In this document: positions 1 to 64,000 of the stretch, in pieces | How positions within the stretch are numbered: the stretch's first letter is position 1 | Layout of the letters: each line of letters opens with the position of its first letter | DNA from: an uncultured Ruminococcus sp. | GTDB taxonomy: Bacteria; Bacillota; Clostridia; Oscillospirales; Ruminococcaceae | DNA: 64,000 nucleotides | Direction: 5' to 3' | NCBI GenBank assembly: GCA_944388405.1 | Contig: CALXIQ010000016.1 | Span: forward strand, 1 to 64,000 | The notes under the pieces: model-generated | What the model saw: only the letters and a program-made list of their open reading frames with translations | The model's database searches: none | What the model was told of the DNA's origin: nothing | Program-made: the position numbers and the translations under genes

Positions 1-2
1 GA

Positions 3-254
3 CGCAATATGAGCGTATCCTTATTTCATCAGAAGTTCAAGGGTGCTGTCGGAATGGGACCTCTGCAATGTCAGAAGCGGTTGAGGCTTACCGAAGCCAG
101 ACGCTTGATGCTGGACGAAAACAAAAACGTAACGGAGGCTTCCCTTGAGGTGGGATATGAAAGCCTGTCTCAATTTATAAGGGATTACCGGAAAATGTTT
201 GGTTCAGCGCCTAAAGAGGATATTCTGAATATACGGGAACATTTGAAGAAATAG
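3..254 (+). CDS. AraC-family transcriptional regulator, C-terminal part
   Basis: This is the 3' end of an AraC/XylS-type activator; the gene begins before the window, because the frame stays open to the left edge (position 3 is the first in-frame base). The visible ~84 residues are the second half of the double helix-turn-helix domain. The signature includes FHQKFKGAVGMGPLQCQKRLRL, split across the two helices, then 'ARRLM' and 'VGYESLSQFIRDYRKMFG', which is the classical AraC recognition helix and C-terminal consensus. The ligand-binding N-terminal domain is not in view, so the effector is unknown. The stop codon overlaps a direct repeat that looks like this regulator's own binding site, and the gene immediately downstream (368-778) is its likely target. 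Confidence 0.9.
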   Translation, partial: RNMSVSLFHQKFKGAVGMGPLQCQKRLRLTEARRLMLDENKNVTEASLEVGYESLSQFIRDYRKMFGSAPKEDILNIREHLKK

Positions 255-307
255 GCAAGTTTTTCAGAGAAAAAGGCAAGCGTCATAGAAAAACGGTCTG
301 ATATAAT
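253..307 (+). promoter_or_regulatory. Activator-type promoter with a direct repeat, upstream of the HbpS-like gene
   Basis: AGGCAAG occurs at 253-259 and again at 274-280, exactly 21 bp apart (two helical turns). A TATAAT -10 lies at 302-307. The expected -35 position (279-284) reads AGCGTC, far from consensus, and touches the second repeat. Two same-face repeats next to a promoter without a -35 are what AraC-type activators normally use. That the adjacent AraC protein binds here is an inference. Confidence 0.55.
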
Positions 308-367
308 ATATTTGATGCAAAAATACATTGGTTGTTGTATCAATATAATAAATACGGAGGTCTTTCT

Positions 368-778
368 ATGATTTTAACAGACGAATTATGTGACAAGCTG
401 TGCGCTGCCGCAAGAGAAAAAAGCAATGAAATAGGAATAGATATCAGTTTTGCAATCAGCGATGAGCATGGATTACCGAGAGCTTACCGCAGATACGGCG
501 AGGCATTGGTGTTAAGTATTACTCTTGTACCTGGCAAGGCTTATACTTCCGCTGTTACCCAATGTAAAACCAAGGATGTCGCCGTTTATGCTGCGGAGGG
601 TGCTTCCCTTATGGCAATTCAGACGAATGATCCCAGAATAACTCTTGTAGCAGGAGGCTATCCTTTGTTTGCAAACGGAAAAATTGCAGGTGGTATCGGC
701 GTCGGTGGCGGCACTGAAGAGCAAGATTGTCAGATTGCGGAATATGTAGTATCCGTGTTTGAAGAATCAGTTGAATAA
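368..778 (+). CDS. GlcG/HbpS family protein (heme-degrading domain family)
   Basis: A 136-residue protein of the GlcG/HbpS (DUF336) family: compact alpha/beta proteins linked to heme binding or corrinoid/diol metabolism, usually cytosolic here because no signal peptide is present. The family signature is the glycine-rich C-terminal stretch 'GGYPLFANGKIAGGIGVGGG' at about residues 98-117, preceded by 'AYTSAV' and 'GASLMAIQ'. The start at 368 is chosen over an in-frame codon at 332 because ACGGAGGTC sits just ahead of it. It lies directly downstream of an AraC regulator gene and its probable binding site, so it is probably a regulated target. The substrate cannot be read from the sequence; heme, cobalamin-linked or redox sensing roles are all known in the family. 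Confidence 0.8.
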   Translation: MILTDELCDKLCAAAREKSNEIGIDISFAISDEHGLPRAYRRYGEALVLSITLVPGKAYTSAVTQCKTKDVAVYAAEGASLMAIQTNDPRITLVAGGYPLFANGKIAGGIGVGGGTEEQDCQIAEYVVSVFEESVE

Positions 779-799
779 AGATTTTGAATAAAGGTCGAT

Positions 800-1009
800 A
801 TGGAAAACATAAGCAAATTCTGCACTTGCAAAAATATAGCGTGTCCGCTGCATCCTACGAAACATAATAAGGGTTGTTCTCCGTGTGTCAGCAAAAATCT
901 GCGGCTTAAAGAGCTTCCGAACTGCTTTTTTCAACTTATAGAAAAAGCTGAAACGAGAAGCGGCGACTCATTTGAAGATTTTGCAAAGCTTATTATAAGA
1001 AACGAGTAA
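800..1009 (+). CDS. Small cysteine-rich protein (resembles DUF6485)
   Basis: A 69-residue protein that starts 21 bases after the HbpS-like gene and is probably co-transcribed with it. The first half carries Cys8, Cys10, Cys15, Cys26, Cys29 and Cys42 with His18 and His22, a spacing that suggests a small metal (zinc or Fe-S) site; the second half is a plain helix. The pattern 'CTCKNIACPLHP' recalls the clostridial DUF6485 group, but that is recognition from memory, not a search. Function unknown. The stop is followed by a weak terminator at about 1050, so 368-1009 probably forms one short operon. Confidence 0.7.
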   Translation: MENISKFCTCKNIACPLHPTKHNKGCSPCVSKNLRLKELPNCFFQLIEKAETRSGDSFEDFAKLIIRNE

Positions 1010-1049
1010 CATTACAAATAAAGTCCAAAATATACGCTTTCGGATCACT

Positions 1050-1075
1050 TGAACTATCGAGCAGTTCGTTTTTTA
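1050..1075 (+). terminator. Weak rho-independent terminator
   Basis: GAACT at 1051-1055 pairs with AGTTC at 1063-1067, with a T-rich run at 1069-1074. The stem is only 5-6 bp, so this is modest evidence. It would end the 368-1009 transcription unit. Confidence 0.4.
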
Positions 1076-1189
1076 TAAAGTAAAAATATCTTTTCGTTTA
1101 ATATCGTTCCCTTCCTTTGGCGGTAACATTTTAACCCCCAAGTCATATGATAATACATAACCGCAAATTGTGACAACGGAGGATTTTTT

Positions 1190-1735
1190 ATGAGAAGATC
1201 ATGCACCTGCAACAGACAGGAAATAATAGGTGCAATGCGCAAGCTGTGGTCTCAGCACGTTTACTGGACTCGCTTTTTTATAATCAGCACCGCAGAGGAG
1301 CTGCCCGATTTGAAATATGTTACCGACAGACTGCTTGAAAATCCGGGAGATTTTGCAAAGGCTCTTAAAATGTTCTACGGTGACAAAAACGCAGAGAAAT
1401 TTAAAAAGCTGCTGACCGAGCATTTACAGATAGGCGGAGATTTGGTCAACGCCGACAAGCAGAATAACACTGAAAAAGCCGACAAGCTTCGGAAAGAGTG
1501 GTATTCAAATGCCGATGAAATCGCAGAGTTTTTAAGCCACATCACCCGTCAGAGTGAGAAAATGTGGCGGGATATGATGTACTCTCATCTCAGTCTGACC
1601 GAAAAGGAGGCAGGGTTAAGACTTAAAAAGGAATATCCCAAAGACATTGAAATTTTTGACGCTATAGAAAAAGAAGCCCTTGAAATGGCGGACTGTATGG
1701 CAGCAGGAATAATACGCCTTATTTGTTGTAAATAA
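1190..1735 (+). CDS. Conserved clostridial protein of unknown function
   Basis: A soluble 181-residue, mostly helical protein with no signal peptide or membrane segment. The N-terminal part 'LWSQHVYWTRFFIISTA' followed by 'LKYVTDRLLENPGDFAKAL' belongs to a recurrent clostridial family that databases often label 'acetylglutamate kinase'. That label is not credible here: the protein is far shorter than ArgB and lacks its glycine-rich nucleotide motif. A conserved 'H-x-W-T-R-x-F-I' patch near residues 24-32 and 'HITRQSEKMWRDMMYSHL' near residue 120 may be functional sites. The start is supported by ACGGAGGA 8 bases upstream. It stands alone, ending at a strong terminator. Confidence 0.75.
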   Translation: MRRSCTCNRQEIIGAMRKLWSQHVYWTRFFIISTAEELPDLKYVTDRLLENPGDFAKALKMFYGDKNAEKFKKLLTEHLQIGGDLVNADKQNNTEKADKLRKEWYSNADEIAEFLSHITRQSEKMWRDMMYSHLSLTEKEAGLRLKKEYPKDIEIFDAIEKEALEMADCMAAGIIRLICCK

Positions 1736-1776
1736 GCGAGATACAATACATTTTTGCTTTATGGCAAACTAAAGAT

Positions 1777-1818
1777 AACGGACAGCCCACCGATTATGGT
1801 GAAGGCTGTCCGTTTTTT
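1777..1818. terminator. Rho-independent terminator between convergent units
   Basis: A perfect 10-bp stem (ACGGACAGCC at 1778-1787, GGCTGTCCGT at 1804-1813) followed by a T run ends the 1190-1735 gene on the plus strand. It also lies just downstream of the rnfB stop on the minus strand, so it may serve both units. Confidence 0.85.
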
Positions 1819-1836
1819 GTTTAATATCATTCGCCG

Positions 1837-2622
1837 CTACAGCTCAACTATGGCTTTCATGGGGCAGGAATCCTTGCAGGTTCCGCAGCCGACGCAAAGC
1901 TTGTAATCTATTACCGCATGATTGTTTTGCACCGAAATCGCGCCCTGCGGGCATTTCTTTGCGCATATTCCGCAGCCTATACAGCCGCCATTGCAGATTT
2001 TTCGTGTTATCTTTCCCAGGTCGGCGGAGGAACAGGCGACTTCGATTTTCTGCTTTCTGGGGCGGACAACAATCAGCCCGTTGGGACATTCCTTGACGCA
2101 AAGTCCGCAGCCTATGCATTTTGAGGAATCCACTACGGCTATTCTGTTTACAATGGAAATAGCATTCTGAGGACAAACCCTTACGCAGTCGCCGTAGCCA
2201 AGGCAGCCGCTGGTGCAGGTTTTTGAGCCGTTATAAAATCTGTTGCACGCCGCACAGGATTGAATCCCGTCAAAATCATACTTGTGAGTAGTTGCGTTGC
2301 AGTCGCCCTTGCACCGCACAAAAGCGGTTTCGGGCACTACCGCCTCGGCAGCTTTTCCCATTATTTCAGCTAGCTTTGCCGCCGATTCCGCTCCGCCGGG
2401 CTTGCACATGTTAAGTGGAGCATTGTTGTTTACCACCGCGTCGGCGTAATCGTTGCAACCGGAATATCCGCAAGCTCCGCAGTTTACCTGAGGGAGCGCT
2501 TCCTGCGCCGCCTCAAGGCGCTCGTCGGTTTTGACTGCAAAGGCTTTGGAAGCCGCCGTAAGCAGCACTCCCGACAAAATTCCCAGCACGGCAAAAAGGG
2601 CAATTGGTATTATATATTCCAA
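1837..2622 (-). CDS. rnfB: Rnf complex iron-sulfur subunit RnfB
   Basis: RnfB passes electrons from reduced ferredoxin into the membrane-bound Rnf complex (ferredoxin:NAD+ oxidoreductase, coupled to Na+ or H+ export). The N-terminal hydrophobic anchor spans about residues 3-25. The RnfB-specific [4Fe-4S] site uses Cys48, Cys51, Cys56 and Cys73. Further CxxCxxC...CP ferredoxin motifs follow: 'GYGDCVRVCPQ', 'CIGCGLCVKECP', 'CIGCGICAKKCP' and 'CVGCGTCKDSCP', plus an extra cysteine group ('CAACNRFYNGSKTC'). This matches the multi-cluster RnfB of acetogens and clostridia rather than the shorter gammaproteobacterial form. It is the last gene of the operon; a terminator follows directly. Confidence 0.96.
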   Translation of the reverse strand: MEYIIPIALFAVLGILSGVLLTAASKAFAVKTDERLEAAQEALPQVNCGACGYSGCNDYADAVVNNNAPLNMCKPGGAESAAKLAEIMGKAAEAVVPETAFVRCKGDCNATTHKYDFDGIQSCAACNRFYNGSKTCTSGCLGYGDCVRVCPQNAISIVNRIAVVDSSKCIGCGLCVKECPNGLIVVRPRKQKIEVACSSADLGKITRKICNGGCIGCGICAKKCPQGAISVQNNHAVIDYKLCVGCGTCKDSCPMKAIVEL

Positions 2623-2656
2623 GGTAATCCTCCTTTTTTATGTATTTTACGACCTG

Positions 2657-3235
2657 TTATGCGAACAGTCCGCCGAAGCCCATAAAGCTTAGGGACACAA
2701 TAGACGCCGCAATCAGGGTCGAGGGAACGCCCTTGAAGGTTGCGGGAATGTCAGAGTGTTCGATTCTGCCCCTCACTCCCGAAAACAGTATAAGCGCCAG
2801 GGAAAACGCCAAACCTGTGCCCAAGGCGTTAAATATAGACTGCACAAAAGTGTATTCGCTGTCGATGTTTGCAACCGTTACGCCAAGGACTGCGCAGTTT
2901 GTTGTGATAAGGGGAAGGTATACACCAAGCGCCGAGTATAGCGGTGGCATCACCTTTTTTAGCACAATTTCCACCAGCTGAACAAACAAGGCGATAACAA
3001 GTATAAAAGCTACCGTTCTTAAATATGTAATTTCAAATCTGTCAAGCAGTATATATACGGGATAGGTGCAAGCGGTGGCGCATACCATTACGAATATTAC
3101 CGCTCCGCCCATGCCTATAGATGACTTTAACTGCTTTGAAACCCCGAGGAAGGGGCAGATTCCCATAAACTGCGACAGCACTACGTTGTTTACAAATACA
3201 GCGCTCAGGACGATTATAACAAGCTCTTTCATCAC
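2657..3235 (-). CDS. rnfA: Rnf complex membrane subunit RnfA
   Basis: A 192-residue, six-helix integral membrane subunit, homologous to NqrE, that forms part of the ion-translocating core with RnfE. The hallmark 'NNVVLSQFMGICPFLGVS' at about residues 16-33 includes the cysteine that binds the intramembrane iron-sulfur centre, and 'LITTNCAVLGV' near residue 108 provides the second cysteine. Its start overlaps the end of rnfE by 4 bases, so the two are translationally coupled. The length is normal for the family. Confidence 0.95.
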   Translation of the reverse strand: MMKELVIIVLSAVFVNNVVLSQFMGICPFLGVSKQLKSSIGMGGAVIFVMVCATACTYPVYILLDRFEITYLRTVAFILVIALFVQLVEIVLKKVMPPLYSALGVYLPLITTNCAVLGVTVANIDSEYTFVQSIFNALGTGLAFSLALILFSGVRGRIEHSDIPATFKGVPSTLIAASIVSLSFMGFGGLFA

Positions 3236-3927
3236 TTATCAGCCTCCTTTTCACGGTTCTGGCAGCTGCCGCCGCATATTGCCGCACTGGGACAGTTATC
3301 GCAGGAAATCTCCTTGGGCGGCTTGCGGTTTGCAAGCTTGTTTACCATAGCGATTATACAGCCCAGCACGAAAAATCCTCCCGCAGGCATGATAAATATA
3401 AGCATGGGGTTTGAGCTTATCCCGGGAATTTCAATGCCGAACCACGACCCAGAGCCGAGAATTTCTCTTATAGAGCCCATTGTAAACAGCGAAAGGGTAA
3501 ATCCCAGCCCCATTCCCAGTCCGTCCAATGCAGATGGGATAACCTTGTTTTTTGAAGCAAAAGCTTCCGCCCTGCCGAGGATAATGCAGTTTACCGTAAT
3601 AAGAGTCAAAAACACTCCCAGCGCAGAGTAAAGGGAGGGTATATACCTCTGGAGAATAAAGTCGATAAGGGTTACAAAGCCCGCTATAATTACAATAAAC
3701 GCCGGAAGCCTTACCGCCTTCGGAATTACGTTTTTCAGCAGGGAGATAACAATGTTTGAGCATACCAGCACGAAGGTGGTGGCAAGTCCCATTCCTATTC
3801 CGTTTACCGCCATTGTGGTTATTGCCAGGGTGGGACACATTCCAAGAAGAGTTACAAGGGTGGGATTTTCCTTGATAAGGCCTTTGGTGAATTCATACCA
3901 GTTTGACTTTGTTTTTTTATCAGTCAC
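3232..3927 (-). CDS. rnfE: Rnf complex membrane subunit RnfE, with a cysteine-rich tail
   Basis: RnfE is the NqrD-like membrane partner of RnfA; together they hold an iron-sulfur centre across the membrane. The core is typical: 'GMCPTLAITTMAVNGIGMG' near the start and 'ITVNCIILGRAEAFAS' in the middle. The protein then runs on into a cytoplasmic tail at about residues 205-231 with the pattern SCDNCPSAAICGGSC, five cysteines in 15 residues, not needed for the core fold. Such a tail could bind a further metal centre, but no experiment is known to me. It overlaps rnfG by 8 bases and rnfA by 4. Confidence 0.94.
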   Translation of the reverse strand: MTDKKTKSNWYEFTKGLIKENPTLVTLLGMCPTLAITTMAVNGIGMGLATTFVLVCSNIVISLLKNVIPKAVRLPAFIVIIAGFVTLIDFILQRYIPSLYSALGVFLTLITVNCIILGRAEAFASKNKVIPSALDGLGMGLGFTLSLFTMGSIREILGSGSWFGIEIPGISSNPMLIFIMPAGGFFVLGCIIAMVNKLANRKPPKEISCDNCPSAAICGGSCQNREKEADK

Positions 3928-4477
3928 CGAAAATCGCCTCCTTGTTTTCTGAATAAAGGGTTACAGCCTTTCTGCACGCCGATTTCATGCCCTCCGACGA
4001 ATAGGTGGCAGAGGTGACGTTGTCTATTGAGCTTTCATCCGTTTCGGTATCAAAGCCTATAAGTTTGTCAATAAAAGAAGCGTCCTGAACCTTTGTGCCA
4101 AGGCCGGGGGTCTCTGAAATCTCAAGGAAGTATATTCCCTCCACTGCCCCGTCGGAATTTATGCCGATAAGTAGGTGAAGTCCCTCCTGTTCGTATCCGT
4201 CCTCCACAATTTCCACCAGACATTTGTCGCCGCCGTCGGTAATTACCGAAAGGACCCCTTCAGTATCAAAAGTGACAGGAGTTTTCTCCTCAGCGTCGGG
4301 GTCAAGGAGAATCTCATAATCTCCCTCGCCGAAAATCTCCTCACAGCCTGCTAAAAGCTCGTCGGTCATAACTCCCGTGGTATCAACGTAGGTTTTGTTA
4401 TACGCCAATGCCAGCAGCCCCGAAATTACAACGCAGATTATCGTAAGCACCAGAGGGGGCATTATGAGGTTTTTCAT
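3920..4477 (-). CDS. rnfG: Rnf complex flavoprotein subunit RnfG
   Basis: RnfG is anchored by one N-terminal helix (about residues 5-25) and exposes a flavin-binding domain that carries covalently bound FMN. The flavinylation motif is visible near the C-terminus: 'DNVTSATYSS' at residues 152-161, matching the D-x-x-[ST]-[GS]-A-T consensus with Thr158 as the expected FMN acceptor. ApbE, encoded upstream in the same operon, performs this attachment. 'ETPGLGTKVQD' near residue 125 is a family signature. At 185 residues it is a normal length. Its start overlaps rnfD by 4 bases. Confidence 0.95.
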   Translation of the reverse strand: MKNLIMPPLVLTIICVVISGLLALAYNKTYVDTTGVMTDELLAGCEEIFGEGDYEILLDPDAEEKTPVTFDTEGVLSVITDGGDKCLVEIVEDGYEQEGLHLLIGINSDGAVEGIYFLEISETPGLGTKVQDASFIDKLIGFDTETDESSIDNVTSATYSSEGMKSACRKAVTLYSENKEAIFGD

Positions 4478-5412
4478 TGGGCATCCCCCTCCTTTGCTTG
4501 CTTTTTATATACTTCTCCCACCGCTTTTTTGCGGGTAAACATATCGATGTAGGGAGTGACTATGTTCATAAGCAGTATAGAATAGGAAACTCCCTCAGGT
4601 GCAGAGCACCAGAAGCGTATAACGCAGGTTATAATTCCGCAGCCTATTCCGAAAATCACCTTGCCCTTAGGGGTAATGGGTGTGGTAACATAATCGGTAG
4701 CCATGAATATTGCGCCAAGCATCACTCCGCCGGCAAGAATCTGATAAATTCCGTCCCTGCCGACAAGATAGGAGAAGATAAACACCGTTCCTATAAAAGC
4801 AATCGGAGCGTGAGGGGTTATTATTTTCATTACCACAAGATAGCAGCCGCCTATCAGCAAGGCTAAGGCTGAAACCTCCCCCAGACAGCCGCCGGTAGTT
4901 CCCAAAAACAAATCAAGGTACTCCGCATTCCCCGAAACCAGCGGAGTAGGCTGGGTAACAATTGCGTCTGCGTTGTAAAAGGGGACGACCCAGTTGCTCA
5001 TTGCCGCAGGGAATGACAGCATAAGCACAATTCTTCCCACTATAGCCGGGTTTGCAAAGTTGTGCCCCAGACCGCCGAACAGCTGCTTTGTTATAACTAT
5101 TGCAACAAATGTGCCGATTGCCGCCATCCAATAGGGCAATGTGACCGGCAGATTAAACGCCAGCAGCATTCCCGTAACTGCGGCGGAAAGGTCGCCGGTG
5201 CTGTCGGGACGCTTCATTATCAGATTGCAAAGCCGCTCCCACACCACGGCGGTGAGAATACAAAATCCCGTAAGCATAAGGGCTCTTGCGCCGAATATTA
5301 TCACCGAAGCGATAAGCGCCGGGCAGAGAGCTATAATAACGTGGGTCATAACCTTTGAGGTAGTCATTGAATCACGTATATGTGGGGACGGGCTGACTGT
5401 AAGCTTATCCAA
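4474..5412 (-). CDS. rnfD: Rnf complex membrane subunit RnfD
   Basis: RnfD, homologous to NqrB, is a 312-residue polytopic membrane protein that carries covalent FMN and takes part in ion translocation. It opens with 'SPSPHIRDSMTTSKVM', the standard RnfD start, followed by eight to ten hydrophobic segments. The probable flavin site is 'TQPTPL' with Thr156; the usual S-G-A-T-P-L motif is less strictly kept here. 'FGGLGHNFANPAIVGR' near residue 112 is another family block. It lies 15 bases after rnfC. Confidence 0.95.
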   Translation of the reverse strand: MDKLTVSPSPHIRDSMTTSKVMTHVIIALCPALIASVIIFGARALMLTGFCILTAVVWERLCNLIMKRPDSTGDLSAAVTGMLLAFNLPVTLPYWMAAIGTFVAIVITKQLFGGLGHNFANPAIVGRIVLMLSFPAAMSNWVVPFYNADAIVTQPTPLVSGNAEYLDLFLGTTGGCLGEVSALALLIGGCYLVVMKIITPHAPIAFIGTVFIFSYLVGRDGIYQILAGGVMLGAIFMATDYVTTPITPKGKVIFGIGCGIITCVIRFWCSAPEGVSYSILLMNIVTPYIDMFTRKKAVGEVYKKQAKEGDAQ

Positions 5413-5427
5413 AATTCATATCCTCCT

Positions 5428-6735
5428 TTACTTGCTCATTGCAAAGCCTTTGGCAAGCTGGTTTTTCTCGGCAAGACTGCGCTTTGCGGGACAAACGTAA
5501 GAGCAGCTTCCGCAGTTGATGCAAAGGTCAATTTTCAGCTTGTTAAGGGCGTCTCTGTCCTTGCGGTCGTATGCTTTTTCAAGCTCGGTGGGCATAAGTC
5601 CCAGAGGACAGGCTTCGATACATCTTCCGCAGCGTATGCAGTTGGTGTGAGCCGATTCATGCCACCATAATTTTTTCAGCTTCCCCTGCTTTTTTAACGC
5701 CAGAAAAGCGTTGTTGGTTTTGCATACGGGAGTGTCAATGTCATATACGCAAACGCCCATCATAGGTCCGCCTGAAATCAGCTTATGTATTTGCTCAATG
5801 TCGGTATCGGCAATTTTCAGCACCTCCGACAACTTCATGCCTATGGGGACTTTAAGATTGCAGGGCTTTTTTACAGCGTCGCCGTCTATAGTTATCCGCC
5901 TTTCAATAAGGGGCATTCCCGTTTCAAGATAGCTGTTTATAAATCCCACGGTGGAAACGTTCATAACCAGAATCCCATGGTCGGAAGGCAGCGTACCTTC
6001 GGTTACAATTCTGCCGGTGGCGTTAAAGGCTATTACCTTTTCAGCTCCCTGAGGGTACGCCTCTTTCAGCCGCAGGACGGTATAGCCCTCCTCCCCTGCA
6101 AGCTTTTCTTCAAAAAGAGCAATCGCTTTAGGTTTGTTGACTTCAATACCGATGTAAACGTGTTCTATTCCCAGCAGGTTTTTTATTGTCTTTATGCCGT
6201 TTATAACTCCGTCGGCATTTTCAATCATCTCACGATAGTCGCTGGTTATATAAGGTTCGCACTCTGCGGCATTGATTACAAGGGAATCTATTTTGTTTTT
6301 GCTCTCGTCGTAGTCAAGCTTTACATGGGTGGGGAAGCCTGCTCCCCCCAGTCCGCAGCAGCCCGATTCCCTTACCGCCTTTACAAGGCTTGCTTTATCG
6401 GTAACTGTCGGCGGTGAAATCTCCTCGCAAACCGTCTGGAGTCCGTCACAGGCTATCTCCACCGCCTTGCAGGACTTTCCATTGGCAAGGAGCATATCGC
6501 TTATCGCCGTAACCTCCCCTGAAACGCTTGAATGAATGGGACAGGACATATATGTGTCGCAGTCGCCTATCTTCTGTCCCACCGTTACCCTATCGCCTAC
6601 TTTTACCACAGGTCGGCAGGGTGCGCCCATATGCTGGGACATTGATATTTTAACGGTTTCGGGACATGGAACGGCAACCGTTTCAGCATTTTCCGTCCCC
6701 TTTTTGTGGGGCAGGATAATTCCGTTTAACCTCAT
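5428..6735 (-). CDS. rnfC: Rnf complex NADH-interacting subunit RnfC
   Basis: RnfC is the peripheral subunit thought to exchange electrons with NAD+/NADH. The N-terminal biotinyl-lipoyl-like domain ('GAPCRPVVKVGDRVTVGQKIG', written here in part) precedes a flavin/NADH-binding region marked by 'GCCGLGGAGFPTHVKL' near residue 130. Two [4Fe-4S] ferredoxin motifs lie at the C-terminus: 'CIRCGRCIEACP' and 'CINCGSCSYVCP'. The 435-residue length is typical for Gram-positive RnfC, which lacks the long proteobacterial C-terminal repeat. It is the first rnf gene, 61 bases after apbE. Confidence 0.96.
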   Translation of the reverse strand: MRLNGIILPHKKGTENAETVAVPCPETVKISMSQHMGAPCRPVVKVGDRVTVGQKIGDCDTYMSCPIHSSVSGEVTAISDMLLANGKSCKAVEIACDGLQTVCEEISPPTVTDKASLVKAVRESGCCGLGGAGFPTHVKLDYDESKNKIDSLVINAAECEPYITSDYREMIENADGVINGIKTIKNLLGIEHVYIGIEVNKPKAIALFEEKLAGEEGYTVLRLKEAYPQGAEKVIAFNATGRIVTEGTLPSDHGILVMNVSTVGFINSYLETGMPLIERRITIDGDAVKKPCNLKVPIGMKLSEVLKIADTDIEQIHKLISGGPMMGVCVYDIDTPVCKTNNAFLALKKQGKLKKLWWHESAHTNCIRCGRCIEACPLGLMPTELEKAYDRKDRDALNKLKIDLCINCGSCSYVCPAKRSLAEKNQLAKGFAMSK

Positions 6736-6796
6736 TAGTTTTCCTCCTCAATTAAACGACCGATTTTCACGGTTCAGATTCCGATATATCTGATTT

Positions 6797-7804
6797 CTAT
6801 GCAAACCGATAATCAGGATTTTTTATCTCAATACTGTCCCTGATGCTTTGTGAACAGTAGATATTGTTGTTTTCATCTAAAGCGATAACCTGAAACTTTT
6901 CGCTGTCAAGGTAATCGGCAATGGACTTTGTTCCGCCTATGTAGATTTCGGTGGAAAGAAAGTCGGTAAGCATTCCGTCATCCTCGCAAATAACTGTGAC
7001 CGAAGTAAGGTCGGTTTCGGCAGGATATCCCGTTTCAAGGTCAAATATGTGGGAGTATTTTCTCCCGTTAGATTCAAAAAATCTTTCGTACCCTCCCGAG
7101 GTGGAAACAAAGCATTGTCCGCTTGTAAATGATACCGCCGCCTCGCCGGGGTCGTTGGGATTTTGTATTTCGGTGACAAACTCCGATTTATCCGGCTTTT
7201 GTCCGTAAACAAGACTTGACGAGCCGAAGGATATAACGGCATATTCCGCATTGTTTTTATCAAGCAGCTTTTTAACCTCGTCCAGCGCAAAGCCTTTGGC
7301 GCAGCAGCCGAAATTAAGCTTTGTTCCATTTTCAAGGGTTATTCCCTCATCGGTAATCACAATATTTTCACTGCCTATAGTTTCAAGGGCTGCGGAAATT
7401 TCAGCTTGTGTGGGCACTTTTGGATTATCGCCGGTGACGTTCCACAAGTCTATCAGCGCCCCCGAGGTGCAGTCGGTGTTGGGGTAGATTTTATTAAGGC
7501 TTACCGCCTTTTCTATAAGCCTCCCGGTTAAATCCGACACCTTCACCACATCATAGGAGTTGTTTATGCAGCTTACCTCAGAATCCTCATCATAAGCCGA
7601 GAGGGTTTTGTCAAGCTCTTTTATAAGTTCCGTATACGGAGAAATATCGGTATTCGCCTTAACCGTTACGGTGCATACGCTGTCCATTGCCACAACCCTG
7701 ACCGTCTGACTGTCGGCGTCCGAACCGTTTAACGACATTAACGCACCCACGGCAATCATTGCCGACGCTGCAATGCATACCGCAAGGCTTTTGCTGACTG
7801 CCAT
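6797..7804 (-). CDS. apbE: FAD:protein FMN transferase ApbE
   Basis: ApbE transfers FMN from FAD to a Thr/Ser in target proteins; here the targets are RnfG and RnfD, encoded immediately downstream. Family features include 'MDSVCTVTV', 'LDKTLSAYDEDSEVSCIN', 'NFGCCAKGFALDEV' and the C-terminal 'SHIFDLETGYPAETDLTSVTVI' region (in part), which contributes Mg2+ and FAD binding. The N-terminus (about residues 5-25) is hydrophobic, so the enzyme is exported and anchored on the outer face. There is no lipobox cysteine of the kind seen in many ApbE lipoproteins, so anchoring would be by an uncleaved helix. GGAGAG lies ahead of the start. Confidence 0.94.
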   Translation of the reverse strand: MAVSKSLAVCIAASAMIAVGALMSLNGSDADSQTVRVVAMDSVCTVTVKANTDISPYTELIKELDKTLSAYDEDSEVSCINNSYDVVKVSDLTGRLIEKAVSLNKIYPNTDCTSGALIDLWNVTGDNPKVPTQAEISAALETIGSENIVITDEGITLENGTKLNFGCCAKGFALDEVKKLLDKNNAEYAVISFGSSSLVYGQKPDKSEFVTEIQNPNDPGEAAVSFTSGQCFVSTSGGYERFFESNGRKYSHIFDLETGYPAETDLTSVTVICEDDGMLTDFLSTEIYIGGTKSIADYLDSEKFQVIALDENNNIYCSQSIRDSIEIKNPDYRFA

Positions 7805-7822
7805 GAATCTCTCCTTTCACAC

Positions 7823-7851
7823 TTGAAAAAAATAAGCGGCTGTGCTATAAT
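7823..7851 (+). promoter_or_regulatory. Strong promoter pointing antisense into the XRE gene
   Basis: TTGAAA (7823-7828), a 17-bp spacer and TATAAT (7846-7851) make a near-consensus sigma-A promoter on the plus strand. The only thing ahead of it on that strand is the antisense side of the minus-strand XRE gene (7877-8530). It would produce an antisense RNA across the regulator's 3' half, unless it is a chance match. Confidence 0.5.
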
Positions 7852-7876
7852 GTTTTAGAATACTCCGGGAATAAAA

Positions 7877-8530
7877 TTACGGCTTTGAGCCGAAAGCTTC
7901 CCCGCTTGGAATAAACGCTTTTATCAGGTTCTCGCACTTTCCCACCAGTTCTCTGAGATTTTGTGAATACTCTACGGGCAGCTCTATTCCCTTGCTGTTT
8001 ATTCTGCCGCTGTATTTAATAAGCGTGCTCAGTCTTAACGGCTCTTCGGTAAAAATCTTTTCGGTAATCCTGTCCGCAGTGTCGCAGTCGAGGCTGAAAA
8101 TCGCAGAAGAATTTTTGGGATTTGCGGAATAAAGATGTCTTAACATTCGGTAAATGCACACATAAATATATGCTGTTACCGACGCTGATATCTCCCCCGA
8201 GGCAGCTGATTCCGCCAGCATTTTAAGAATTGCAACCGGTTCGGCGGCATCGTCCGCTACCGTAAGAGTATATGGCGTTGGGGGATTTTGCAGGCTGCCG
8301 AAAACATCTTCGTAGGATACCTCATAAAATCTGATAAGCGTTATAACCGATGACACCGACCACATTCTCAGACCTCTTTCAAGCTGCGACAGGCTGCTCT
8401 GGGTTATTCCCAGAACCTTTGCAGCTTCTGTCTGACTGATGTGTTTTAATTTTCTTATTTCGGCAAGCCGCCGACCGATTTCTTTTCCGAAGTCGGCAAG
8501 CTGTTGTTTATTGAAACTGGCGGTTTTCAT
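7877..8530 (-). CDS. XRE-family regulator with a C-terminal domain of unknown type
   Basis: A 217-residue DNA-binding protein. Residues 10-70 form a Cro/CI-type helix-turn-helix ('RRLAEIRKLKHISQTEAAKV', then 'ITQSSLSQLERG'). The remaining ~140 residues are helical and not recognised; they could sense a ligand or mediate dimerisation. It is the gene ahead of apbE-rnfCDGEAB on the same strand, with a 72-base gap, so it is either the first gene of that operon or its regulator. It has its own promoter at 8639-8667 and a long leader with an 11-bp inverted repeat. No strong ribosome binding site precedes the chosen ATG, only GGGAAG 10 bases upstream. Confidence 0.85.
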   Translation of the reverse strand: MKTASFNKQQLADFGKEIGRRLAEIRKLKHISQTEAAKVLGITQSSLSQLERGLRMWSVSSVITLIRFYEVSYEDVFGSLQNPPTPYTLTVADDAAEPVAILKMLAESAASGEISASVTAYIYVCIYRMLRHLYSANPKNSSAIFSLDCDTADRITEKIFTEEPLRLSTLIKYSGRINSKGIELPVEYSQNLRELVGKCENLIKAFIPSGEAFGSKP

Positions 8531-8584
8531 ATCATAAATGCTTCCCGTCGGGGAATATGACCCTCCTTTCGACGTTTGCGGTCT

Positions 8585-8628
8585 GCAAGTGAAATTTATC
8601 GTCAGACTTTCCTGCCGATTTCACTTGC
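8585..8628 (-). promoter_or_regulatory. Perfect inverted repeat in the XRE leader
   Basis: GCAAGTGAAAT at 8585-8595 and its exact complement ATTTCACTTGC at 8618-8628 are separated by 22 bases. The repeat lies just downstream of the -10 box, between promoter and start codon, so it could be an operator for autoregulation or an RNA hairpin in the leader. No T run follows, so it is not a terminator for this gene. Confidence 0.55.
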
Positions 8629-8638
8629 TTTAACATTC

Positions 8639-8667
8639 AGTATACAATATTCTCGGGAGCTTGTAAA
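8639..8667 (-). promoter_or_regulatory. Sigma-A promoter of the XRE gene (and possibly apbE-rnf)
   Basis: Read on the minus strand: TTTACA (8667-8662), a 17-bp spacer, TATACT (8644-8639). The start codon of the XRE gene lies about 105 bases downstream. Confidence 0.7.
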
Positions 8668-8730
8668 GCTGTTTTGTTGAATTTACATATAAAAAATCTG
8701 AAATTGTAATATTTTAAGGAGAGATGAATT

Positions 8731-9363
8731 TTGAAAGGATACCGACTGGCGCTGGTTCGACACGGAATGACCCAGGCTAATGCCGACGGCAGATACATAG
8801 GAATAACCGACCTTCCTCTCAGCCGTGAGGGAGTAGCCGATCTTTATGAAAAGGCGGACAAAAAATACTATCCTTCCGTTCAGAAGGTTTATACCTCGCC
8901 GCTGAAAAGGTGCAAGCAGACGGCGGACATACTGTTCCCAAACCGCTATACCGCAGAGCTTGGACTGCTGGCGGAAATGAACTTCGGGGATTTTGAAAAC
9001 AAAACCGCCGACGAGCTTATGAACAATGCCGCCTACAAAAAATTCCTCGAGGGCGGTCTTGACAATCCTGCCCCCAACGGAGAATCGGCAAGAGATGTTG
9101 TGAACCGCTGCTACGAAGCCCTTAACATTATTATTTCCGACATGATGTATGAAGGACTTACCAACTGCGCCGTTGTAACCCACGGTGGAATAATAATGAA
9201 TATGCTCAGCTGTTTTGGAGTGCCCAAGCTTAAACCTGCCGATTACAAATGCGATTTCGGCGAAGGCTATGAAATTCTCATAACCGCTTCAATGTGGCAG
9301 AGGTCGGGGGCGTTTGAGCTGCTGGGTGAATACCCTCCCCAAACGGATACCGATAGATGGTAA
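8731..9363 (+). CDS. Histidine phosphatase superfamily protein
   Basis: A cytosolic phosphatase of the phosphoglycerate-mutase-like superfamily, branch 1. The catalytic 'RHGMTQANADGRYIG' motif at about residues 9-23 carries the phosphorylated His10, 'YTSPLKRCKQTA' at about residue 54 supplies a phosphate-binding Arg, 'EMNFGDFENKTADEL' the acid residue, and 'VVTHGGIIMNML' near residue 148 the second catalytic His. Relatives include alpha-ribazole phosphatase (CobC) and broad sugar or nucleotide phosphatases; no cobalamin genes are nearby, so the substrate is open. The start is TTG, set by AAGGAG at 8716-8721. Confidence 0.85.
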   Translation: MKGYRLALVRHGMTQANADGRYIGITDLPLSREGVADLYEKADKKYYPSVQKVYTSPLKRCKQTADILFPNRYTAELGLLAEMNFGDFENKTADELMNNAAYKKFLEGGLDNPAPNGESARDVVNRCYEALNIIISDMMYEGLTNCAVVTHGGIIMNMLSCFGVPKLKPADYKCDFGEGYEILITASMWQRSGAFELLGEYPPQTDTDRW

Positions 9364-9437
9364 CCGTCCTGCGGAAGTGAGATTTCGCTTTACCAAAAGC
9401 AAGAAATATTCATGCGGTTTTGCCGCACACAAACGAG

Positions 9438-10295
9438 GTGAGTAAAATAACAAACAGGGAAATAAAAGCCGAGGCTCTCAGGAGGCTTAAAGGCAACTGG
9501 GGAAACTGTATAGCTCTTACCGTGTTTATTCTGGCTTTCATTTTCTTTCTGGCGCTGTGCGAGGCTATGCTTTATCTGTTGCTTGCACTGTTCGACGCCC
9601 GTGAATATTATTTTATGAGCTTTATGATTCGCACCCGACCGGGGCGTTTCGGCATTGTTTTCAGGCTTGTGCTGCTTTTTGCTCTTATAATGCCTGAGCT
9701 TTATATTGCCAGACGGCTTTACATTGATATCGCCAACGGAAAAAGCTTTGTAAAGTCAAGACGTTATATACAAAGCAATTTCAAGAAAATATTTTCAAGA
9801 GGGCTTTTCACCGCTCTGGCAACATCGCTTTTTAGACTGCTGGCGGCAATTCCGCTTATAGCGGGCGTTTACGGAGCTTACTACTGGGGCTCGGCATGCA
9901 CATCCGGCGAGTCTGAGTTATTTGAGCTGATTTTCCTTTTGCTTTGCTTAGTCTTTACGATTTTCTGGACGGGCGTATTTATTTATATCTGTATTTCCCT
10001 TTGCCTTGCCAATTACATAATGGTGCTGAATCCCGAAGAGAAGGTTTTCAGCGCCTGTGGAATGTCCGTAAGGCTTATGAAAGGCAAGCATTGGAGATAC
10101 TTAAGCTTTATTTTTTCATTTGTAAAGTTTATACCTACGCTGATAATGTTTTACCCGTTGTTTATATTGACGCCCTATTACATGGTTTCCTATATAGTGT
10201 TTATAGAGGACCTTATGGGCGGCGACTGGCAGGACAAGCTGCCCGATATAATACGCAGCTGGAACAAATCTCATCAGACCGGCAAGGAGAGTTAA
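9438..10295 (+). CDS. DUF975 family integral membrane protein
   Basis: A polytopic protein with about five to six hydrophobic helices. It starts with the family's amphipathic leader 'NREIKAEALRRLKGNWG', characteristic of DUF975 proteins, and has a late block 'FSACGMSVRLMKGKHWRYL' that also recurs in the family. The role is unknown. The start is uncertain: GTG at 9438 gives the usual short N-terminus, while an in-frame TTG at 9420 would add six residues; neither has a strong ribosome binding site. It lies between a phosphatase and a pseudouridine synthase gene, probably in the same transcription unit (9-base gap to the next gene). Confidence 0.8.
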   Translation: MSKITNREIKAEALRRLKGNWGNCIALTVFILAFIFFLALCEAMLYLLLALFDAREYYFMSFMIRTRPGRFGIVFRLVLLFALIMPELYIARRLYIDIANGKSFVKSRRYIQSNFKKIFSRGLFTALATSLFRLLAAIPLIAGVYGAYYWGSACTSGESELFELIFLLLCLVFTIFWTGVFIYICISLCLANYIMVLNPEEKVFSACGMSVRLMKGKHWRYLSFIFSFVKFIPTLIMFYPLFILTPYYMVSYIVFIEDLMGGDWQDKLPDIIRSWNKSHQTGKES

Positions 10296-10304
10296 TTTTA
10301 AGGT

Positions 10305-11138
10305 ATGGCTGTGAAGATAATTATAACCTCCCGCGAAAGCGGCAAAACTTTAGGAGAGGTTCTGTCGGCACGGGGCGTTTCAAGACGGCTTGTAACCTCC
10401 CTTAAACGCACAGAGGGGGGAATTACCCGCATGGGCTTAACCATAAGAACGGTAGACCGTGTAAGCTGCGGCGATGTGATAATGCTTAAAGAACGGGATG
10501 AAAAAACATTGGAGCCTAATTTTAAGCTGGACGTTCCCATTCTTTACGATGACGACAGCCTGGTGGTTTTCGACAAACCTCCATTTATGCCGGTGCATCC
10601 CTCCGTAAAACATCAGGGGGACACCCTTGGGAATTATTTTGCCGCCCGTTTTCCCGGCATCGCTTTTCGTCCCGTCAACAGGCTTGACCGTGATACCTCA
10701 GGCTGCGTTATCTGCGCTAAAAGCCGCTACAGTGCGGCAAAGCTGCAGCAAAGCTTTGAAAAGACATACTATGCCGTCTGCTGCGGACATCCTCCCATCG
10801 AAGGCAGAATAACCGCCCCCATAGCACGAGAGCATGATTCCATTATAAAGCGAATTGTTTCCCCCGACGGGCAGCCTGCCGTAACAAATTACCGCATAGT
10901 CGCCCGAAACGAAAAATACTCCCTTGCGCAAATTCACCTTGAAACGGGAAGAACCCACCAGATAAGAGTGCATTTTTCCTACATTGGGTTCCCTCTGGCA
11001 GGGGACGATTTGTACGGCGGCAGCAGAGAAGATTTTCCCCGCCAGGCTCTGCACTGCTCATTGGTCAGCTTCACCCACCCTCAAAGCGATGAGGAGATTG
11101 AAGTTTCTTCGCCGCTTCCTGAAAATTTTTGCATATAA
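10305..11138 (+). CDS. RluA-family pseudouridine synthase
   Basis: It isomerises specific uridines to pseudouridine in rRNA or tRNA. An N-terminal S4-like RNA-binding region (about residues 1-70) precedes the catalytic domain. 'RPVNRLDRDTSGCVICAKS' near residue 125 contains the catalytic Asp of the 'RLDRDTSG' motif, and 'TGRTHQIRVHFSYIGFPLAG' near residue 215 is the conserved RluA/RluC/RluD signature. At 277 residues it is a little shorter than RluD. The exact target base cannot be told from sequence. It ends just before a bidirectional terminator. Confidence 0.92.
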   Translation: MAVKIIITSRESGKTLGEVLSARGVSRRLVTSLKRTEGGITRMGLTIRTVDRVSCGDVIMLKERDEKTLEPNFKLDVPILYDDDSLVVFDKPPFMPVHPSVKHQGDTLGNYFAARFPGIAFRPVNRLDRDTSGCVICAKSRYSAAKLQQSFEKTYYAVCCGHPPIEGRITAPIAREHDSIIKRIVSPDGQPAVTNYRIVARNEKYSLAQIHLETGRTHQIRVHFSYIGFPLAGDDLYGGSREDFPRQALHCSLVSFTHPQSDEEIEVSSPLPENFCI

Positions 11139-11149
11139 GCCGCAAAAAA

Positions 11150-11218
11150 AGCGGACGGTCAAAGCATATTTCCGCATAAACTCATGCAGAAACGGCTTAA
11201 CCGCCCGCTGTATTTTTT
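11150..11218. terminator. Bidirectional terminator between the pseudouridine synthase and htrA genes
   Basis: AGCGGACGGT (11150-11159) pairs, with one mismatch, with ACCGCCCGCT (11200-11209). There is a T run on the plus strand after the right arm and an A run (T on the minus strand) before the left arm, so it can stop both convergent transcripts. Confidence 0.75.
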
Positions 11219-12542
11219 ATCGTTCGGAATTTTCAATAAGCGAGCCGTTATCCTCCATAAGCTCAAACTCTATTTCAAATTCCTCTTCTCCCGATTCGGA
11301 CACTCTGTATACCGTAGCGGTTACTGTATCCCCAGGCTTTTTGGTTGCAAGAAACGCCTGAACCGATTCGCTGTCGGAAACCGCAACTCCGTCAAATTCG
11401 GTGATTATATCCTCCGGCTGAAGCTGTGTGTTTGCAATGTCGCAGTCCTCATCGATTTCCACCACATATATGCCCGCTCTTGTTCCGTACATCTGAGCGG
11501 TGGTCTCACTTATTGCATAAAATGTGATTCCAATCCGAACCCTGTTCTGCACATAGCCGTATTCCATAAGGTTTTCAATTATGGGCTTTGCGGCATTTAT
11601 TGAAATTGCAAAGCCTATTCCGTCATAGTCGTTGGAGGCAAGCTTTGAGGAGGTGATACCTATCACTTGTCCCCACATATTAAGCAGCGCCCCTCCCGAA
11701 TTGCCGGGATTTATGGCTGCGTCTATCTGGATGCATTCCATTGCAACGGAGGAGTTTTCAACCTTTATCTGACGGTCAAGCCCAGAAACTATTCCTTTTG
11801 TAACGGTGCCGTAAAAGCCTGCGGGAGAACCTATTGTAACAACGTCCTCTCCTACGCTTACATTTTCCGAATCACCGAACTGGGCAGGTGAAAGCCCCTT
11901 GGCGGCGATTTTTATAACAGCAATGTCGCTGGCGGAATCAAGACCGATTATTTTGGCTTCATACTCCGTTTTATCCCAGAGCACTACTTTAATACCCTGG
12001 GACGCTCCGTCCACCACGTGGGCATTGGTAAGAATATAACCGTCCTCGGTCATTATTATGCCGCTTCCCTGACCGATTGCCACAAAGGAAGCTCCCGTCT
12101 GATAAATCTCAATAGACACCACCGACGGCGAAATCGCCTCTGCTATTCCCTGAGCAGTGTATCTTCCCTCATCGTCGTAAAAACTGTCGTCAAGCCTGGG
12201 AGTTTCTGCGATAGGCAGAGTAAACTCTATAAGCTGATCGCCTGCAATAAGGTTTGCAAGCCAGCCCCTGCCTTTGATTGCAACCGTAATTACAGCCGAG
12301 GCGGCAATAACAATAAGCAGCGTACAAATCAGAGCAACCGTCCAGAATTTTCTGCTTTTCTTTTTTCTGACCGCCGCAACCCCGTTCCAGAACTCTTCGG
12401 AACTGAAATCCGTGTCGTCGGGTTTTGCCGCACTGGACGGCTGTTGTGATTTTTCTGCCGAAGTTTCGTTTCCCCCGCCGTCGGTCATACCGTCGGTTTC
12501 ATTGTTGTGCGGATAGCTTCCCAATTCATCAAAAAAGCTCAA
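11217..12542 (-). CDS. htrA: HtrA/DegP-like membrane-anchored serine protease
   Basis: An envelope quality-control protease. After a ~65-residue cytoplasmic N-terminus rich in acidic and polar residues, one transmembrane helix ('FWTVALICTLLIVIAASAVI') leads to an extracellular trypsin-like domain. The catalytic triad is visible: His in 'ILTNAHVVDGA', Asp in 'SASDIAVIKI' and Ser in 'INPGNSGGALLN'. A PDZ domain at the C-terminus ('EDIITEFDGVAVSDSESVQAF') binds substrate. The TTG start at 12542 is chosen because GGGAGGAA lies 7 bases upstream; it gives 441 residues. It sits 112 bases downstream of a two-component system gene pair, as htrA genes often do, which suggests stress-induced expression. 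Confidence 0.93.
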   Translation of the reverse strand: MSFFDELGSYPHNNETDGMTDGGGNETSAEKSQQPSSAAKPDDTDFSSEEFWNGVAAVRKKKSRKFWTVALICTLLIVIAASAVITVAIKGRGWLANLIAGDQLIEFTLPIAETPRLDDSFYDDEGRYTAQGIAEAISPSVVSIEIYQTGASFVAIGQGSGIIMTEDGYILTNAHVVDGASQGIKVVLWDKTEYEAKIIGLDSASDIAVIKIAAKGLSPAQFGDSENVSVGEDVVTIGSPAGFYGTVTKGIVSGLDRQIKVENSSVAMECIQIDAAINPGNSGGALLNMWGQVIGITSSKLASNDYDGIGFAISINAAKPIIENLMEYGYVQNRVRIGITFYAISETTAQMYGTRAGIYVVEIDEDCDIANTQLQPEDIITEFDGVAVSDSESVQAFLATKKPGDTVTATVYRVSESGEEEFEIEFELMEDNGSLIENSER

Positions 12543-12654
12543 AATAATTCCTCCCGGAAAAACTATCGGTAACAATCCGGGTTTCGCCCGGACTAATGCG
12601 GATGAACCTGTCTGAACAGACAGCTTTTTAAATTACATTTTATCAGAAACCTCT

Positions 12655-14103
12655 TTACTCGTCAACAGGCTTTGGCTTGTTGGGGATGGTAAAAACAAAT
12701 TCCGTATACTCGCCCTGAACGCTTCTTACCATTATCTTTCCATTGTGAAGCTTGATTATTGAACGGACTATATTAAGTCCCAGCCCTACGCCTGTGGAAT
12801 CAAGGCTTCTGGATTTATCGGTTTTATAAAATCTGTCGAACACCAGCGGCAGCTCCTCTTCACTAAGCCCATCTCCGCTGTTTTTGATTGAAATAACCGT
12901 CATGTTTCCGACAGGCTTGAATCCAAATTCGATATAACCCCCGTCATTAACAAATTTTATGGCGTTTTCTATCAAATTATACATAACCTGATGAATCAAG
13001 TCGCGATCGGCGTAAAGAGTTACCCTGTCGATGTCAAGCCCTCTTATCTCTATATGCTTTTCTTCAAGCCTGTTCTCAAAGGTCACAAAGGAATCGACTA
13101 TAGGCTCCAGCACAGAAAAATACTGCATATTCGGCTTAAGCTCTCCCGCTTCTATTTTTGCCAGATTGAGCATCGAGCGGACAAGTCTTGTAAGTCTGTG
13201 AACCTCCGACGAGATTATTTTAAGATAGCGGTTTTCCTCTTCGGGGGGAATTGTTCCGTCAAGAATTCCGTCCACAAAGCCGCTTATAGAGGTCATAGGA
13301 GTTCTCAGCTCGTGAGATACGTTTGCAACAAAGCTGTTTTTCATGGTATCATAATTTTTAAGGGATGCCGCCATATCGTTCAGAGCATTGCTCAGCTCCT
13401 CAAACTCCCTGACGTTGTACGACGGAAGATCCACCGCAAAGTTGCCTTTTCTTATTTCCTTTGAAGCTTCCGCCATTTCTTTTACAGGTCCCGTAAGCTT
13501 AGTTACTGTAAAATAAACGATTACCAATACGATAATTATAACTATGCCCGCAGACATACCGAATATCTTCATTACGTCCAATGTATAATGCCAACGCTGT
13601 GAGCTGTCGCTTACCGCCAGCAGAAAATATGACTGTCCTTCTGCTTCAAAGGAAATCCCCGCAACATAGCGGGGCTGGTCAAAAGCTTCGTCAAAATCGT
13701 CGAAAAGGTAACTGCTTTGCGCTCCGAAGTTATCAAGAGCGTCCTCCGTAAACTTTATATCAGAATATTCGCTGCTGTAATCGGGGCTTATAATAACGCT
13801 GCCGCTCTGGTTGATAAGAATAAAATCGGCGTCGCTGCCTACAGAATACTCGTTTATCCCATCCGATACAGATTCTCTCCATTGGGAGGGCGAATCAGTC
13901 ATGACCACCCTTGATTCCTCCGCCAGGGAACGGACGCTTCTCTCCATCACATCTTTTTTTTCGCCTTCAAAATACCGAGAAGAAACAAGCAGTAATACTG
14001 CGCCTAAGCAAATAAAGCTTATGAGTATTACTGCTGAACAGATAAAAAAGTATTTTGAAAAAATGCTCCGACGCTTACTCATGAGCGTTTTCAAGGGCTT
14101 CAA
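12655..14103 (-). CDS. Sensor histidine kinase (PhoR/ResE-like)
   Basis: A 482-residue membrane kinase. TM1 lies at about residues 15-42, an extracellular sensing region at about 43-165, TM2 at about 180-205, and then HAMP ('KLTGPVKEMAEASKEIRKGN'). The dimerisation domain has the phosphorylated His in 'NVSHELRTPMTSISGF', and the ATPase domain carries the N box 'NLIENAIKFV', 'DSTGVGLGLNIVRSII' (G2) and a DxD/F region. It overlaps the response regulator gene by 29 bases and is transcribed after it. The signal is unknown. Proximity to htrA and groESL favours an envelope or stress input, but PhoR (phosphate) kinases share this architecture. Confidence 0.92.
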   Translation of the reverse strand: MKPLKTLMSKRRSIFSKYFFICSAVILISFICLGAVLLLVSSRYFEGEKKDVMERSVRSLAEESRVVMTDSPSQWRESVSDGINEYSVGSDADFILINQSGSVIISPDYSSEYSDIKFTEDALDNFGAQSSYLFDDFDEAFDQPRYVAGISFEAEGQSYFLLAVSDSSQRWHYTLDVMKIFGMSAGIVIIIVLVIVYFTVTKLTGPVKEMAEASKEIRKGNFAVDLPSYNVREFEELSNALNDMAASLKNYDTMKNSFVANVSHELRTPMTSISGFVDGILDGTIPPEEENRYLKIISSEVHRLTRLVRSMLNLAKIEAGELKPNMQYFSVLEPIVDSFVTFENRLEEKHIEIRGLDIDRVTLYADRDLIHQVMYNLIENAIKFVNDGGYIEFGFKPVGNMTVISIKNSGDGLSEEELPLVFDRFYKTDKSRSLDSTGVGLGLNIVRSIIKLHNGKIMVRSVQGEYTEFVFTIPNKPKPVDE

Positions 14104-14779
14104 ACTTATAACCTACGCCCCATACCGTTTTAAGCGCCCATTTGTCCGAAACGCCCTCAAGCTTTTCGCGAAGTCTTTTTACATGAACATCGATTGTTCT
14201 GGAATCTCCGTAATACTCAAATCCCCAGACCTCGTCCAGAAGCTGGTCGCGGGTGTAAACACGGTTGGGATTTGAAGCAAGATGGAAAAGCAGCTCCAGC
14301 TCCTTAGGGGGAGTGTCTATAACCTTTCCGTCAACCCTCAGCTCATATCTTGTCATATTAACCGAAAGCTTATCATACTTAACTTCTTTTATTTCAGGCT
14401 CGCCGGTAGTCTGACCCACACGTCTGTATACAGCCTTTATTCTTGCAATTACTTCTTTTGTGTCAAAGGGCTTTACAACATAATCGTCCGCCCCCAGCTC
14501 AAGCCCCAGAACCTTGTCGAAGGTTTCTGATTTTGCTGTAATCATTATTATAGGGACGTTGGACTTCTTTCTTATTTCACGACACACCTGCCATCCGTCA
14601 ATGCCCGGAAGCATTATGTCAAGCAGAATGATGTCAGGCTTGAGGGCATTGTATTTAACCACCGCCTCTTCGCCGTCGTGAGCAAGTATAACTCCGTAAC
14701 CCTCTTTTTCAAGATAAAGTCTGAGCAGCTCGCAAATGTTCTTGTCGTCGTCGACAACCAAAACTCTGCCAAGTGACAT
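14075..14779 (-). CDS. OmpR/PhoB-family response regulator
   Basis: A 234-residue receiver plus winged-helix regulator. The acidic pocket 'VVDDDKN' and phospho-acceptor Asp in 'IILLDIMLPGIDG' are intact, as are 'MITAKSE' and 'DYVVKPF'. The winged helix shows 'PPKELELLFHLASNPNRVYT' and the recognition segment 'DSRTIDVHVKRLREKL'. The start at 14779 is picked over an upstream in-frame codon because AGGAGGATGATT sits right ahead. It is the first gene of the RR-kinase pair. The upstream region (14780-14960) is AT-rich and holds a possible direct-repeat binding site. Confidence 0.93.
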   Translation of the reverse strand: MSLGRVLVVDDDKNICELLRLYLEKEGYGVILAHDGEEAVVKYNALKPDIILLDIMLPGIDGWQVCREIRKKSNVPIIMITAKSETFDKVLGLELGADDYVVKPFDTKEVIARIKAVYRRVGQTTGEPEIKEVKYDKLSVNMTRYELRVDGKVIDTPPKELELLFHLASNPNRVYTRDQLLDEVWGFEYYGDSRTIDVHVKRLREKLEGVSDKWALKTVWGVGYKFEALENAHE

Positions 14780-14908
14780 ATAATCATCCTCCTTCAATAG
14801 GGTTTGCTTCGTCCTTCTTTTTTTGAACAAATCTAAATCTAATTTTCAATTAATATAATCATTATAACAAATTCACATTCAAAGATATTGTACATTTAAT
14901 GAATCAAA

Positions 14909-14925
14909 TATTAACTAAATGTAAA
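14909..14925 (-). promoter_or_regulatory. Possible PhoP-type direct repeat upstream of the response regulator
   Basis: On the minus strand TTTACA and TTAATA are separated by 5 bases (11-bp period), as in PhoP boxes of Gram-positive bacteria. The surrounding 14830-15130 is so AT-rich that a chance match is likely. No gene is seen in 14830-15134. Confidence 0.3.
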
Positions 14926-15134
14926 TTTAAAAATATCGCAAACTGTGATTTATAAAGAAATAATAAAAAGGTAAACTAAATTAATAATACTGGCTTTATA
15001 TGTAAAATCGTATGACCCATAATAAAAATAGAATGTTTATTGATTAAGTTTATTAAAAACTGTCCAAATAGTTCTATATATTTTATGCGTTTTTGTGCAA
15101 ATCTACAAAGTTTTAAAAAAAAGCATATATAGAC

Positions 15135-15162
15135 TTGAAATTTCGCAAAAAGGTATTATAAT
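15135..15162 (+). promoter_or_regulatory. groESL sigma-A promoter
   Basis: TTGAAA (15135-15140), a 16-bp spacer and TATAAT (15157-15162). The CIRCE operator starts 5 bases after the -10 box, so HrcA would cover the transcription start. Confidence 0.85.
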
Positions 15163-15166
15163 ATAA

Positions 15167-15193
15167 TTAGCACTCAAGAAGAGTGAGTGCTAA
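15167..15193 (+). promoter_or_regulatory. CIRCE operator (HrcA binding site)
   Basis: TTAGCACTC-N9-GAGTGCTAA, a perfect match to the CIRCE consensus. This is the binding site of the heat-shock repressor HrcA, whose gene is not in this window. Confidence 0.98.
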
Positions 15194-15257
15194 CACTTTA
15201 ACGGTTTGTCTGCTAAAGCTTTAAAACAGCGGCAGATATGCTGTTACCGCTTGTTGA

Positions 15258-15602
<345 letters not shown>

Positions 15603-15616
15603 CTCCCACAATATAA

Positions 15617-17284
<1,668 letters not shown>

Positions 17285-17313
17285 TTGAATTTTCGCAGAT
17301 AAAGCAGATAAGT

Positions 17314-17353
17314 TTCCCTCAGTCGGAATTCAGTCGGTTGAGGGATTTTGTTT
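17314..17353 (+). terminator. Probable groESL terminator
   Basis: CCCTCA (17316-17321) pairs with TGAGGG (17339-17344), followed by ATTTTGTTT. It is a moderate stem with interior mismatches. Confidence 0.55.
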
Positions 17354-17414
17354 GCCATTTACAGTTTACACTTGTGAACAAAATGTAAAAAGAACTGTGT
17401 AGTGGCAGCGGCAC

Positions 17415-17443
17415 TTGACATCATGATTTTATCGTGATATAAT
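17415..17443 (+). promoter_or_regulatory. tRNA-Arg promoter
   Basis: Consensus TTGACA (17415-17420), a 17-bp spacer, TATAAT (17438-17443). The tRNA starts 43 bases after the -10 box. Confidence 0.9.
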
Positions 17444-17485
17444 AGTATAGTTAAAACAAGACAGGGTTTAACTCTGTTTTAATAT

Positions 17486-17562
17486 GCGCTGCTAGCTCAG
17501 CTGGATAGAGTGACTGGCTACGAACCAGTAGGTCAGGGGTTCGAGTCCCTTGCAGCGCGCCA
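17486..17562 (+). tRNA. tRNA-Arg (anticodon ACG)
   Basis: Full cloverleaf with encoded CCA. The acceptor GCGCTGC pairs with GCAGCGC (17552-17558), the D-arm contains AGCTCAGCTGGATAGAG, the anticodon stem CTGGC/GCCAG-like pairs around loop CTACGAA (ACG), and the T-arm is GGGGTTCGAGTCCCT. The encoded A34 is normally deaminated to inosine. A 15-bp terminator follows. Confidence 0.96.
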
Positions 17563-17582
17563 AGTCCCAACCCGGGCATGGC

Positions 17583-17620
17583 AAAAACCGCTATCACTTT
17601 GTGATAGCGGTTTTTCTTTT
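17583..17620 (+). terminator. tRNA-Arg terminator
   Basis: AAAAACCGCTATCAC and its exact complement are separated by TTT and followed by a T run; a 15-bp perfect stem with a 3-base loop. A relative (ATCCGTTATCAC stem) ends the tRNA-Thr-Tyr-Ala unit at 27936. Confidence 0.92.
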
Positions 17621-17631
17621 TATCTTTTTAA

Positions 17632-17738
17632 TTTAATATCGATCCGCTCGCCAATCGCTTGCTTCGTTTTGTGATGGCTATCGGTTCGTAACCGTCAAGG
17701 GAAGTTTTGGCGGGAGCATTGGTTTTTGACATAGTTTG
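17632..17738 (+). repeat. Post-tRNA repeat, copy 1
   Basis: About 105 bases that recur at 27762-27865. Shared blocks include TTAATATCGATCCG, ACTTCGTTTTGTGA-like sequence, GGCTATCGGTTCGTAACCGT (with the small hairpin CGGTT-CGT-AACCG) and GCATTGGTTTTTG-CATAGTTTG. Both copies lie on the plus strand right after a tRNA gene. No open frame is supported. The rest of the gap, 17739-17907, is non-coding with no feature I can name. Confidence 0.75.
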
Positions 17739-17907
17739 TAGGGGACGGCGCCCTCGACGTCCCGTTTTTATGCACTATTTTCCACCCAATTAGTGCAACA
17801 CAAACTCTGTAGCAAACTTCCGACCTCCACAAATCATACCTAGCGGGGACAAACTATGAGCAACCACAAAATTGGAGTGAGCGTCCAGCGAACGTAACGA
17901 AGTTAAA

Positions 17908-19467
17908 TTAAAGCATGGGGGCGAAGATTCTGACTACTGAGCGGATAAAACGATTCAGGATATTTTCTTTTATGACGCCGGGCAGTATTCTTTGGGACTT
18001 TGCGATTGTGTTAATTATATCTGCCTTGATTTCGCCTATAACATCGCATTTGTATAGCCAGACGCCGTTTTCAAAATGGTGTACAAGACTGCGATAATCA
18101 AGATTTATTGTGCCTATCATGGCAATTTCATCGTCGGCGACGTACATCTTTGCGTGAATAAAGCCGGGAGTGTATTCGTAAATTTCCGCTCCGCTGCCAA
18201 TAAACCTGTGATAACAGCTTCTGGTCATTTCAAAGATTATTTTCTTGTCGGGAATGGCGGGGGTTACAATCTTGACGTCAATGCCGCGTATTGCAGCGTT
18301 TTCTATCGCCTGACTAAGCTCGCTGTCAATGATAAGATAGGGAGTTGTGATGTAAACATACCGCTTAGCCTGATTGAGCATGTTCATTATTACCGCCTTG
18401 CCTACCTCTTTGTCGTAAATGGGTTTCGGTCCGCTGCCGAATGGTATAACAAAGCCGCTGCCCTCGCAGGGAGGTGAAATGTAGTATTGCCGTGAAGGCT
18501 CAGTGTATTTTCTGAAATTAAGGGAGTAGTCGGTGAGAAACATCTTGGTCATTTCAACCACCGCATCCCCCTCAAGGCGTATGCCGGTGTCTTTCCAGTG
18601 ACCGAACCGCTCGTGACGGTTGATGTATTCGTCAGCTATATTAATGCCGCCGGTGTAGCCTATTCTACCGTCGATAATAAGCAGCTTGCGGTGACTGCGA
18701 TTGTTGAACTCGTTGTTTGCCTGACCTCTCAGCATTGAAAAGGGCACGGCGCTGATACCCATGTTCCTCAGCTGTTTGTAATAGTCCCCGGGAAGGGTTG
18801 ACATACAGCCGATGTCGTCGTACACCACTTTTACCTCTACGCCTTGGCTTACCTTTTCCTTCAGAATATCAAGAATGGAGTTCCAGAACACGCCTTCCTC
18901 GATAATAAAATATTCCATAAAGATAAACTTTTCCGCACCTTGCAAATCCTCAAGCATGGCAGGGTGCATTTTTTCACCCACCTCAAAATATGTGGCTTTG
19001 GTGTTGCGGTAAAGATGGGTGTTAGAGGTGCGGCAAATCTGCAAAGCCTGCCTGTATGCCGTAACATCAGTCTGTTTAAGCAGGGCAAAGTCCTCCGAAT
19101 CATCCTTGACTTTTACATCGTTAAGCTCCTCAAGACGTCTGATAAACTTCTTGGGAAGCTTTCGGGAGTAGTACATAAAATAAATCATAAACCCCGCTAC
19201 GGGAATAAGCAGCACAACCAGCAGCCACGGAATTTTGTAGTCGGGGTTATCGTCGGAATTGATTATATTAAGCAGCACGAAAATCTGCGTAGCTACAACG
19301 GCAACGCTGAAAAAGGGAATGTACATCAGAGCCACAACAATACCCACCACCGCCGCAGTTTCGACTACAGTGATAAGTATTGCAATAATAAACCTGAAAG
19401 GAATGTAGTTTATTTCCTTCTCTGTGACAACTCCTCCGGCGTCAACCGCCATGATCGTCTTTTTCAA
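17908..19467 (-). CDS. cls: Cardiolipin synthase (phospholipase D type)
   Basis: It condenses two phosphatidylglycerols into cardiolipin at the membrane. Two N-terminal helices lie at about residues 25-75 (the second followed by 'IPWLLVVLLIPVAGFMIYFM', typical of Cls). The two catalytic HKD motifs are complete: 'HRKLLIIDGRIGYTGGINIA' near residue 259 and 'HAKMYVADDEIAMIGTINLD' near residue 438. At 519 residues the length is normal. The start is TTG with AGGGTGATTGA ahead; an internal ATG five codons on is an alternative. It is the last gene of a tightly packed operon headed by a two-component system (gaps of 9, 16, -20 and -4 bases), which suggests lipid remodelling under that system's control. 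Confidence 0.95.
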   Translation of the reverse strand: MKKTIMAVDAGGVVTEKEINYIPFRFIIAILITVVETAAVVGIVVALMYIPFFSVAVVATQIFVLLNIINSDDNPDYKIPWLLVVLLIPVAGFMIYFMYYSRKLPKKFIRRLEELNDVKVKDDSEDFALLKQTDVTAYRQALQICRTSNTHLYRNTKATYFEVGEKMHPAMLEDLQGAEKFIFMEYFIIEEGVFWNSILDILKEKVSQGVEVKVVYDDIGCMSTLPGDYYKQLRNMGISAVPFSMLRGQANNEFNNRSHRKLLIIDGRIGYTGGINIADEYINRHERFGHWKDTGIRLEGDAVVEMTKMFLTDYSLNFRKYTEPSRQYYISPPCEGSGFVIPFGSGPKPIYDKEVGKAVIMNMLNQAKRYVYITTPYLIIDSELSQAIENAAIRGIDVKIVTPAIPDKKIIFEMTRSCYHRFIGSGAEIYEYTPGFIHAKMYVADDEIAMIGTINLDYRSLVHHFENGVWLYKCDVIGEIKADIINTIAKSQRILPGVIKENILNRFIRSVVRIFAPML

Positions 19468-19476
19468 TCAATCACC

Positions 19477-19848
19477 CTATTTCTCACGAGAAATCTCCTC
19501 TGTAAGCCGCAGAATCTCCGGCGCAATTTTTTTACGCTGTTTGCGTGTTATAATGCTGTAAACGGGGTAGGCGCACGCCAGTATCGCCATTCCCACAATT
19601 CCGATAATTACTCCGGGAATAAACATCGACCACTCAAGGCACAGGCACATCCCGAAGCCCATTATAAGAGTTCCTACCACGCCGATTATAATTGAAATCA
19701 TGGTTCCCGGTCGTGTTACGCCTCTGTCCAGGCGACGCAGCCTGTCCATTTTGGTTTCCCCCTGCGGGAGATATTTCTTTCGTATATTTTCAAGCTCCGC
19801 CTGCTGTTTTGCGGAATATGTGTATTCAAACTTTTCGTTTTCCGTCAT
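19477..19848 (-). CDS. Small membrane protein with one GMC-W-PG module
   Basis: 123 residues. A charged N-terminal region with a coiled-coil-like stretch ('SAKQQAELENIRKKYLPQ', then 'KMDRLRRLDRGV') precedes two transmembrane segments at about residues 49-90. They carry the pattern G66-M-C68, W73, P78-G79 followed by G-I-V-G. The same module occurs twice in the protein at 23032-23403. The C-terminus is basic ('TRKQRKKIAPEILRL'). The family occurs in clostridia as hypothetical protein; the function is not known to me. It is encoded between the 315-residue membrane protein and cardiolipin synthase in one operon. Confidence 0.8.
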   Translation of the reverse strand: MTENEKFEYTYSAKQQAELENIRKKYLPQGETKMDRLRRLDRGVTRPGTMISIIIGVVGTLIMGFGMCLCLEWSMFIPGVIIGIVGMAILACAYPVYSIITRKQRKKIAPEILRLTEEISREK

Positions 19849-19864
19849 AACTTTCTCCTTTATC

Positions 19865-20812
19865 TCATTCTTGTAAAGCTTCCGAATTTGATTGAGCCAG
19901 CTTTTTATTTGACGTAACTATCATAAATATCGCTATGCCCAGCACCGCCGCACATACAATTCCGCCGGTAACCGTATTCATCAGCCGCTGATAGCTTTCT
20001 CCCCCTCCGAACGCAGAAAACATTGCAGTCTGGAGAGCAAACATCGACATAAGCGCACCCGCAAGGCTGAGCATTTTTGCCGCAGAAAGTATGGGGTTGT
20101 TTATCTTTGCAAACTTAACCACGTTCACAACCGCATTTATCAGGCAGTAAAACGCATACAGTGCGGAAATATAAATAATATATCCCCTGTACTCGTATCC
20201 CCTGTTCTGCCATATCATCTGAACGGTCATCAGCGTCATTGCCACATTCAGCGCCAGCATCATTATTCCGCACAGTCTTGCACTTTTGTATTCATAAATT
20301 CTTCGCTCTGCCGTATGCTCCTTTTTATCGGTAATACGAACGTTTCTAAGCAGCATGAGACGTATTGCGCTGAGTATAACGTAATAAACTCCGATTGCCC
20401 ACAGCCATGCCGAACGAAAAATTGCTCCCGTTGAGCATTTGAACACAGCGTACATCAGATTGATTATCAACCCGATGTAGAGGGATACTTTAGCTCGGAA
20501 TTCCCTGTCGTCAAGGTACATCGACGTATATTTGTAACGGTGCATAAAGTTGCGGAATGAAACTATCACCTTTATCTCGTCGCCGTGAATAAGCTCCCTG
20601 CATCTTTTCTTTGCCCTTGTAAAATTAAAGCACAGCGTTGTCAGAGCGTACGCCGAAAGCACATATGACACATATGAAATGGGATTTGTATCGCTGAGGA
20701 ATTTCAGCGATACAATCGTTGCGGGAAATCCTATTACCGAGCTTAAAGCTATCACCCACGCAGGCGGATACAGTATTTTGTTTATAATATCCTTAAACTT
20801 CTTCATCTTCAC
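19865..20812 (-). CDS. Polytopic membrane protein in the two-component operon
   Basis: 315 residues with about eight hydrophobic segments and short loops; no domain recognised. The first helix pair ('PPAWVIALSSVIGFPATIVS') is followed by a basic loop ('FTRAKKRCRELIHGDEIKV'). The gene overlaps the 3' end of the kinase gene by 20 bases, so it is translationally coupled to the two-component system and may be its partner or target. A permease, an accessory sensor or a lipid-handling protein are all possible; nothing in the sequence decides. Confidence 0.8.
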   Translation of the reverse strand: MKMKKFKDIINKILYPPAWVIALSSVIGFPATIVSLKFLSDTNPISYVSYVLSAYALTTLCFNFTRAKKRCRELIHGDEIKVIVSFRNFMHRYKYTSMYLDDREFRAKVSLYIGLIINLMYAVFKCSTGAIFRSAWLWAIGVYYVILSAIRLMLLRNVRITDKKEHTAERRIYEYKSARLCGIMMLALNVAMTLMTVQMIWQNRGYEYRGYIIYISALYAFYCLINAVVNVVKFAKINNPILSAAKMLSLAGALMSMFALQTAMFSAFGGGESYQRLMNTVTGGIVCAAVLGIAIFMIVTSNKKLAQSNSEALQE

Positions 20813-21860
20813 CGCACCTCAGCCTTACAGTAAACGTACTTCCCTTGCCAAGCTCGCTCTGCACTGAAATTTCGCCTCCGGTTATGTCCACCACACGTTT
20901 TACCAGCGCAAGCCCCAGACCGTTTCCCTGCCCGGCATGAGAAGTATCGCCCTGATAGAATTTCTCGAAGATGTGTTTGCCCGTTTCCGCCGACATTCCA
21001 CAGCCGGAATCCGCCACCGTAACAATTGCGTACCCTTCCGCTTCCTTCAGTCTCACCGAAATTTTGCCGCCGTCGTCTGTAAACTTCACGGCGTTTGAAA
21101 ACAGGTTGTTCCACACAAGGCTCAGCAGCTCGCTGTCTGCACTGATTATTACATTTTCGGCTATATCTGCGTTAATCTCAAGGTTTTTCTTTTCCCATGC
21201 TTCCTCAAACGCCAGCAGACATTCGCAAAGCTGTTCGCCTAAATCGTACGGCTTGCTTACGGGATAAATCTGCTGATTTTCCAGCTTATTAAGCTTTAAA
21301 ATGTTAGTTATCAGCCCCGACAACCTGCGGGAAGCATCGGTTACAGCCTTTGCATATTCTATCCGCTGAACCTCGCTCAGATTGTGGCTTTGCAACAGCG
21401 TGCCGTAATTGCTTATAGCCGCCAGAGGAGTTTTAAGCTCGTGGGAAACGTTGGCGATAAAATCAGTGCGCAGCGTTTCAACGCCGCTAAGCTCGCCGGT
21501 CATCTTGTTTATACCGTCGATTATAATGTTCAGCTTGTTTGAATCAATGATTTCCCGTGTATTTGAGATACGCACATCAAAATCCCCGTGGGTGATTTTT
21601 TCAAGGCTGTTTATTATTCTCCTGACCGGCCGCTCTACCGTTATTTCACGGCGTATCAGATCAAGCCCCCAGAAAATAAAGGTGAGAAAAATTATATTTA
21701 AAAAAGTGAGCTTTGCGTTTCTTTCAAGCACGCTTCGTTCAATGTCCACGGCGCGAAGGAACATAAGAAAAGAACAGGTTACAACAAACGCTATCAGTCC
21801 GAAGTATACAATAAATCTCAGCACAGCGAAGCCGAACTTTGAAAAGCGGTTTGTGTTCAT
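20793..21860 (-). CDS. Sensor histidine kinase
   Basis: A 355-residue kinase with two transmembrane segments (about residues 10-32 and 47-65) separated by only ~15 outside residues, so it probably senses within the membrane or through a partner rather than by an extracellular domain. HAMP-like region 'RPVRRIINSLEKITHGDFDV', phospho-acceptor His in 'NVSHELKTPLAAISNY', N box 'NLFSNAVKFTDDGG', G1 'DSGCGM', F 'FEKFYQ' and G2 'GNGLGLALVKRVVD'. This intramembrane-sensing layout resembles BceS/LiaS-type envelope stress kinases, although those usually sit beside ABC transporters. It overlaps the response regulator gene by 4 bases. Confidence 0.9.
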   Translation of the reverse strand: MNTNRFSKFGFAVLRFIVYFGLIAFVVTCSFLMFLRAVDIERSVLERNAKLTFLNIIFLTFIFWGLDLIRREITVERPVRRIINSLEKITHGDFDVRISNTREIIDSNKLNIIIDGINKMTGELSGVETLRTDFIANVSHELKTPLAAISNYGTLLQSHNLSEVQRIEYAKAVTDASRRLSGLITNILKLNKLENQQIYPVSKPYDLGEQLCECLLAFEEAWEKKNLEINADIAENVIISADSELLSLVWNNLFSNAVKFTDDGGKISVRLKEAEGYAIVTVADSGCGMSAETGKHIFEKFYQGDTSHAGQGNGLGLALVKRVVDITGGEISVQSELGKGSTFTVRLRCGEDEEV

Positions 21861-22534
21861 TTCAGCACCGCCTTGTACCCAAGCCCGTGGACGGTGACAA
21901 TTTCAAAATCGTCACATTCGGCAAACTTTTCCCGAAGCTTACGCATATAAACGTCCACCGTTCTGGGACCGCTTTCCGTTTCGGCGTCCCAGAATTCGTT
22001 CATAAGCTGGGAACGGGTAAAGGTCTTTTTCGGGTAGGAAAGCAGCTTGTATAACAGATTAAACTCCCTTACCGTCAGCTGAATTTCCTCGCCGTCAAGA
22101 ACTGCCGAACGCTCCTCCGCATCAAGGGTCAGAGCGCCTACCGTAAGCTTTTTTGAACTTGCTATCTTTGCACGGCGCAGCAGCGCACCTATCTTCAGAA
22201 GCAGTTCGTCCAGGTCTATGGGCTTTACCATATAGTCATCAATTCCTATGCGGTAGCCCTTCTGCTTTGAGTTGAAATCATCTCTTGCGGTCATAAAAAG
22301 AATAGGAATGTCCTGATTAAGGGATCTCACCGTCTGAGCAAACTCAAAGCCGTCAATCTTCGGCATCATTATATCAGATATGATAAGGTCAAACATATTG
22401 CCGTACATCTGGTTATACGCTTCGTTTGCATCAAGACAGCCCACCGCTTCATAGCCATTGCTGTTAAGATATGTGCAGACGGTTTTATTCAGATCCTTGT
22501 CGTCTTCAACAATCAGAATTTTAAACATAACCAT
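21857..22534 (-). CDS. OmpR-family response regulator
   Basis: 225 residues: a receiver domain with 'VEDDKDLN', phospho-acceptor Asp in 'LIISDIMMPKIDG', 'FMTARDD' and 'DYMVKPID', then a winged-helix DNA-binding domain ('LTVREFNLLYKLLSYPKKTF', 'SGPRTVDVYMRKLREKF'). It is the first gene of the five-gene operon that ends in cardiolipin synthase. A TTAACA-N5-TTAACA direct repeat 40-56 bases upstream of the start is a plausible binding site and implies autoregulation. Confidence 0.92.
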   Translation of the reverse strand: MVMFKILIVEDDKDLNKTVCTYLNSNGYEAVGCLDANEAYNQMYGNMFDLIISDIMMPKIDGFEFAQTVRSLNQDIPILFMTARDDFNSKQKGYRIGIDDYMVKPIDLDELLLKIGALLRRAKIASSKKLTVGALTLDAEERSAVLDGEEIQLTVREFNLLYKLLSYPKKTFTRSQLMNEFWDAETESGPRTVDVYMRKLREKFAECDDFEIVTVHGLGYKAVLK

Positions 22535-22573
22535 CCTCCGATTCTATAAATTTGACTTATCATAACACACTGA

Positions 22574-22590
22574 TGTTAACGTCTTGTTAA
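22574..22590 (-). promoter_or_regulatory. PhoP-box-like direct repeat ahead of the envelope operon
   Basis: On the minus strand TTAACA-N5-TTAACA, two exact hexamers with an 11-bp period. This is the binding geometry of OmpR/PhoP-type regulators, and the first gene downstream encodes one. A near -10 (TATGAT) lies downstream on the same strand. Confidence 0.5.
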
Positions 22591-22653
22591 AATACCATCG
22601 TTCACAGAAATTTTACAAGAAAGCCTGCACAAAAGCTTATGCAGGCTTATAGG

Positions 22654-22899
22654 TTATTTTTTCAGGGCGTTGATTCTTTCCTCTGCCGCAGCTTTTCTTG
22701 CATTCGCCTCAGCTATCTGCTCTTCACGCTTTGCCTGCTCTGCCGCCTTTCGCACAGAGGGCTTGCTCATCGCTTTGGCTTCCTGAAAATTCGCCTTTGA
22801 TTCAGCCTTCACCGCCTGAAAATTTGCCTTGTCTACCTCATGCTGAGCCTTTGCGCTCTCTGCCATGTCCTTGAATGCCTTTTTAAAAAATTCGCTCAT
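22654..22899 (-). CDS. Small charged helical protein
   Basis: 81 residues with no membrane segment, almost entirely Ala, Lys, Glu and Gln, predicted to form one long amphipathic helix or coiled coil. It contains a quasi-repeat: 'KANFQAVKAES' followed by 'KANFQEAKAMS' (11-residue period, which favours a coiled coil or membrane-surface helix). The ribosome binding site AGGAGG lies 8 bases ahead of the start. It follows the genes of the 123-residue duplicated-module membrane protein and a 33-residue membrane peptide, probably as one transcript. Function unknown. Confidence 0.75.
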   Translation of the reverse strand: MSEFFKKAFKDMAESAKAQHEVDKANFQAVKAESKANFQEAKAMSKPSVRKAAEQAKREEQIAEANARKAAAEERINALKK

Positions 22900-22911
22900 T
22901 GTGATTTCCTC

Positions 22912-23013
22912 CTAATTTTCAAGATTACAAGTGTTTTTTCTTCTGCCGAAGCATGCGATTGTTACCGCCGTTATTCCCAATACAGCGGAAAGTGCGATTA
23001 AAATTCCTTTCAT
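22912..23013 (-). CDS. 33-residue single-span membrane peptide
   Basis: A tiny gene, ATG at 23013 to TAG at 22912. The product is MKGILIALSAVLGITAVTIA followed by CFGRRKNTCNLEN. One hydrophobic helix (residues 3-22) ends in a Cys and a basic cluster (RRK), giving an N-out/C-in membrane topology by the positive-inside rule. It is supported by an excellent ribosome binding site, GAGGAGG, 7 bases ahead of ATG, and by filling the gap between two co-directional genes (spacing 18 bases before, 12 after). A lipobox is not evident. Its position suggests a partner of the flanking membrane proteins, but no family is recognised. Confidence 0.65.
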   Translation of the reverse strand: MKGILIALSAVLGITAVTIACFGRRKNTCNLEN

Positions 23014-23031
23014 TTTGCTGCCTCCTCTTTT

Positions 23032-23403
23032 TTACTTTATTCCTTTTATCATAGGTATAAGTCCCACAATAAGAACTATGCCTACAATTCCTACAATAAT
23101 TCCGGGAATCATGTACTCAGTCCACACCATCGTCAGGCACATTCCGACGCCGAATACTATAGTTGAGAACACTCCGTAAATGACGATTCCCACCGTCTTA
23201 CCGCTGACCTTGATTGCAGGAGCGCCGGTCATTTTTCTGCGAACGAATATCATTACCAGCAAAATTACTGCGCCTATTACGCCGAATACAACTCCCGGTG
23301 TGAAGGCGTCCCATTCGGGGAGAAGCGCCATGCACATTCCCAGCGCAAAAATCAAACCTCCTACGGTTGACATTACCAATGTCACAAAATTTTCTTTCTT
23401 CAT
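23032..23403 (-). CDS. Four-helix membrane protein with duplicated GMC-W-PG module
   Basis: 123 residues made of two copies of one membrane module: copy 1 has G22-M-C24, W31, P36-G37; copy 2 has G87-M-C89, W94, P100-G101, each followed by a glycine-rich G-x-[IV]-G helix. A basic loop (VRRKM, residues 54-58) joins them. The single-module paralogue is at 19477-19848, so duplication and fusion within this locus are apparent. The first gene of a small operon with the 33-residue peptide and the 81-residue helical protein. Function not known; the conserved Cys/Trp at the membrane surface suggest a structural or ligand role. Confidence 0.8.
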   Translation of the reverse strand: MKKENFVTLVMSTVGGLIFALGMCMALLPEWDAFTPGVVFGVIGAVILLVMIFVRRKMTGAPAIKVSGKTVGIVIYGVFSTIVFGVGMCLTMVWTEYMIPGIIVGIVGIVLIVGLIPMIKGIK

Positions 23404-23578
23404 AGTACTTTACCTCCGATTTATAAGTATTTCAGATATGCTTTTCATCTGTTGTGTATATAATAATCCCCTGTTATTTTTGAAATGTTTGCGAGATGTT
23501 AGAGAAATATTAAAGCGAAAATTTTTTGCGCGAGTATTTCTTTTGATATCTCAGGATTTTATTTTCAGACTTTTGCGG

Positions 23579-23607
23579 TTGCAAGAAAATAAGACCCATG
23601 ATATAAT
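23579..23607 (+). promoter_or_regulatory. Sigma-A-like promoter in the 23404-23820 gap
   Basis: TTGCAA (23579-23584), a 17-bp spacer, TATAAT (23602-23607), 214 bases upstream of the next gene. A possible small hairpin (ATAAAG...CTTTAT, about 23673-23692) lies before the second promoter at 23711. The stretch between could be a leader or a short RNA; no gene is seen. Confidence 0.5.
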
Positions 23608-23710
23608 GTAAAAACAATACACGCCGCCGACGCTCCGACGGCTGAATGTTGCTGAAAGCTGACGTTAATATATAAAGTGGTTTTTCTTTATAAAAAATTA
23701 ACATGGAAAA

Positions 23711-23755
23711 ATTGCACTTTCTGTCACTTTTGCGTGTTTATACTTATAGTGAGGG
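23711..23755 (+). promoter_or_regulatory. Paired promoter element, copy A
   Basis: ATTGCACTTT...TG...GCGTGTT.ATACTTATAG.GAGGG; the same arrangement occurs at 24575-24617 before the next gene. CTGTCA and TTATAG sit 17 bp apart as possible -35 and -10. The shared sequence extends well beyond those boxes, so a common regulator or a non-standard sigma factor is likely. Confidence 0.6.
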
Positions 23756-23820
23756 TTAATTCGTAAAATCTGAGTTAAACGGCAACGACCCTTGAAATAC
23801 AACTGTAAAGGAGAATTAAT

Positions 23821-24552
23821 ATGAAGGGCAACGCTTATATGGCTATCAGTGAAATCGTTATAACGGAAGATATGAAAGAATACCGAAATATCGCCGCCAG
23901 GTATCACAACTTTTCTGATAATTTTAACGCTAAAATAATGCGGATTTCCAAGCTCAGGTTTTCATCGGGAGGCGCCGCTGTCTCTCGCAGATTTTCGCTG
24001 AAAAGAGTGGGCAGAAATCTGGCAATGGCGATTATTGTGGCTGTGCTTTCGCTGCAAGGAATGATTTCAATGCTGGCAGATGCGCCTAAAGAATCTACCC
24101 TTGAATACGGATTGAAAACACGGCCTGTTGCTAACGGAATGCTTGAGGTGAATTTTCTCGACGACCAGACGGTGGGAGAATTGAACCTACCTGCGGGCGA
24201 ATTGACTCTGCCGGCGGTTGTGGATTATCACAGCCCCACATATTTCCCCGAGGGCTATTATGTGACAGACGATGTAAAAGAGCATGACTCGAGAATATTG
24301 ATACTTGAAAATGACGAGGGGGATTTAATTGTTTTCGATCAGGAAAATTTGTGGGGCACTATTAATATAAACAGAGAAAATGCTTATGTCAGAAAAGTTG
24401 AGATAAACGGGCATGAAGGAGTTGCCTCTACAAGATACGAAAACGGCGAAACCGCCATGGTGTGGAGTGATGGCAATTACAGGTATATTGTTACGTGCAC
24501 ATCTGCCAAAGTTGATGTGTTTAAGTTCGCAAATTCTGTTCAAAGCGACTAA
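23821..24552 (+). CDS. Membrane-anchored protein with a DUF4367-like C-terminal domain
   Basis: 243 residues. A ~60-residue cytoplasmic N-terminus, one transmembrane helix ('NLAMAIIVAVLSLQGMISML', about residues 66-85) and an extracellular beta-rich domain. The C-terminal part with 'INGHEGVASTRYENGETAMV' and 'WSDGNYRYIVTCTS' followed by a final helix resembles DUF4367, a domain found in clostridial anti-sigma-like and stress proteins. No sigma factor gene is adjacent. AAAGGAG precedes the start. It shares a promoter type with the next gene, a secreted protein, so the two may act together at the cell surface. Confidence 0.7.
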   Translation: MKGNAYMAISEIVITEDMKEYRNIAARYHNFSDNFNAKIMRISKLRFSSGGAAVSRRFSLKRVGRNLAMAIIVAVLSLQGMISMLADAPKESTLEYGLKTRPVANGMLEVNFLDDQTVGELNLPAGELTLPAVVDYHSPTYFPEGYYVTDDVKEHDSRILILENDEGDLIVFDQENLWGTININRENAYVRKVEINGHEGVASTRYENGETAMVWSDGNYRYIVTCTSAKVDVFKFANSVQSD

Positions 24553-24574
24553 AATAAAAATTTTTCAAAAAAAT

Positions 24575-24617
24575 ATTGCACTTTTTGACTGTTCAGCGTG
24601 TTAATACTTATAGAGGG
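24575..24617 (+). promoter_or_regulatory. Paired promoter element, copy B
   Basis: Near-copy of the element at 23711-23755: ATTGCACTTT, then TTGACT with TTATAG 17 bp downstream, GCGTGTT and ATACTTATAG in register. A small GACAA-GTT-TTGTC hairpin follows in the leader. Confidence 0.6.
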
Positions 24618-24663
24618 ACAAGTTTTGTCTGCTCAATAAGTTTAGTTTCAGGAGGAAAAAAAG

Positions 24664-25089
24664 TTGAAAAGAATCAGAAGAATTGTGTCAATGCTTTCGG
24701 TGGTAGTTTTGATTTTTGTGTTGGGAGTATTTTCGGTATCGGCTGCGAATATTGAGATTATGCCAATGTCCGATTATACTTTGATTAACACTTCAATATG
24801 CTACAAAAGCGGAACAAGCTCTGTTACCTACGGTTGCAGATTACAGGGAAACAGCACGAGAGTAGGAAAAATCAGCTACACCTGCCAGCTGCAGATTAAA
24901 GACGGCGCATGGACGGATGTTAAAGGTGAGAAGTTCTCAAACACCGATACAGGTTACATATATGAAGTGGATACTGTTTCGGGAACAAAAGGCGAAATGT
25001 ATCGCTGCGAAACGACCGTAACAATCTACAACACTAGTGGCGCAGTATTGGAAAGATTTATTAATTACAGCGCCGGTATATCATTATAA
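24664..25089 (+). CDS. Small secreted protein of unknown function
   Basis: 141 residues with a clear signal peptide: basic start 'MKRIRRIV', hydrophobic core to about residue 25 and a cleavage-type 'VSAANIEI'. The mature ~110-residue part is beta-rich with cysteines at about 47, 58, 79 and 119 that could form two disulfides ('ICYKSGTSSVTYGCRLQG', 'ISYTCQLQI', 'EMYRCETTVTIYN'). It resembles small clostridial secreted families such as DUF6147, recalled but not searched. The start is TTG with AGGAGGAAAA ahead. It shares its promoter element with the membrane protein gene upstream. Confidence 0.7.
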   Translation: MKRIRRIVSMLSVVVLIFVLGVFSVSAANIEIMPMSDYTLINTSICYKSGTSSVTYGCRLQGNSTRVGKISYTCQLQIKDGAWTDVKGEKFSNTDTGYIYEVDTVSGTKGEMYRCETTVTIYNTSGAVLERFINYSAGISL

Positions 25090-25241
25090 TAAGATAATAC
25101 TATATAATTGTATATTATTATACCAACGAACTGCTTTTGGCAGACAGCAAAGCATATTGGTATCCGTCGATGCGAAAACCCCTTTTTGTATCACGCCAAT
25201 TTACAAAAAACTTTCGGCTATGCGTCGGCGGAGGTGATTGA

Positions 25242-25466
25242 ATGTATAAGAACATTCATGTTGCAGTGTTGCCTGTTACCTTGTCTGAAGGACAAATGCC
25301 ATGCTACAAAAAGATAAGCCGACTTTTTGAAGTGTATGGAGCAAAGGTAATAGATTTTGAGATAAGCTGCGAAAAGTGTAAAGTGATTATTGAAATATCA
25401 GACCAGCAGCTTAACGAGTTTATTTATCACGAGTGTATAGCACAAAAGTGCGACTTGCTTATATGA
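25242..25466 (+). CDS. Hypothetical small protein
   Basis: 74 residues, soluble, with CPGF-free but Cys-containing sequence ('ISCEKCKVIIEISDQQ', Cys46 and Cys49-type pair, plus late 'HECIAQKC'). The paired CxxC and CxxxxC could bind metal. The ribosome binding site GGAGGTGATTGA directly before ATG is strong, and a good terminator follows, both supporting a real gene. No family recognised. The 152 bases between it and the secreted-protein gene hold no promoter I can identify. Confidence 0.6.
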   Translation: MYKNIHVAVLPVTLSEGQMPCYKKISRLFEVYGAKVIDFEISCEKCKVIIEISDQQLNEFIYHECIAQKCDLLI

Positions 25467-25490
25467 CTGTTAAAAAGTAGTTTTGTAAAA

Positions 25491-25521
25491 AGTGTTCGGA
25501 ATACCCGAACGCTTTTTATTT
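25491..25521 (+). terminator. Terminator of the 25242-25466 gene
   Basis: AGTGTTCGG (25491-25499) pairs with CCGAACGCT (25505-25513), then TTTTATTTT. Confidence 0.8.
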
Positions 25522-25573
25522 TACCCCCAAGCAACGTCTGCCGCCTTTCAGCCGATTTTTATCGAAAAAAGGT

Positions 25574-25602
25574 TTGACAATTAAATTCGCTTGTGATATA
25601 AT
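25574..25602 (+). promoter_or_regulatory. Consensus promoter of the MATE exporter gene
   Basis: TTGACA, 17-bp spacer, TATAAT, a full match. The expected start of transcription near 25609 leaves a leader of about 250 bases before the ATG. Confidence 0.9.
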
Positions 25603-25608
25603 AACCTT

Positions 25609-25850
25609 GAAATGAAGTGCTGACGCACTTGACAGAACTTTCTGTTCCCGGTTTGCTTTGCAAATCATTGGGGGAACATTTTATCATGTTAAGGAACCGC
25701 CTTGCGAATCTTTTTATGATACAAATATTAAAAATAATTTGCTTGCCGCCGGGTAAGCTGAAAGGCATTGACTTCGTATCGTTAGGCCGCAGAAGATACG
25801 AAACCAATGCCTTTATTGCTGCCCGAAAAATCGTATGCAGGCGTTTATAG
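25609..25850 (+). promoter_or_regulatory. Highly structured leader RNA ahead of the MATE gene
   Basis: Three hairpins are visible. H1: AAGTGC-TGAC-GCACTT (25615-25630). H2: TGTTCCC (25643-25649) with GGGAACA (25672-25678), enclosing TTTGC-TTT-GCAAA (25652-25664). H3: AAAGGCATTG (25761-25770) with CAATGCCTTT (25805-25814), enclosing TTCGTATC (25773-25780) with GATACGAA (25795-25802), an 18-bp stem broken by one internal loop. ACAGA/TCTGT at 25632-25645 competes with H2. The ribosome binding site follows H3 by ~37 bases. No known riboswitch class was recognised. Confidence 0.6.
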
Positions 25851-25860
25851 GGAGGTTTTT

Positions 25861-27201
25861 ATGGCATCTTCAGGTTGTTTTCGGGATTTTGTCAAATATT
25901 CGTCTTTAAATGTATTGGGAATGATAGGGCTTTCATGTTACATATTGGCTGACACATTTTTTGTTTCAAAGGGGCTTGGTACAAACGGACTGGCTGCACT
26001 TAATCTGGCGATTCCCATTTACAGCTTTATTCACGGCAGCGGACTTATGATAGGCATGGGCGGAGGAACCGCATACTCAATTTACTCCAGCCGCCGGGAG
26101 CATACGTCCGCTAACCGTGCTTTTACCAATGCAGTATATCTTGCCGCCGCTTTAGCTGTGGTTTTTGTGCTGACAGGGGTTTTCTTTTCGGAGACTATAA
26201 CCGATCTGCTGGGGGCGGACGATGACGTATATGATATGACCAAGACCTATTTGCAGGTAATTTTGCTGTTTGCCCCCGCTTTTCTGCTTAACAACGTGCT
26301 GCTTTGCTTTGTGCGTAACGACGGCGCTCCTCAGCTTTCAATGGCGGCGATGATTGGCGGAAGCTTATCAAACGTAATACTTGACTGGGTATTCATCTTC
26401 CCCTGTCAAATGGGCATATTCGGAGCGGTTTTTGCAACGGGGCTTGCTCCCATAATCAGCATGATTATACTGTCGCCCCATTTTATCCGCAGAAAAAATC
26501 GCTTCCACTTTACAAAATGCCGTCCCTCGGGAAAACTTGCGGGCAGGATTTTTTCGGGTGGAGTTCCATCGCTGATAACGGAAGTTTCCTCGGGAGTGGT
26601 TATAATCGTATTCAACGCAATTATACTGAAGCTTGAAGGCAACGTAGGCGTTGCGGCTTATGGAGTTATTGCAAACATTTCCTTGGTTATTATCGCAATA
26701 TACACGGGTATAGCGCAAGGTATTCAGCCTATTATCAGCAGAAGCTATGGGCAAAACAATATTTCAGACATCAATGCAATACTTCGTTATGCGCTTACCG
26801 CCATGCTGATATTCTCAGCGGTTATTTACGCTTTGGTATTTTTCGGAGCTTCACAGATAGCAAGCGTCTTCAACAGCGAAAACGACCCGCTGCTGCAAAG
26901 CATTGCCGCTCAGGGCTTACGACTGTATTTTATTGCCTGTCCATTTGCAGGCTTCAACATTATTATTTCGGTATACTTTACCTCTACCGAACGGCCTCTG
27001 CCTGCCCATATAATTTCCCTGCTGCGTGGTTTCATTGTGATTATCCCCATGGCGTTTCTGCTTTCAAGCGTCGGCAAGATACTCGGCGTATGGTGCGCTT
27101 TTCCTGCCACCGAACTGCTTGTGGCGATTACAGGGTTTATATTTTGGGCTTTTATCAGCAAAAGCCGCAAGGCGGTCAAACAACAGAGTGACGTTATTTA
27201 A
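25861..27201 (+). CDS. MATE-family multidrug/organic cation exporter
   Basis: A 446-residue exporter with about twelve transmembrane helices, using a Na+ or H+ gradient. Family features include the start of each half: 'LGMIGLSCYILADTFFVSKG' and, later, 'SLVIIAIYTGIAQGIQPIIS', plus 'GSLSNVILDWVFIFP' in the first half. It belongs to the MepA/NorM-like branch. The start at 25861 is preceded by GGGAGGTTTTT; an in-frame upstream extension to 25807 would run into the leader hairpin and is rejected. The structured 5' leader suggests ligand- or translation-controlled expression. Substrate unknown. Confidence 0.92.
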   Translation: MASSGCFRDFVKYSSLNVLGMIGLSCYILADTFFVSKGLGTNGLAALNLAIPIYSFIHGSGLMIGMGGGTAYSIYSSRREHTSANRAFTNAVYLAAALAVVFVLTGVFFSETITDLLGADDDVYDMTKTYLQVILLFAPAFLLNNVLLCFVRNDGAPQLSMAAMIGGSLSNVILDWVFIFPCQMGIFGAVFATGLAPIISMIILSPHFIRRKNRFHFTKCRPSGKLAGRIFSGGVPSLITEVSSGVVIIVFNAIILKLEGNVGVAAYGVIANISLVIIAIYTGIAQGIQPIISRSYGQNNISDINAILRYALTAMLIFSAVIYALVFFGASQIASVFNSENDPLLQSIAAQGLRLYFIACPFAGFNIIISVYFTSTERPLPAHIISLLRGFIVIIPMAFLLSSVGKILGVWCAFPATELLVAITGFIFWAFISKSRKAVKQQSDVI

Positions 27202-27333
27202 ATGTAAGATATGTTTTGCGCTTGCTGTCGGCAAAGGCAACGGTGTCGGCGGCAAGGCAAGTATATTATGCACAATATTTATCTTAAAGCTCTATGATTT
27301 ATAGTGTGATTTAACAAAAAAAATATTTTTTAC

Positions 27334-27362
27334 TTGACATTTTGGTAAATCCGATGTATAAT
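27334..27362 (+). promoter_or_regulatory. tRNA operon promoter P1
   Basis: TTGACA, 17-bp spacer, TATAAT; first of two tandem consensus promoters 80 bp apart that drive tRNA-Thr-Tyr-Ala. Confidence 0.85.
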
Positions 27363-27413
27363 AATTAAGCTGTCTGATTTTTGAGAAAAAATTCAGCAAT
27401 TCAGAAAAAGCTA

Positions 27414-27442
27414 TTGACAAGGCTTTGCAATTATGATATACT
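27414..27442 (+). promoter_or_regulatory. tRNA operon promoter P2
   Basis: TTGACA, 17-bp spacer, TATACT, ending 27 bases before tRNA-Thr. Confidence 0.88.
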
Positions 27443-27468
27443 TATATATGTTGCGGCAGCCGAAACAA

Positions 27469-27544
27469 GCTGGTGTAGCTCAGTTGGTAGAGCAGCTGAT
27501 TTGTAATCAGCAGGTCGGGGGTTCGAGTCCGTCCACCAGCTCCA
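27469..27544 (+). tRNA. tRNA-Thr (anticodon TGT)
   Basis: 76 bases with encoded CCA. Acceptor GCTGGTG pairs with CACCAGC; anticodon stem CTGAT/ATCAG around loop TTTGTAA (TGT); T-arm GGGGGTTCGAGTCC. Confidence 0.96.
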
Positions 27545-27556
27545 TAATTTGTTTTT

Positions 27557-27640
27557 GGGAGAGTTCCCGAGTGGCCAAAGGGGGCAGACTGTAAATCTGT
27601 TGCATTTGCTTCGATGGTTCGAATCCATCCTCTCCCACCA
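27557..27640 (+). tRNA. tRNA-Tyr (anticodon GTA)
   Basis: 84 bases with a long variable arm as expected for bacterial tRNA-Tyr, and encoded CCA. Acceptor GGGAGAG pairs with CTCTCCC; loop CTGTAAA (GTA); T-arm GATGGTTCGAATCCATC. Confidence 0.96.
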
Positions 27641-27681
27641 TTTTGCATTCACCCTGTGAATGCTTTTTTAATACTTTCTCT

Positions 27682-27757
27682 GGGGCATTAGCGCAGCTGG
27701 GAGCGCATCACACTGGCAGTGTGGGGGTCAGGGGTTCGAATCCCCTATGCTCCACCA
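27682..27757 (+). tRNA. tRNA-Ala (anticodon GGC)
   Basis: 76 bases with encoded CCA. Acceptor GGGGCAT pairs with ATGCTCC (one G-T); anticodon stem ACACT/AGTGT around loop CTGGCAG (GGC); T-arm AGGGGTTCGAATCCCCT. Confidence 0.95.
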
Positions 27758-27761
27758 TTTT

Positions 27762-27865
27762 TTTAATATCGATCCGTTCGCTATCGCTCACTTCGTTTTG
27801 TGAAGGCTATCGGTTCGTAACCGTTAAGGGTAATTTGTCCGTGCATTGGTTTTTGGCATAGTTTG
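27762..27865 (+). repeat. Post-tRNA repeat, copy 2
   Basis: Second copy of the ~105-base element at 17632-17738, starting 5 bases after tRNA-Ala CCA. Most differences are single bases; GGCTATCGGTTCGTAACCGT and GCATTGGTTTTTGGCATAG are conserved. The remaining gap to 28207 holds two terminator-like hairpins and the leader of the next gene. Confidence 0.75.
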
Positions 27866-27935
27866 ACCATGAATTGGTTTTCGACAATGCTTATGGTAGC
27901 ATATTTGCAAATTGAAGTGAGTTCATAAACAAGCT

Positions 27936-27968
27936 AATCCGTTATCACTTTGGTGATAACGGATTTTT
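27936..27968 (+). terminator. tRNA operon terminator
   Basis: AATCCGTTATCAC pairs with GTGATAACGGATT around TTTG, followed by a T run. It is similar to the tRNA-Arg terminator at 17583-17620. Confidence 0.88.
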
Positions 27969-28024
27969 TATTTACGTATTCATTTTGACTGCGGCAACAA
28001 AGCTCACCGCCCCGTCAAGGCAAG

Positions 28025-28050
28025 CGACTAAGTTTTCTCTTAGTCGTTTT
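28025..28050 (+). terminator. Second terminator-like hairpin
   Basis: CGACTAAG-TTTTCT-CTTAGTCG with a TTTT tail. It may be a back-up terminator or part of the following leader. Confidence 0.5.
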
Positions 28051-28207
28051 GCACAAATTATTATTTCAAACTTTGTCTAACTTTTTTTGGGGCAGTTCAT
28101 TGATATTACGGATTGTATATGATATACTTAATGCATCAGGGGACGGCACCCATAACAAAAAACAGAATGATAATTCAATATCAAAGGTAACGGAGGGGAT
28201 GACACCC

Positions 28208-29242
28208 ATGGAAAAAAACATTACGGTTACCGATACCCATGGAAATCTAATCGGAACCACCTACCCGAAAAGGGCTAAGGGGTTAGTAAAGAACGGTCGG
28301 GCTGAGTATATCGGCGACTGTGAAATACGACTGAATACTCAAGCTCCGATCATAAACGATACGGAGGTAAAAAATATGAGTAAGGTTATAGATTTTAATG
28401 CAAGAGAGTTTAAGTTTGACGAAAGCTGTACAAGCAATGTCGGGTCAAGAATGATAGTGACTGACAGCGATGGCGATAACGTCGAGATGTTTGAGATTGG
28501 CGACTGGGGCTGGTCGTGGACGCAGATCAAGTGTTCAAAACAGCTTGAGAAGAACACCGACTATCTGTTCAGATTTGCCATGACAGGCGGAATCAACGAC
28601 ACCGAGGACGCCGTTTCTCAATTTATTATCTATCACGGCAATGAGTGGGAGGACAGATTAGTTTATCCCCTCGATAAAAGCCGGTTTAAGCCTGTGCTGA
28701 GCAAGAAAACCGAAAACGGCATGCTGAGGATATACGAAATTTCTTTCAATTCAGGAGATTTTGAAGATTATGTTTTTATGTTCGTGGCTCAGAAAGCCGT
28801 TGCGGCATTTTTTACTGCAAAGCCTCTTGAAAAGTACGTCTCTTTAGAGGATTACAGCTATGACCAGTGGCAAAGCGAGCGAATGGAACAGCAAAACGCC
28901 GCCAATGACTGTAACGACATGGTAAATTGCGACCTTGCCGGCGCTGTAATATCCGAGAAGATGCTTGAAAAGCTTTTGAATTCGGGCATAAAGAATCTGG
29001 ATCTTGCGGGAGCGGTAATTCATTCGGACGACGAGGATTGCTACGATAGCAATGACACCTGCGATGAACAAGCTTCTGACAAGGATGATATCACCTGCGA
29101 AATTGAGGAAACAGTTTCCGACGCAATCAAATCGGCATATGAAAACGTAAAGGCTCAGTACGAAGCTGCACCCAAAGGAAGTATGGAGAAATCCATACTG
29201 AAACAGGTCATGGAAGGGTTTTTAAAGGAATCCCGCCGCTAA
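28208..29242 (+). CDS. Unrecognised acidic protein with an N-terminal YPKRAKGLVKNGRA domain
   Basis: 344 residues, cytoplasmic by sequence. Residues 1-40 ('ITVTDTHGNLIG', 'YPKRAKGLVKNGRAEY') form a small basic domain that recurs as a leader in many ruminococcal proteins, reminiscent of RRXRR-type short nucleic-acid-associated domains. A central ~150-residue beta-rich region ('GDWGWSWTQIKCSKQLEKN') looks like a binding domain. The C-terminal ~120 residues are strongly acidic, with two 'DLAGAVI' repeats (about residues 243 and 266) and a late helix. The start at 28208 follows ACGGAGGGG; a longer frame to 28049 covers the upstream hairpin and is less likely. Function unknown. Confidence 0.75.
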   Translation: MEKNITVTDTHGNLIGTTYPKRAKGLVKNGRAEYIGDCEIRLNTQAPIINDTEVKNMSKVIDFNAREFKFDESCTSNVGSRMIVTDSDGDNVEMFEIGDWGWSWTQIKCSKQLEKNTDYLFRFAMTGGINDTEDAVSQFIIYHGNEWEDRLVYPLDKSRFKPVLSKKTENGMLRIYEISFNSGDFEDYVFMFVAQKAVAAFFTAKPLEKYVSLEDYSYDQWQSERMEQQNAANDCNDMVNCDLAGAVISEKMLEKLLNSGIKNLDLAGAVIHSDDEDCYDSNDTCDEQASDKDDITCEIEETVSDAIKSAYENVKAQYEAAPKGSMEKSILKQVMEGFLKESRR

Positions 29243-29271
29243 AAACTTAACGCATTTTAACCTTATATAAA

Positions 29272-29310
29272 ACGAGGGAGAACTCAAAAGGTTCTCCCTC
29301 GCTTCTTTTT
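29272..29310. terminator. Terminator between convergent genes
   Basis: CGAGGGAGAAC (29273-29283) and its exact complement (29291-29301) with a CTTCTTTTT tail on the plus strand; the minus-strand kinase-like gene ends 12 bases to the right. Confidence 0.85.
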
Positions 29311-29321
29311 ATAGATACATA

Positions 29322-29921
29322 TCATCTGCTGTTTATAACAATCCCCGTGATTATATCAGCACAGCCCTCATAGCCAAGGCGTCCGCTGTTAAGACACAAA
29401 TCATAATTCTGCATGGACGACCATTCACGGGTGGTGTTTATGTTGTAAAAATCAGCTCTCTTCTTGTCGTACTTTTTAAGTACATTTTCAACGTCGTCAT
29501 ACTTTATTCCGTGAGCTTCCATTGCGTGATTTACCCGGCTCTCATGGCTGGCGTAAATAAACACGCTAAGGGTTCTGACTACGTTTTTCAGAATGTAATC
29601 GGCACATCTTCCCACAATAACGCAAGAACCCTGCTTTGCAATCTCGGTGATAAGCTCCGCCTGAGCCGCAAATATTTTTTCCGTAAGGTCAAGCTTGCGG
29701 TCTATTCCCGTTTTGAAGGACAAGGTAGATTTAAAAGGGCTGAGCGTCGCTTCTTCATAATCTCTCAGCTCTTCAGCTGAAATTCCTATTCTTTCCGCCG
29801 CCATCTCCAGCAGCTCATGGTCGTAACACTTTACCCCAAGATTATCCGCCACCAGTCTGCCGATGTCACGTCCTCCGCTGCAAAACTGTCTTTCAATAGT
29901 AACAACGCTTATCTTAGCCAT
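29322..29921 (-). CDS. Cytidylate-kinase-like P-loop protein
   Basis: 199 residues of the cytidylate kinase-like family (AAA/P-loop NTPase type). The N-terminal 'ITIEREFGSGG' motif of the family appears as 'VTIERQFCSGGRDIGRLVA', a P-loop variant; 'YDHELLEMAAERIGIS', 'CVIVGRCADYILKN' and 'VFIYASHESRV' are the other family blocks. True cytidylate kinases phosphorylate CMP, but this group lacks a demonstrated substrate. 'CSGG' replaces the more usual 'GSGG' in the P-loop. It has its own consensus promoter and leader. Confidence 0.88.
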   Translation of the reverse strand: MAKISVVTIERQFCSGGRDIGRLVADNLGVKCYDHELLEMAAERIGISAEELRDYEEATLSPFKSTLSFKTGIDRKLDLTEKIFAAQAELITEIAKQGSCVIVGRCADYILKNVVRTLSVFIYASHESRVNHAMEAHGIKYDDVENVLKKYDKKRADFYNINTTREWSSMQNYDLCLNSGRLGYEGCADIITGIVINSR

Positions 29922-30013
29922 ATTTTCTCCTCCTTTTTAACCGCCGCCCTGTTCCTACGGGACAGCCGTACATATTGGGCTTGAATTTCGCCCGTACTTA
30001 TTGCTATATCTTT

Positions 30014-30042
30014 ATTATAATTCATTCCCCTTAATATGTCAA
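30014..30042 (-). promoter_or_regulatory. Promoter of the cytidylate-kinase-like gene
   Basis: On the minus strand TTGACA (30042-30037), 17-bp spacer, TATAAT (30019-30014): full consensus. Confidence 0.85.
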
Positions 30043-30080
30043 TTACACTATTATTACAAAGCCTCGGTTTTCATTACAAT

Positions 30081-31640
30081 TTATTCAGCGCAGTAAACAA
30101 ACTCCCCCGACTTCACCGTTGCTGCAATCTTTATGGCATCAAGACGGCTTACCTCTTGCTCCAGAGGATTTTTATCCATAATGACTATATCCTCGTTTTT
30201 GCCTTTCTCCAGCGTCCCTTTTCGGGATTCCTCGCCGTACTGATATGCGGCGTTTACCGTAATCGCTTTCAGTGCTTCAAAAACCGAGATTTTCTCCCTT
30301 TCAAGCTGCACACCAGATTTTGTGATTCTTTGGGTGGCACACCACACCGATTCAATCATATCAGGCTCTATTACAGGCGAGTCCTGATGAAATGTAAAAG
30401 GTATTCCCCTTTCCAGCGCAGATTTTGCAGGCGACATTCTGCTTGCTCTTTCAAAGCCCAGATTTTTTATGTGAGTATCCCCCCAGTAATAACTGTGAGC
30501 GGTGAAAAAAGACGGAATTATTCCAAGGTGCTTTGCCCTGTCAAGCTGTGATGGGGTTACAAACTGGGCATGAATCATTACAAACCGCAGATTTCGGATA
30601 ATCGGAAATCTCTCCGCCGCCTTTTCCGCACAGTTTAAAAACTGCTCCGCCGCCCCGTCGCCGTTGCAGTGGGCAAGCAGCTGTATTTTATGGAGTGCGG
30701 CGTACTCCATTGCCCCAATTACTTCATTATCTTTCATGGTAGGGTAGCCCCTGTACTCCTTCTCCCCCTCGTAGGGTTGCAGCATAAAAGCGGTTTTTCC
30801 CTGGGGCGAGCCGTCAAGGAAAATTTTTATTCCCCTGAGTCTGAAATGCTTAAAATCCCCTCCAAGACGATTATAAATTTCATCGGCGTGATTGTAATCG
30901 GCATACCCTTCAACATCAACCCTCAGCAGTCCCGACCTTATAAGCTCCTCATAAAGTGGGCAAAGCTCTTTTGTCAACATCCCCTCCTGCACGGTGGTTA
31001 TTCCGAAAGCTGCATATTTGTCCTGCGCCTTTTCAAAGGCTTGCATATACTCCTCTATACTGCCCATGGGTACTTTTTTCAGGTATTCCACAAAGGCGGA
31101 TTCCTCCATATATCCGTTGAGCCTGCCGTCTGTAAAGCCGAATTTTCCGCCTTGCGGAGGTAAGGTTTCCTCATTCACCCCAAGCCGCTCCAGTGCAAGA
31201 GAGTTAAACACCCCCATATGCCCCGACACATGAGCAACCGCCAGCGGATTATCGGGGCATGCTTTGTCAAGAAAATACCTGTCGGGGTGAACTTCCTCCC
31301 TCAGACGGTTGTGGTCGTAGCCGGTGGCTCTCACCCATTCTCCCGGCTTAATGGCATTGCTGCGGATAAAGTCTTTGATTTGGCATTCTATATCCTCAAA
31401 TGACGCCGCTTTGTCAAGCCTGCACTGCAAAGTCCTATCCGCAACGGCGGCAAAATGGCTGTGACAGTCGATAAAGGCAGGCATTGCCGTCATGCCTTTC
31501 AGGTCTATAATCTCATATTCCCCAGCAGGCGGCTCTCCATTTCCAACCTGTGCTATGATGCCGTTTTCAGCTATAAGGTAGTGGAATTTCTCAGGAGATT
31601 TCATTGTGATTATATTTCCGTTTTGATACAGTCTTTTCAT
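30081..31640 (-). CDS. Metal-dependent amidohydrolase (YtcJ-like)
   Basis: A 519-residue enzyme of the amidohydrolase-3 (YtcJ/LAF3) family, cytoplasmic. The metal site is marked by 'IDCHSHF' near residue 58 and later His in 'AHVSGHMGV', 'LAHCNGDGAAE' and 'FHQDSPVIEPDMI'; the C-terminal composite beta domain returns with 'KGTLEKGKNEDIVIMDKNP'. Substrates of the family are poorly known (N-substituted amides, amino-acid derivatives). It is not obviously linked to neighbours. It has a 104-base gap to the glgP stop. Confidence 0.88.
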   Translation of the reverse strand: MKRLYQNGNIITMKSPEKFHYLIAENGIIAQVGNGEPPAGEYEIIDLKGMTAMPAFIDCHSHFAAVADRTLQCRLDKAASFEDIECQIKDFIRSNAIKPGEWVRATGYDHNRLREEVHPDRYFLDKACPDNPLAVAHVSGHMGVFNSLALERLGVNEETLPPQGGKFGFTDGRLNGYMEESAFVEYLKKVPMGSIEEYMQAFEKAQDKYAAFGITTVQEGMLTKELCPLYEELIRSGLLRVDVEGYADYNHADEIYNRLGGDFKHFRLRGIKIFLDGSPQGKTAFMLQPYEGEKEYRGYPTMKDNEVIGAMEYAALHKIQLLAHCNGDGAAEQFLNCAEKAAERFPIIRNLRFVMIHAQFVTPSQLDRAKHLGIIPSFFTAHSYYWGDTHIKNLGFERASRMSPAKSALERGIPFTFHQDSPVIEPDMIESVWCATQRITKSGVQLEREKISVFEALKAITVNAAYQYGEESRKGTLEKGKNEDIVIMDKNPLEQEVSRLDAIKIAATVKSGEFVYCAE

Positions 31641-31702
31641 GCGGTACTCCCTATTTCAAAAGATATTTGGGCTTTAAGACTGACCGTTTAAAGTACCCAA
31701 AC

Positions 31703-31735
31703 AAAAAACGGCAGACCTTCAAGCCCTGCCGTTTT
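31703..31735 (-). terminator. malQ-glgP terminator
   Basis: AAAACGGCAG (31705-31714) pairs with CTGCCGTTTT (31726-31735), giving a T run on the minus strand just after glgP. Confidence 0.85.
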
Positions 31736-31744
31736 ATTATGCCC

Positions 31745-34111
31745 TTACAGCTTCCAGATATTTTTTGCATAGTCCTTTATTGTTCTGTCGGAGGAGAATT
31801 TCCCCGCAGAGCACATATTGAGCCAGCATTTTCTTGCAAACGCCAGACTGTCCTTGTAATCGGCGTTTGCCTTAAGCTTTGCCTGAACATAGCTGTCAAG
31901 GTCACCTATTACATAATAATGGTCGGGTACATGCCAGCTTGCGCCGTCGGTAAGCGCCTTGTACAGTTCTTTGAAGCTGCCCTCCTGATCTGACGGAACG
32001 CCGCCGTCGTCAAGACTGCCGTCGATAAGCTTGTTGAGCACACGGTTTATTCTTTCGTCGCCGAAAACAAGCTTTCTCGGGTCATATTCCGGCATAAGCT
32101 TTTCAAGCTCGTCAACTTTTGCTCCGAAGATATACTCGTTTTCCTCTCCCGCTTCTTCCGCGATTTCAACATTTGCTCCGTCAAGAGTGCCCAGTGTCAC
32201 CGCTCCGTTAAGCATAAGCTTCATGTTGCCCGTTCCCGAAGCCTCCGTTCCCGCAGTGGAAATCTGCTCGGAAATATCTGCAGCAGCCACCAGCTTTTCT
32301 GCATAGGAAACGTTGTAGTTCTGTACGAAAACCACCTTTATTAGCTCCTTGGTCTCCGGGTCTGAGTTGACAAGCCTGCCAATCTCGCCTATAAGCTTTA
32401 TAATCGCCTTTGCTCTGCGATAGCCGGGAGCGGATTTTGCTCCGAAGATATAAGTTGTGGGGGTGAAGTCCTTTATCGAGCCGTCCTTAATGCCAAAGTA
32501 GATGTACAAAATGGAAAGGGCGTTTAAAAGCTGTCTTTTGTATTCGTGCAGACGCTTTATCTGAATGTCGAAAATTGTATCGGGGTTTATTTCAACGCCG
32601 TCGTGAGCCTTAACAAACTGTGCAAGCTGTTTCTTTTTGGTCTGCTTTATCACCATAAACTCGCGAAGCACGCCTTCGTCGTCCGCATATTTTTTAAGCT
32701 CTGCAAGCTTATCAAGGTCCTTTATCCAGCCGTCATTTCCCAGCAGGCGGGTGATAAGAGCGGACAGTTCTTCGTTGCAAAGGGCAAGCCATCGGCGCTG
32801 GGTTATACCATTGGTTTTGTTCTGAAAACGCTCAGGATACAGTTCATACCAATCCTTTAATGTCTCAGCTTTCAGTATCTGGGTGTGTATCTGAGCCACA
32901 CCATTGGTGTAGGAGGACATATACACCGCCATATCCGCCATTTTCACCATTCCGCCCGAAATTGGCGCAAGCTTTTCGATAAACTCTCTGTCCTTGCCAA
33001 GAGCGTACATATCCTTGATAAACCGCTCGTTTATCATAAGAATATACCCATAAACTCTCGGAATAATGCTCTCCACCAGCGATGCGCTCCACTTTTCAAG
33101 GGCTTCCTGCATAATGGTATGGTTTGTATAGTTAAAGGTTTTTCTTGTTATCTCAAAAGCCTTGTCAAAATCCATTCCGTAAACATCGCAAAGCAGCCTC
33201 ATAAGTTCCGGGATAGAAATTACGGGGTGAGTATCGTTAAGCTGTATTGTAACCTTGTCGGAAAAATTATCAAGGGTTCCGTTGCGCTCCAAGTGCTTTT
33301 TCACAATGTCGGCAAGAGAAGCCGCAGAAAAGAAATATTCCTGCTTAAGACGCAGAATTTTCCCTTCATCGCAGTTGTCGTTAGGATAGAGTACCATTGA
33401 AATGTTCTCGGCATTAGTTTTTGCCGCCACAGCTTCGGCATAGTTTCCGCAGTCAAACCGGGCAAAATCAAAGCCGTCCACCGCCTCAGCCTGCCACAGT
33501 CTGAGGTTTCCCACATTTTCTGTGCCGTAGCCTATTATCGGCATATCATAGGGAACAGCCTTCACTGTCTGGTCGGCATACACTACCTCTACAGCATCAG
33601 CATCGCAGCGCTTTGACCATGGGTCGCCGTATCTCTGCCAGACGTCGGCATATTCCCGCTGAAAGCCGTTTTCGATGGCTTGTTTGAAAATTCCGTATTT
33701 ATAACGTATTCCATAGCCGTCCAGCGGAATGTCATGAGCAGCAGCGGAATCGAGAAAGCAAGCCGCCAGCCTGCCAAGACCTCCGTTACCAAGGGCGGCG
33801 TCCTCGATTTCTTCAAGCTCCGAAAGGGACCGTCCATGCTCCTTTAAAATTTCATCAACATCATCTTTAATACCAAGACACATCAGATTGTTATAAACCG
33901 CCCTGCCCATAAGAAATTCCATCGACAGATAGCAGGCACGCCTGCCCAAAAGATGCTTAGCCTTGCTTTCCTCCCACCTGTCGGCAATACCCCGCATTAC
34001 CGCTTTAGCAATGCTGTCGTGCAGCTGAACCGGCGACGCATTTTCAATGGATCTGCCAAAATTGCTTTTCAGATTGCTTTTAATTTCATTAATCAAATTA
34101 TTCCTGTCCAT
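31745..34111 (-). CDS. glgP: Glycogen/starch phosphorylase
   Basis: Releases glucose-1-phosphate from alpha-1,4-glucan ends. 788 residues, in the usual range for bacterial GlgP. Family blocks: 'GRRACYLSMEFLMGRAVYNN' near the start, 'GNGGLGRLAACFLDSAA', 'DIQIKRLHEYKRQLLNAL' and the pyridoxal-phosphate lysine region 'EASGTGNMKLMLNGAVTLGT' near residue 647. It follows malQ by 23 bases, so maltodextrin trimming and phosphorolysis are co-expressed. Confidence 0.97.
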   Translation of the reverse strand: MDRNNLINEIKSNLKSNFGRSIENASPVQLHDSIAKAVMRGIADRWEESKAKHLLGRRACYLSMEFLMGRAVYNNLMCLGIKDDVDEILKEHGRSLSELEEIEDAALGNGGLGRLAACFLDSAAAHDIPLDGYGIRYKYGIFKQAIENGFQREYADVWQRYGDPWSKRCDADAVEVVYADQTVKAVPYDMPIIGYGTENVGNLRLWQAEAVDGFDFARFDCGNYAEAVAAKTNAENISMVLYPNDNCDEGKILRLKQEYFFSAASLADIVKKHLERNGTLDNFSDKVTIQLNDTHPVISIPELMRLLCDVYGMDFDKAFEITRKTFNYTNHTIMQEALEKWSASLVESIIPRVYGYILMINERFIKDMYALGKDREFIEKLAPISGGMVKMADMAVYMSSYTNGVAQIHTQILKAETLKDWYELYPERFQNKTNGITQRRWLALCNEELSALITRLLGNDGWIKDLDKLAELKKYADDEGVLREFMVIKQTKKKQLAQFVKAHDGVEINPDTIFDIQIKRLHEYKRQLLNALSILYIYFGIKDGSIKDFTPTTYIFGAKSAPGYRRAKAIIKLIGEIGRLVNSDPETKELIKVVFVQNYNVSYAEKLVAAADISEQISTAGTEASGTGNMKLMLNGAVTLGTLDGANVEIAEEAGEENEYIFGAKVDELEKLMPEYDPRKLVFGDERINRVLNKLIDGSLDDGGVPSDQEGSFKELYKALTDGASWHVPDHYYVIGDLDSYVQAKLKANADYKDSLAFARKCWLNMCSAGKFSSDRTIKDYAKNIWKL

Positions 34112-34134
34112 TTATGCTTATCCTTTCATTAGGC

Positions 34135-35628
34135 TTATTTTGAGTCCTCCCCCAACCTGTCGTAAAGCTTTGTAAGGTCATATATCTTTTGCGCAAGCTC
34201 CTCGGTAAACATATCCTCCGTAGCTCTCCACTGCCAGTTTCCGCCTAAGGTAGAGGGCGTGTTCATGCGTGCGTTTGAATCAAGCTCAAGAAAATCCTGC
34301 ATCTGAGCAATTGCCGTATCGGATATGCTTGCCCATGCCGCCCTTATCATTCCCCATGGTATGTCCTTGTTACGCTTTACGTTCAGGTAATCCCGGCAGA
34401 ATTTAAGCTCCTTGCGTCCGGCGCTTTTTACCCAGCCGACAGCGGTTTCGTTGTCGTGTGTTCCTGTGTAGCATACATTATTTGAATTTTTGTAGTTGTG
34501 AGGCAGGTAGTTGCTTTTTCCGTCGGGGTCAAAGGCAAACTGCAAAACCTTCATTCCGGGAAAGCCGCTGCTTTTAAGCAGCCTTGCCACCTTAGGCGTA
34601 ATAAATCCCAAATCCTCGGCAATTATGCGGCATTTGCCCAGCTGCTTTTTTACCTCTTTAAAAAGCTTCATATCCGGACCCTTGCGCCATTCCCCCACAA
34701 CGGCGTCCTCTCTGCCGTAAGGAATGGTGTAGTAGCTTTCAAAGCCTCTGAAATGGTCTATTCTCACCACATCATATGTTTTAACGGCCGCCCTTATGCG
34801 GTCTATCCACCAGCGGAAGTTTTCTTCCTCCATTACGTCCCAGCGGTAAAGAGGATTTCCCCACAGCTGCCCCTTTACTGCAAACACATCGGGAGGACAG
34901 CCTGCCACGTCGATGGGAGTTTTATTTTCATCAAGGAGAAAATACTCCGGCTTTGTCCATACCTCTACGCTGTCGTAGGCGACATAGATGGGAATGTCCC
35001 CGATTATATCGATGCCCAGAGAGTTTACATAGCTTTTAAGCTTCCCCCACTGCTTTGCATACTGGTACTGCACAAAGCACCAGAAGCCAATATCATCGGA
35101 ATACTCTGCCCTTGCCTTTGCAATGGCTTTGTCCTCAAACATTCTGAGGGGCTGTTCCCACTGATACCACGCCTTGCCGCCGTGAGCGGATTTAAGCGCC
35201 ATAAACAATCCGTAATCCTCTACCCAGCCTGCGTTTTGCTCCATAAAAAGCTTGTAGTCGTTATCATTTGCTCCGTCAAAGGCTTTGTACGCCTTTCTCA
35301 GCACTCCGAACACTTTTTTATACAGCAAACCGTAATCAACCTGAGTAGGGTCGTCACCCCAATCAATTTTTTTATAATCGGTCGGCTTTAAAAGCCCCTC
35401 CCTTTCCAGCGTTTCAAAATCAATAAAATAAGGATTTCCTGCAAATACCGAAAAGCTCTGATAGGGCGAATCTCCGTAGCTGGTAGGAGAAATCGGAAGA
35501 ATCTGCCAGTATCTTTGTCCGCAGTTTTTGAGATAATCCGCAAAGTTCATCGCTTCCCTTCCCAGCTTTCCGATTCCGTAGCAGTTGGGCAGCGAGGATA
35601 TATGCATAAGTATTCCGCTTGCTCTCAT
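34135..35628 (-). CDS. malQ: 4-alpha-glucanotransferase (amylomaltase)
   Basis: A GH77 enzyme that rearranges maltooligosaccharides. 497 residues, normal for MalQ. Signatures: 'RASGILMHISSLP', 'IDHFRGFESYYTIP' (nucleophile Asp region), 'RIIAEDLGFITP' (acid/base Glu) and 'GTHDNETAVGW' (transition-state Asp). Cytoplasmic. It forms a two-gene operon with glgP behind its own promoter at 35686-35714. Confidence 0.97.
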   Translation of the reverse strand: MRASGILMHISSLPNCYGIGKLGREAMNFADYLKNCGQRYWQILPISPTSYGDSPYQSFSVFAGNPYFIDFETLEREGLLKPTDYKKIDWGDDPTQVDYGLLYKKVFGVLRKAYKAFDGANDNDYKLFMEQNAGWVEDYGLFMALKSAHGGKAWYQWEQPLRMFEDKAIAKARAEYSDDIGFWCFVQYQYAKQWGKLKSYVNSLGIDIIGDIPIYVAYDSVEVWTKPEYFLLDENKTPIDVAGCPPDVFAVKGQLWGNPLYRWDVMEEENFRWWIDRIRAAVKTYDVVRIDHFRGFESYYTIPYGREDAVVGEWRKGPDMKLFKEVKKQLGKCRIIAEDLGFITPKVARLLKSSGFPGMKVLQFAFDPDGKSNYLPHNYKNSNNVCYTGTHDNETAVGWVKSAGRKELKFCRDYLNVKRNKDIPWGMIRAAWASISDTAIAQMQDFLELDSNARMNTPSTLGGNWQWRATEDMFTEELAQKIYDLTKLYDRLGEDSK

Positions 35629-35685
35629 AAAATCAAGTCCTTTCCCTTTATCCGGGTTTGACGGCTATAAACTGTCCGCAGTTAT

Positions 35686-35714
35686 ATTATATATTATTTT
35701 CGCTTCAATAGCAA
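35686..35714 (-). promoter_or_regulatory. malQ-glgP promoter
   Basis: On the minus strand TTGCTA (35714-35709), 17-bp spacer, TATAAT (35691-35686). A cluster of GTTGAAAACT repeats lies 100-190 bases upstream. Confidence 0.7.
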
Positions 35715-35807
35715 CTTTCAAGGCGGATTTTGGCAAAAAATTAACGCCGGATTTCATTACAATTCAGCATCCGGCGGTTACAAAATGGTAACGGGAATTT
35801 ATTTGGA

Positions 35808-35905
35808 CAGTTGAAAACTTACCTGTCCGGCGGAAAAAAGTGTTGAAAACTCTGTTGAAACTGTTAAAAACTCGGGGCATAGCACCAACGAGCAGTTGAA
35901 AACTT
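35808..35905 (+). repeat. Cluster of GTTGAAAACT repeats
   Basis: Exact GTTGAAAACT at 35810, 35842 and 35895, with degenerate copies at 35854 (GTTGAAACT) and 35863 (GTTAAAAACT). The first and last extend to the 13-mer CAGTTGAAAACTT. GGACAG (35805-35810) and CTGTCC (35823-35828) can pair around the first copy. The rest of 35629-36077 contains the malQ promoter and no gene that I can support. Confidence 0.65.
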
Positions 35906-36077
35906 TTAAATCTTTCAACATCAGTACGTTTTTTTACTCTTTTCTGTTACCCCTTTGTAATAAACGGATTCATGGAGCTGTACAAAAAATCCGACACAAT
36001 TTTGATTATATCCGAATTGTAAACTATTCTGAGTATCTGTTTTGTAATAATTATAACGAAAAATTCGGGTGCACAGG

Positions 36078-36374
36078 CTAATCAGTATATTTTTCAATAA
36101 AGCTTTCCACCGAACTTTTAAGCTCCTCAATATCCGCCCTGCTTACGGCAATCTGAGTGCCGTCAACGTCTTTTGCGCAGTATTCTCTTCCCACCAGATA
36201 GTCAAGGCTTACGTTGAAATAATCCGCCATTTTTATAAGCGTGCCAATATCAGGCTCCACGTCGTGATTTTCATATTTATTTATGCTCTGCTGTGAAACC
36301 ATTACCGCATTTGCCAGCTCTCGCTGTGAAACGCCTTTTTGGCTGCGCAGCTTTTTAAGATTCTTTACCATCAT
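36078..36374 (-). CDS. XRE-family transcriptional regulator
   Basis: 98 residues: helix-turn-helix at about residues 5-60 ('LKKLRSQKGVSQRELANAVM', 'VSQQSINKYENHDVEPD', 'LIKMADYFNVSLDYLVG') and a short helical tail. A typical small repressor. It is divergent from the NatAB-like ABC exporter genes. A perfect palindrome over its own promoter (36462-36482) suggests it represses itself and perhaps the exporter. The ribosome binding site is weak at either of two adjacent ATG codons. Confidence 0.9.
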   Translation of the reverse strand: MMVKNLKKLRSQKGVSQRELANAVMVSQQSINKYENHDVEPDIGTLIKMADYFNVSLDYLVGREYCAKDVDGTQIAVSRADIEELKSSVESFIEKYTD

Positions 36375-36458
36375 TTTAAATTCCGCTCTTACAAGCGATT
36401 GGTATCCTCCTTCCCATACATGGGATGGGTATTAACAACCTTTAACACCTCTAAATTT

Positions 36459-36486
36459 ATTATAACAAATCTACGTTGTTATACAA
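36459..36486 (-). promoter_or_regulatory. XRE promoter with overlapping palindromic operator
   Basis: On the minus strand TTGTAT (36486-36481), 16-bp spacer, TATAAT (36464-36459). The spacer holds the palindrome ATAACAA-N7-TTGTTAT (36462-36482), an obvious repressor site. Confidence 0.7.
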
Positions 36487-36503
36487 ACACTTGAATTTTG
36501 TTG

Positions 36504-36532
36504 TTGACAACTATTATTAGTAGTGATATAAT
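36504..36532 (+). promoter_or_regulatory. Distal promoter of the ABC exporter genes
   Basis: TTGACA, 17-bp spacer, TATAAT: full consensus, beginning 22 bases from the XRE palindrome. GTTGACAAC around the -35 is itself a short inverted repeat that resembles a half operator. Confidence 0.85.
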
Positions 36533-36539
36533 AAAATCG

Positions 36540-36785
36540 TCCCAAGGTGCGGCAAACGGACGATATTCTTAGTCTGTGTGGCGATACAGCATTATCGTCA
36601 ATGGCAAGCTTAAAAATTAATTCTTAATTTTAGGTAAAATCCATTGACAAATGCTCAATCAAGGGATATACTCAAATCGAATGATGTTTACCGCCCAAGG
36701 TGTGAGAAGCTCCTCCTTGAAGCTTTAAGAAGGGTATTGGCGGCTGCATCAGTAAAATTCTCTTTTTACGAAAGGAAATAAGTTT
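36540..36785 (+). promoter_or_regulatory. Structured leader with an internal promoter, ahead of the ABC exporter
   Basis: Downstream of the first promoter: GACGATA pairs with TATCGTC (about 36559-36599) enclosing CTGT/ACAG; then the AT hairpin AAAATTAA-TTC-TTAATTTT (36613-36631); then a second promoter, TTGACA (36644-36649), 17 bp, TATACT (36667-36672); then CCGCC...GGCGG (about 36691-36743) enclosing AAGCT/AGCTT-type pairing. CCCAAGGTG occurs in both halves (about 36541 and 36694). No known riboswitch recognised. Confidence 0.5.
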
Positions 36786-37538
36786 ATGGAAACGCAGTCT
36801 AACAATGTGCTGGAAGTCCGCGGACTGTCAAAGCAGTACAAAAAAGGCGTTTACGCTTCGCAGGACGTAACCTTTGAAGTGCGAAAGGGTGAAATCTTTG
36901 CCCTTATAGGTCCTAACGGAGCGGGAAAAACCACTACCATCAGAATGATCGCCACTTTGCTAAAAGCCACCGAAGGGGACGCTGTTGTGGCAGGTCACAG
37001 CATTCTGACCGAGCCTGAAAAGGTAAGACAGAACATTACATACCTCCCCGACGAAGCGGGTGCATACAAAACCATGACCGGCAGAGGCTATCTTGAATTT
37101 ATGGCAGGGATTTATGCCGACAACAAAGCTCAGGCGGCGGAGTTTGTAAAGACAGGTTGCGAAATCTGCGAGCTTGGGGACAGACTTGACGACAAGATAG
37201 GAAGCTATTCAAGAGGTATGATAAGAAAACTGCTGCTGGCAAGGGCGATAATGTCAAAGCCTGCCCTGGCAATTTTCGACGAGCCTACCTCGGGACTTGA
37301 TATTATAAACGCCCTTGAAATCAGGCGAATGATAAAAGACCTTGCCGCTCAGGGAATGAGCTTTCTCCTTTCCTCCCACAACATGCTGGAAATAGAGTAT
37401 GTTTCCGACCGTGTGGGAATAATTGCAAAAGGGCATCTGCTGGAGGTGGGTACTCCCGCAGAGTTAAAGGAAAAATACAACACCCAGAATCTTGAGGAAG
37501 TATTTGAAAAGGTGGTGATGAGCAATGAAGTTTGTTAA
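36786..37538 (+). CDS. ABC transporter ATP-binding protein (NatA-like)
   Basis: 250 residues. Walker A 'GPNGAGKTT' near residue 43, Q-loop region, signature 'YSRGMIRKL' (a degenerate LSGGQ, as is usual in NatA/CcmA-type exporters), Walker B 'LAIFDEPTSGLD' and switch 'SSHNM'. Couples ATP hydrolysis to export through the permease encoded next (14-base overlap). NatAB of Bacillus exports Na+; other members export drugs or peptides, so the substrate is not settled. Expression is probably controlled by the divergent XRE protein and the leader. Confidence 0.93.
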   Translation: METQSNNVLEVRGLSKQYKKGVYASQDVTFEVRKGEIFALIGPNGAGKTTTIRMIATLLKATEGDAVVAGHSILTEPEKVRQNITYLPDEAGAYKTMTGRGYLEFMAGIYADNKAQAAEFVKTGCEICELGDRLDDKIGSYSRGMIRKLLLARAIMSKPALAIFDEPTSGLDIINALEIRRMIKDLAAQGMSFLLSSHNMLEIEYVSDRVGIIAKGHLLEVGTPAELKEKYNTQNLEEVFEKVVMSNEVC

Positions 37539-38850
37539 TCTGCTCCGCAAAGAGCTGAAAGAAATGCTCACTCCCCAGACTATTCTTACTCTTGTGATAA
37601 TGGTTATAATCCTGTCGGTTGCGGGAGATGCAATGAGCGGAGTTGTGGAGGACGCTGCCGAGGAAATTTCACAGATAACAATCTGCGACCAGGACGACAC
37701 CGAGTTTACCCGGTCGGTTATCGCTCTTATGGAAAACCCCGGCGACGGAGTTCAGAACGAGGTTACCGAGGTTGAGCTGCAAAGCGACGATTATGCCGAG
37801 GAGCTTGAAAGGCTTGACACCAAAAGCCTTATCATTATCCCTGAAGGCTTTACCCAACAGGTAAACAGCGGTCAGCAGGCTGAAACGATATTTGTAAGTC
37901 AGATGACCTCTCTTTCAACTATGGCGAACATCTCCACCGGCTCTGACGTTGCCCTTTCCATAATCGAGGATGCGGTAAAATCCGCCCTCTACTCAGATAA
38001 AATTACCGAGGGGCAGCTTACCGAGGAGGAGATAAGCCAGCTTGAAGCGCCGGTTACAATTTCCGAAACCACCGTTGTGGGCAACAAGTCGGCTGACGTT
38101 TCTGCCACTATACTTTACTCCATGTGCCAGATGCAGGGTATGTTTGTGCCGATAATAGTTTATCTGCTTATTATGTACTCCTCACAGATGATACTCAACG
38201 CCGTTTCTACGGAAAAGCTTGATAAGACACTTGAAACGCTGCTTTCCGCTCCCGTTTCAAGGCTGGCGGTGCTCAGCTCCAAAATGCTTTCCGCCGCCAT
38301 CGTTGCCGCCATTTATGCGATAGTATTCATGTTCGGTATGAACAACATGATGTCGGGGCTTACAATGGGCGACACCTCAGAGTACACCGAAGTGGTGGAA
38401 TACTTAGGACTTTCTCTTTCGGTTGGACAGTATGTGCTGGTGGGAATACAGATGTTTACCACAATTCTCATCTCCCTTTCCATCTCGCTTATTCTGGGCG
38501 CGCTTGCAAAGGACGCAAAGTCGGGTCAGACTCTTATCATGCCTATCATGATAGCGGCGATTATACCCTATCTGCTGTCCCTTATGCTTGACATCAAGAC
38601 CCTTTCGCCCGTGCTCAGATTTATAGTATACGCTATTCCGTTTACCCATACCTTTATGGCTTCTGAAAACATCATGTTCGGCAACATGACAATTTACTGG
38701 GGCGGACTGATATATCAGATTATTGTGCTGATAGTGTGCATGAGCTTTGCTATCAGGGTGTTTACAAGCGACAAGATATTCACAATGTCTTTAAGCGTAG
38801 GACAGAAAAAGAACAAAAGACAGACAAGGTCGCTGTTTGCAAGAAAGTAA
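37525..38850 (+). CDS. ABC transporter permease (NatB-like)
   Basis: 441 residues of the ABC-2 exporter type. TM1 at about residues 15-36, a large extracytoplasmic domain at about 37-200, then five helices to the C-terminus. The first helix is preceded by 'LLRKELKEMLTPQT', and 'AVSTEKLDKTLETLLSAPVS' between helices is the ABC-2/NatB loop signature. The C-terminus is basic. Starts 14 bases inside the ATPase gene. Together they form a complete exporter. Confidence 0.92.
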   Translation: MKFVNLLRKELKEMLTPQTILTLVIMVIILSVAGDAMSGVVEDAAEEISQITICDQDDTEFTRSVIALMENPGDGVQNEVTEVELQSDDYAEELERLDTKSLIIIPEGFTQQVNSGQQAETIFVSQMTSLSTMANISTGSDVALSIIEDAVKSALYSDKITEGQLTEEEISQLEAPVTISETTVVGNKSADVSATILYSMCQMQGMFVPIIVYLLIMYSSQMILNAVSTEKLDKTLETLLSAPVSRLAVLSSKMLSAAIVAAIYAIVFMFGMNNMMSGLTMGDTSEYTEVVEYLGLSLSVGQYVLVGIQMFTTILISLSISLILGALAKDAKSGQTLIMPIMIAAIIPYLLSLMLDIKTLSPVLRFIVYAIPFTHTFMASENIMFGNMTIYWGGLIYQIIVLIVCMSFAIRVFTSDKIFTMSLSVGQKKNKRQTRSLFARK

Positions 38851-38875
38851 CCTGACTGTCTGCTATAAACCAAAC

Positions 38876-38915
38876 AAAAACAGCCTTACCATTCAATTCG
38901 GTAAGGCTGTTTTCT
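38876..38915 (+). terminator. Terminator of the ABC exporter operon
   Basis: AAAACAGCCTTACC (38877-38890) pairs exactly with GGTAAGGCTGTTTT (38900-38913); T-rich tail. Confidence 0.9.
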
Positions 38916-38940
38916 GTTTCCCACGTAAGCTCCACAGTGC

Positions 38941-38980
38941 AAAAAAAAGAACCTCTCCGCCAATAAGCGGAAAGGCTCTT
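38941..38980 (-). terminator. Terminator of the fatty acid operon
   Basis: On the minus strand a GAGCCTTTCCGC...GCGGAGAGGTTC stem with minor mismatches is followed by a T run (38948-38941), 14 bases after the acpP stop. Confidence 0.85.
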
Positions 38981-38994
38981 GCAAGCTTACGAAA

Positions 38995-39231
38995 TTAATC
39001 CTCGTTTGAAGCTGACTCGATATATTTTACAATATCTCCGACAGTCTTGATGTTCTCAACCTCTTCATCGGGAATCTCAACATCAAACTCCTCCTCGATT
39101 GACATAACAAGGTCAACAACGTCAAGCGAATCTGCACCAAGGTCGTCAACGATCGATGATTCCATAGTAACATCGTTCTCATCTGCGTCAAGCTGATCTA
39201 CAACGATATCACGAACCTTTTCAAATACCAC
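38995..39231 (-). CDS. acpP: Acyl carrier protein
   Basis: 78 residues, strongly acidic. The phosphopantetheine serine is in '[14 protein letters not shown]' near residue 36. It carries the growing acyl chain for all Fab enzymes of this operon. The start is GTG at 39231, set by GGAGGG with an 8-base spacing; a longer frame to 39276 would add an un-ACP-like N-terminus. It is the last gene of the operon, whereas acpP usually follows fabH or fabG. Confidence 0.95.
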
Positions 39232-39322
39232 TGAAAGCACCCTCCATTCTACTGAGAATATGCGGCAGCACAGCAAACCTATGATGCCTTACAATAGTTG
39301 AACACAACAGCAAGCAATCCCT

Positions 39323-40144
39323 TTAAATAGATGGGCTGCTATTCTCTTGAAAATCGCCAACTATCCTAAACTTATTATAACGTTCATTTAGCAATTCGTC
39401 AAGCCCTTTTTTCAATTTTCTTTGCAGAGCCTCATAAATATAATCGGATATGTTCTCGGCAGTCTGGTCGCAGTCGTTGTGAGCGCCTCCTGCCGGCTCG
39501 GAAATGATGTAATCGCACACCTTAAGCCGCCGAAGATCCTCAGCGGTTATTTTCATAATATCGCAGGCCTCACGCTCCCTTGAAGCGTCCTTCCACAGGA
39601 TAGACGCAAAGCCTCTTGGAGATATTACCGAGTAAATTGCATTTTCAAGCATAGCAAGCTCATCGCACACCGCCATAGCAAGAGCTCCACCCGAGCCGCC
39701 TTCCCCCAGTATGATAGAAATCACGGGGGTTCTCAGGGTCATAAACTCCATAATGCTTCTGGCAATAGCCTCGCCCTGACCACGCTTTTCAGCCTCTACG
39801 CCGCAGAATGCGCCCGATGTATCCACCAGGCATATTACAGGTCTGTGAAACTTCTCAGCCTGCTTGGCGAGCCTAAGCGCCTTTCTGTAACCCTCGGGGT
39901 GGGGCATTCCGAAGTTGCACTCCTTGTTTTCCTCAAGGTTTCTTCCCTTTACCTGAGCGATAACGGTAACAGGCAAACCCTTGAAGCGGCACACTCCGCC
40001 CATAATCGCTCCGTCGTCGCCGTAATAACGGTCGCCGTGCATTTCATAAAAATCCTCAAATATCAGCGGAATATAATCCCTTACCGTAGGCCTGCCCTTG
40101 TGACGTATTATATCAAGCCTCTGGCTGGCTGTAAGATTGCTCAT
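39323..40144 (-). CDS. accA: Acetyl-CoA carboxylase carboxyltransferase alpha subunit
   Basis: With AccD it moves carboxyl from biotin to acetyl-CoA to make malonyl-CoA. 273 residues. Blocks: 'SNLTASQRLDIIRHKGRPT', 'MPHPEGYRKALRLAKQAEKF', 'VDTSGAFCGVEAEKRGQGEA' and 'IILGEGGSGGALAM', the last two forming oxyanion holes. It is shorter at both ends than E. coli AccA, usual for clostridia. Its ATG overlaps the accD stop. Confidence 0.96.
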   Translation of the reverse strand: MSNLTASQRLDIIRHKGRPTVRDYIPLIFEDFYEMHGDRYYGDDGAIMGGVCRFKGLPVTVIAQVKGRNLEENKECNFGMPHPEGYRKALRLAKQAEKFHRPVICLVDTSGAFCGVEAEKRGQGEAIARSIMEFMTLRTPVISIILGEGGSGGALAMAVCDELAMLENAIYSVISPRGFASILWKDASREREACDIMKITAEDLRRLKVCDYIISEPAGGAHNDCDQTAENISDYIYEALQRKLKKGLDELLNERYNKFRIVGDFQENSSPSI

Positions 40145-41022
40145 AATGTTCCGCCCTCCTTATTATTATGAAGCTTAAGCAGATGTGCGAGAGTTCTTCT
40201 CATTTTCTTACGCTCCACAATCATATCTACAAAGCCTGCTTCAAGCATAAACTCCGCAGACTGAAATTCATCCGGCAGCTTCTGCTTTATAGTACCCTCG
40301 ATAACTCTTCTGCCTGCAAAGCCTATAAGCACCTTGGGTTCGGCAATAATTATATCTCCCAGCGACGCAAAGGACGCCGTTACCCCGCCTGTGGTGGGGT
40401 CGGTCATAACAGTAATATAAAGCAGTCCCGCCTGGCTGTGACGAGCCACCGCTCCACTGGTTTTCGCCATCTGCATAAGGGAAACTATACCCTCCTGCAT
40501 TCTTGCGCCTCCCGAAGCGGTAAAAGCTATTACCGGCAACTTGTTTGCGGTGGCATATTCAAAGGCTCTGGTAATCTTCTCACCCACAACGCTGCCCATT
40601 GACGCCATCATAAAGTTTGAGTCCATTACAATAATTACAATGTCCTCGCCCCTGATTTTGGCTCTTCCGGTGATAACGGCGTCCTTAAGCCCCGTCTTTT
40701 CTCTGAGGGATTTCTGCTTTTCCTCGTAATCGGGAAAATCAATGGGGTTTTTTGAAATCATGTCTGCGTCAAATTCTTCAAGGCTGTCCTTGTCTATGGT
40801 GATATCAAGCCTTTCCTTTGCCGTCAGACGGGAATGATAGTTGCAGTTGGGGCAAACCTTTCCGTTATTCTGAAAGTCCTCCATAAAGGTAACGCTTGCG
40901 CATCTGGGACATTTAAAAAGCAGTCCCTTGGGAATGTCCGTTTTGCTTTTCTTAACGGCTTCGGGCTTACTTTCCGTTCCGTTAAACCTCGTCTTTACAA
41001 CCGAAAACAAATCTTCAAGCAT
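40141..41022 (-). CDS. accD: Acetyl-CoA carboxylase carboxyltransferase beta subunit
   Basis: 293 residues. The N-terminal zinc ribbon 'CPRCASVTFMEDF...CPNC' (C-x2-C-x15-C-x2-C) is intact. The crotonase-fold body shows 'FTASGGARMQEGIVSLMQMA' and 'ITVMTDPTTGGVTASFASLG'. It pairs with AccA; the genes overlap by 4 bases. It follows accC by 14 bases. Confidence 0.97.
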   Translation of the reverse strand: MLEDLFSVVKTRFNGTESKPEAVKKSKTDIPKGLLFKCPRCASVTFMEDFQNNGKVCPNCNYHSRLTAKERLDITIDKDSLEEFDADMISKNPIDFPDYEEKQKSLREKTGLKDAVITGRAKIRGEDIVIIVMDSNFMMASMGSVVGEKITRAFEYATANKLPVIAFTASGGARMQEGIVSLMQMAKTSGAVARHSQAGLLYITVMTDPTTGGVTASFASLGDIIIAEPKVLIGFAGRRVIEGTIKQKLPDEFQSAEFMLEAGFVDMIVERKKMRRTLAHLLKLHNNKEGGTL

Positions 41023-41036
41023 TTAAACCCGCCCCC

Positions 41037-42380
41037 TTATATAATTTCCGTACGGTTAAGATAACCGTTATCGTAATCGCCCTTTAAAAATGCGTCGGTG
41101 CGAATAAGCTTAAGCTGAAAATCAATATTTGTGGCAACTCCGTCCACAATAAATTCAGACAGCGCCCAGGTCATCTTGGCGATTGCCTCCTCACGGTTTG
41201 CGCCGTGAACAATAAGCTTTCCTATCATGCTGTCGTAATAAGGTGGAATCTCATAGCCCTGATAAACCGCCGTGTCCACCCTTATTCCGGGACCACCCGG
41301 AATGTGCAGCGACTGAATAACTCCCGGCGACGGACGGAATCCCAGCGCAGGATTTTCGGCGTTTATTCTGCACTCTATCGAATGACCGTTTAGCTTTACA
41401 TCCTCCTGCTTAATTGCAAGATGTTCACCCGAAGCAATAAGCAGCTGCTGCTTTACAAGGTCTATTCCCGTAACCTCCTCGGTTATTGGGTGTTCAACCT
41501 GTATACGGGTGTTCATCTCCATAAAGTAGAAGTTGCCCTTGTTGTCCACCAGAAACTCAATCGTTCCCGCATTGCGGTAGCCGCAAACCTTGGCAGCCTT
41601 TACCGCCGCTTCGCCCATTTTCTTGCGAAGCTCCTCGGTCATTATGGGCGAAGGCGCTTCCTCAAGCACCTTCTGATTTCTCCGCTGCATGGAGCAATCT
41701 CTCTCGCCCAGATATATAACGTCGCCGTAATTGTCCGCAAGAATCTGAATTTCAATATGCTTGGGATTTTCGATAAACTTCTCTATGTAAATCTCGTCAT
41801 TGCCGAAGCAAGCAAGAGCCTCCTGCTTTGCCGCAGTCATCTGCCCTTCCAGCTCGTCGTCTGAGCGGACAATTCTTATACCTCTTCCGCCGCCGCCTGC
41901 CGACGCCTTTACCATAACGGGATAACCCAGCTGATTTGCAAGGGTGTGAGCGGCGTGTATGTTAGAAATTGCGCCGTCTGAGCCCATTATTACCGGCACT
42001 CCCGCTTCTTTCATTGTTTCCTTTGCCTGAGCCTTGTCGCCCAGCATTTCAATGCTGTGAGCTCTGGGACCTATAAAAGTTATTCCGCACTTTTCACAGG
42101 TTCGGGCAAAGGCAGGGTTTTCCGACAAAAATCCGAAGCCGGGGTGAATAGCCTCCGCCCCCGTTACCTCGCAAGCGGCTATAATCGCTTTTACGTTAAG
42201 ATAGCTGTCCTTGCTTGCCGCAGGACCTATGCACACCGCCTCGTCAGCAATTTTTGCGTGAAGAGCATTTTTATCAGCGGTAGAATATACCGCTACCGTA
42301 TGTATTCCCAGCTCTCTGCACGCACGTATTACACGAACCGCAATTTCTCCGCGGTTTGCTATTAAAACCTTTTTGAACAT
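41037..42380 (-). CDS. accC: Acetyl-CoA carboxylase biotin carboxylase subunit
   Basis: 447 residues, the standard length. ATP-grasp enzyme that carboxylates biotin on AccB. 'FKKVLIANRGEIAVRVIRAC' opens the protein; 'KASAGGGGRGIRIV' is the ATP-binding glycine loop, 'MNTRIQVEHPITEEVTG' the catalytic region. The ATG at 42380 is chosen over a GTG 18 bases upstream because it starts at the conserved 'MFKK'. Next to fabZ/accB. Confidence 0.97.
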   Translation of the reverse strand: MFKKVLIANRGEIAVRVIRACRELGIHTVAVYSTADKNALHAKIADEAVCIGPAASKDSYLNVKAIIAACEVTGAEAIHPGFGFLSENPAFARTCEKCGITFIGPRAHSIEMLGDKAQAKETMKEAGVPVIMGSDGAISNIHAAHTLANQLGYPVMVKASAGGGGRGIRIVRSDDELEGQMTAAKQEALACFGNDEIYIEKFIENPKHIEIQILADNYGDVIYLGERDCSMQRRNQKVLEEAPSPIMTEELRKKMGEAAVKAAKVCGYRNAGTIEFLVDNKGNFYFMEMNTRIQVEHPITEEVTGIDLVKQQLLIASGEHLAIKQEDVKLNGHSIECRINAENPALGFRPSPGVIQSLHIPGGPGIRVDTAVYQGYEIPPYYDSMIGKLIVHGANREEAIAKMTWALSEFIVDGVATNIDFQLKLIRTDAFLKGDYDNGYLNRTEII

Positions 42381-42488
42381 AGCCTTTTCGCCTTTCACAA
42401 AGAAATTTCAAGAAAATCTGCACCGACGCAGTATATAAGCATCGGGCAGTGCAACCGCCTTACAGCAAGAAGCTTACATTCCTGCCGC

Positions 42489-42920
42489 TTATTTTATGGC
42501 GAAAGTGATTTCCGCAGAAACCGCCTTCTTGCCGCCTACGGTGGCAAGCGCTTTTCCCACGCCGATAGGCCCTTTAATCTTTATAATCTCAACCTCAATG
42601 TTGAGAGTATCGCCGGGAACTACCTGCTGACGGAACTTGCAATCCTTTATTCCGCCGAAAAGACCGATTTTGCCCTTGTTTTCAGGCATGGAAAGCAAAG
42701 CCACAGCCCCTGCCTGAGCGCACATTTCAACCATAAGCACTCCCGGAGTTACGGGATAGCCGGGGAAATGTCCCTTAAACCAGAAATCGTCCTCTTTCAT
42801 ATACTTTGTGGCAACCACTCTCTTGCCTACCTCAAGCTCGTTTACCTCGTCGATAAGCAGGAAGGGGTCGCGGTGAGGGATAATCTCCATTATCTGTTCT
42901 CTGTTTAAAACTACTGCCAT
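42489..42920 (-). CDS. fabZ: 3-hydroxyacyl-ACP dehydratase
   Basis: 143 residues, hot-dog fold. 'REQIMEIIPHRDPFLLIDEV' and the catalytic His-Glu in 'GHFPGYPVTPGVLMVEMC' are intact. Dehydrates 3-hydroxyacyl-ACP in each elongation round. No fabA/fabM gene is present here, so the route to unsaturated fatty acids cannot be seen in the window. It lies between accB (13 bases) and accC. Confidence 0.97.
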   Translation of the reverse strand: MAVVLNREQIMEIIPHRDPFLLIDEVNELEVGKRVVATKYMKEDDFWFKGHFPGYPVTPGVLMVEMCAQAGAVALLSMPENKGKIGLFGGIKDCKFRQQVVPGDTLNIEVEIIKIKGPIGVGKALATVGGKKAVSAEITFAIK

Positions 42921-42933
42921 TTCGCTTCCTCCG

Positions 42934-43392
42934 TTATCCGATTATCATAACCGTCTGGTCATACTCCAGAGCGTCGCCGTCATTAACAAGAATCTCCTTG
43001 ACAACTCCGTCAAATTCGCTCTGAACCTCATTCATAACCTTCATTGACTCAATAATGAAAATCGTATCCCCCTTCTTAACCTGCTGCCCCACCGTTACAA
43101 ACGGCTTGTCGTCAGGCGACGGAGCGGCATAGAATGTTCCCACAATCGGCGCTTTTACCTGATTGCCCGACACTGCAGGAGCAGCATTTTCTGCACTTTG
43201 CGCCACCGCAGCCGTTTGCTGAGGCATTACAGGCATAGCGGGCATCGGCGGTGGAGGAGGACACTTTTGTCCCTTTATGGTAAACTTAAAATCGTCCTCT
43301 TCTATAGTTATCTCCGAAAGACCTTTTTCGTTTATAAGGTCAGCAAGCTTTTCGATATTTTCCTGTGTGAAATCAAAACCTATCTTTCCCAT
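42934..43392 (-). CDS. accB: Biotin carboxyl carrier protein
   Basis: 152 residues. N-terminal helical domain, a Pro/Ala-rich linker ('PPPPMPAMPVMPQ', about residues 50-65) and a biotinyl domain with the biotin lysine in 'IESMKVMNEVQ' near residue 117 (usually EAMK-M; S for A is tolerated). It carries carboxybiotin between AccC and AccAD. It follows fabF by 11 bases. Confidence 0.97.
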   Translation of the reverse strand: MGKIGFDFTQENIEKLADLINEKGLSEITIEEDDFKFTIKGQKCPPPPPMPAMPVMPQQTAAVAQSAENAAPAVSGNQVKAPIVGTFYAAPSPDDKPFVTVGQQVKKGDTIFIIESMKVMNEVQSEFDGVVKEILVNDGDALEYDQTVMIIG

Positions 43393-43403
43393 ATATATTC
43401 TCC

Positions 43404-44639
43404 TTAATCAACATATTTTTTAAGGCAGATAGTAGCGTTGTGTCCGCCGAAGCCCAGGGAGTTGGAAAGCGCACCATTAATATCAACCTCTCTGTTGCCG
43501 TCAACGCAGTAGTCAAGGTCACATTCGGGGTCGGGAGTCTTGTAGCCCAGTGTCTTGTGAACAAGACCTTCCTTAACGGAAAGAGCGGTAACGATAGCTT
43601 CAACTCCGCCTGCCGCTCCCAGCAGATGACCAATCATTGACTTTGTGGAATTGATAACAGTCTTTCTTGCCGCATCTTCTCCCAGAGCAAGCTTTATTGC
43701 AACGGTTTCGTACTTGTCGTTAAGCTCGGTTGAAGTTCCGTGGGCGTTAATATAGTTGACCTCATCGGCTTTAAGTCCCGCTTCTTCATAAGCGTGCTTC
43801 ATAGCGTATGCCGCCGCTTCTCCGGTGGGGGCAGGGCTTGTAATGTGGAAAGCGTCGTCGGTTGCGCCGTAGCCTGCTATTTCAGCGATAATCTCAGCGC
43901 CCCTTGCCTTTGCGTGTTCAAGCTCCTCAAGGCAGAGTATTCCCGAACCCTCGCCCAGAACAAAGCCCTGTCGATTGAGGTCAAAAGGCGTAGATGCTGT
44001 TTCAATTGTTTCAGCTCTGGAAAGTGCCTTCATATTATTAAAGCCGCCCAGGGAGAATCTTGAAATACAAGCCTCAGCACCTCCGCACAGGCAAACGTCA
44101 AGATAGCCGTCCTTTATTTTGCGGAAAGCCTCGCCTATTGCGTGAGTGCCGGAAGAGCAGGCGGTAGTGGTGCAGAAGTTGTCGCCCTTGAAGCCGGTTT
44201 TCATTGCAACCATTCCTGCCGCCATATTGCTTATCATCATAGGAACAAAGAAAACCGAAATCTTATCGGGCTTTTCGTTAAACTTTGTAACTTCATGCTC
44301 GGTCAGGTTCAGTCCGCCTATTCCCACGCCGATAATAACGCCGGCTCTGAATGGGTCAACGTCCTTGAAATCGCTGCCTGCCATTTCAAGCGCCTGCTTT
44401 GCAGAACACAGTGCAAACTGGGTGAACCTGTCCATTCTCTTGGCGTCTTTTTTATCTATGTACTTGCTGTTGTCAAAGTCCTTTACCGCTCCTACAACCT
44501 TAACGGGAAAGCCCTCCGTATCAAACTGGTCAATATATGAAATACCGTTTTTATTGGCCTTGATATTATCCCAGAACTCAGAAACGCTCTGCCCCAGAGG
44601 GTTGACCGTTCCCATTCCCGTAATAACTACTCTTCTCAT
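43404..44639 (-). CDS. fabF: 3-oxoacyl-ACP synthase II
   Basis: 411 residues. Condensing enzyme for chain elongation. Active-site Cys in 'TTACSSGTHAIG' and catalytic His in 'NAHGTSTELND' and 'IGHLLGAAGGVEA'. The start at 44639 ('MRRVVITGMG') is set by AAGGAG 7 bases ahead; an upstream in-frame extension is disfavoured. It follows fabG by 117 bases. Confidence 0.97.
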   Translation of the reverse strand: MRRVVITGMGTVNPLGQSVSEFWDNIKANKNGISYIDQFDTEGFPVKVVGAVKDFDNSKYIDKKDAKRMDRFTQFALCSAKQALEMAGSDFKDVDPFRAGVIIGVGIGGLNLTEHEVTKFNEKPDKISVFFVPMMISNMAAGMVAMKTGFKGDNFCTTTACSSGTHAIGEAFRKIKDGYLDVCLCGGAEACISRFSLGGFNNMKALSRAETIETASTPFDLNRQGFVLGEGSGILCLEELEHAKARGAEIIAEIAGYGATDDAFHITSPAPTGEAAAYAMKHAYEEAGLKADEVNYINAHGTSTELNDKYETVAIKLALGEDAARKTVINSTKSMIGHLLGAAGGVEAIVTALSVKEGLVHKTLGYKTPDPECDLDYCVDGNREVDINGALSNSLGFGGHNATICLKKYVD

Positions 44640-44756
44640 TTGAACACTCCTTTTTTGCAATTGACAAGACGCTGTTTTCCGCCTTGCCTGTTATAGCGCC
44701 GCCGGGAGCAATGCATTGCCTTCAGAAACAAGCCGCCCCAGCGTTTCGCTTAATAA

Positions 44757-45491
44757 TTACATTGAAAGTCCGCCGGAAATTTCTATAACCTGTCCCGTAA
44801 CGTAGCTTGCATCCTTTGAAGCTAAGAACGAAACCACTCCGGCAATCTCCTCAACCTCGCCGTAACGCTTCATTGCAATCTGAGCAATCATAGCGTCACG
44901 CTGAGCGTCGGTCAGCTTGTCGGTCATGGGTGTTTTGATAAATCCCGGAGCAACGGCGTTGCAGGTTATTCCCCTTGAGCCCAGCTCCTTTGCAACCGTC
45001 TTGGTCATTCCGATGATAGCCGCCTTTGAAGCGGAATAGTTCATCTGACCGGGATTTCCGTAAACGCCCGCAACGGAGGAAAGATTAATAATCCTTCCCG
45101 ACTTCTGACGCATCATAACGTTTCCCACAAATTTACTCATATTAAATACGCTCTTCTGGTTTACCGCAATAACGCTGTCGTACTGCTCCTCGCTCATTCT
45201 TGCCATAAGGCCATCCCTTGTGATGCCGGCGTTATTGACAAGCACATCTATTGTGCCGAAACGAGCCTTTACCGCCTTGACGGTTTCCTCAACCTGAGAA
45301 TAGTTTGAAACGTCGCAGATGAATTTTTCCACCTCAACGCCCTCGGCTTTGATTTTATCCATTATGTCGTTACTTTCAAACATTGCCTCGCTGATGTCGT
45401 TAAGAGCAATATTATAGCCGTCCTTTGCAAGACGAAGAGCGATAGCCGCTCCTATTCCTCTCGCCGAACCTGTAATCAGTGCTGTTGCCAT
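44757..45491 (-). CDS. fabG: 3-oxoacyl-ACP reductase
   Basis: 244 residues, short-chain dehydrogenase. NADP-binding 'TGSARGIGAAIALRLA', 'NNAGITRDGLM', catalytic Ser/Tyr/Lys in 'NLSSVAGVYGNPGQMNYSAS' followed by K, and 'NAVAPGFIKTPMT'. Reduces 3-ketoacyl-ACP. It lies 58 bases downstream of an SGNH lipoprotein gene, where fabD would normally be found. Confidence 0.97.
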   Translation of the reverse strand: MATALITGSARGIGAAIALRLAKDGYNIALNDISEAMFESNDIMDKIKAEGVEVEKFICDVSNYSQVEETVKAVKARFGTIDVLVNNAGITRDGLMARMSEEQYDSVIAVNQKSVFNMSKFVGNVMMRQKSGRIINLSSVAGVYGNPGQMNYSASKAAIIGMTKTVAKELGSRGITCNAVAPGFIKTPMTDKLTDAQRDAMIAQIAMKRYGEVEEIAGVVSFLASKDASYVTGQVIEISGGLSM

Positions 45492-45549
45492 GCTTTTTTC
45501 CTCCTGTTTTATGCTGATTTATCTGCTGCCCGATAACTAATTGGCACAG

Positions 45550-46416
45550 TTATTCGCCGGTCACATATTCCGAAATAATATCATACCAGAATTCGCCCAG
45601 CTTTGAATAGCCCTCTTCCGTAGGATGAACGCCGTCCTGCAAATCTTCCTTGGTGAGAGCGCTGTTGACGTCAGCAAGCTCTATATTGGCGCCTGCCGCC
45701 TTTTCCTCTTCAACCAGAGCCCTAACCTCTTCGTTGAAGTCGTCTACGCACTGGTCCATGCTTTCAACGGTAAAATACTCGGGGTCAATGTATGTAGTGT
45801 CCTCAGCGTTCATATAGGGAAGGGTTGCAAGATAAAGCATACCGTCCTCCGGCAGCTTTTCAAGAATGCTGTCAACCAGGGCTTTAAGTCTATCTCCTGC
45901 GGTGTCAAGCTCATAAAGGCTCAATATGTCGTTTGTGCCTATCTGAAGCATTACCACATCGGGAGTATATGTTGTGAATATATCGTCGATTTTGTCGGAT
46001 ATTCCCGCACGTCCGCCCGTAATAGAATATTCTCCCGGTATAGCGTCGATGGAAAAGCCGGTATAACCGCAGTAGTCATTGTCATAGCAGTCCCCGCCCT
46101 GCTTTTCACCGACAAAATCCACGTACTGAGATAAGCCGTTTTCCTCAAGGAGATTTGCAAGGGAAACCCGGTACGCTCCGTTGTAGGTAAATCCCTCTGT
46201 TATAGAATCTCCGAGAGGCATAAGCTTAATGCTTCTGGGATATTGCACATCATCTTCCGAAGCTACGCTTTCCGTTACGCTTTCCTCAGTACTTTCTGCA
46301 GCGCTTTCCGCCGCCGAGCTTACCTCCTCCTGAGAAGAGGAAGTATCCGTTTCGCCGCAAGCTGACAGCAGCATTGCAGACAACAACAAGGGCAAAAGAA
46401 CTTTCTTCATTTTCAT
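45550..46416 (-). CDS. SGNH/GDSL hydrolase lipoprotein inside the fab operon
   Basis: 288 residues, exported. Lipoprotein signal with lipobox 'LLSAC' (Cys at about residue 20), a Ser/Glu-rich linker to about residue 53, then an SGNH domain: 'LMPLGDSITEG' (catalytic Ser), 'QIGTNDIL' (Gly/Asn block) and 'DGVHPTEEGYSKLG' (catalytic Asp-x-x-His). Such enzymes deacylate or deacetylate lipids, sugars or xylan at the cell surface; the substrate is open. The gene is co-directional with fabK and fabG. An extracellular esterase within a cytosolic fatty-acid operon is unexpected. Confidence 0.9.
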   Translation of the reverse strand: MKMKKVLLPLLLSAMLLSACGETDTSSSQEEVSSAAESAAESTEESVTESVASEDDVQYPRSIKLMPLGDSITEGFTYNGAYRVSLANLLEENGLSQYVDFVGEKQGGDCYDNDYCGYTGFSIDAIPGEYSITGGRAGISDKIDDIFTTYTPDVVMLQIGTNDILSLYELDTAGDRLKALVDSILEKLPEDGMLYLATLPYMNAEDTTYIDPEYFTVESMDQCVDDFNEEVRALVEEEKAAGANIELADVNSALTKEDLQDGVHPTEEGYSKLGEFWYDIISEYVTGE

Positions 46417-46495
46417 ACCGTGTCCCTAACAGGGAGCACACCTCCTTTTACTATTCTGTTTTTTGATTATCAATCCCCGAGCTGAAAGGACTGCT

Positions 46496-47434
46496 TTACT
46501 TATTAAGCAGCTGCTCTGCCTGAGCAAACATTTCCTCTATCATGTCCTTTGCAGGCTCGATTTTGTTTACCATTCCCGCAATTGCTCCGCAAAGGAAAGA
46601 GCCCTCCTCAAGATTGCCATCCTGAACCGCCTTTCTCAGCGAGCCTAAAGTTATCTTCTCAAATTCGTCGGGAGTAAGTGAGCCGTCCATTTCGCCGCTG
46701 GCAAGTCTCTTTGAGAACTTGGTCTTTACGTTTCTGCAAGGATGACCTGTAGTGCGTCCCGTTACAATGCTGTCGGTATCCTTGGCCTTTATAACCAGCT
46801 CTTTATACACCGGGTGAATCTGGCACTCCTCAGCCGCAAGGAAGCGAGTGCCCAGCTGAACGCCCTCAGCGCCCAGCATAAAGGATGCGGCGATTCCTCT
46901 GCCGTCGGCAATTCCGCCTGCCGCTATAACGGGTATCTCCACAGCGTCAACAACCTGTGGCACAAGGCACATGGTGGTGTTTTCGCCGATATGACCGCCT
47001 GATTCGGTACCCTCGGCAACAACGGCGTCCGCGCCGGCTCTTTCCATTCTCTTTGCCAGAGCCACCGACGGAATTACCGGGATAACCTTAATTCCGGCTT
47101 CCTTCCATGCCGCCATATACTTTCCGGGGTTGCCTGCGCCGGTAGTAACTACCGGAACGCCCTCCTCAACAACCAGCTTTGCCAGGTCCTCAGCGTTGGG
47201 GCTCATAAGCATGATGTTTACGCCGAAAGGCTTGTCCCCTACGGCAGCTTTGGTTTTTCTGATCTGCTCTCTCAGATAGTCGATGGGAGCAGAACCGCCT
47301 GCGATAAGTCCCAGACCTCCCGCATTGGAAACTGCCGAAGCAAGGGTGGATTCCGCAATCCAAGCCATGCCGCCCTGAATGATGGGGTATTTAATCCCCA
47401 GAAGTTCCGTGATTCTTGTCTTCTTAGTTGTCAT
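46496..47434 (-). CDS. fabK: Enoyl-ACP reductase II (FMN)
   Basis: 312 residues, a TIM-barrel flavoprotein of the nitronate monooxygenase/FabK family. 'LGIKYPIIQGGMAWIAESTL', 'VPVVTTGAGNPG', 'GTESGGHIGENTTMCLVPQV' and 'IAAGGIADGRGIAASFMLGA' are the family blocks. Its position between fabH and fabG and the absence of fabI in the window identify it as the enoyl reductase. FabK is insensitive to triclosan, unlike FabI. Confidence 0.94.
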   Translation of the reverse strand: MTTKKTRITELLGIKYPIIQGGMAWIAESTLASAVSNAGGLGLIAGGSAPIDYLREQIRKTKAAVGDKPFGVNIMLMSPNAEDLAKLVVEEGVPVVTTGAGNPGKYMAAWKEAGIKVIPVIPSVALAKRMERAGADAVVAEGTESGGHIGENTTMCLVPQVVDAVEIPVIAAGGIADGRGIAASFMLGAEGVQLGTRFLAAEECQIHPVYKELVIKAKDTDSIVTGRTTGHPCRNVKTKFSKRLASGEMDGSLTPDEFEKITLGSLRKAVQDGNLEEGSFLCGAIAGMVNKIEPAKDMIEEMFAQAEQLLNK

Positions 47435-47493
47435 ATGATTTACTCCTTTTATCTGAAGTCTGACGGCTGTCTTTTGAAAATCTCCGTCTAAAA

Positions 47494-48507
47494 TTAATAC
47501 TCAAACACCACTCCGCCGTAGGTAAGTCCTCCGCCAAAGCCTACAAGGCAAACCTTGTCGCCTCTTTTGATCCTGCCGTCCTTTACCGCATCGTAAAACG
47601 CCAGCGGTATTGACGCTGAGGAGGTATTGCCGTAACGGTCGATATACGTAGGGAACTTGTCCATAGGCAGTCCAAGATGCTTTGCCGCAGTTTCAATGAT
47701 TCTGATGTTTGCCTGATGAGGAACAATAGCATCAAGCTCCTCAGGCTTTATGCCTGCTTTTTCGCACGCCTTTTCAACTGCATTGGGCATAGCCTTTGTA
47801 GCAAATTTGTATACTTCCTTGCCGTCCTGATAGAAATAATGCTCTTTGGTCTGAGGCATTGACATATCAAAATCTTCCATATTGGTGCGGAATACGTTTT
47901 CCGACTTAAGCGCACGAGCCACAACCTTATCCGCTCCGTTTCCGTCAGCGCCCAGGAAGTTTGAATACAAAGCACCCTCACATTTTTCAATCACAAACGC
48001 ACCTGCGCCGTCGCCTAACAGCACACAGGAGGAACGGTCGGTATAATCCGTGAACTTTGAAAGCTCCTCCGCCGCAACCACAAGCACAGTTTTAACGTCG
48101 TCGCCGCTATAGAGATATCTTTTCGCTGCGTCAACCGCATAAGCAAAGCCTGAACAGGCGGCGTTTATGTCAAACGCCATGCAGCCGATTGCTCCGATTT
48201 CACGCTGAATAAGGCAAGCCATTGACGGAGTATAAAAATCCGCCGTAACCGTTGCGGCTATGATAAGGTCAATCTCCTCGGGGGAAATGCCTGCGTCGGA
48301 AATCGCTTCCTTCGCCGCCATTGCGCCCAGATAATATGTAGGCTCGCCGTTTGTAATGTGTCTGGTTTTGATGCCCGTTCTCTGAGTTATCCACTCGTCG
48401 CTGGTATCAACAATCTTTGTGAAATCCTCGTTTGTCGCTACCATCTCAGGAACGTATCTGCCTATCCCTTTAACCTTAATTCCCTGTTTCTTATTAATGT
48501 CCTCCAA
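47494..48507 (-). CDS. fabH: 3-oxoacyl-ACP synthase III
   Basis: 337 residues. Initiates fatty acid synthesis from acyl-CoA and malonyl-ACP. Active-site Cys in 'INAACSGFAYAV', His in 'VPHQANIRI' and Asn in 'YGNTSSASIPLA' complete the Cys-His-Asn triad. 'GDGAGAFVIE' is the FabH signature. It is the first gene of the operon. The upstream gap (48508-49055) is AT-rich, with no FapR- or FabT-type box that I can assign. Confidence 0.97.
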   Translation of the reverse strand: MEDINKKQGIKVKGIGRYVPEMVATNEDFTKIVDTSDEWITQRTGIKTRHITNGEPTYYLGAMAAKEAISDAGISPEEIDLIIAATVTADFYTPSMACLIQREIGAIGCMAFDINAACSGFAYAVDAAKRYLYSGDDVKTVLVVAAEELSKFTDYTDRSSCVLLGDGAGAFVIEKCEGALYSNFLGADGNGADKVVARALKSENVFRTNMEDFDMSMPQTKEHYFYQDGKEVYKFATKAMPNAVEKACEKAGIKPEELDAIVPHQANIRIIETAAKHLGLPMDKFPTYIDRYGNTSSASIPLAFYDAVKDGRIKRGDKVCLVGFGGGLTYGGVVFEY

Positions 48508-49055
48508 TTAAACTTCCTCCCAAACTGATTTATATTTTTAAATCAAAGTATTGTGCAGATTAAATTTATATGATATAATACAGTAAACAGCTGAAACAAA
48601 ATGTGTTTCTCGCATTGTAATTGTTTAAAATTTCGTATCAAAGAAACTGCCGCCAAGCCTGAAAATAAGCTTAACCTTATTTATTATAAACTTATTTTAT
48701 GGATTGGTAAACAACAAATAATGAACAACCTATGGCAAAAGCAAATATTTAAATATTTTTTCACAATCAGGTCGCTCTATAGTGTATTGTTGGCAACATT
48801 GATACTAATTAATTCCAAAAATATTTTGACACCTGTCATATTTTATGAATCCAATATTAATGCGGATTTTGTTACCCATTATTCATATAAACAATCTCAG
48901 TTTAATGATAGCATTTATGACAGAGATAATTTGTCAAACCAAAGGGGAAGAAAATGCGGTTGAAACGTTCCCATAACAACTCGTGCGTTGTGCAAAAGTA
49001 TAATTGCAGTTTTATATTTTCTGAAAACAATTTTATTTGAAGGAGTTATACAGCT
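48508..49055. other. AT-rich divergent intergenic region between fabH and fabD
   Basis: 548 bases with no supported gene. A plus-strand promoter match, TTGTGC (48551-48556), 17 bp, TATAAT (48574-48579), would give a ~470-base leader to fabD. A short palindrome TGACA-CC-TGTCA lies at 48827-48838. Base composition is clearly more AT-rich than the flanking genes. A 120-codon open frame at 48601-48963 lacks a ribosome binding site and is not accepted. Confidence 0.5.
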
Positions 49056-49979
49056 ATGGCAAAAAACATTTTTCTTTTTTCGGGACAGGGCTCTCAGTAT
49101 GTAGGCATGGCAAAGGAGCTTTACGACACTTACGACGGAGCTAAAGCGGTATTTGAAACGGCAAATTCCATTCTGGGCTACGATATTGCAAACATCTGCT
49201 TCAACGGCCCTGATACCGAGCTTAACAAAACGGCAAATTCACAGCCTGCCATTATGGCCTGCTCTCTGGCAGCGTTTGAGGCAGCTAAGACCGAGGGAAT
49301 CACCTTCGACGGCGTTGCGGGACATTCCCTGGGAGAATACGCCGCCATGGTTGCCGCAGGGGTGGTAACAATGGAAGACGGTTTCAAGCTTATTAAAGCA
49401 AGAGCTGCGGCTATGCAGAAGGCGGCTGAGGAAAACGACGGGGCAATGTACGCTATAATTGGTATGCCTGCGGAAGAAGTTGAAAAGGTCTGCGAGGAGA
49501 CCGAGGGATATGTTGTTCCCGTAAACTACAATTCATCGGTGCAGACGGTTATTGCAGGAGAAACCTCCGCCTGCGAAGCTGCGGCGGCAAAGTTTGTTGA
49601 GATGAAGAAAAAAGCCATTAAGCTTAACGTTGCCAGCGCATTCCATTCAAAGCTTATGCAGTCTGCCGCTGACGAGTTTATAAAGACTGCCGAAACTATA
49701 AGCTTCCGCACCGCAAAAGTTGATTTCTATTCAAACCTGACGGGAGAAAAGCTTGAGGATTTCTCAGATATGCCATCTATGCTGGCAAGGCACATCGTTT
49801 CGCCGGTTAAATTCACTTCCGAGCTTGCTTTGATGGACAAAGCCGGATATGAAAACTACATCGAGCTTGGCCCAAACAAGGTGCTTACCGGACTTGTAAA
49901 GAAGACCCTCAAAGGCGCAAGCGCAATGAACATTGAAAATGCGGCGACCCTTGAAAAAGCACTTGAAGCGTTAAAATAA
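49056..49979 (+). CDS. fabD: Malonyl-CoA:ACP transacylase
   Basis: 307 residues. Loads malonate onto ACP. Active-site Ser in 'GHSLGEYAAMVAAG' near residue 90 and His in 'SAFHSKLMQSA' near residue 200; 'FSGQGSQYVGMAKELYD' opens the protein. GAAGGAG precedes the start. It lies outside the main fab operon and runs in the opposite direction, while its usual slot next to fabG is taken by an SGNH lipoprotein gene. Confidence 0.97.
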   Translation: MAKNIFLFSGQGSQYVGMAKELYDTYDGAKAVFETANSILGYDIANICFNGPDTELNKTANSQPAIMACSLAAFEAAKTEGITFDGVAGHSLGEYAAMVAAGVVTMEDGFKLIKARAAAMQKAAEENDGAMYAIIGMPAEEVEKVCEETEGYVVPVNYNSSVQTVIAGETSACEAAAAKFVEMKKKAIKLNVASAFHSKLMQSAADEFIKTAETISFRTAKVDFYSNLTGEKLEDFSDMPSMLARHIVSPVKFTSELALMDKAGYENYIELGPNKVLTGLVKKTLKGASAMNIENAATLEKALEALK

Positions 49980-50042
49980 TCAGAAAGCGAAGAAATTTTC
50001 CGCAGGGAGAAAATCATAATTCTATTGCAGGGAGGAAAACCG

Positions 50043-50522
50043 ATGAAAAGACAGGACTATTTATCATGGGACGAATATTTTATGGGAATCGCCTTGCTTT
50101 CCGCAGGGAGAAGCAAGGACAGCAACACGCAGGTAGGCGCGTGCATAGTTTCCGATGAAAACAAAATTCTGTCGGTAGGCTACAACGGAATGCCCACCGG
50201 CTGCTCGGACGATGAAATGCCGTGGGAGCGGGAAGGCAGCCCTCTTGAAACAAAGTATCCCTTTGTCTGCCACGCCGAGCTTAACGCAATTCTCAACCGT
50301 TCTACGGGAAGTCTTAAAAACGCCAGAATCTACGTTTCGCTGTTCCCATGCAACGAATGTGCAAAGGCTATAATCCAGAGCGGAATCAAAGAGGTTGTTT
50401 ACATGGAGGATAAGTACGCCGACACCGACGGAGTAAAGGCTTCCAAAAGAATGTTTGAAATGACCGGCGTAAAAATGAGACAGTATATCCCCACCGAAAG
50501 AACAGTTTCTTTAAAGCTGTGA
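50043..50522 (+). CDS. Deoxycytidylate deaminase family protein
   Basis: 159 residues. Converts dCMP to dUMP, feeding dTMP synthesis. Zinc site: His-Ala-Glu in 'CHAELNAILN' and the Cys pair in 'LFPCNECAKAII'. 'SKDSNTQVGACIVSDENKIL' and 'GYNGMPTGCSDDEMPWE' are the dCMP-deaminase blocks. The start at 50043 is set by GGGAGGAAAACC; an upstream frame to 50025 is disfavoured. It lies 63 bases after fabD. Confidence 0.92.
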   Translation: MKRQDYLSWDEYFMGIALLSAGRSKDSNTQVGACIVSDENKILSVGYNGMPTGCSDDEMPWEREGSPLETKYPFVCHAELNAILNRSTGSLKNARIYVSLFPCNECAKAIIQSGIKEVVYMEDKYADTDGVKASKRMFEMTGVKMRQYIPTERTVSLKL

Positions 50523-50561
50523 TAATCGGGATAATCAGACTAAAGACAAGAGGTGTAAGCT

Positions 50562-52034
50562 ATGAAACGCACAAAGTTGACAATTGACAGAAACGAAAAG
50601 CTGTCGGAGATAAGCCGTAATATTTACGGCCACTTTTCCGAGCATCTGGGAAGATGCATTTACGGGGGCATCTACGTGGGGGAAAATTCGGAAATACCCA
50701 ACGTAAACGGCATGAGAACCGATGTTGTGGAAGCGCTTAAGGAAATAAAAATTCCCGTGCTCCGCTGGCCCGGCGGCTGCTTTGCCGATGAATATCACTG
50801 GAAGGACGGCATAGGCGAAAAGTCAAAACGCAAAAAGATGGTAAACACCCACTGGGGCGGGGTTGTGGAGGACAACAGCTTCGGCACTCACGAATTTTTT
50901 GAGCTTTGCCGCCAGCTTGAATGCGAACCCTACATCGCCGGAAATCTGGGAAGCGGCACAGTTCAGGAAATGTCCGAATGGATTGAGTACATGACTTTTG
51001 ACGGAGTTTCCCCAATGGCGGAGCTGAGAAAGAAAAACGGTCAGGAAAAGCCCTGGAAGCTTAAATACTTCGGAATAGGCAACGAAAGCTGGGGCTGCGG
51101 CGGAAATATGCGTCCCGAATACTATGCTGATGAATACCGCCGCTATCAGACCTACTGCCGCAATTACGGGGATAACCATCTTTACAAAATAGCCTGCGGT
51201 TCAAGCGGCGACGACTACAACTGGACAGACAAGCTGCTTGAAATTATAAAGCCGTGGCACACCGATGCCATCTCAATGCATTACTACACAATCCCTACCG
51301 GCGACTGGAATCACAAAGGCAGCGCCACGGAATTTTCCGACGAGGAGTACTACAAGACCATCTCCTACACCCTTAAAATTGATGAGATTATAACCAAGCA
51401 CTGCGATGTAATGGACAAGCACGACCCTGAAGGCAAGATTAAGCTTATCGTTGACGAATGGGGCGGCTGGTATGATGTTGAGGAGGGCACAAATCCCGGC
51501 TTCCTTTATCAGCAGAATGCAATGCGGGACGCAATAATCGCCGCCTGCAATCTTAACATCTTCAACAATCATTCCGACAGGGTTACAATGGCGAATATCG
51601 CTCAGGTTGTAAACGTGCTGCAATCGGTAGTGCTCACCGACGGAGCCGATATTGTGAAAACTCCCACCTTCTATGTATTCAAGATGTTCTGTCCTCACCA
51701 TGACGCCACCCTTGTAAAGGCTCAGCTTGATATTCCCGCAGTGGAATTTGGCGATACAAGCCTGCCTGCTCTTACATATTCCGTTTCGGAAGGCGCTGAC
51801 GGCAGTCTTTTCGCTACAGTTTCAAACTGCTCCCTTGAGGAGGATTTTGAACTTGAGGTAAACGGCGAAATTACCTCGGCTCAGATTATAACCTCTGAGA
51901 AAGCCACCGACTATAACGACTTCGGCAAGCCGGAAAAGGTTACCCTCAAAGACTATGACGGCTTTAAGGCTTCCGACGGCGGCTCGGTTATAACCCTGCC
52001 TAAATGCTCGGTAGTTTCCTTTAAACTGAAGTGA
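50562..52034 (+). CDS. Alpha-L-arabinofuranosidase, GH51
   Basis: 490 residues, no signal peptide, so it acts on imported arabino-oligosaccharides in the cytoplasm. Family blocks: '[20 protein letters not shown]', '[19 protein letters not shown]', acid/base Glu in '[13 protein letters not shown]' near residue 173, and nucleophile Glu in '[19 protein letters not shown]' near residue 293. A C-terminal beta-sandwich completes the fold. No transporter or regulator for arabinan use is adjacent. It overlaps the next gene by 4 bases. Confidence 0.95.
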
Positions 52035-52303
52035 TGAACACCCTGTGCAGAAAATGCCTGCTTGAGGATATGGACGAAACTGAGTATTTCAGACATTTGA
52101 AAGATTACATCGCCGCCTATCCCAAGGAAAAAAGGGCGGAGGACGCTGAGTATTCCCGCCGACTTGAAATATGCCGCAGCTGCGGCGAGCTTTACGATGG
52201 TATGTGCCGAAAATGCGGCTGCTACGTTGAATTAAGGGCTTTGAAAAAGCAAGCCCGCTGTGCCGCAGTACCCGACAAATGGCAAAGCGTCGGTCTCACA
52301 TAA
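52031..52303 (+). CDS. Small zinc-ribbon protein (DUF6171-like)
   Basis: 90 residues with '[15 protein letters not shown]' at the start and a second cysteine group '[20 protein letters not shown]' in the middle, which can make one or two zinc knuckles (CxxC...CxxCxC). The central helix is charged. It resembles the clostridial DUF6171 group, from memory. Its ATG overlaps the arabinofuranosidase stop, so it is co-translated. Function unknown; nucleic-acid or protein binding is a guess only. Confidence 0.75.
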
Positions 52304-52304
52304 A

Positions 52305-52345
52305 AAACAAACCTGAGAAGATGGTTTTCTTCTCAGGTTATTTTT
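52305..52345. terminator. Bidirectional terminator
   Basis: ACCTGAGAAGA (52311-52321) pairs with TCTTCTCAGGT (52328-52338), flanked by A and T runs suited to both strands. It ends the 50043-52303 unit and the minus-strand radC unit. Confidence 0.88.
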
Positions 52346-52356
52346 ATGTACAAAAG

Positions 52357-53052
52357 CTATTCGTAATCGTAAATAAGCCCTAGCTGCCGCAATGACGACA
52401 CTCCGTCCTCTCCCACCACAAAATGGTCAAGCAGCGTTATCCCCATAGCAGAAAGATGTCTTATGAGCAGCCTTGTGGAAACCACGTCCTCCTCCGACGG
52501 CTTTGAGGAAGCCTCGGGGTGATTATGAGCGATAAACAGGTTGTCGTATCCGCTGTTGAGTATTATTCTGGATATATTCCTCAAATCCATTGAGACCTCT
52601 TTCAGCGCACCTGAATTGACTTCTGAAAACTTCTTTATCCTGAACGAAGGGTCGATAAAAAACAGCATTACCCGTTCCACACGATCGCCTGAGAACTTTG
52701 CCTTTACAAAAGCTTTTACCGCAGTAATATCCCTTGCGTCAACGGCATACGTTGCCTTTTGGGATTTCAGGTACGCCGTCAGCTCTCCGAAAAATTTAAG
52801 ACTTATCGCAGGATTTTCTCCTACCAGGCCGCTTTCAACCAGCTCCTCCTTTGAAGCGGAAAGCACGCCGTCGATACTGCCGAACCTTGACAGAAGCCTG
52901 TGAGCAAGAGCGTTTGTATCTCCTCTGGGATAGCAATAAAACAAAAGCATTTCCAGCACCTCATGCTCCGCAAAGCCCTTAAAGCTCATGGTTTCACAAA
53001 ACCTTTTTCTCATGCGTTCTCTGTGTCCGCTGTGAATGCCGTTTTCCGCCAT
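52357..53052 (-). CDS. radC: RadC family (JAB/MPN) protein
   Basis: 231 residues. N-terminal helix-hairpin-helix-like region ('HSGHRERMRKRF', 'SRFGSIDGVLSASKEELVES') and a JAB domain with the metal motif 'IAHNHPEASSKPSEEDVVST' near residue 172. Named for DNA repair, but the molecular role is not settled. It follows tex by 18 bases on the same strand. Confidence 0.93.
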   Translation of the reverse strand: MAENGIHSGHRERMRKRFCETMSFKGFAEHEVLEMLLFYCYPRGDTNALAHRLLSRFGSIDGVLSASKEELVESGLVGENPAISLKFFGELTAYLKSQKATYAVDARDITAVKAFVKAKFSGDRVERVMLFFIDPSFRIKKFSEVNSGALKEVSMDLRNISRIILNSGYDNLFIAHNHPEASSKPSEEDVVSTRLLIRHLSAMGITLLDHFVVGEDGVSSLRQLGLIYDYE

Positions 53053-53070
53053 TTCTCTGACCAGCCCTTT

Positions 53071-55257
53071 CTAAGGTTTATATACTTCGTCTGAATCATT
53101 GGGGGTATTCTGGGATACCCCTTTCATTGTCAGCGATATGCGCTTTTTCTTTACGTCAACATCCAGCACCCGTACCTTTACTACTTGTCCTACTTTAACC
53201 ACGTCAAGAGGATGCTTTACATATCTGTCAGACAGCTGAGATATATGAACAAGTCCGTCCTCGTGAACTCCTATATCCACAAACACGCCGAAATCTATTA
53301 CGTTTCTTACTGTGCCCATAAGCTCTGTTCCCGGCTTCAGGTCTTTAAGCTCCATTATATCTCCGCTTCTCATAAGGGGAGGAGGAAGCTCGTCTCTGGG
53401 GTCTCTGCCCGGCTTCATAAGCTCCGAGATTATGTCTTTTAAAGTTGGCTCTCCCACTCCGATTTGCGTGGCAAGGCTTTGTATGCCAAGCTTTTCCGCC
53501 TTTTTGCCCAGCTCTGACATATCCCCGCCTCTGCTCAGTGAAAATCCGCACGCCTCAAGCAGCTTCTGAGCCGCCTTGTAGGATTCGGGGTGCACCGCCG
53601 TATTGTCAAGAGGGTTTTTGCCCTCTCTCACCCGCAGAAATCCTGCGCATTGCTCAAAGGCTTTTGCACCCAACTTAGGCACCTTCATAAGCTGTTTTCT
53701 GTCGGTAAACTCACCGTTTTCCTCACGGTAAGCCACAATATTTTTCGCAACTCCGTCGTTTATTCCCGCCACATATGAAAGCAGCGAAAATGATGCGGTG
53801 TTTAAATCCACCCCCACGCTGTTTACGCAATCCTCCACCACGCCGGAAAGCGCTTCGTCCATCCGTTTGGGGGGCATATCGTGCTGATACTGACCGACGC
53901 CCACCGCCTTGGGGTCTATCTTCACAAGCTCCGCCAGAGGGTCTTGCAAGCGTCTTGCAATTGAAACTGCGCTTCTCAAAGAAACATCATATTCCGGAAA
54001 CTCCTCCGCCGCAAGCTTTGACGCCGAATAAACTGACGCTCCCGCTTCAGACACTACCATATATCCCACCTTTTGCGGAATCTCCTTAATAAGCTCAGCC
54101 ACAAACGCCTCCGACTCACGGCTTGCTGTGCCGTTTCCTATGGCGATTGCGGTGACATTATACTTTTCAATAAGGGAGGTCAGCTTTTTCTTGGCTTCCG
54201 CCGTCCTGTTCTGAGGAGGAGTGGGATAAACCACCGTTGTGTCCAGAACCTTTCCCGTTTTATCCACCACCGCTATTTTGCAGCCGGTGCGGTAGGCAGG
54301 GTCAAGCCCCAGAGTGCACGCTCCCTTTACCGGGGGCTGCATAAGCAGCTGACGCAGATTGGAGGAAAATACTTTTATCGCTCCCTCCTGCGCCTTTTCG
54401 GAAAGAGACGTTCTTATCTCCCTTTCGATGGACGGATAGATAAGCCGCTTGTAGCCGTCGATGCAGGCTTGCTCCACGTATTTTCCGCACTCTGAATTAT
54501 TTTTCACATACCGTGAAACGCAGGCTCTCTCCCCTGCCCCTTCCGGCACTTCAACCGAAACCTTTAATGCGCCCTCTTTTTCCCCTCGGTCGATGGCAAG
54601 TATTCTGTGACCTGCTATCTTTTTAACCGGCTGGGAAAAGTCGTAGTAATTCTCATATACCGTCTGGGCGTTTTCATCAGATGCTTTTGAAACCACTCTT
54701 CCTATCTCGCTAAACAGCTCTCTCAGGTATTTTCTCAAAGCGGCGTTGTCGGAAGCGTCCTCGGCTATAATATCCATTGCCCCCTGCAATGCCTCCTGAG
54801 GGGAGGAAACTCCCTTTTCGTCGTCAATGTATTTTTCAGCCTCTTTTTCCGGGTGGGAATTCAAATTCTGTTCCAGAATAAACTCCGCAAGAGGTTCAAG
54901 CCCCTTTTCCCTTGCAATGCTTGCCCTTGTTCTGCGCTTTGGTTTGAAAGGACGGTAAATATCCTCCAGTTCTACAAGCTGGGACGCCTTTTGTATCTCC
55001 GCCATAATTTCATCGGTCATCTTGTCCTGCTGGGTGATGGAAGAAATTATCTCCTCTTTACGCTTTTCAAGATTACGCAGATAGCAGAGCCTTTCATAAA
55101 TCTCCCGGAGAATCTGGTCGTCAAGAGAGCCTGTCATTTCCTTGCGATAACGGGCGATAAATGGGATAGTCTTATCGTCGTCAATAAGGCTGACGGTATT
55201 GTCTATCTGCTCTTTTCTAAGCTTAAATTCCCGGGCGAGAATACTGTTTATATCCAT
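53071..55257 (-). CDS. tex: Tex-family RNA-binding protein
   Basis: 728 residues, a complete Tex: N-terminal helical domain ('IPFIARYRKEMTGSLDDQIL', 'EDIYRPFKPKRRTRA'), YqgF/RNase-H-like domain ('LGLDPAYRTGCKIAVVDKTG'), helix-hairpin-helix ('LNTASFSLLSYVAGINDGVA'), and a C-terminal S1 domain ('GTVRNVIDFGVFVDIGVHED'). A transcription-associated accessory protein in many bacteria. It lies between radC and prfC, all on the minus strand. Confidence 0.96.
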   Translation of the reverse strand: MDINSILAREFKLRKEQIDNTVSLIDDDKTIPFIARYRKEMTGSLDDQILREIYERLCYLRNLEKRKEEIISSITQQDKMTDEIMAEIQKASQLVELEDIYRPFKPKRRTRASIAREKGLEPLAEFILEQNLNSHPEKEAEKYIDDEKGVSSPQEALQGAMDIIAEDASDNAALRKYLRELFSEIGRVVSKASDENAQTVYENYYDFSQPVKKIAGHRILAIDRGEKEGALKVSVEVPEGAGERACVSRYVKNNSECGKYVEQACIDGYKRLIYPSIEREIRTSLSEKAQEGAIKVFSSNLRQLLMQPPVKGACTLGLDPAYRTGCKIAVVDKTGKVLDTTVVYPTPPQNRTAEAKKKLTSLIEKYNVTAIAIGNGTASRESEAFVAELIKEIPQKVGYMVVSEAGASVYSASKLAAEEFPEYDVSLRSAVSIARRLQDPLAELVKIDPKAVGVGQYQHDMPPKRMDEALSGVVEDCVNSVGVDLNTASFSLLSYVAGINDGVAKNIVAYREENGEFTDRKQLMKVPKLGAKAFEQCAGFLRVREGKNPLDNTAVHPESYKAAQKLLEACGFSLSRGGDMSELGKKAEKLGIQSLATQIGVGEPTLKDIISELMKPGRDPRDELPPPLMRSGDIMELKDLKPGTELMGTVRNVIDFGVFVDIGVHEDGLVHISQLSDRYVKHPLDVVKVGQVVKVRVLDVDVKKKRISLTMKGVSQNTPNDSDEVYKP

Positions 55258-55315
55258 AAAAATTCAATATGCCCCGGCGGGACACATCCTCCTTCCTGTA
55301 AAAAAGCGGTGGGTG

Positions 55316-56911
55316 TTACTGCAAATCTCCCCGATTAAATTCCGAAAGCTCCAGCCCTTCGTTTCTCTCCAGCGCCCAGCGGATATTCCACTCGCTGGAA
55401 AACAGCAGCAGATAGTTGCCCTTGAAATCCTGAACCAGCTTGGTATCGCTGGAAAGCTTCAAGGTCTTGGGGTCGATGTCCTTGTTGTCTATCCAGCGGA
55501 TATAGGAATAGGGCAGCCCCTCTTTTATAATCTCAACGTTGTATTCGTTTTTCATTCTATACTCAAAAACGTCAAACTGCAGCACGCCCACTACTCCTAC
55601 AATAACCTCTTCCATACCGGTGTTAGGTTCCTGGAAAATCTGAATTGCGCCCTCCTGGGCAATCTGAGTGGTGCCCTTTACAAACTGCTTGCGCTTCATT
55701 GTGTCCTTTTGACGCACTCTCTGGAAGTGCTCGGGGGCGAAGGTGGGAATGCCCTCAAACTCAAACTTCTTTCCGGGAGCGCAGACGGTATCGCCTATAG
55801 AGAATATTCCTGGGTCGAAAACTCCGATTATATCTCCGGCGTAGGCTTCGTCTATTATCTCACGCTCCTGAGCCATAATCTGCTGGGGCTGAGAAAGACG
55901 CATTTTCTTATTGCCCTGAACGTGCAAAACTTCCATTTCCTTATCGAACTTTCCCGAGCAGATTCTCATAAAGGTGATTCTGTCACGGTGAGCCTTGTTC
56001 ATGTTGGCCTGAATTTTAAAGACGAACGCCGAAAAGCTGTCGTCAAAGGGGTCAATAAGACCTGCGGAGGAATTTCTCGGCAGGGGCGGCGGAGTCATCT
56101 GCAGGAAGTTTTCCAGAAAAGGCTCCACTCCGAAATTAGTCAGGGCAGAGCCAAAGAATACAGGAGAAAGCTTGCCGTTATGCACCGCTTCAAGGTCAAA
56201 TTCCTCGCTTGCGCCGTCCAGCAGCTCGATGTCCTCCAGCAGCTGCGCTCTGTTGTCGCTGCCAATCAGCTCTCCAAGGCTTTCGTCGTAAAGGTCGGCT
56301 TCCACCGCTTTTACACGGTTTTGTCCGCCCGTTGCTTCAAACGATATGATATGTTTTTTATCTCGGTCATAAACGCCCCTAAAATCCTTGCCTGAGCTTA
56401 TGGGCCAGTTCACGGGATAGGTAGGGATCCCCAGCTCGTTTTCAATCTCCTCTATCAGGTCGAAAGGATTTCTTGACTCTCTGTCCATTTTATTTATAAA
56501 AGTAAATATAGGTATGTTTCTCATTGCGCATACCTTAAAAAGCTTTCTGGTCTGATTCTCAACGCCCTTTGAAGCGTCGATTACCATTACCGCCGAGTCC
56601 GCCGCCATAAGGGTGCGGTAGGTATCCTCAGAAAAGTCCTGGTGTCCCGGGGTGTCAAGAATGTTTATACAGAAGCCCTCGTACTGAAACTGCATTACCG
56701 ACGAGGTTACGGAAATTCCCCTTTGCTTTTCAATCTCCATCCAGTCAGAAACGGCGTGACGGGCAGATTTTTTACCCTTTACCGCTCCCGCCTGAGCGAT
56801 CGCTCCGCCGTAAAGCAAGAACTTCTCGGTAAGAGTGGTTTTTCCTGCGTCGGGGTGAGAAATAATCGCAAAGGTTCTTCTTCGTTTGATTTCCTGTTCC
56901 AAGCTGCTCAA
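55316..56911 (-). CDS. prfC: Peptide chain release factor 3
   Basis: GTPase that recycles RF1/RF2. G1 'SHPDAGKTTLTEK', G3 'DTPGHQDFSEDT', G4 'FINKMDRE' and the RF3-specific 'HPDAGKTTLTEKFLLYGGAI' context. 531 residues with the TTG start at 56911, which has GGAGG 8 bases ahead and gives the family N-terminus 'SSLEQEIKRRRTFAIISH'; ATG codons at 56935 and 56926 would put the ribosome binding site inside the gene. Ends 58 bases before tex. Confidence 0.96.
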   Translation of the reverse strand: MSSLEQEIKRRRTFAIISHPDAGKTTLTEKFLLYGGAIAQAGAVKGKKSARHAVSDWMEIEKQRGISVTSSVMQFQYEGFCINILDTPGHQDFSEDTYRTLMAADSAVMVIDASKGVENQTRKLFKVCAMRNIPIFTFINKMDRESRNPFDLIEEIENELGIPTYPVNWPISSGKDFRGVYDRDKKHIISFEATGGQNRVKAVEADLYDESLGELIGSDNRAQLLEDIELLDGASEEFDLEAVHNGKLSPVFFGSALTNFGVEPFLENFLQMTPPPLPRNSSAGLIDPFDDSFSAFVFKIQANMNKAHRDRITFMRICSGKFDKEMEVLHVQGNKKMRLSQPQQIMAQEREIIDEAYAGDIIGVFDPGIFSIGDTVCAPGKKFEFEGIPTFAPEHFQRVRQKDTMKRKQFVKGTTQIAQEGAIQIFQEPNTGMEEVIVGVVGVLQFDVFEYRMKNEYNVEIIKEGLPYSYIRWIDNKDIDPKTLKLSSDTKLVQDFKGNYLLLFSSEWNIRWALERNEGLELSEFNRGDLQ

Positions 56912-57034
56912 ATTGTTTTCCTCCATTACTGCCAAAGCCGCCGCTCAAGCCGTATTTAACCGGGCTACGACATCAGGCGCTGAATATCTATCCGTATTAT
57001 TATACAGCATATACGCCTAAAATGCAAGCAAATC

Positions 57035-57508
57035 TTAAAAAACAGCCGATACAGGCTTGCAATCGCCTGAAATCAGCTGTTCTGCCGCTTCAAAAATATA
57101 CAGATAACCGCTCTGTTTGTCGTAGTATGCAGACAGATTTTCACTGTCGCAGCGTTTTGCGGCAAAATTCTTCATCCTTTCGGAACAAGCGGAAATTTTA
57201 TACCGGCTTCTTAAAAGATAAATATCCGTCTGCAAAAGGAGCATGTTTTCTCCGTCGAGGTGATACACAGCGGCATTTTTAAAACCACAGGCATATCCGC
57301 CCCGCCCGAACAATATGTATTCCCTCTCCCCGGTGGTTACATTCACAAGCTTTCTTGCAACCCGCATTTCGTTTGCATAAGCTGCAAAGCTGTTGTGCGC
57401 CCCGACTTTATATGAGCAGCCTGCAAACGCCGCTATTATAATCAGCACACCTGCTACGACGGATATTTTTACAATGCGTTTTACCTTCTCGGCACAGCCT
57501 GAATACAT
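57035..57508 (-). CDS. Membrane-anchored protein of unknown function
   Basis: 157 residues from the ATG at 57508, chosen because GGGAGG lies 9 bases upstream. One N-terminal helix at about residues 13-35 ('ISVVAGVLIIIAAFAGCSY'), ending in Gly-Cys, which could also be a degenerate lipobox; the rest is a small extracytoplasmic domain with no family recognised. It is divergent from an XRE gene, and both promoters share operator-like inverted repeats, so it is probably that regulator's target. Confidence 0.7.
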   Translation of the reverse strand: MYSGCAEKVKRIVKISVVAGVLIIIAAFAGCSYKVGAHNSFAAYANEMRVARKLVNVTTGEREYILFGRGGYACGFKNAAVYHLDGENMLLLQTDIYLLRSRYKISACSERMKNFAAKRCDSENLSAYYDKQSGYLYIFEAAEQLISGDCKPVSAVF

Positions 57509-57530
57509 ATTTTTTGCCTCCCGCAGCATT

Positions 57531-57617
57531 ATAATTATACATCATATATGCAGTACAAATATAATTTTAACACTTGATATGCTGTTTGTCAATACTACAG
57601 ATATGATGTATAATTAT
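57531..57617. promoter_or_regulatory. Divergent promoters flanked by a 17-bp inverted repeat
   Basis: ATAATTATACATCATAT (57531-57547) and its exact complement (57601-57617). Between them: plus-strand promoter TTGTCA (57586-57591), 17 bp, TATAAT (57609-57614) for the XRE gene; minus-strand promoter TTGACA (57592-57587), 17 bp, TAAAAT (57569-57564) for the 57508 gene. The two -35 boxes overlap. The right arm covers the XRE -10, and each arm contains the palindrome ATAATTAT. Confidence 0.75.
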
Positions 57618-57652
57618 CTTGTACCTACGCTGCGGATTTGGAGAGGTTTATT

Positions 57653-58006
57653 GTGCAAAGTAATTTATATTTGTATCCCAATCTGGTCAAAGTGAGAAAA
57701 AGCAAGATGACCCAGTCGGAGCTGGCAAGACAGATAGGGATTTCTCAGCAGGAAATAAGCAGATATGAAAACGGCGAAGTCAAAGCGCCGATAAATTATA
57801 TTATAGACCTTGCCAATTGCTGCAATGTCAGCGTTGACTACATTCTCGGCAGGGAAACCACCGCAAATGAAGCTGACCCGGATAACATTCTGTCTATGTA
57901 CAATCTTCTTGACAAGACCAACAAGCTGAGGGTTGTTGAAAGAATACAAACTCTTCTGGAGCTTCAGGAAAATACATGTAAAAAGTACAAAAAGGACGGA
58001 CCTTAA
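57653..58006 (+). CDS. XRE-family transcriptional regulator
   Basis: 117 residues. Helix-turn-helix at about residues 10-62 ('NLVKVRKSKMTQSELARQIG', 'ISQQEISRYENGEVKAP', 'LANCCNVSVDYILGRETT'), then a helical tail with 'NKLRVVERIQTLLEL'. The GTG start has GGAGAGG ahead. Divergent from the membrane-protein gene; the flanking inverted repeats suggest that it represses both promoters. Its stop codon lies in the loop of a terminator. Confidence 0.9.
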   Translation: MQSNLYLYPNLVKVRKSKMTQSELARQIGISQQEISRYENGEVKAPINYIIDLANCCNVSVDYILGRETTANEADPDNILSMYNLLDKTNKLRVVERIQTLLELQENTCKKYKKDGP

Positions 58007-58025
58007 CGGTGTCGTCCTATTTTTG
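57993..58025 (+). terminator. Terminator overlapping the XRE stop codon
   Basis: AGGACG (57993-57998) pairs with CGTCCT (58013-58018), then ATTTTTG. The TAA stop lies within the loop. Confidence 0.7.
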
Positions 58026-58139
58026 TGCCCTTCCATCACCCTCTTAATAAAAATAAGCAAAAAAATATATTTTATGCCCCTTGCAATCCGTCCTTTGCGG
58101 TGTAAAATAAAATTATAATAAACTCCGGAGGACAAGCTT

Positions 58140-58865
58140 TTGAGCTATCATGATATTTTCACCTTGATAATTTACATCATTATTATCTTATTCGCCGCGG
58201 CGGAGGGAGCATTCCTTAACCTGTGCATAGAAAGGCTTCCAAAAGAACAGCCGCTTTTTTGCAAAAATCGAAACGGCAACCGCAAAGAGAATTTTTCAAT
58301 ACGACATATTGCGGTTATAATTCTAAACGTCCTGTGCCATATTTTTGTGGCTTGGCAGGTGAACGTCATGACCAACCCCGCCAGGTTTATATTTACCGCT
58401 TTGCTGTTTTCCGCTCTGATAATAGTGTTTTTCACCGACCTGAAGTACCGGCTTATTTCAAACTATGTAGTGATTTTTATAGCTTTGCTTTCAATACCCA
58501 ACTACATATTCTGCCACGGTGCTATGGGCACAACGCTTAAATCCCATATCATCGGGCTGTTTGCGGTAAGCCTGCCCCTTTTGCTCATAGAGCGGTTATC
58601 AAAGGGGAAAGCCATGGGCAGGGGGGATGTTTATCTCATGGCGGCAGGGGGCTTGTTCCTTGGTGTGCAGAACATTTTAGTCGCTTTTATCATCGGGCTG
58701 ATAGGAGGTCTGATTGCCGGGATTATTGTAAGATGCAAAACCAAGTCCTCGGTTTTTCCGTTAGGGCCTTGGCTGTCTGTGGGCATAGCGGTATCGTCCC
58801 TTTACGGCTGCAGGCTTGCCGAATGGTACTTGACAATTACAGGGCTTGAACGATTCTTTGCATAG
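58140..58865 (+). CDS. Type IV prepilin peptidase (A24 family)
   Basis: 241 residues, about seven helices. Cleaves and methylates the leader of type IV pilin-like proteins. The two catalytic Asp lie in 'FFTDLKYRLISN' near residue 99 and 'GRGDVYLMAAGG' near residue 160 (the GxGD motif). The N-terminal cytoplasmic loop lacks the CxxC pairs of larger PilD proteins. TTG start with GGAGG 8 bases ahead. No pilin or competence-operon genes lie near, so it stands alone here. Confidence 0.9.
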   Translation: MSYHDIFTLIIYIIIILFAAAEGAFLNLCIERLPKEQPLFCKNRNGNRKENFSIRHIAVIILNVLCHIFVAWQVNVMTNPARFIFTALLFSALIIVFFTDLKYRLISNYVVIFIALLSIPNYIFCHGAMGTTLKSHIIGLFAVSLPLLLIERLSKGKAMGRGDVYLMAAGGLFLGVQNILVAFIIGLIGGLIAGIIVRCKTKSSVFPLGPWLSVGIAVSSLYGCRLAEWYLTITGLERFFA

Positions 58866-58882
58866 TAAGCTTGCTCCTGCCC

Positions 58883-58928
58883 TTGACAAACTAACAGTAT
58901 TAGTTTATACTGTAGCTAATACTATTAG
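58883..58928 (+). promoter_or_regulatory. TetR-MATE promoter with two palindromic operators
   Basis: TTGACA (58883-58888), 17 bp, TATACT (58906-58911). The spacer is entirely the palindrome AACTAA-CAGTA-TTAGTT (58889-58905); a second palindrome CTAATA-C-TATTAG (58916-58928) follows the -10 box. Centres are 25 bp apart. Confidence 0.85.
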
Positions 58929-58943
58929 TCAAGAGGCGATTAA

Positions 58944-59522
58944 ATGGCAAAACAGGGTTTAAATAAAGAGCTTGTTGTTCAGGCGGCAGGCAAATTGATT
59001 GAACAACAGGGAATTTCCCGGTTTTCTATGGGTAAACTTGCCCGACAGTTACATATTAAGACCGCATCTCTTTACAATCATGTAGAAAGTCTTGAGAAGC
59101 TGCTGGAGTATGTGGGTGAGGAGGCTGTCAGTCAGCTTGTTCATATGGAAAACAAGGCTATTGAGGGGAAGCAAGGCGACGAAGCGCTATATGCCTTGGC
59201 GGAAGCTTATCGCTTCTTTGTGAGAGATCATTGCGAGCTTTACAGAGTGATTATGTCTTTCCCCAAGCTTGATAATCCCACTCTGGAGCAGGAAGCAGGA
59301 GAAATAATCTCCCCTGTTTTAAGGGTGCTGTCCCATTACGGGCTGACAGAAACCCTGCAATTTCACTGGCAGCGTGTGCTCAGAGCCGTAATGAGCGGCT
59401 TTGCATTTCATGAGCAGTCGGATGGTTTTTCCCACTTCCCGGTGGAGCGGGACGAGAGTTTTCGCATTGCCATACAGTGCGTGGCAGATGGGCTGCGTAA
59501 AGCGGGAGGTGACAGGCAGTGA
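58944..59522 (+). CDS. TetR-family repressor
   Basis: 192 residues. Helix-turn-helix at about residues 10-55 ('AAGKLIEQQGISRFSMGKLA', 'LHIKTASLYNHVESLEKLL') and a helical ligand pocket of TetR_C type (WHG-like subfamily). Its stop overlaps the start of the MATE gene by 4 bases, and its own promoter carries two palindromes, so it very probably represses both genes until an exported compound binds. Confidence 0.93.
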   Translation: MAKQGLNKELVVQAAGKLIEQQGISRFSMGKLARQLHIKTASLYNHVESLEKLLEYVGEEAVSQLVHMENKAIEGKQGDEALYALAEAYRFFVRDHCELYRVIMSFPKLDNPTLEQEAGEIISPVLRVLSHYGLTETLQFHWQRVLRAVMSGFAFHEQSDGFSHFPVERDESFRIAIQCVADGLRKAGGDRQ

Positions 59523-60871
59523 AAACCAAAGAAGAAATTTTGTTTGAAGATGAGCCTGTGGGTCGTGCGGTGCTTTCTCTGGTTGTTCCCACAGTAATAA
59601 GCCAGTTAATCACTGTAGTCTACAACATGGCGGACACTTTTTTCATAGGTCAGATTGGCGACCCCAATCAGGTGGCTGCCGTTTCGCTATGCATGCCTAT
59701 GTTTATATTGCTAACGGGACTGGCTAACCTGTTTGGCATCGGCGGTTCAAGCCTTATGGCTCGCAGTCTGGGTACTAACAACCATGTGAAAGCAAAACAG
59801 ACGGCGGCTTTCAGCATCTGGACTGCCATTGTGGTATCTTTGATTTACGGGATTGTAATTTTCCTGGCACGCCCCGTGATTCTCCCTCTTGTAGGAGCAG
59901 ATTCCGAAACCTATGACTTCTGCTGCCGGTATATTTTCTGGACTATTACAATCGGGGCGGTTCCCACCGTGTTGAATCAAGAGCTTGCTCATCTGGTACG
60001 GGCAGAGGGACATTCGGCTCAAGCCAGCTTCGGCGTGGCTCTGGGCGGTGTTCTGAACATTATTTTAGACCCGATTTTCATTTTCCCGCTGGGGCTGGAA
60101 ATAGCAGGCGCCGCTATTGCTACCATGCTCTCCAATGTGATTGCCACATTGTATTTTGTTGTTCTTATCCTTCGCAGGCGGAATACAACGGACATTTCCT
60201 TTCACCCAAAAAACTACACCTGGAGAAAAAGAATCCCCGGCGAGGTGCTGCTGGTGGGTATCCCCAGCTGTCTGATGAATCTGATGGGAGTTTTTTCAAA
60301 CGTCACCATCAACAAGCTGATGGCAGGCTACTCCAACGCCGCTGTGGCAGGAGTAGGCATTGCAAAGAAAGTGGATATGCTGTCGTTTGCAATCGCCACC
60401 GGAATGTCCCAGGGAGTATTGCCGCTGATAGGTTACAACTATTCGGCTCACAATTACAAGCGTCTGAAAGCGGCGCTGAGGGTGGACTTTTTATTGAGCT
60501 TTACCGTCGCCTTAATTGGAACGATATTCCTGTTTACCTGTGCAGGACCCATTGTCCGTGCATTTATTGACGATGCAGAAACGGTGCGCTATGGTCAGCT
60601 GTTTCAGCGAATCATCTGCATTACAGGTCCCTGTATATCGGTAACAATGCTTGCAATAACTACTTTTCAATCTGTGGGCAAAAAGATTCAACCGGCCATA
60701 TTGTCGCTGATGCGAAAAGGCGGGCTGGATATTCCCTTTATGTTTCTGCTCAACAGTCTTGCCGGGGTGAACGGCATTGTATGGGCTACACCTATCGCCG
60801 ATTTGTGCGCAATGATAGTGGCAGTTATTCTGTTTATCCCCTTCTGGAGGCGGTTGTCGTCGCAGATGTAG
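59519..60871 (+). CDS. MATE-family multidrug exporter
   Basis: 450 residues, twelve helices, MepA/NorM branch. 'VVPTVISQLITVVYNMADTF' and 'GIGGSSLMARSLG' at the start of the first half are conserved in MepA-like pumps, as is 'GIAKKVDMLSFAIATGMSQG' in the second. GTG start with GGGAGG 9 bases ahead. It is paired with TetR, which is typical of inducible efflux. It is a different MATE lineage from the one at 25861-27201. Confidence 0.94.
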   Translation: MKTKEEILFEDEPVGRAVLSLVVPTVISQLITVVYNMADTFFIGQIGDPNQVAAVSLCMPMFILLTGLANLFGIGGSSLMARSLGTNNHVKAKQTAAFSIWTAIVVSLIYGIVIFLARPVILPLVGADSETYDFCCRYIFWTITIGAVPTVLNQELAHLVRAEGHSAQASFGVALGGVLNIILDPIFIFPLGLEIAGAAIATMLSNVIATLYFVVLILRRRNTTDISFHPKNYTWRKRIPGEVLLVGIPSCLMNLMGVFSNVTINKLMAGYSNAAVAGVGIAKKVDMLSFAIATGMSQGVLPLIGYNYSAHNYKRLKAALRVDFLLSFTVALIGTIFLFTCAGPIVRAFIDDAETVRYGQLFQRIICITGPCISVTMLAITTFQSVGKKIQPAILSLMRKGGLDIPFMFLLNSLAGVNGIVWATPIADLCAMIVAVILFIPFWRRLSSQM

Positions 60872-60882
60872 AAAAGCAATCA

Positions 60883-60930
60883 AAAAAGCTGTTTATTATT
60901 CGTTTGATTGAATAATAAACAGCTTTTTAC
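60883..60930 (+). terminator. TetR-MATE terminator
   Basis: A perfect inverted repeat (AAGCTGTTTATTATTC and its complement around GTTTGATT), then TTTTAC. Confidence 0.9.
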
Positions 60931-60959
60931 ATACAATCGAACTGTGCCGCAGCTAAGCC

Positions 60960-61592
60960 TTACTCCTCATACTCATCGGATTCATTTTCAGCTTCTTCCT
61001 CAGCTTCAAGTTCCGCTTCGGCTTCTTCCTCCTGCTCCAGCTTTGCTGCCTCTGCCGCCGCCTGCATATCACGCAGGATAACAGGGTGCTTTCTGACGTA
61101 AAGTTTAAATGAAAGAAGATACATTGCAAAGCAGAACACCAGAATAATGCCTATTCCCAGCGCCACGCTCAAGGTATACTCAACGCCTACCCTGTCGTTA
61201 AGCCAGCTGCATGGAAAATAGAAAAAATCAAAGAACATTTCTCCCCTGCCTTCCGAATCAAAGGAATCTCTGAATATTGAAGGCACGAAATAAATCAGCA
61301 ACATAAATATCAGCGTGATTGTTACGTTTATACTGCTCCACGCCTCGTACGCCGCATGACGTTTTCCATCGTCAAGGAAAATAATTCCCAATACCACCAG
61401 CATTGTAATCCAAGCCACTACCGAGCCGTTGTTTGAACTGATAAAAAAGTCGTTAACACGGCTCATTGAATCGGGCACAACGGACGCCAGTATAGGAAAA
61501 AACAGTTTTCCGAACAAAAGGCCGAGAATAAGCGACGCAAACATAAGTCCTATTCTTGCCAGCGTATAAAGCAAAAATTTCAGCGAATCCAT
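60960..61592 (-). CDS. Membrane protein with a long acidic tail
   Basis: 210 residues. About four hydrophobic segments (near residues 10-35, 52-75, 88-108, 138-165) and a cytoplasmic tail of which the last 35 residues are almost all Glu, Ala and Asp ('EQEEEAEAELEAEEEAENES'). No catalytic motif. Ordered acidic tails of this sort may bind cations or basic proteins. The family is not recognised. Expression is independent of the LUD gene, which is separated by 189 bases without an obvious promoter. Confidence 0.7.
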   Translation of the reverse strand: MDSLKFLLYTLARIGLMFASLILGLLFGKLFFPILASVVPDSMSRVNDFFISSNNGSVVAWITMLVVLGIIFLDDGKRHAAYEAWSSINVTITLIFMLLIYFVPSIFRDSFDSEGRGEMFFDFFYFPCSWLNDRVGVEYTLSVALGIGIILVFCFAMYLLSFKLYVRKHPVILRDMQAAAEAAKLEQEEEAEAELEAEEEAENESDEYEE

Positions 61593-61781
61593 TGCCTTAC
61601 CTCCATCTGTCAGTCAATTTGTTATCCGTGTCAAGCGCCTTTCCTGCCGCTCAAGACATCTGTAATATAACAAAATCATTATACCATATATATTTAAAAA
61701 ATACAATGCTTTTTACCGATATGTTTAAAAATTTTATAAGTTTGCATACTCTTCCCTGCCGCAGCCGGGGGATTTGAAAGG

Positions 61782-62450
61782 TTAAAAGCCTAAGCTTTCC
61801 TTTACGATAATGACCTTGAAGCGATTTTTAACCCTCTGCCACGATGACACCACATAGTTACAGCATACTCTGCCCTCGCTGGCGCAGCCCGATGGCATAT
61901 CTCCGCCGGTTTTAAGGGATATGCACTCCCCTGTTTTTGAGCAGGGTGTTTCACAGCCCAGACGGACGCAGTTGGCAGGAGCGGCACAGGTTTTTACTCT
62001 TTTTACCGCTTCGTCCAAATCTCTTACCAGTTTGTTTATTCCCACCACGAAAATTACCGACTTTGGTCCGTAGCATATTGCGGCAACACGGTTTGAGTTG
62101 CCGTCCACATTGTAAAGCTGACCGCTTTCGGTAACGGCGTTTGCGGAGGTAAGATAGGTTTCGGCAAAAAACGACTTTCTGTACAGTTCCTCCGTTTCCT
62201 CTCTGCTCTTGGCAACAGAGCGGTCGATAAAGTTATATCTGCCGCTTTTCATAAGGGTCATTACTCCGCTTTCAGCAAGTGTAGCCGAACCGCCGCAGGT
62301 GATGGTTTCACCCTCTTTGAGAAGCCCCTCAACCAGCTTTACCGCCTCGGTGCAGTTTTGTACAACATAGGCTTCCATGTTGTTTTTTCTAAGGTTTTCC
62401 ACCGTTTTTTCAATCTTCTTCTCGATAATAACTTGCAGATTCTTGTCCAT
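61782..62450 (-). CDS. LUD-domain (lactate utilisation protein C-like) protein
   Basis: 222 residues of the LUD family (formerly DUF162). 'EGETITCGGSATLAESGVM' and 'YLTSANAVTESGQLYNVDGN' near residue 105 form the family core; 'ICYGPKSVIFVVGINKLV' follows. Unlike LutC it has a cysteine-rich C-terminal third ('CAAPANCVRLGCETPCSK', then 'CASEGRVCCNY') that could hold an iron-sulfur or zinc site. The lutAB genes are not adjacent. It follows recG by 32 bases, probably as one transcript. Confidence 0.88.
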   Translation of the reverse strand: MDKNLQVIIEKKIEKTVENLRKNNMEAYVVQNCTEAVKLVEGLLKEGETITCGGSATLAESGVMTLMKSGRYNFIDRSVAKSREETEELYRKSFFAETYLTSANAVTESGQLYNVDGNSNRVAAICYGPKSVIFVVGINKLVRDLDEAVKRVKTCAAPANCVRLGCETPCSKTGECISLKTGGDMPSGCASEGRVCCNYVVSSWQRVKNRFKVIIVKESLGF

Positions 62451-62482
62451 TTATAACATATCCTTTCTGTATAAAATATTTA

Positions 62483-64000
62483 TCAGTCGCTGAGCTTTTG
62501 CTCAAACAGCCGCCGTGCCGCATCTCTTAAACCTTTGTTTTCAGGTTCTTTAAGCTGGGGGTCGGTTTGAGTTATAAGCCTTGCGGTTTTCTGAGCCTGA
62601 AGAAGAATGTCTGTATCCTCCGACATATCCGCTATCTTAAGCTTAGGCAGACCGTGCTGACGGCTTCCGAAAAAATCTCCCGGTCCACGCAGCTTAAGAT
62701 CCTCCTCCGATATTCTGAAGCCGTCGGAGGTGCTTGAAAGAATCCTCAGCCTTTTTCTTACCTCGTCGGTTACGTTGTCGGTGATGAGAATGCAGTAGGA
62801 TTTATACTTTCCTCTGCCTACCCGTCCTCTCAGCTGATGAAGCTGGGACAGTCCGAAGCGGTCGGAGTTTTCTATTACCATTACAGCCGCATTGGGAACG
62901 TCAACTCCTACCTCCACCACGGTGGTGGACACAAGCAGATCAAGCTCGCCGTTTTTAAAGCTTTGCATAACCGCATCCTTTTCAGCAGGCGACAGTCTGC
63001 CGTGGAGAAGCCCTATCCGGTAATCTGAAAAATCCTCCTCCGACAGCTTTTGGGCATAGTTTGTTACGTTTTGCACCTCAAGGTCGCTTTCCTCAATGGC
63101 GGGACAGACAATATAACCCTGCCGTCCCTCGTCAAGCCGCTCCTTAACAAAGCCGAACGCCCTCTGACGAAGCTTTCCGGTAACGGCGTAAGTTTCAACA
63201 GGCTGTCTGCCCTTTGGCAGTTCCTTTAGCACCGATAAATCCAAATCTCCATAAATCATCAGCGCCAGCGTTCGTGGGATAGGCGTTGCCGACATTACAA
63301 GGCGGTGGGGATTTTCCCCCTTAGCCGCCAGCATTGCCCTCTGCTCCACGCCAAAGCGATGCTGCTCGTCGGTTATAACAAGCCCTAAGTTGTGAAACTC
63401 AGTGGACTGCTGAACAAGGGCGTGAGTTCCCACGATAACCTGATATTCCCCCGAGGCTATATGTTCTTTCAGCTCTTTTTTCTGCTTGGTATCCAGCGAC
63501 CCGGTAAGCAGGCACACCTTTATACCAAGGGGCGAGAAAAATCCCGTAAGCGTTTCGTAATGCTGAACACTGAGTATTTCGGTTGGCGCCATAAGGGCAG
63601 TCTGGTAGCCGTTAAGCGCTGCAAAATAAGCCGCTCCCGCTGCGGCGGCAGTCTTGCCCGAGCCTACGTCTCCCTGAATCAGCCTGTTCATGGGATATTC
63701 TCTGCACATATCTCTTGCGCAGTCCTCTATAGCCGATTTCTGACCGCCCGTCAGCTCAAAGGGCAGGGAATTGTAAAACTCCTCAAGGGAAACAGGGTGC
63801 ATAACGCATCCTGTGCGACTTCGGTTTTTGCTCCTCAGCATATGCATACCAAGCTGCAGGGACAGCAGCTCGTCAAAAACCAGCCGCCGCTTTGCAATGT
63901 CCCGTGAATGGGTGTCCTGAGGGAAGTGAATGTTCTCATAGGCAAAATCAAGGGAGCAAAGGCGGTTTTGCTTCATTATCCTCTTTGGAAGCGGCTCGTA
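62483..64000 (-). CDS. recG: ATP-dependent DNA helicase RecG, C-terminal part
   Basis: Rescues stalled replication forks and migrates Holliday junctions. The gene continues beyond the right edge: the frame is open to 64000, and the first visible residues 'YEPLPKRI' join 'MKQNRLCSLDFAYENIHFPQ', which is internal in RecG. Helicase motifs: I 'LIQGDVGSGKTAAAAGA', Ia 'MAPTEIL', II 'DEQHRFG', III 'SATPIPRTLAL' and VI 'QLRGRVGRGKY'. The wedge domain that grips branched DNA lies outside the window. Confidence 0.96.
   Translation of the reverse strand, partial: YEPLPKRIMKQNRLCSLDFAYENIHFPQDTHSRDIAKRRLVFDELLSLQLGMHMLRSKNRSRTGCVMHPVSLEEFYNSLPFELTGGQKSAIEDCARDMCREYPMNRLIQGDVGSGKTAAAAGAAYFAALNGYQTALMAPTEILSVQHYETLTGFFSPLGIKVCLLTGSLDTKQKKELKEHIASGEYQVIVGTHALVQQSTEFHNLGLVITDEQHRFGVEQRAMLAAKGENPHRLVMSATPIPRTLALMIYGDLDLSVLKELPKGRQPVETYAVTGKLRQRAFGFVKERLDEGRQGYIVCPAIEESDLEVQNVTNYAQKLSEEDFSDYRIGLLHGRLSPAEKDAVMQSFKNGELDLLVSTTVVEVGVDVPNAAVMVIENSDRFGLSQLHQLRGRVGRGKYKSYCILITDNVTDEVRKRLRILSSTSDGFRISEEDLKLRGPGDFFGSRQHGLPKLKIADMSEDTDILLQAQKTARLITQTDPQLKEPENKGLRDAARRLFEQKLSD

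Follow-up and report, generated by a model that had tools for sequence, protein, structure and literature searches.

A MATE exporter leader in an uncultured Ruminococcus sp.: a probable guanidine-IV riboswitch behind a native promoter that appears to have received a 123-bp element at its -10 box

What is a structured untranslated leader doing ahead of a MATE-family exporter gene? The question arises in the window, by which we mean the whole 64,000-nucleotide stretch of uncultured Ruminococcus sp. DNA analysed here (contig C16 of genome G000, hereafter the own genome), where a preliminary description made from the letters alone had proposed a riboswitch or attenuator. Our analysis points, with considerable confidence, to a guanidine-IV riboswitch behind the native promoter of the gene, with a mobile 123-bp element inserted at the extended -10 box of that promoter (Table 1).

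Table 1. Features of the MATE leader and its gene, with positions in the window
Feature	Position	Strand	Evidence or remark
Native MATE promoter, TTGACA + 17-bp spacer + extended -10 TGATATAAT	25574..25602	+	12/12 consensus letters; -35 TTGACA at 25574-25579, -10 TATAAT at 25597-25602, TG preceding TATAAT
Probable inserted 123-bp element: AACCTTGAAA...P1, three internal hairpins, guide ACATTTTATC, terminator-like hairpin, decayed right core GATACAAA (GATATAAT in sisters)	25603..25725	+	11 own-genome copies; empty site in congener G008
Element P1 stem and the hairpins that it encloses	25611..25679	+	Two P1 pairs broken in the window copy
Putative internal guide segment, with ATTTTATCAT inside, complementary to the -10-type cores at both ends	25680..25692	+	Complementarity seen on related copies
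Terminator-like hairpin and T-run of the element	25693..25719	+	-4.6 kcal/mol here, -6.0 to -8.7 in four other folded copies
54-codon upstream ORF, start created inside the window's element copy	25686..25850	+	ATG compared with sister copies
Guanidine-IV riboswitch (by structure and gene neighbours)	25738..25823	+	P1 25741-25758 (GCTTGCC-GCCG-GGTAAGC); P2/terminator hairpin 25761-25814, apical loop CGTTAGGCCGCAGAAG
MATE-family exporter gene	25861..27201	+	Pfam MatE PF01554, 7.8e-41; ATG at 25861 is the downstream limit of the untranslated leader

Two parts in one leader

The promoter that the preliminary description called full-consensus does match at all 12 letters, with a TG ahead of its -10. 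The structured leader of about 240 untranslated nucleotides was also borne out: at 252 nt up to the ATG it folds to -83.2 kcal/mol, against -61.1 (sd 4.5) in 200 dinucleotide shuffles (z -4.95), none of which does as well (0/200). All three of the hairpins described are present, namely AAGTGC-TGAC-GCACTT (6 bp with a TGAC tetraloop), a compound pair at about 25634-25668, and a long hairpin (25761-25814) interrupted by an internal loop and capped by an apical loop of 14 nt. The competing ACAGA/TCTGT helix, from which two exclusive folds had been proposed, can likewise be drawn in the window, but it is not a conserved switch, since the sister copies of the repeat described below have other letters at these places.

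The three hairpins belong to two unrelated things in series: hairpins 1 and 2 are part of an inserted repeat, and hairpin 3 is part of the native leader that follows it. In the congener G008, the orthologous MATE (77% identical) is preceded by TTGACA-17-TGGTATAAT and then at once by the native leader. A single composite riboswitch or attenuator with exclusive folds spanning both halves would agree with the folding of the whole leader, which beats every shuffle, and with a minimum-energy fold in which long-range pairing joins the two halves. Against this, the first half is wholly missing from the orthologous G008 leader and recurs ahead of ten other genes, and the second half stands without the first in the other five leaders of our first alignment. 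On the evidence of the empty site in G008 we reject the composite, to which we would give hardly any credence. The proposal of a riboswitch or attenuator before the MATE gene accordingly holds for 25738-25823 and fails for the upstream half with its first two hairpins, a mobile repeat absent from the congener's leader.

A leader-peptide attenuator was rejected as well. The ATG of the 54-codon ORF is, as far as seen, confined to the window copy, and as it does not appear in sister copies of the element the ORF is probably accidental. Further along the window, at 27334-27442, another promoter of full consensus (TTGACA-17-TATAAT), accompanied by a near-perfect one, lies just before a cluster of three tRNA genes at 27469-27754.

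The downstream half and the guanidine-IV class

The motif had been said to match no nameable class. Its downstream half belongs to a described one: its structure and the genes beside it and its relatives mark 25738-25823 as a guanidine-IV riboswitch, ordinary for that class, with guanidine as its predicted ligand. This half is kept in the leaders of G008 and G015, where sequence changes preserve the pairing. A pattern, CCGCCGGGTAA...RTTAGGCC, matched in four of 394 genomes of the order, representing four families (control 0), and in the three other pattern-positive genomes the RNA precedes the same MATE family, once with a PPOX gene in between. A covariance model of the riboswitch leader (R2) found matches in 18 of 398 genomes of the phylum. 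Of 28 matches, four were set aside before alignment (three antisense, plus L167); in the 24 aligned leaders 94.7% of helix cells are paired and two-sided changes number 178, compared with 50 in shuffles (0/500), figures that lean towards the structure of the covariance model to which the alignment was fitted. Covariation over homologous leaders, the check suggested in the preliminary description, was found for the riboswitch half. Outside the model's structure, a pseudoknot between the P1 loop (R-C-C) and the P2 loop (G-G-Y) pairs in 24 of 24 leaders; its R-Y pair is G-C in 12, A-U in eight and G-U in four, with two-sided changes in eight of the 24.

All six folded leaders have a strong 3' stem and most have a clear U-run; the run that follows P2 in the window copy is imperfect (CCTTTATTG) and may make for weak termination there. 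The second loop, AGG(C/U)C...G.AG, is near-invariant among the aligned leaders. The conserved second-loop nucleotides G66, U67 and G72 of the L. lactis RNA are needed for binding (PMC7736828, sections cited here); by our own mapping of positions, U67 seems to be C in the window, compensated by a G in the P1 loop. Following the published mechanism, as given in the cited portions of PMC7736828 and PMC11611296, the 3' hairpin would terminate transcription without ligand, and with guanidine the kissing of the P1 and P2 loops would prevent completion of the terminator, so that the exporter is made.

The genes after 20 matches outside the own genome, identified by Pfam for a subset and by eye for the rest, are MATE (seven), PPOX (five), SMR (two), PnuC (two), radical SAM (two) and PPDK (one); the remaining match is weak and unassigned. 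The motif GGAM-1 or mepA, which is guanidine-IV (Lenkeit et al. 2020, PMC7736828), shares with our leaders the two hairpins, the loop-loop pseudoknot and the 3' hairpin as intrinsic terminator, as well as an association with SMR (sugE), MATE and PnuC transporter genes, mostly in Firmicutes. By comparison with what the cited text of that paper describes, the window copy has its 5' side interrupted by the inserted element, and PPOX is a frequent neighbour here. PPOX-like (Nim-type) genes (L142:1624-2106, L149, L151, L152, L164, L167) stand directly after guanidine-IV-type leaders in five of the 20 matches, and one stands before the MATE gene in G326; the word pyridoxamine is absent from the main text of both PMC7736828 and PMC9788692.

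Could the downstream half instead be Gd4v, a gut-enriched variant with no assigned ligand? The general architecture is alike, MATE genes accompany both classes, and the gut enrichment of Gd4v (PMC9788692, parts cited) finds an echo in gut-type record titles on several relatives. The extra terminator hairpin D2 of Gd4v is missing here, though, and neither the window nor the other 23 rows have an added hairpin in the apical loop. SMR exporter genes, which by the cited account in PMC9788692 never go with Gd4v, follow close relatives; a transaminase (PRK07324), found downstream of over half of Gd4v representatives according to the same account, does not occur among the genes after the 20 matches, most of them judged by eye. 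The loop Gs that we mapped ourselves to the tested positions are G here. We regard Gd4v as improbable and keep to guanidine-IV proper.

The preliminary description had also allowed for a known Rfam family that would already explain the leader. Rfam 15 gave no such match: in the window only tRNAs reach the gathering score, with chance-level matches below it, and in the loci tried, SMR- and PnuC-associated members included, there was no family for either the elements or the riboswitch leaders.

A repeat at extended -10 boxes

The upstream half of the leader is one copy of a dispersed repeat. BLAST of 25540-25870 against the own genome gave 12 matches; reading these together with a covariance model built on nine copies (R1), we count 11 distinct elements, the two other R1 matches in this genome being the antisense of one copy and a weak match at E 4.3. 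A full copy spans 123 bp between hexamers and runs, after TGN-TATAAT, through AACCTTGAAAC, the hairpins, GTTTCAAGAACATTTTATCG and TTTTAAGGAATCGCCTTGCGGCTCTTTTTATGA to a second TATAAT, which in the window copy has decayed to TACAAA. The elements are non-coding, with a hexamer-to-hexamer length of 70-129 bp, and have no terminal inverted repeats (left end AACCTYRAA, right end TTTTATGNTATAAT), all inverted repeats being internal. All 11 lie directly upstream of a gene and in the same orientation as that gene; in the ten other than the window copy the start codon follows 20-58 bp past the right hexamer (taking an Asp23-like ORF for L006). Response regulators, a second MATE, a PrmA-like methyltransferase, an aldo/keto reductase, a sugar kinase, an oxidoreductase and others stand behind these copies, genes that read as unrelated and apparently form no functional regulon.

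Comparison with G008 places the insertions. At six of the eight G008 loci examined (MATE, L003, L004, L005, L009, L010) there is just one -10, its distance from the -35 unchanged and the sequence on either side colinear, where in the own genome two -10-type cores flank the element. The -10 at these empty sites is TGNTATAAT five times and TGCTATTAT once (hexamer TATTAT). The comparison covers eight of the 11 loci, with L002, L007 and L008 having no close G008 orthologue; the upstream region of L011 could not be aligned by eye, the orthologue fetched for L006 was the second gene of an operon, and orthologues of the further copies were retrieved with one chimeric protein query. One -10 in the congener against two cores here indicates that the element inserts at extended -10 boxes and leaves the host -35 and -10 ahead of it.

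The flanks of further insertions point the same way. At least four of the six TTGACA letters lie 16-18 bp before the left TATAAT in 34 of 41 non-tandem insertions, compared with 15% in shuffled flanks, and TG stands ahead of N in 37 of 42 under the script's own tandem grouping; for the count of 41, rows L118, L074, L041 and L055 were sorted anew by hand as tandem or non-tandem. Judged by these letters, the insertion targets are sigma-A promoters. Extended -10 boxes are common and genuine in the own genome, as sites of the form TTG-17-TGNTATAAT number 172 against four in a reversed control.

Whether the element chooses among such boxes is less clear. In 30 of the 41 non-tandem cases (hand-corrected) the host has the same N ahead of the left TATAAT as the element has in its own core, where about 12 would be expected from 93 G008 promoters counted by eye (binomial 9e-9), a concordance that is only suggestive, as the copies are related and the hosts differ. 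At MATE, L005, L004, L009, L010 and L003, in that order, N is G, C, A, C, C, G in G008 and A, T, A, A, A, T in the own genome, so that a conversion of N during insertion is no less possible than a choice of target.

The family is thinly spread. Under strict filters R1 found no copies in 15 other genomes of the genus; among 60 relatives it found 15 in G030 (another genus of the same family) and four in G059 (another family of the same order). A pattern of ends, guide and terminator occurs in five of 394 genomes of the order (reversed control 0/394) and, among 84,980 species genomes, in 33 stretches, 30 of them real, in 14 genomes. The three stretches that lack the element's structure were dismissed as chance (L060 and L078, from Campylobacteraceae MAGs, and L086, from C. 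uliginosum), and L136 was also dropped before elements were counted. Nearly all of the 14 carriers are labelled Oscillospiraceae, Ruminiclostridium, Clostridia, Clostridiales, Bacillota or Clostridium; a carrier that has been cultured is Clostridium sp. D33t1_170424_F3. One carrier MAG is labelled Bacteroides sp. (L071, L072, JAMPHV), for which mislabelling, contamination or real transfer are the options, and one Candidatus Aristotella.

Copies also occur in head-to-tail arrays that share a hexamer, on C9 and C1 of G030 and, with five units, on C8 of G171; a later copy has therefore entered the -10 of an earlier one or landed beside it. Several diverged units in a row precede ordinary genes (L056 on G171 C8, L217 on G171 C17, L204 on G059 C9), and one of these arrays lies between tilS-like and ftsH-like genes. 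At L204:2855-2968 (-) Rfam places a TPP riboswitch upstream of the element array and on the same strand, before a ThiT-like gene.

Short, non-coding, present in many copies and matched by empty sites, the repeat is an element whose movement we infer from sequence. Alternatively, it could be a vertically inherited resident family of cis-regulatory or small-RNA genes that the G008 sites lost by exact deletion between two -10 copies, which cores at both ends would permit. Its constant orientation with the downstream gene in the own genome, its covarying RNA-like structure and its terminator-like 3' end would all suit such a family. The unrelated downstream genes, the patchy distribution just described, the tandem arrays, and the difference between host core and element core in G059 (see below) speak against it; we think a resident family unlikely and continue with the mobile element.

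No enzyme that would mobilise that element was found in the searches made. An IS200-type transposase was rejected as its mobiliser because Y1_Tnp has no match in four of the five carrier genomes; the fifth (G314) has one broken gene, with no element alongside within 1.9 kb. By eye, no recombinase is apparent among the ORFs beside three arrays. Carriage by phages or plasmids was rejected for the copies tried, given that one type-b copy matched neither phages nor plasmids and one own-genome copy matched no plasmid; the element pattern matched no viral contig.

A putative guide facing two cores, and comparison with known elements

The structure of the element is conserved. Across 37 type-b copies (alignment A6), 93.7% of cells are paired in P1, in the terminator hairpin and in a helix between guide and right core; two-sided changes number 70, compared with 21 in shuffles (0/500), and slid partners give much less. 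Further pair types show no excess (18 versus 18.7 in shuffles). The guide can pair with the left core instead (97.7%). In a table that omits L009, which is shortened, and the window copy, whose core has decayed, all 55 real elements have in their right TGNTATAAT an N complementary to the guide base, and each of the four bases occurs there. In addition, GGAATAAT cores go with GTTCC guides and GGTATAAT cores with GTACC guides in nine of nine cases.

In G059, right core TGGAATAAT accompanies GTTCC in the guide and right core TGGTATAAT accompanies GTACC, and among the printed cases, which cover several loci, TGGAATAAT elements stand behind a host core of TGGTATAAT or TGCTATAAT. Since host core and right core differ here, the right core is the element's own and not a target-site duplication; left and right N also differ in four of nine tabulated copies of the own genome. 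A third form in G059 (L206, L211, L212, L213) has a core around GATTGAATAACC and, by eye, a matching internal TTGAATCATACC; it has longer variable stretches before the right core and shares the genome with TATAAT- and GAATAAT-core elements.

The complementarity between guide and core, and their covariation, suggest recognition of the target or of the ends by base pairing of the folded strand. We tentatively propose, as a possibility that falls short of our preferred belief, that these miniature mobile elements form a class of their own. They would use the sigma-A extended -10 as attachment site, recognize it through a base-pairing internal guide, enter 3' of the hexamer, use the host promoter to make a transcript of their own, end it with their own terminator and supply the gene with a new -10. 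On this reading the target could be reprogrammable, as the guides match whether the core is TATAAT, GAATAAT or GATTGAAT.

In the lineage studied here, the 123-bp element would have entered the MATE promoter directly 3' of TATAAT. Elements can be transcribed as short RNA because the host -35 and -10 are left intact ahead of them, and this structured RNA would end at the element's own terminator hairpin; the new extended -10 (TATGNTATAAT) at the right end, at the distance from the start codon given above, could drive the displaced gene. In the window, the MATE transcript would start at the left promoter and read through a dead element into the riboswitch, the left promoter being the likely mRNA start in view of the broken P1 pairs, the weaker terminator and the dead right core of this copy. 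The locus would then be a natural case in which the leader of a riboswitch gene was lengthened by 123 nt with its promoter preserved.

In these Clostridia the leaders of many genes can pass for riboswitch candidates because of the structured mobile repeat inside them. If the idea of a guide is right, the repeat is a small nucleic-acid-guided mobile element with a defined target of 8-9 bp, and if it belongs to a class of its own, such elements could spread through promoters at little cost. To our knowledge, a promoter-invading repeat placed exactly at the -10 hexamer, facing the gene and maintaining guide-target complementarity is undescribed; no description of the element was found in open PMC texts, and it appears not to be described in print.

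Elements of the IS200/IS605 type insert 3' of a short fixed sequence without duplication, have hairpins near their ends and carry an internal guide that pairs with the cleavage site. Our element resembles them in its insertion 3' of a fixed sequence without duplication and in its hairpins near the ends, and its putative guide, which covaries with the core, may be a further likeness; it differs from them in that four of five carriers lack a Y1 transposase and two long cores of 8-9 nt share a single guide. The pneumococcal repeats BOX, RUP and SPRITE, compared by description only, are likewise small interspersed repeats with RNA-like structure, SPRITE being terminator-like; as characterized in the cited part of PMC3049150 they are overrepresented between convergent genes, and no placement at -10 boxes is given there. 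Correia elements and other prokaryotic MITEs, as treated in the portions of a review cited here (PMC10969869), are also short, non-coding, multi-copy and found upstream of genes, can supply promoters, and are structured when transcribed. In contrast to these, the element described here targets the -10 box itself, does so without terminal inverted repeats, owns its right core, and in its own genome keeps a constant orientation with the gene that follows.
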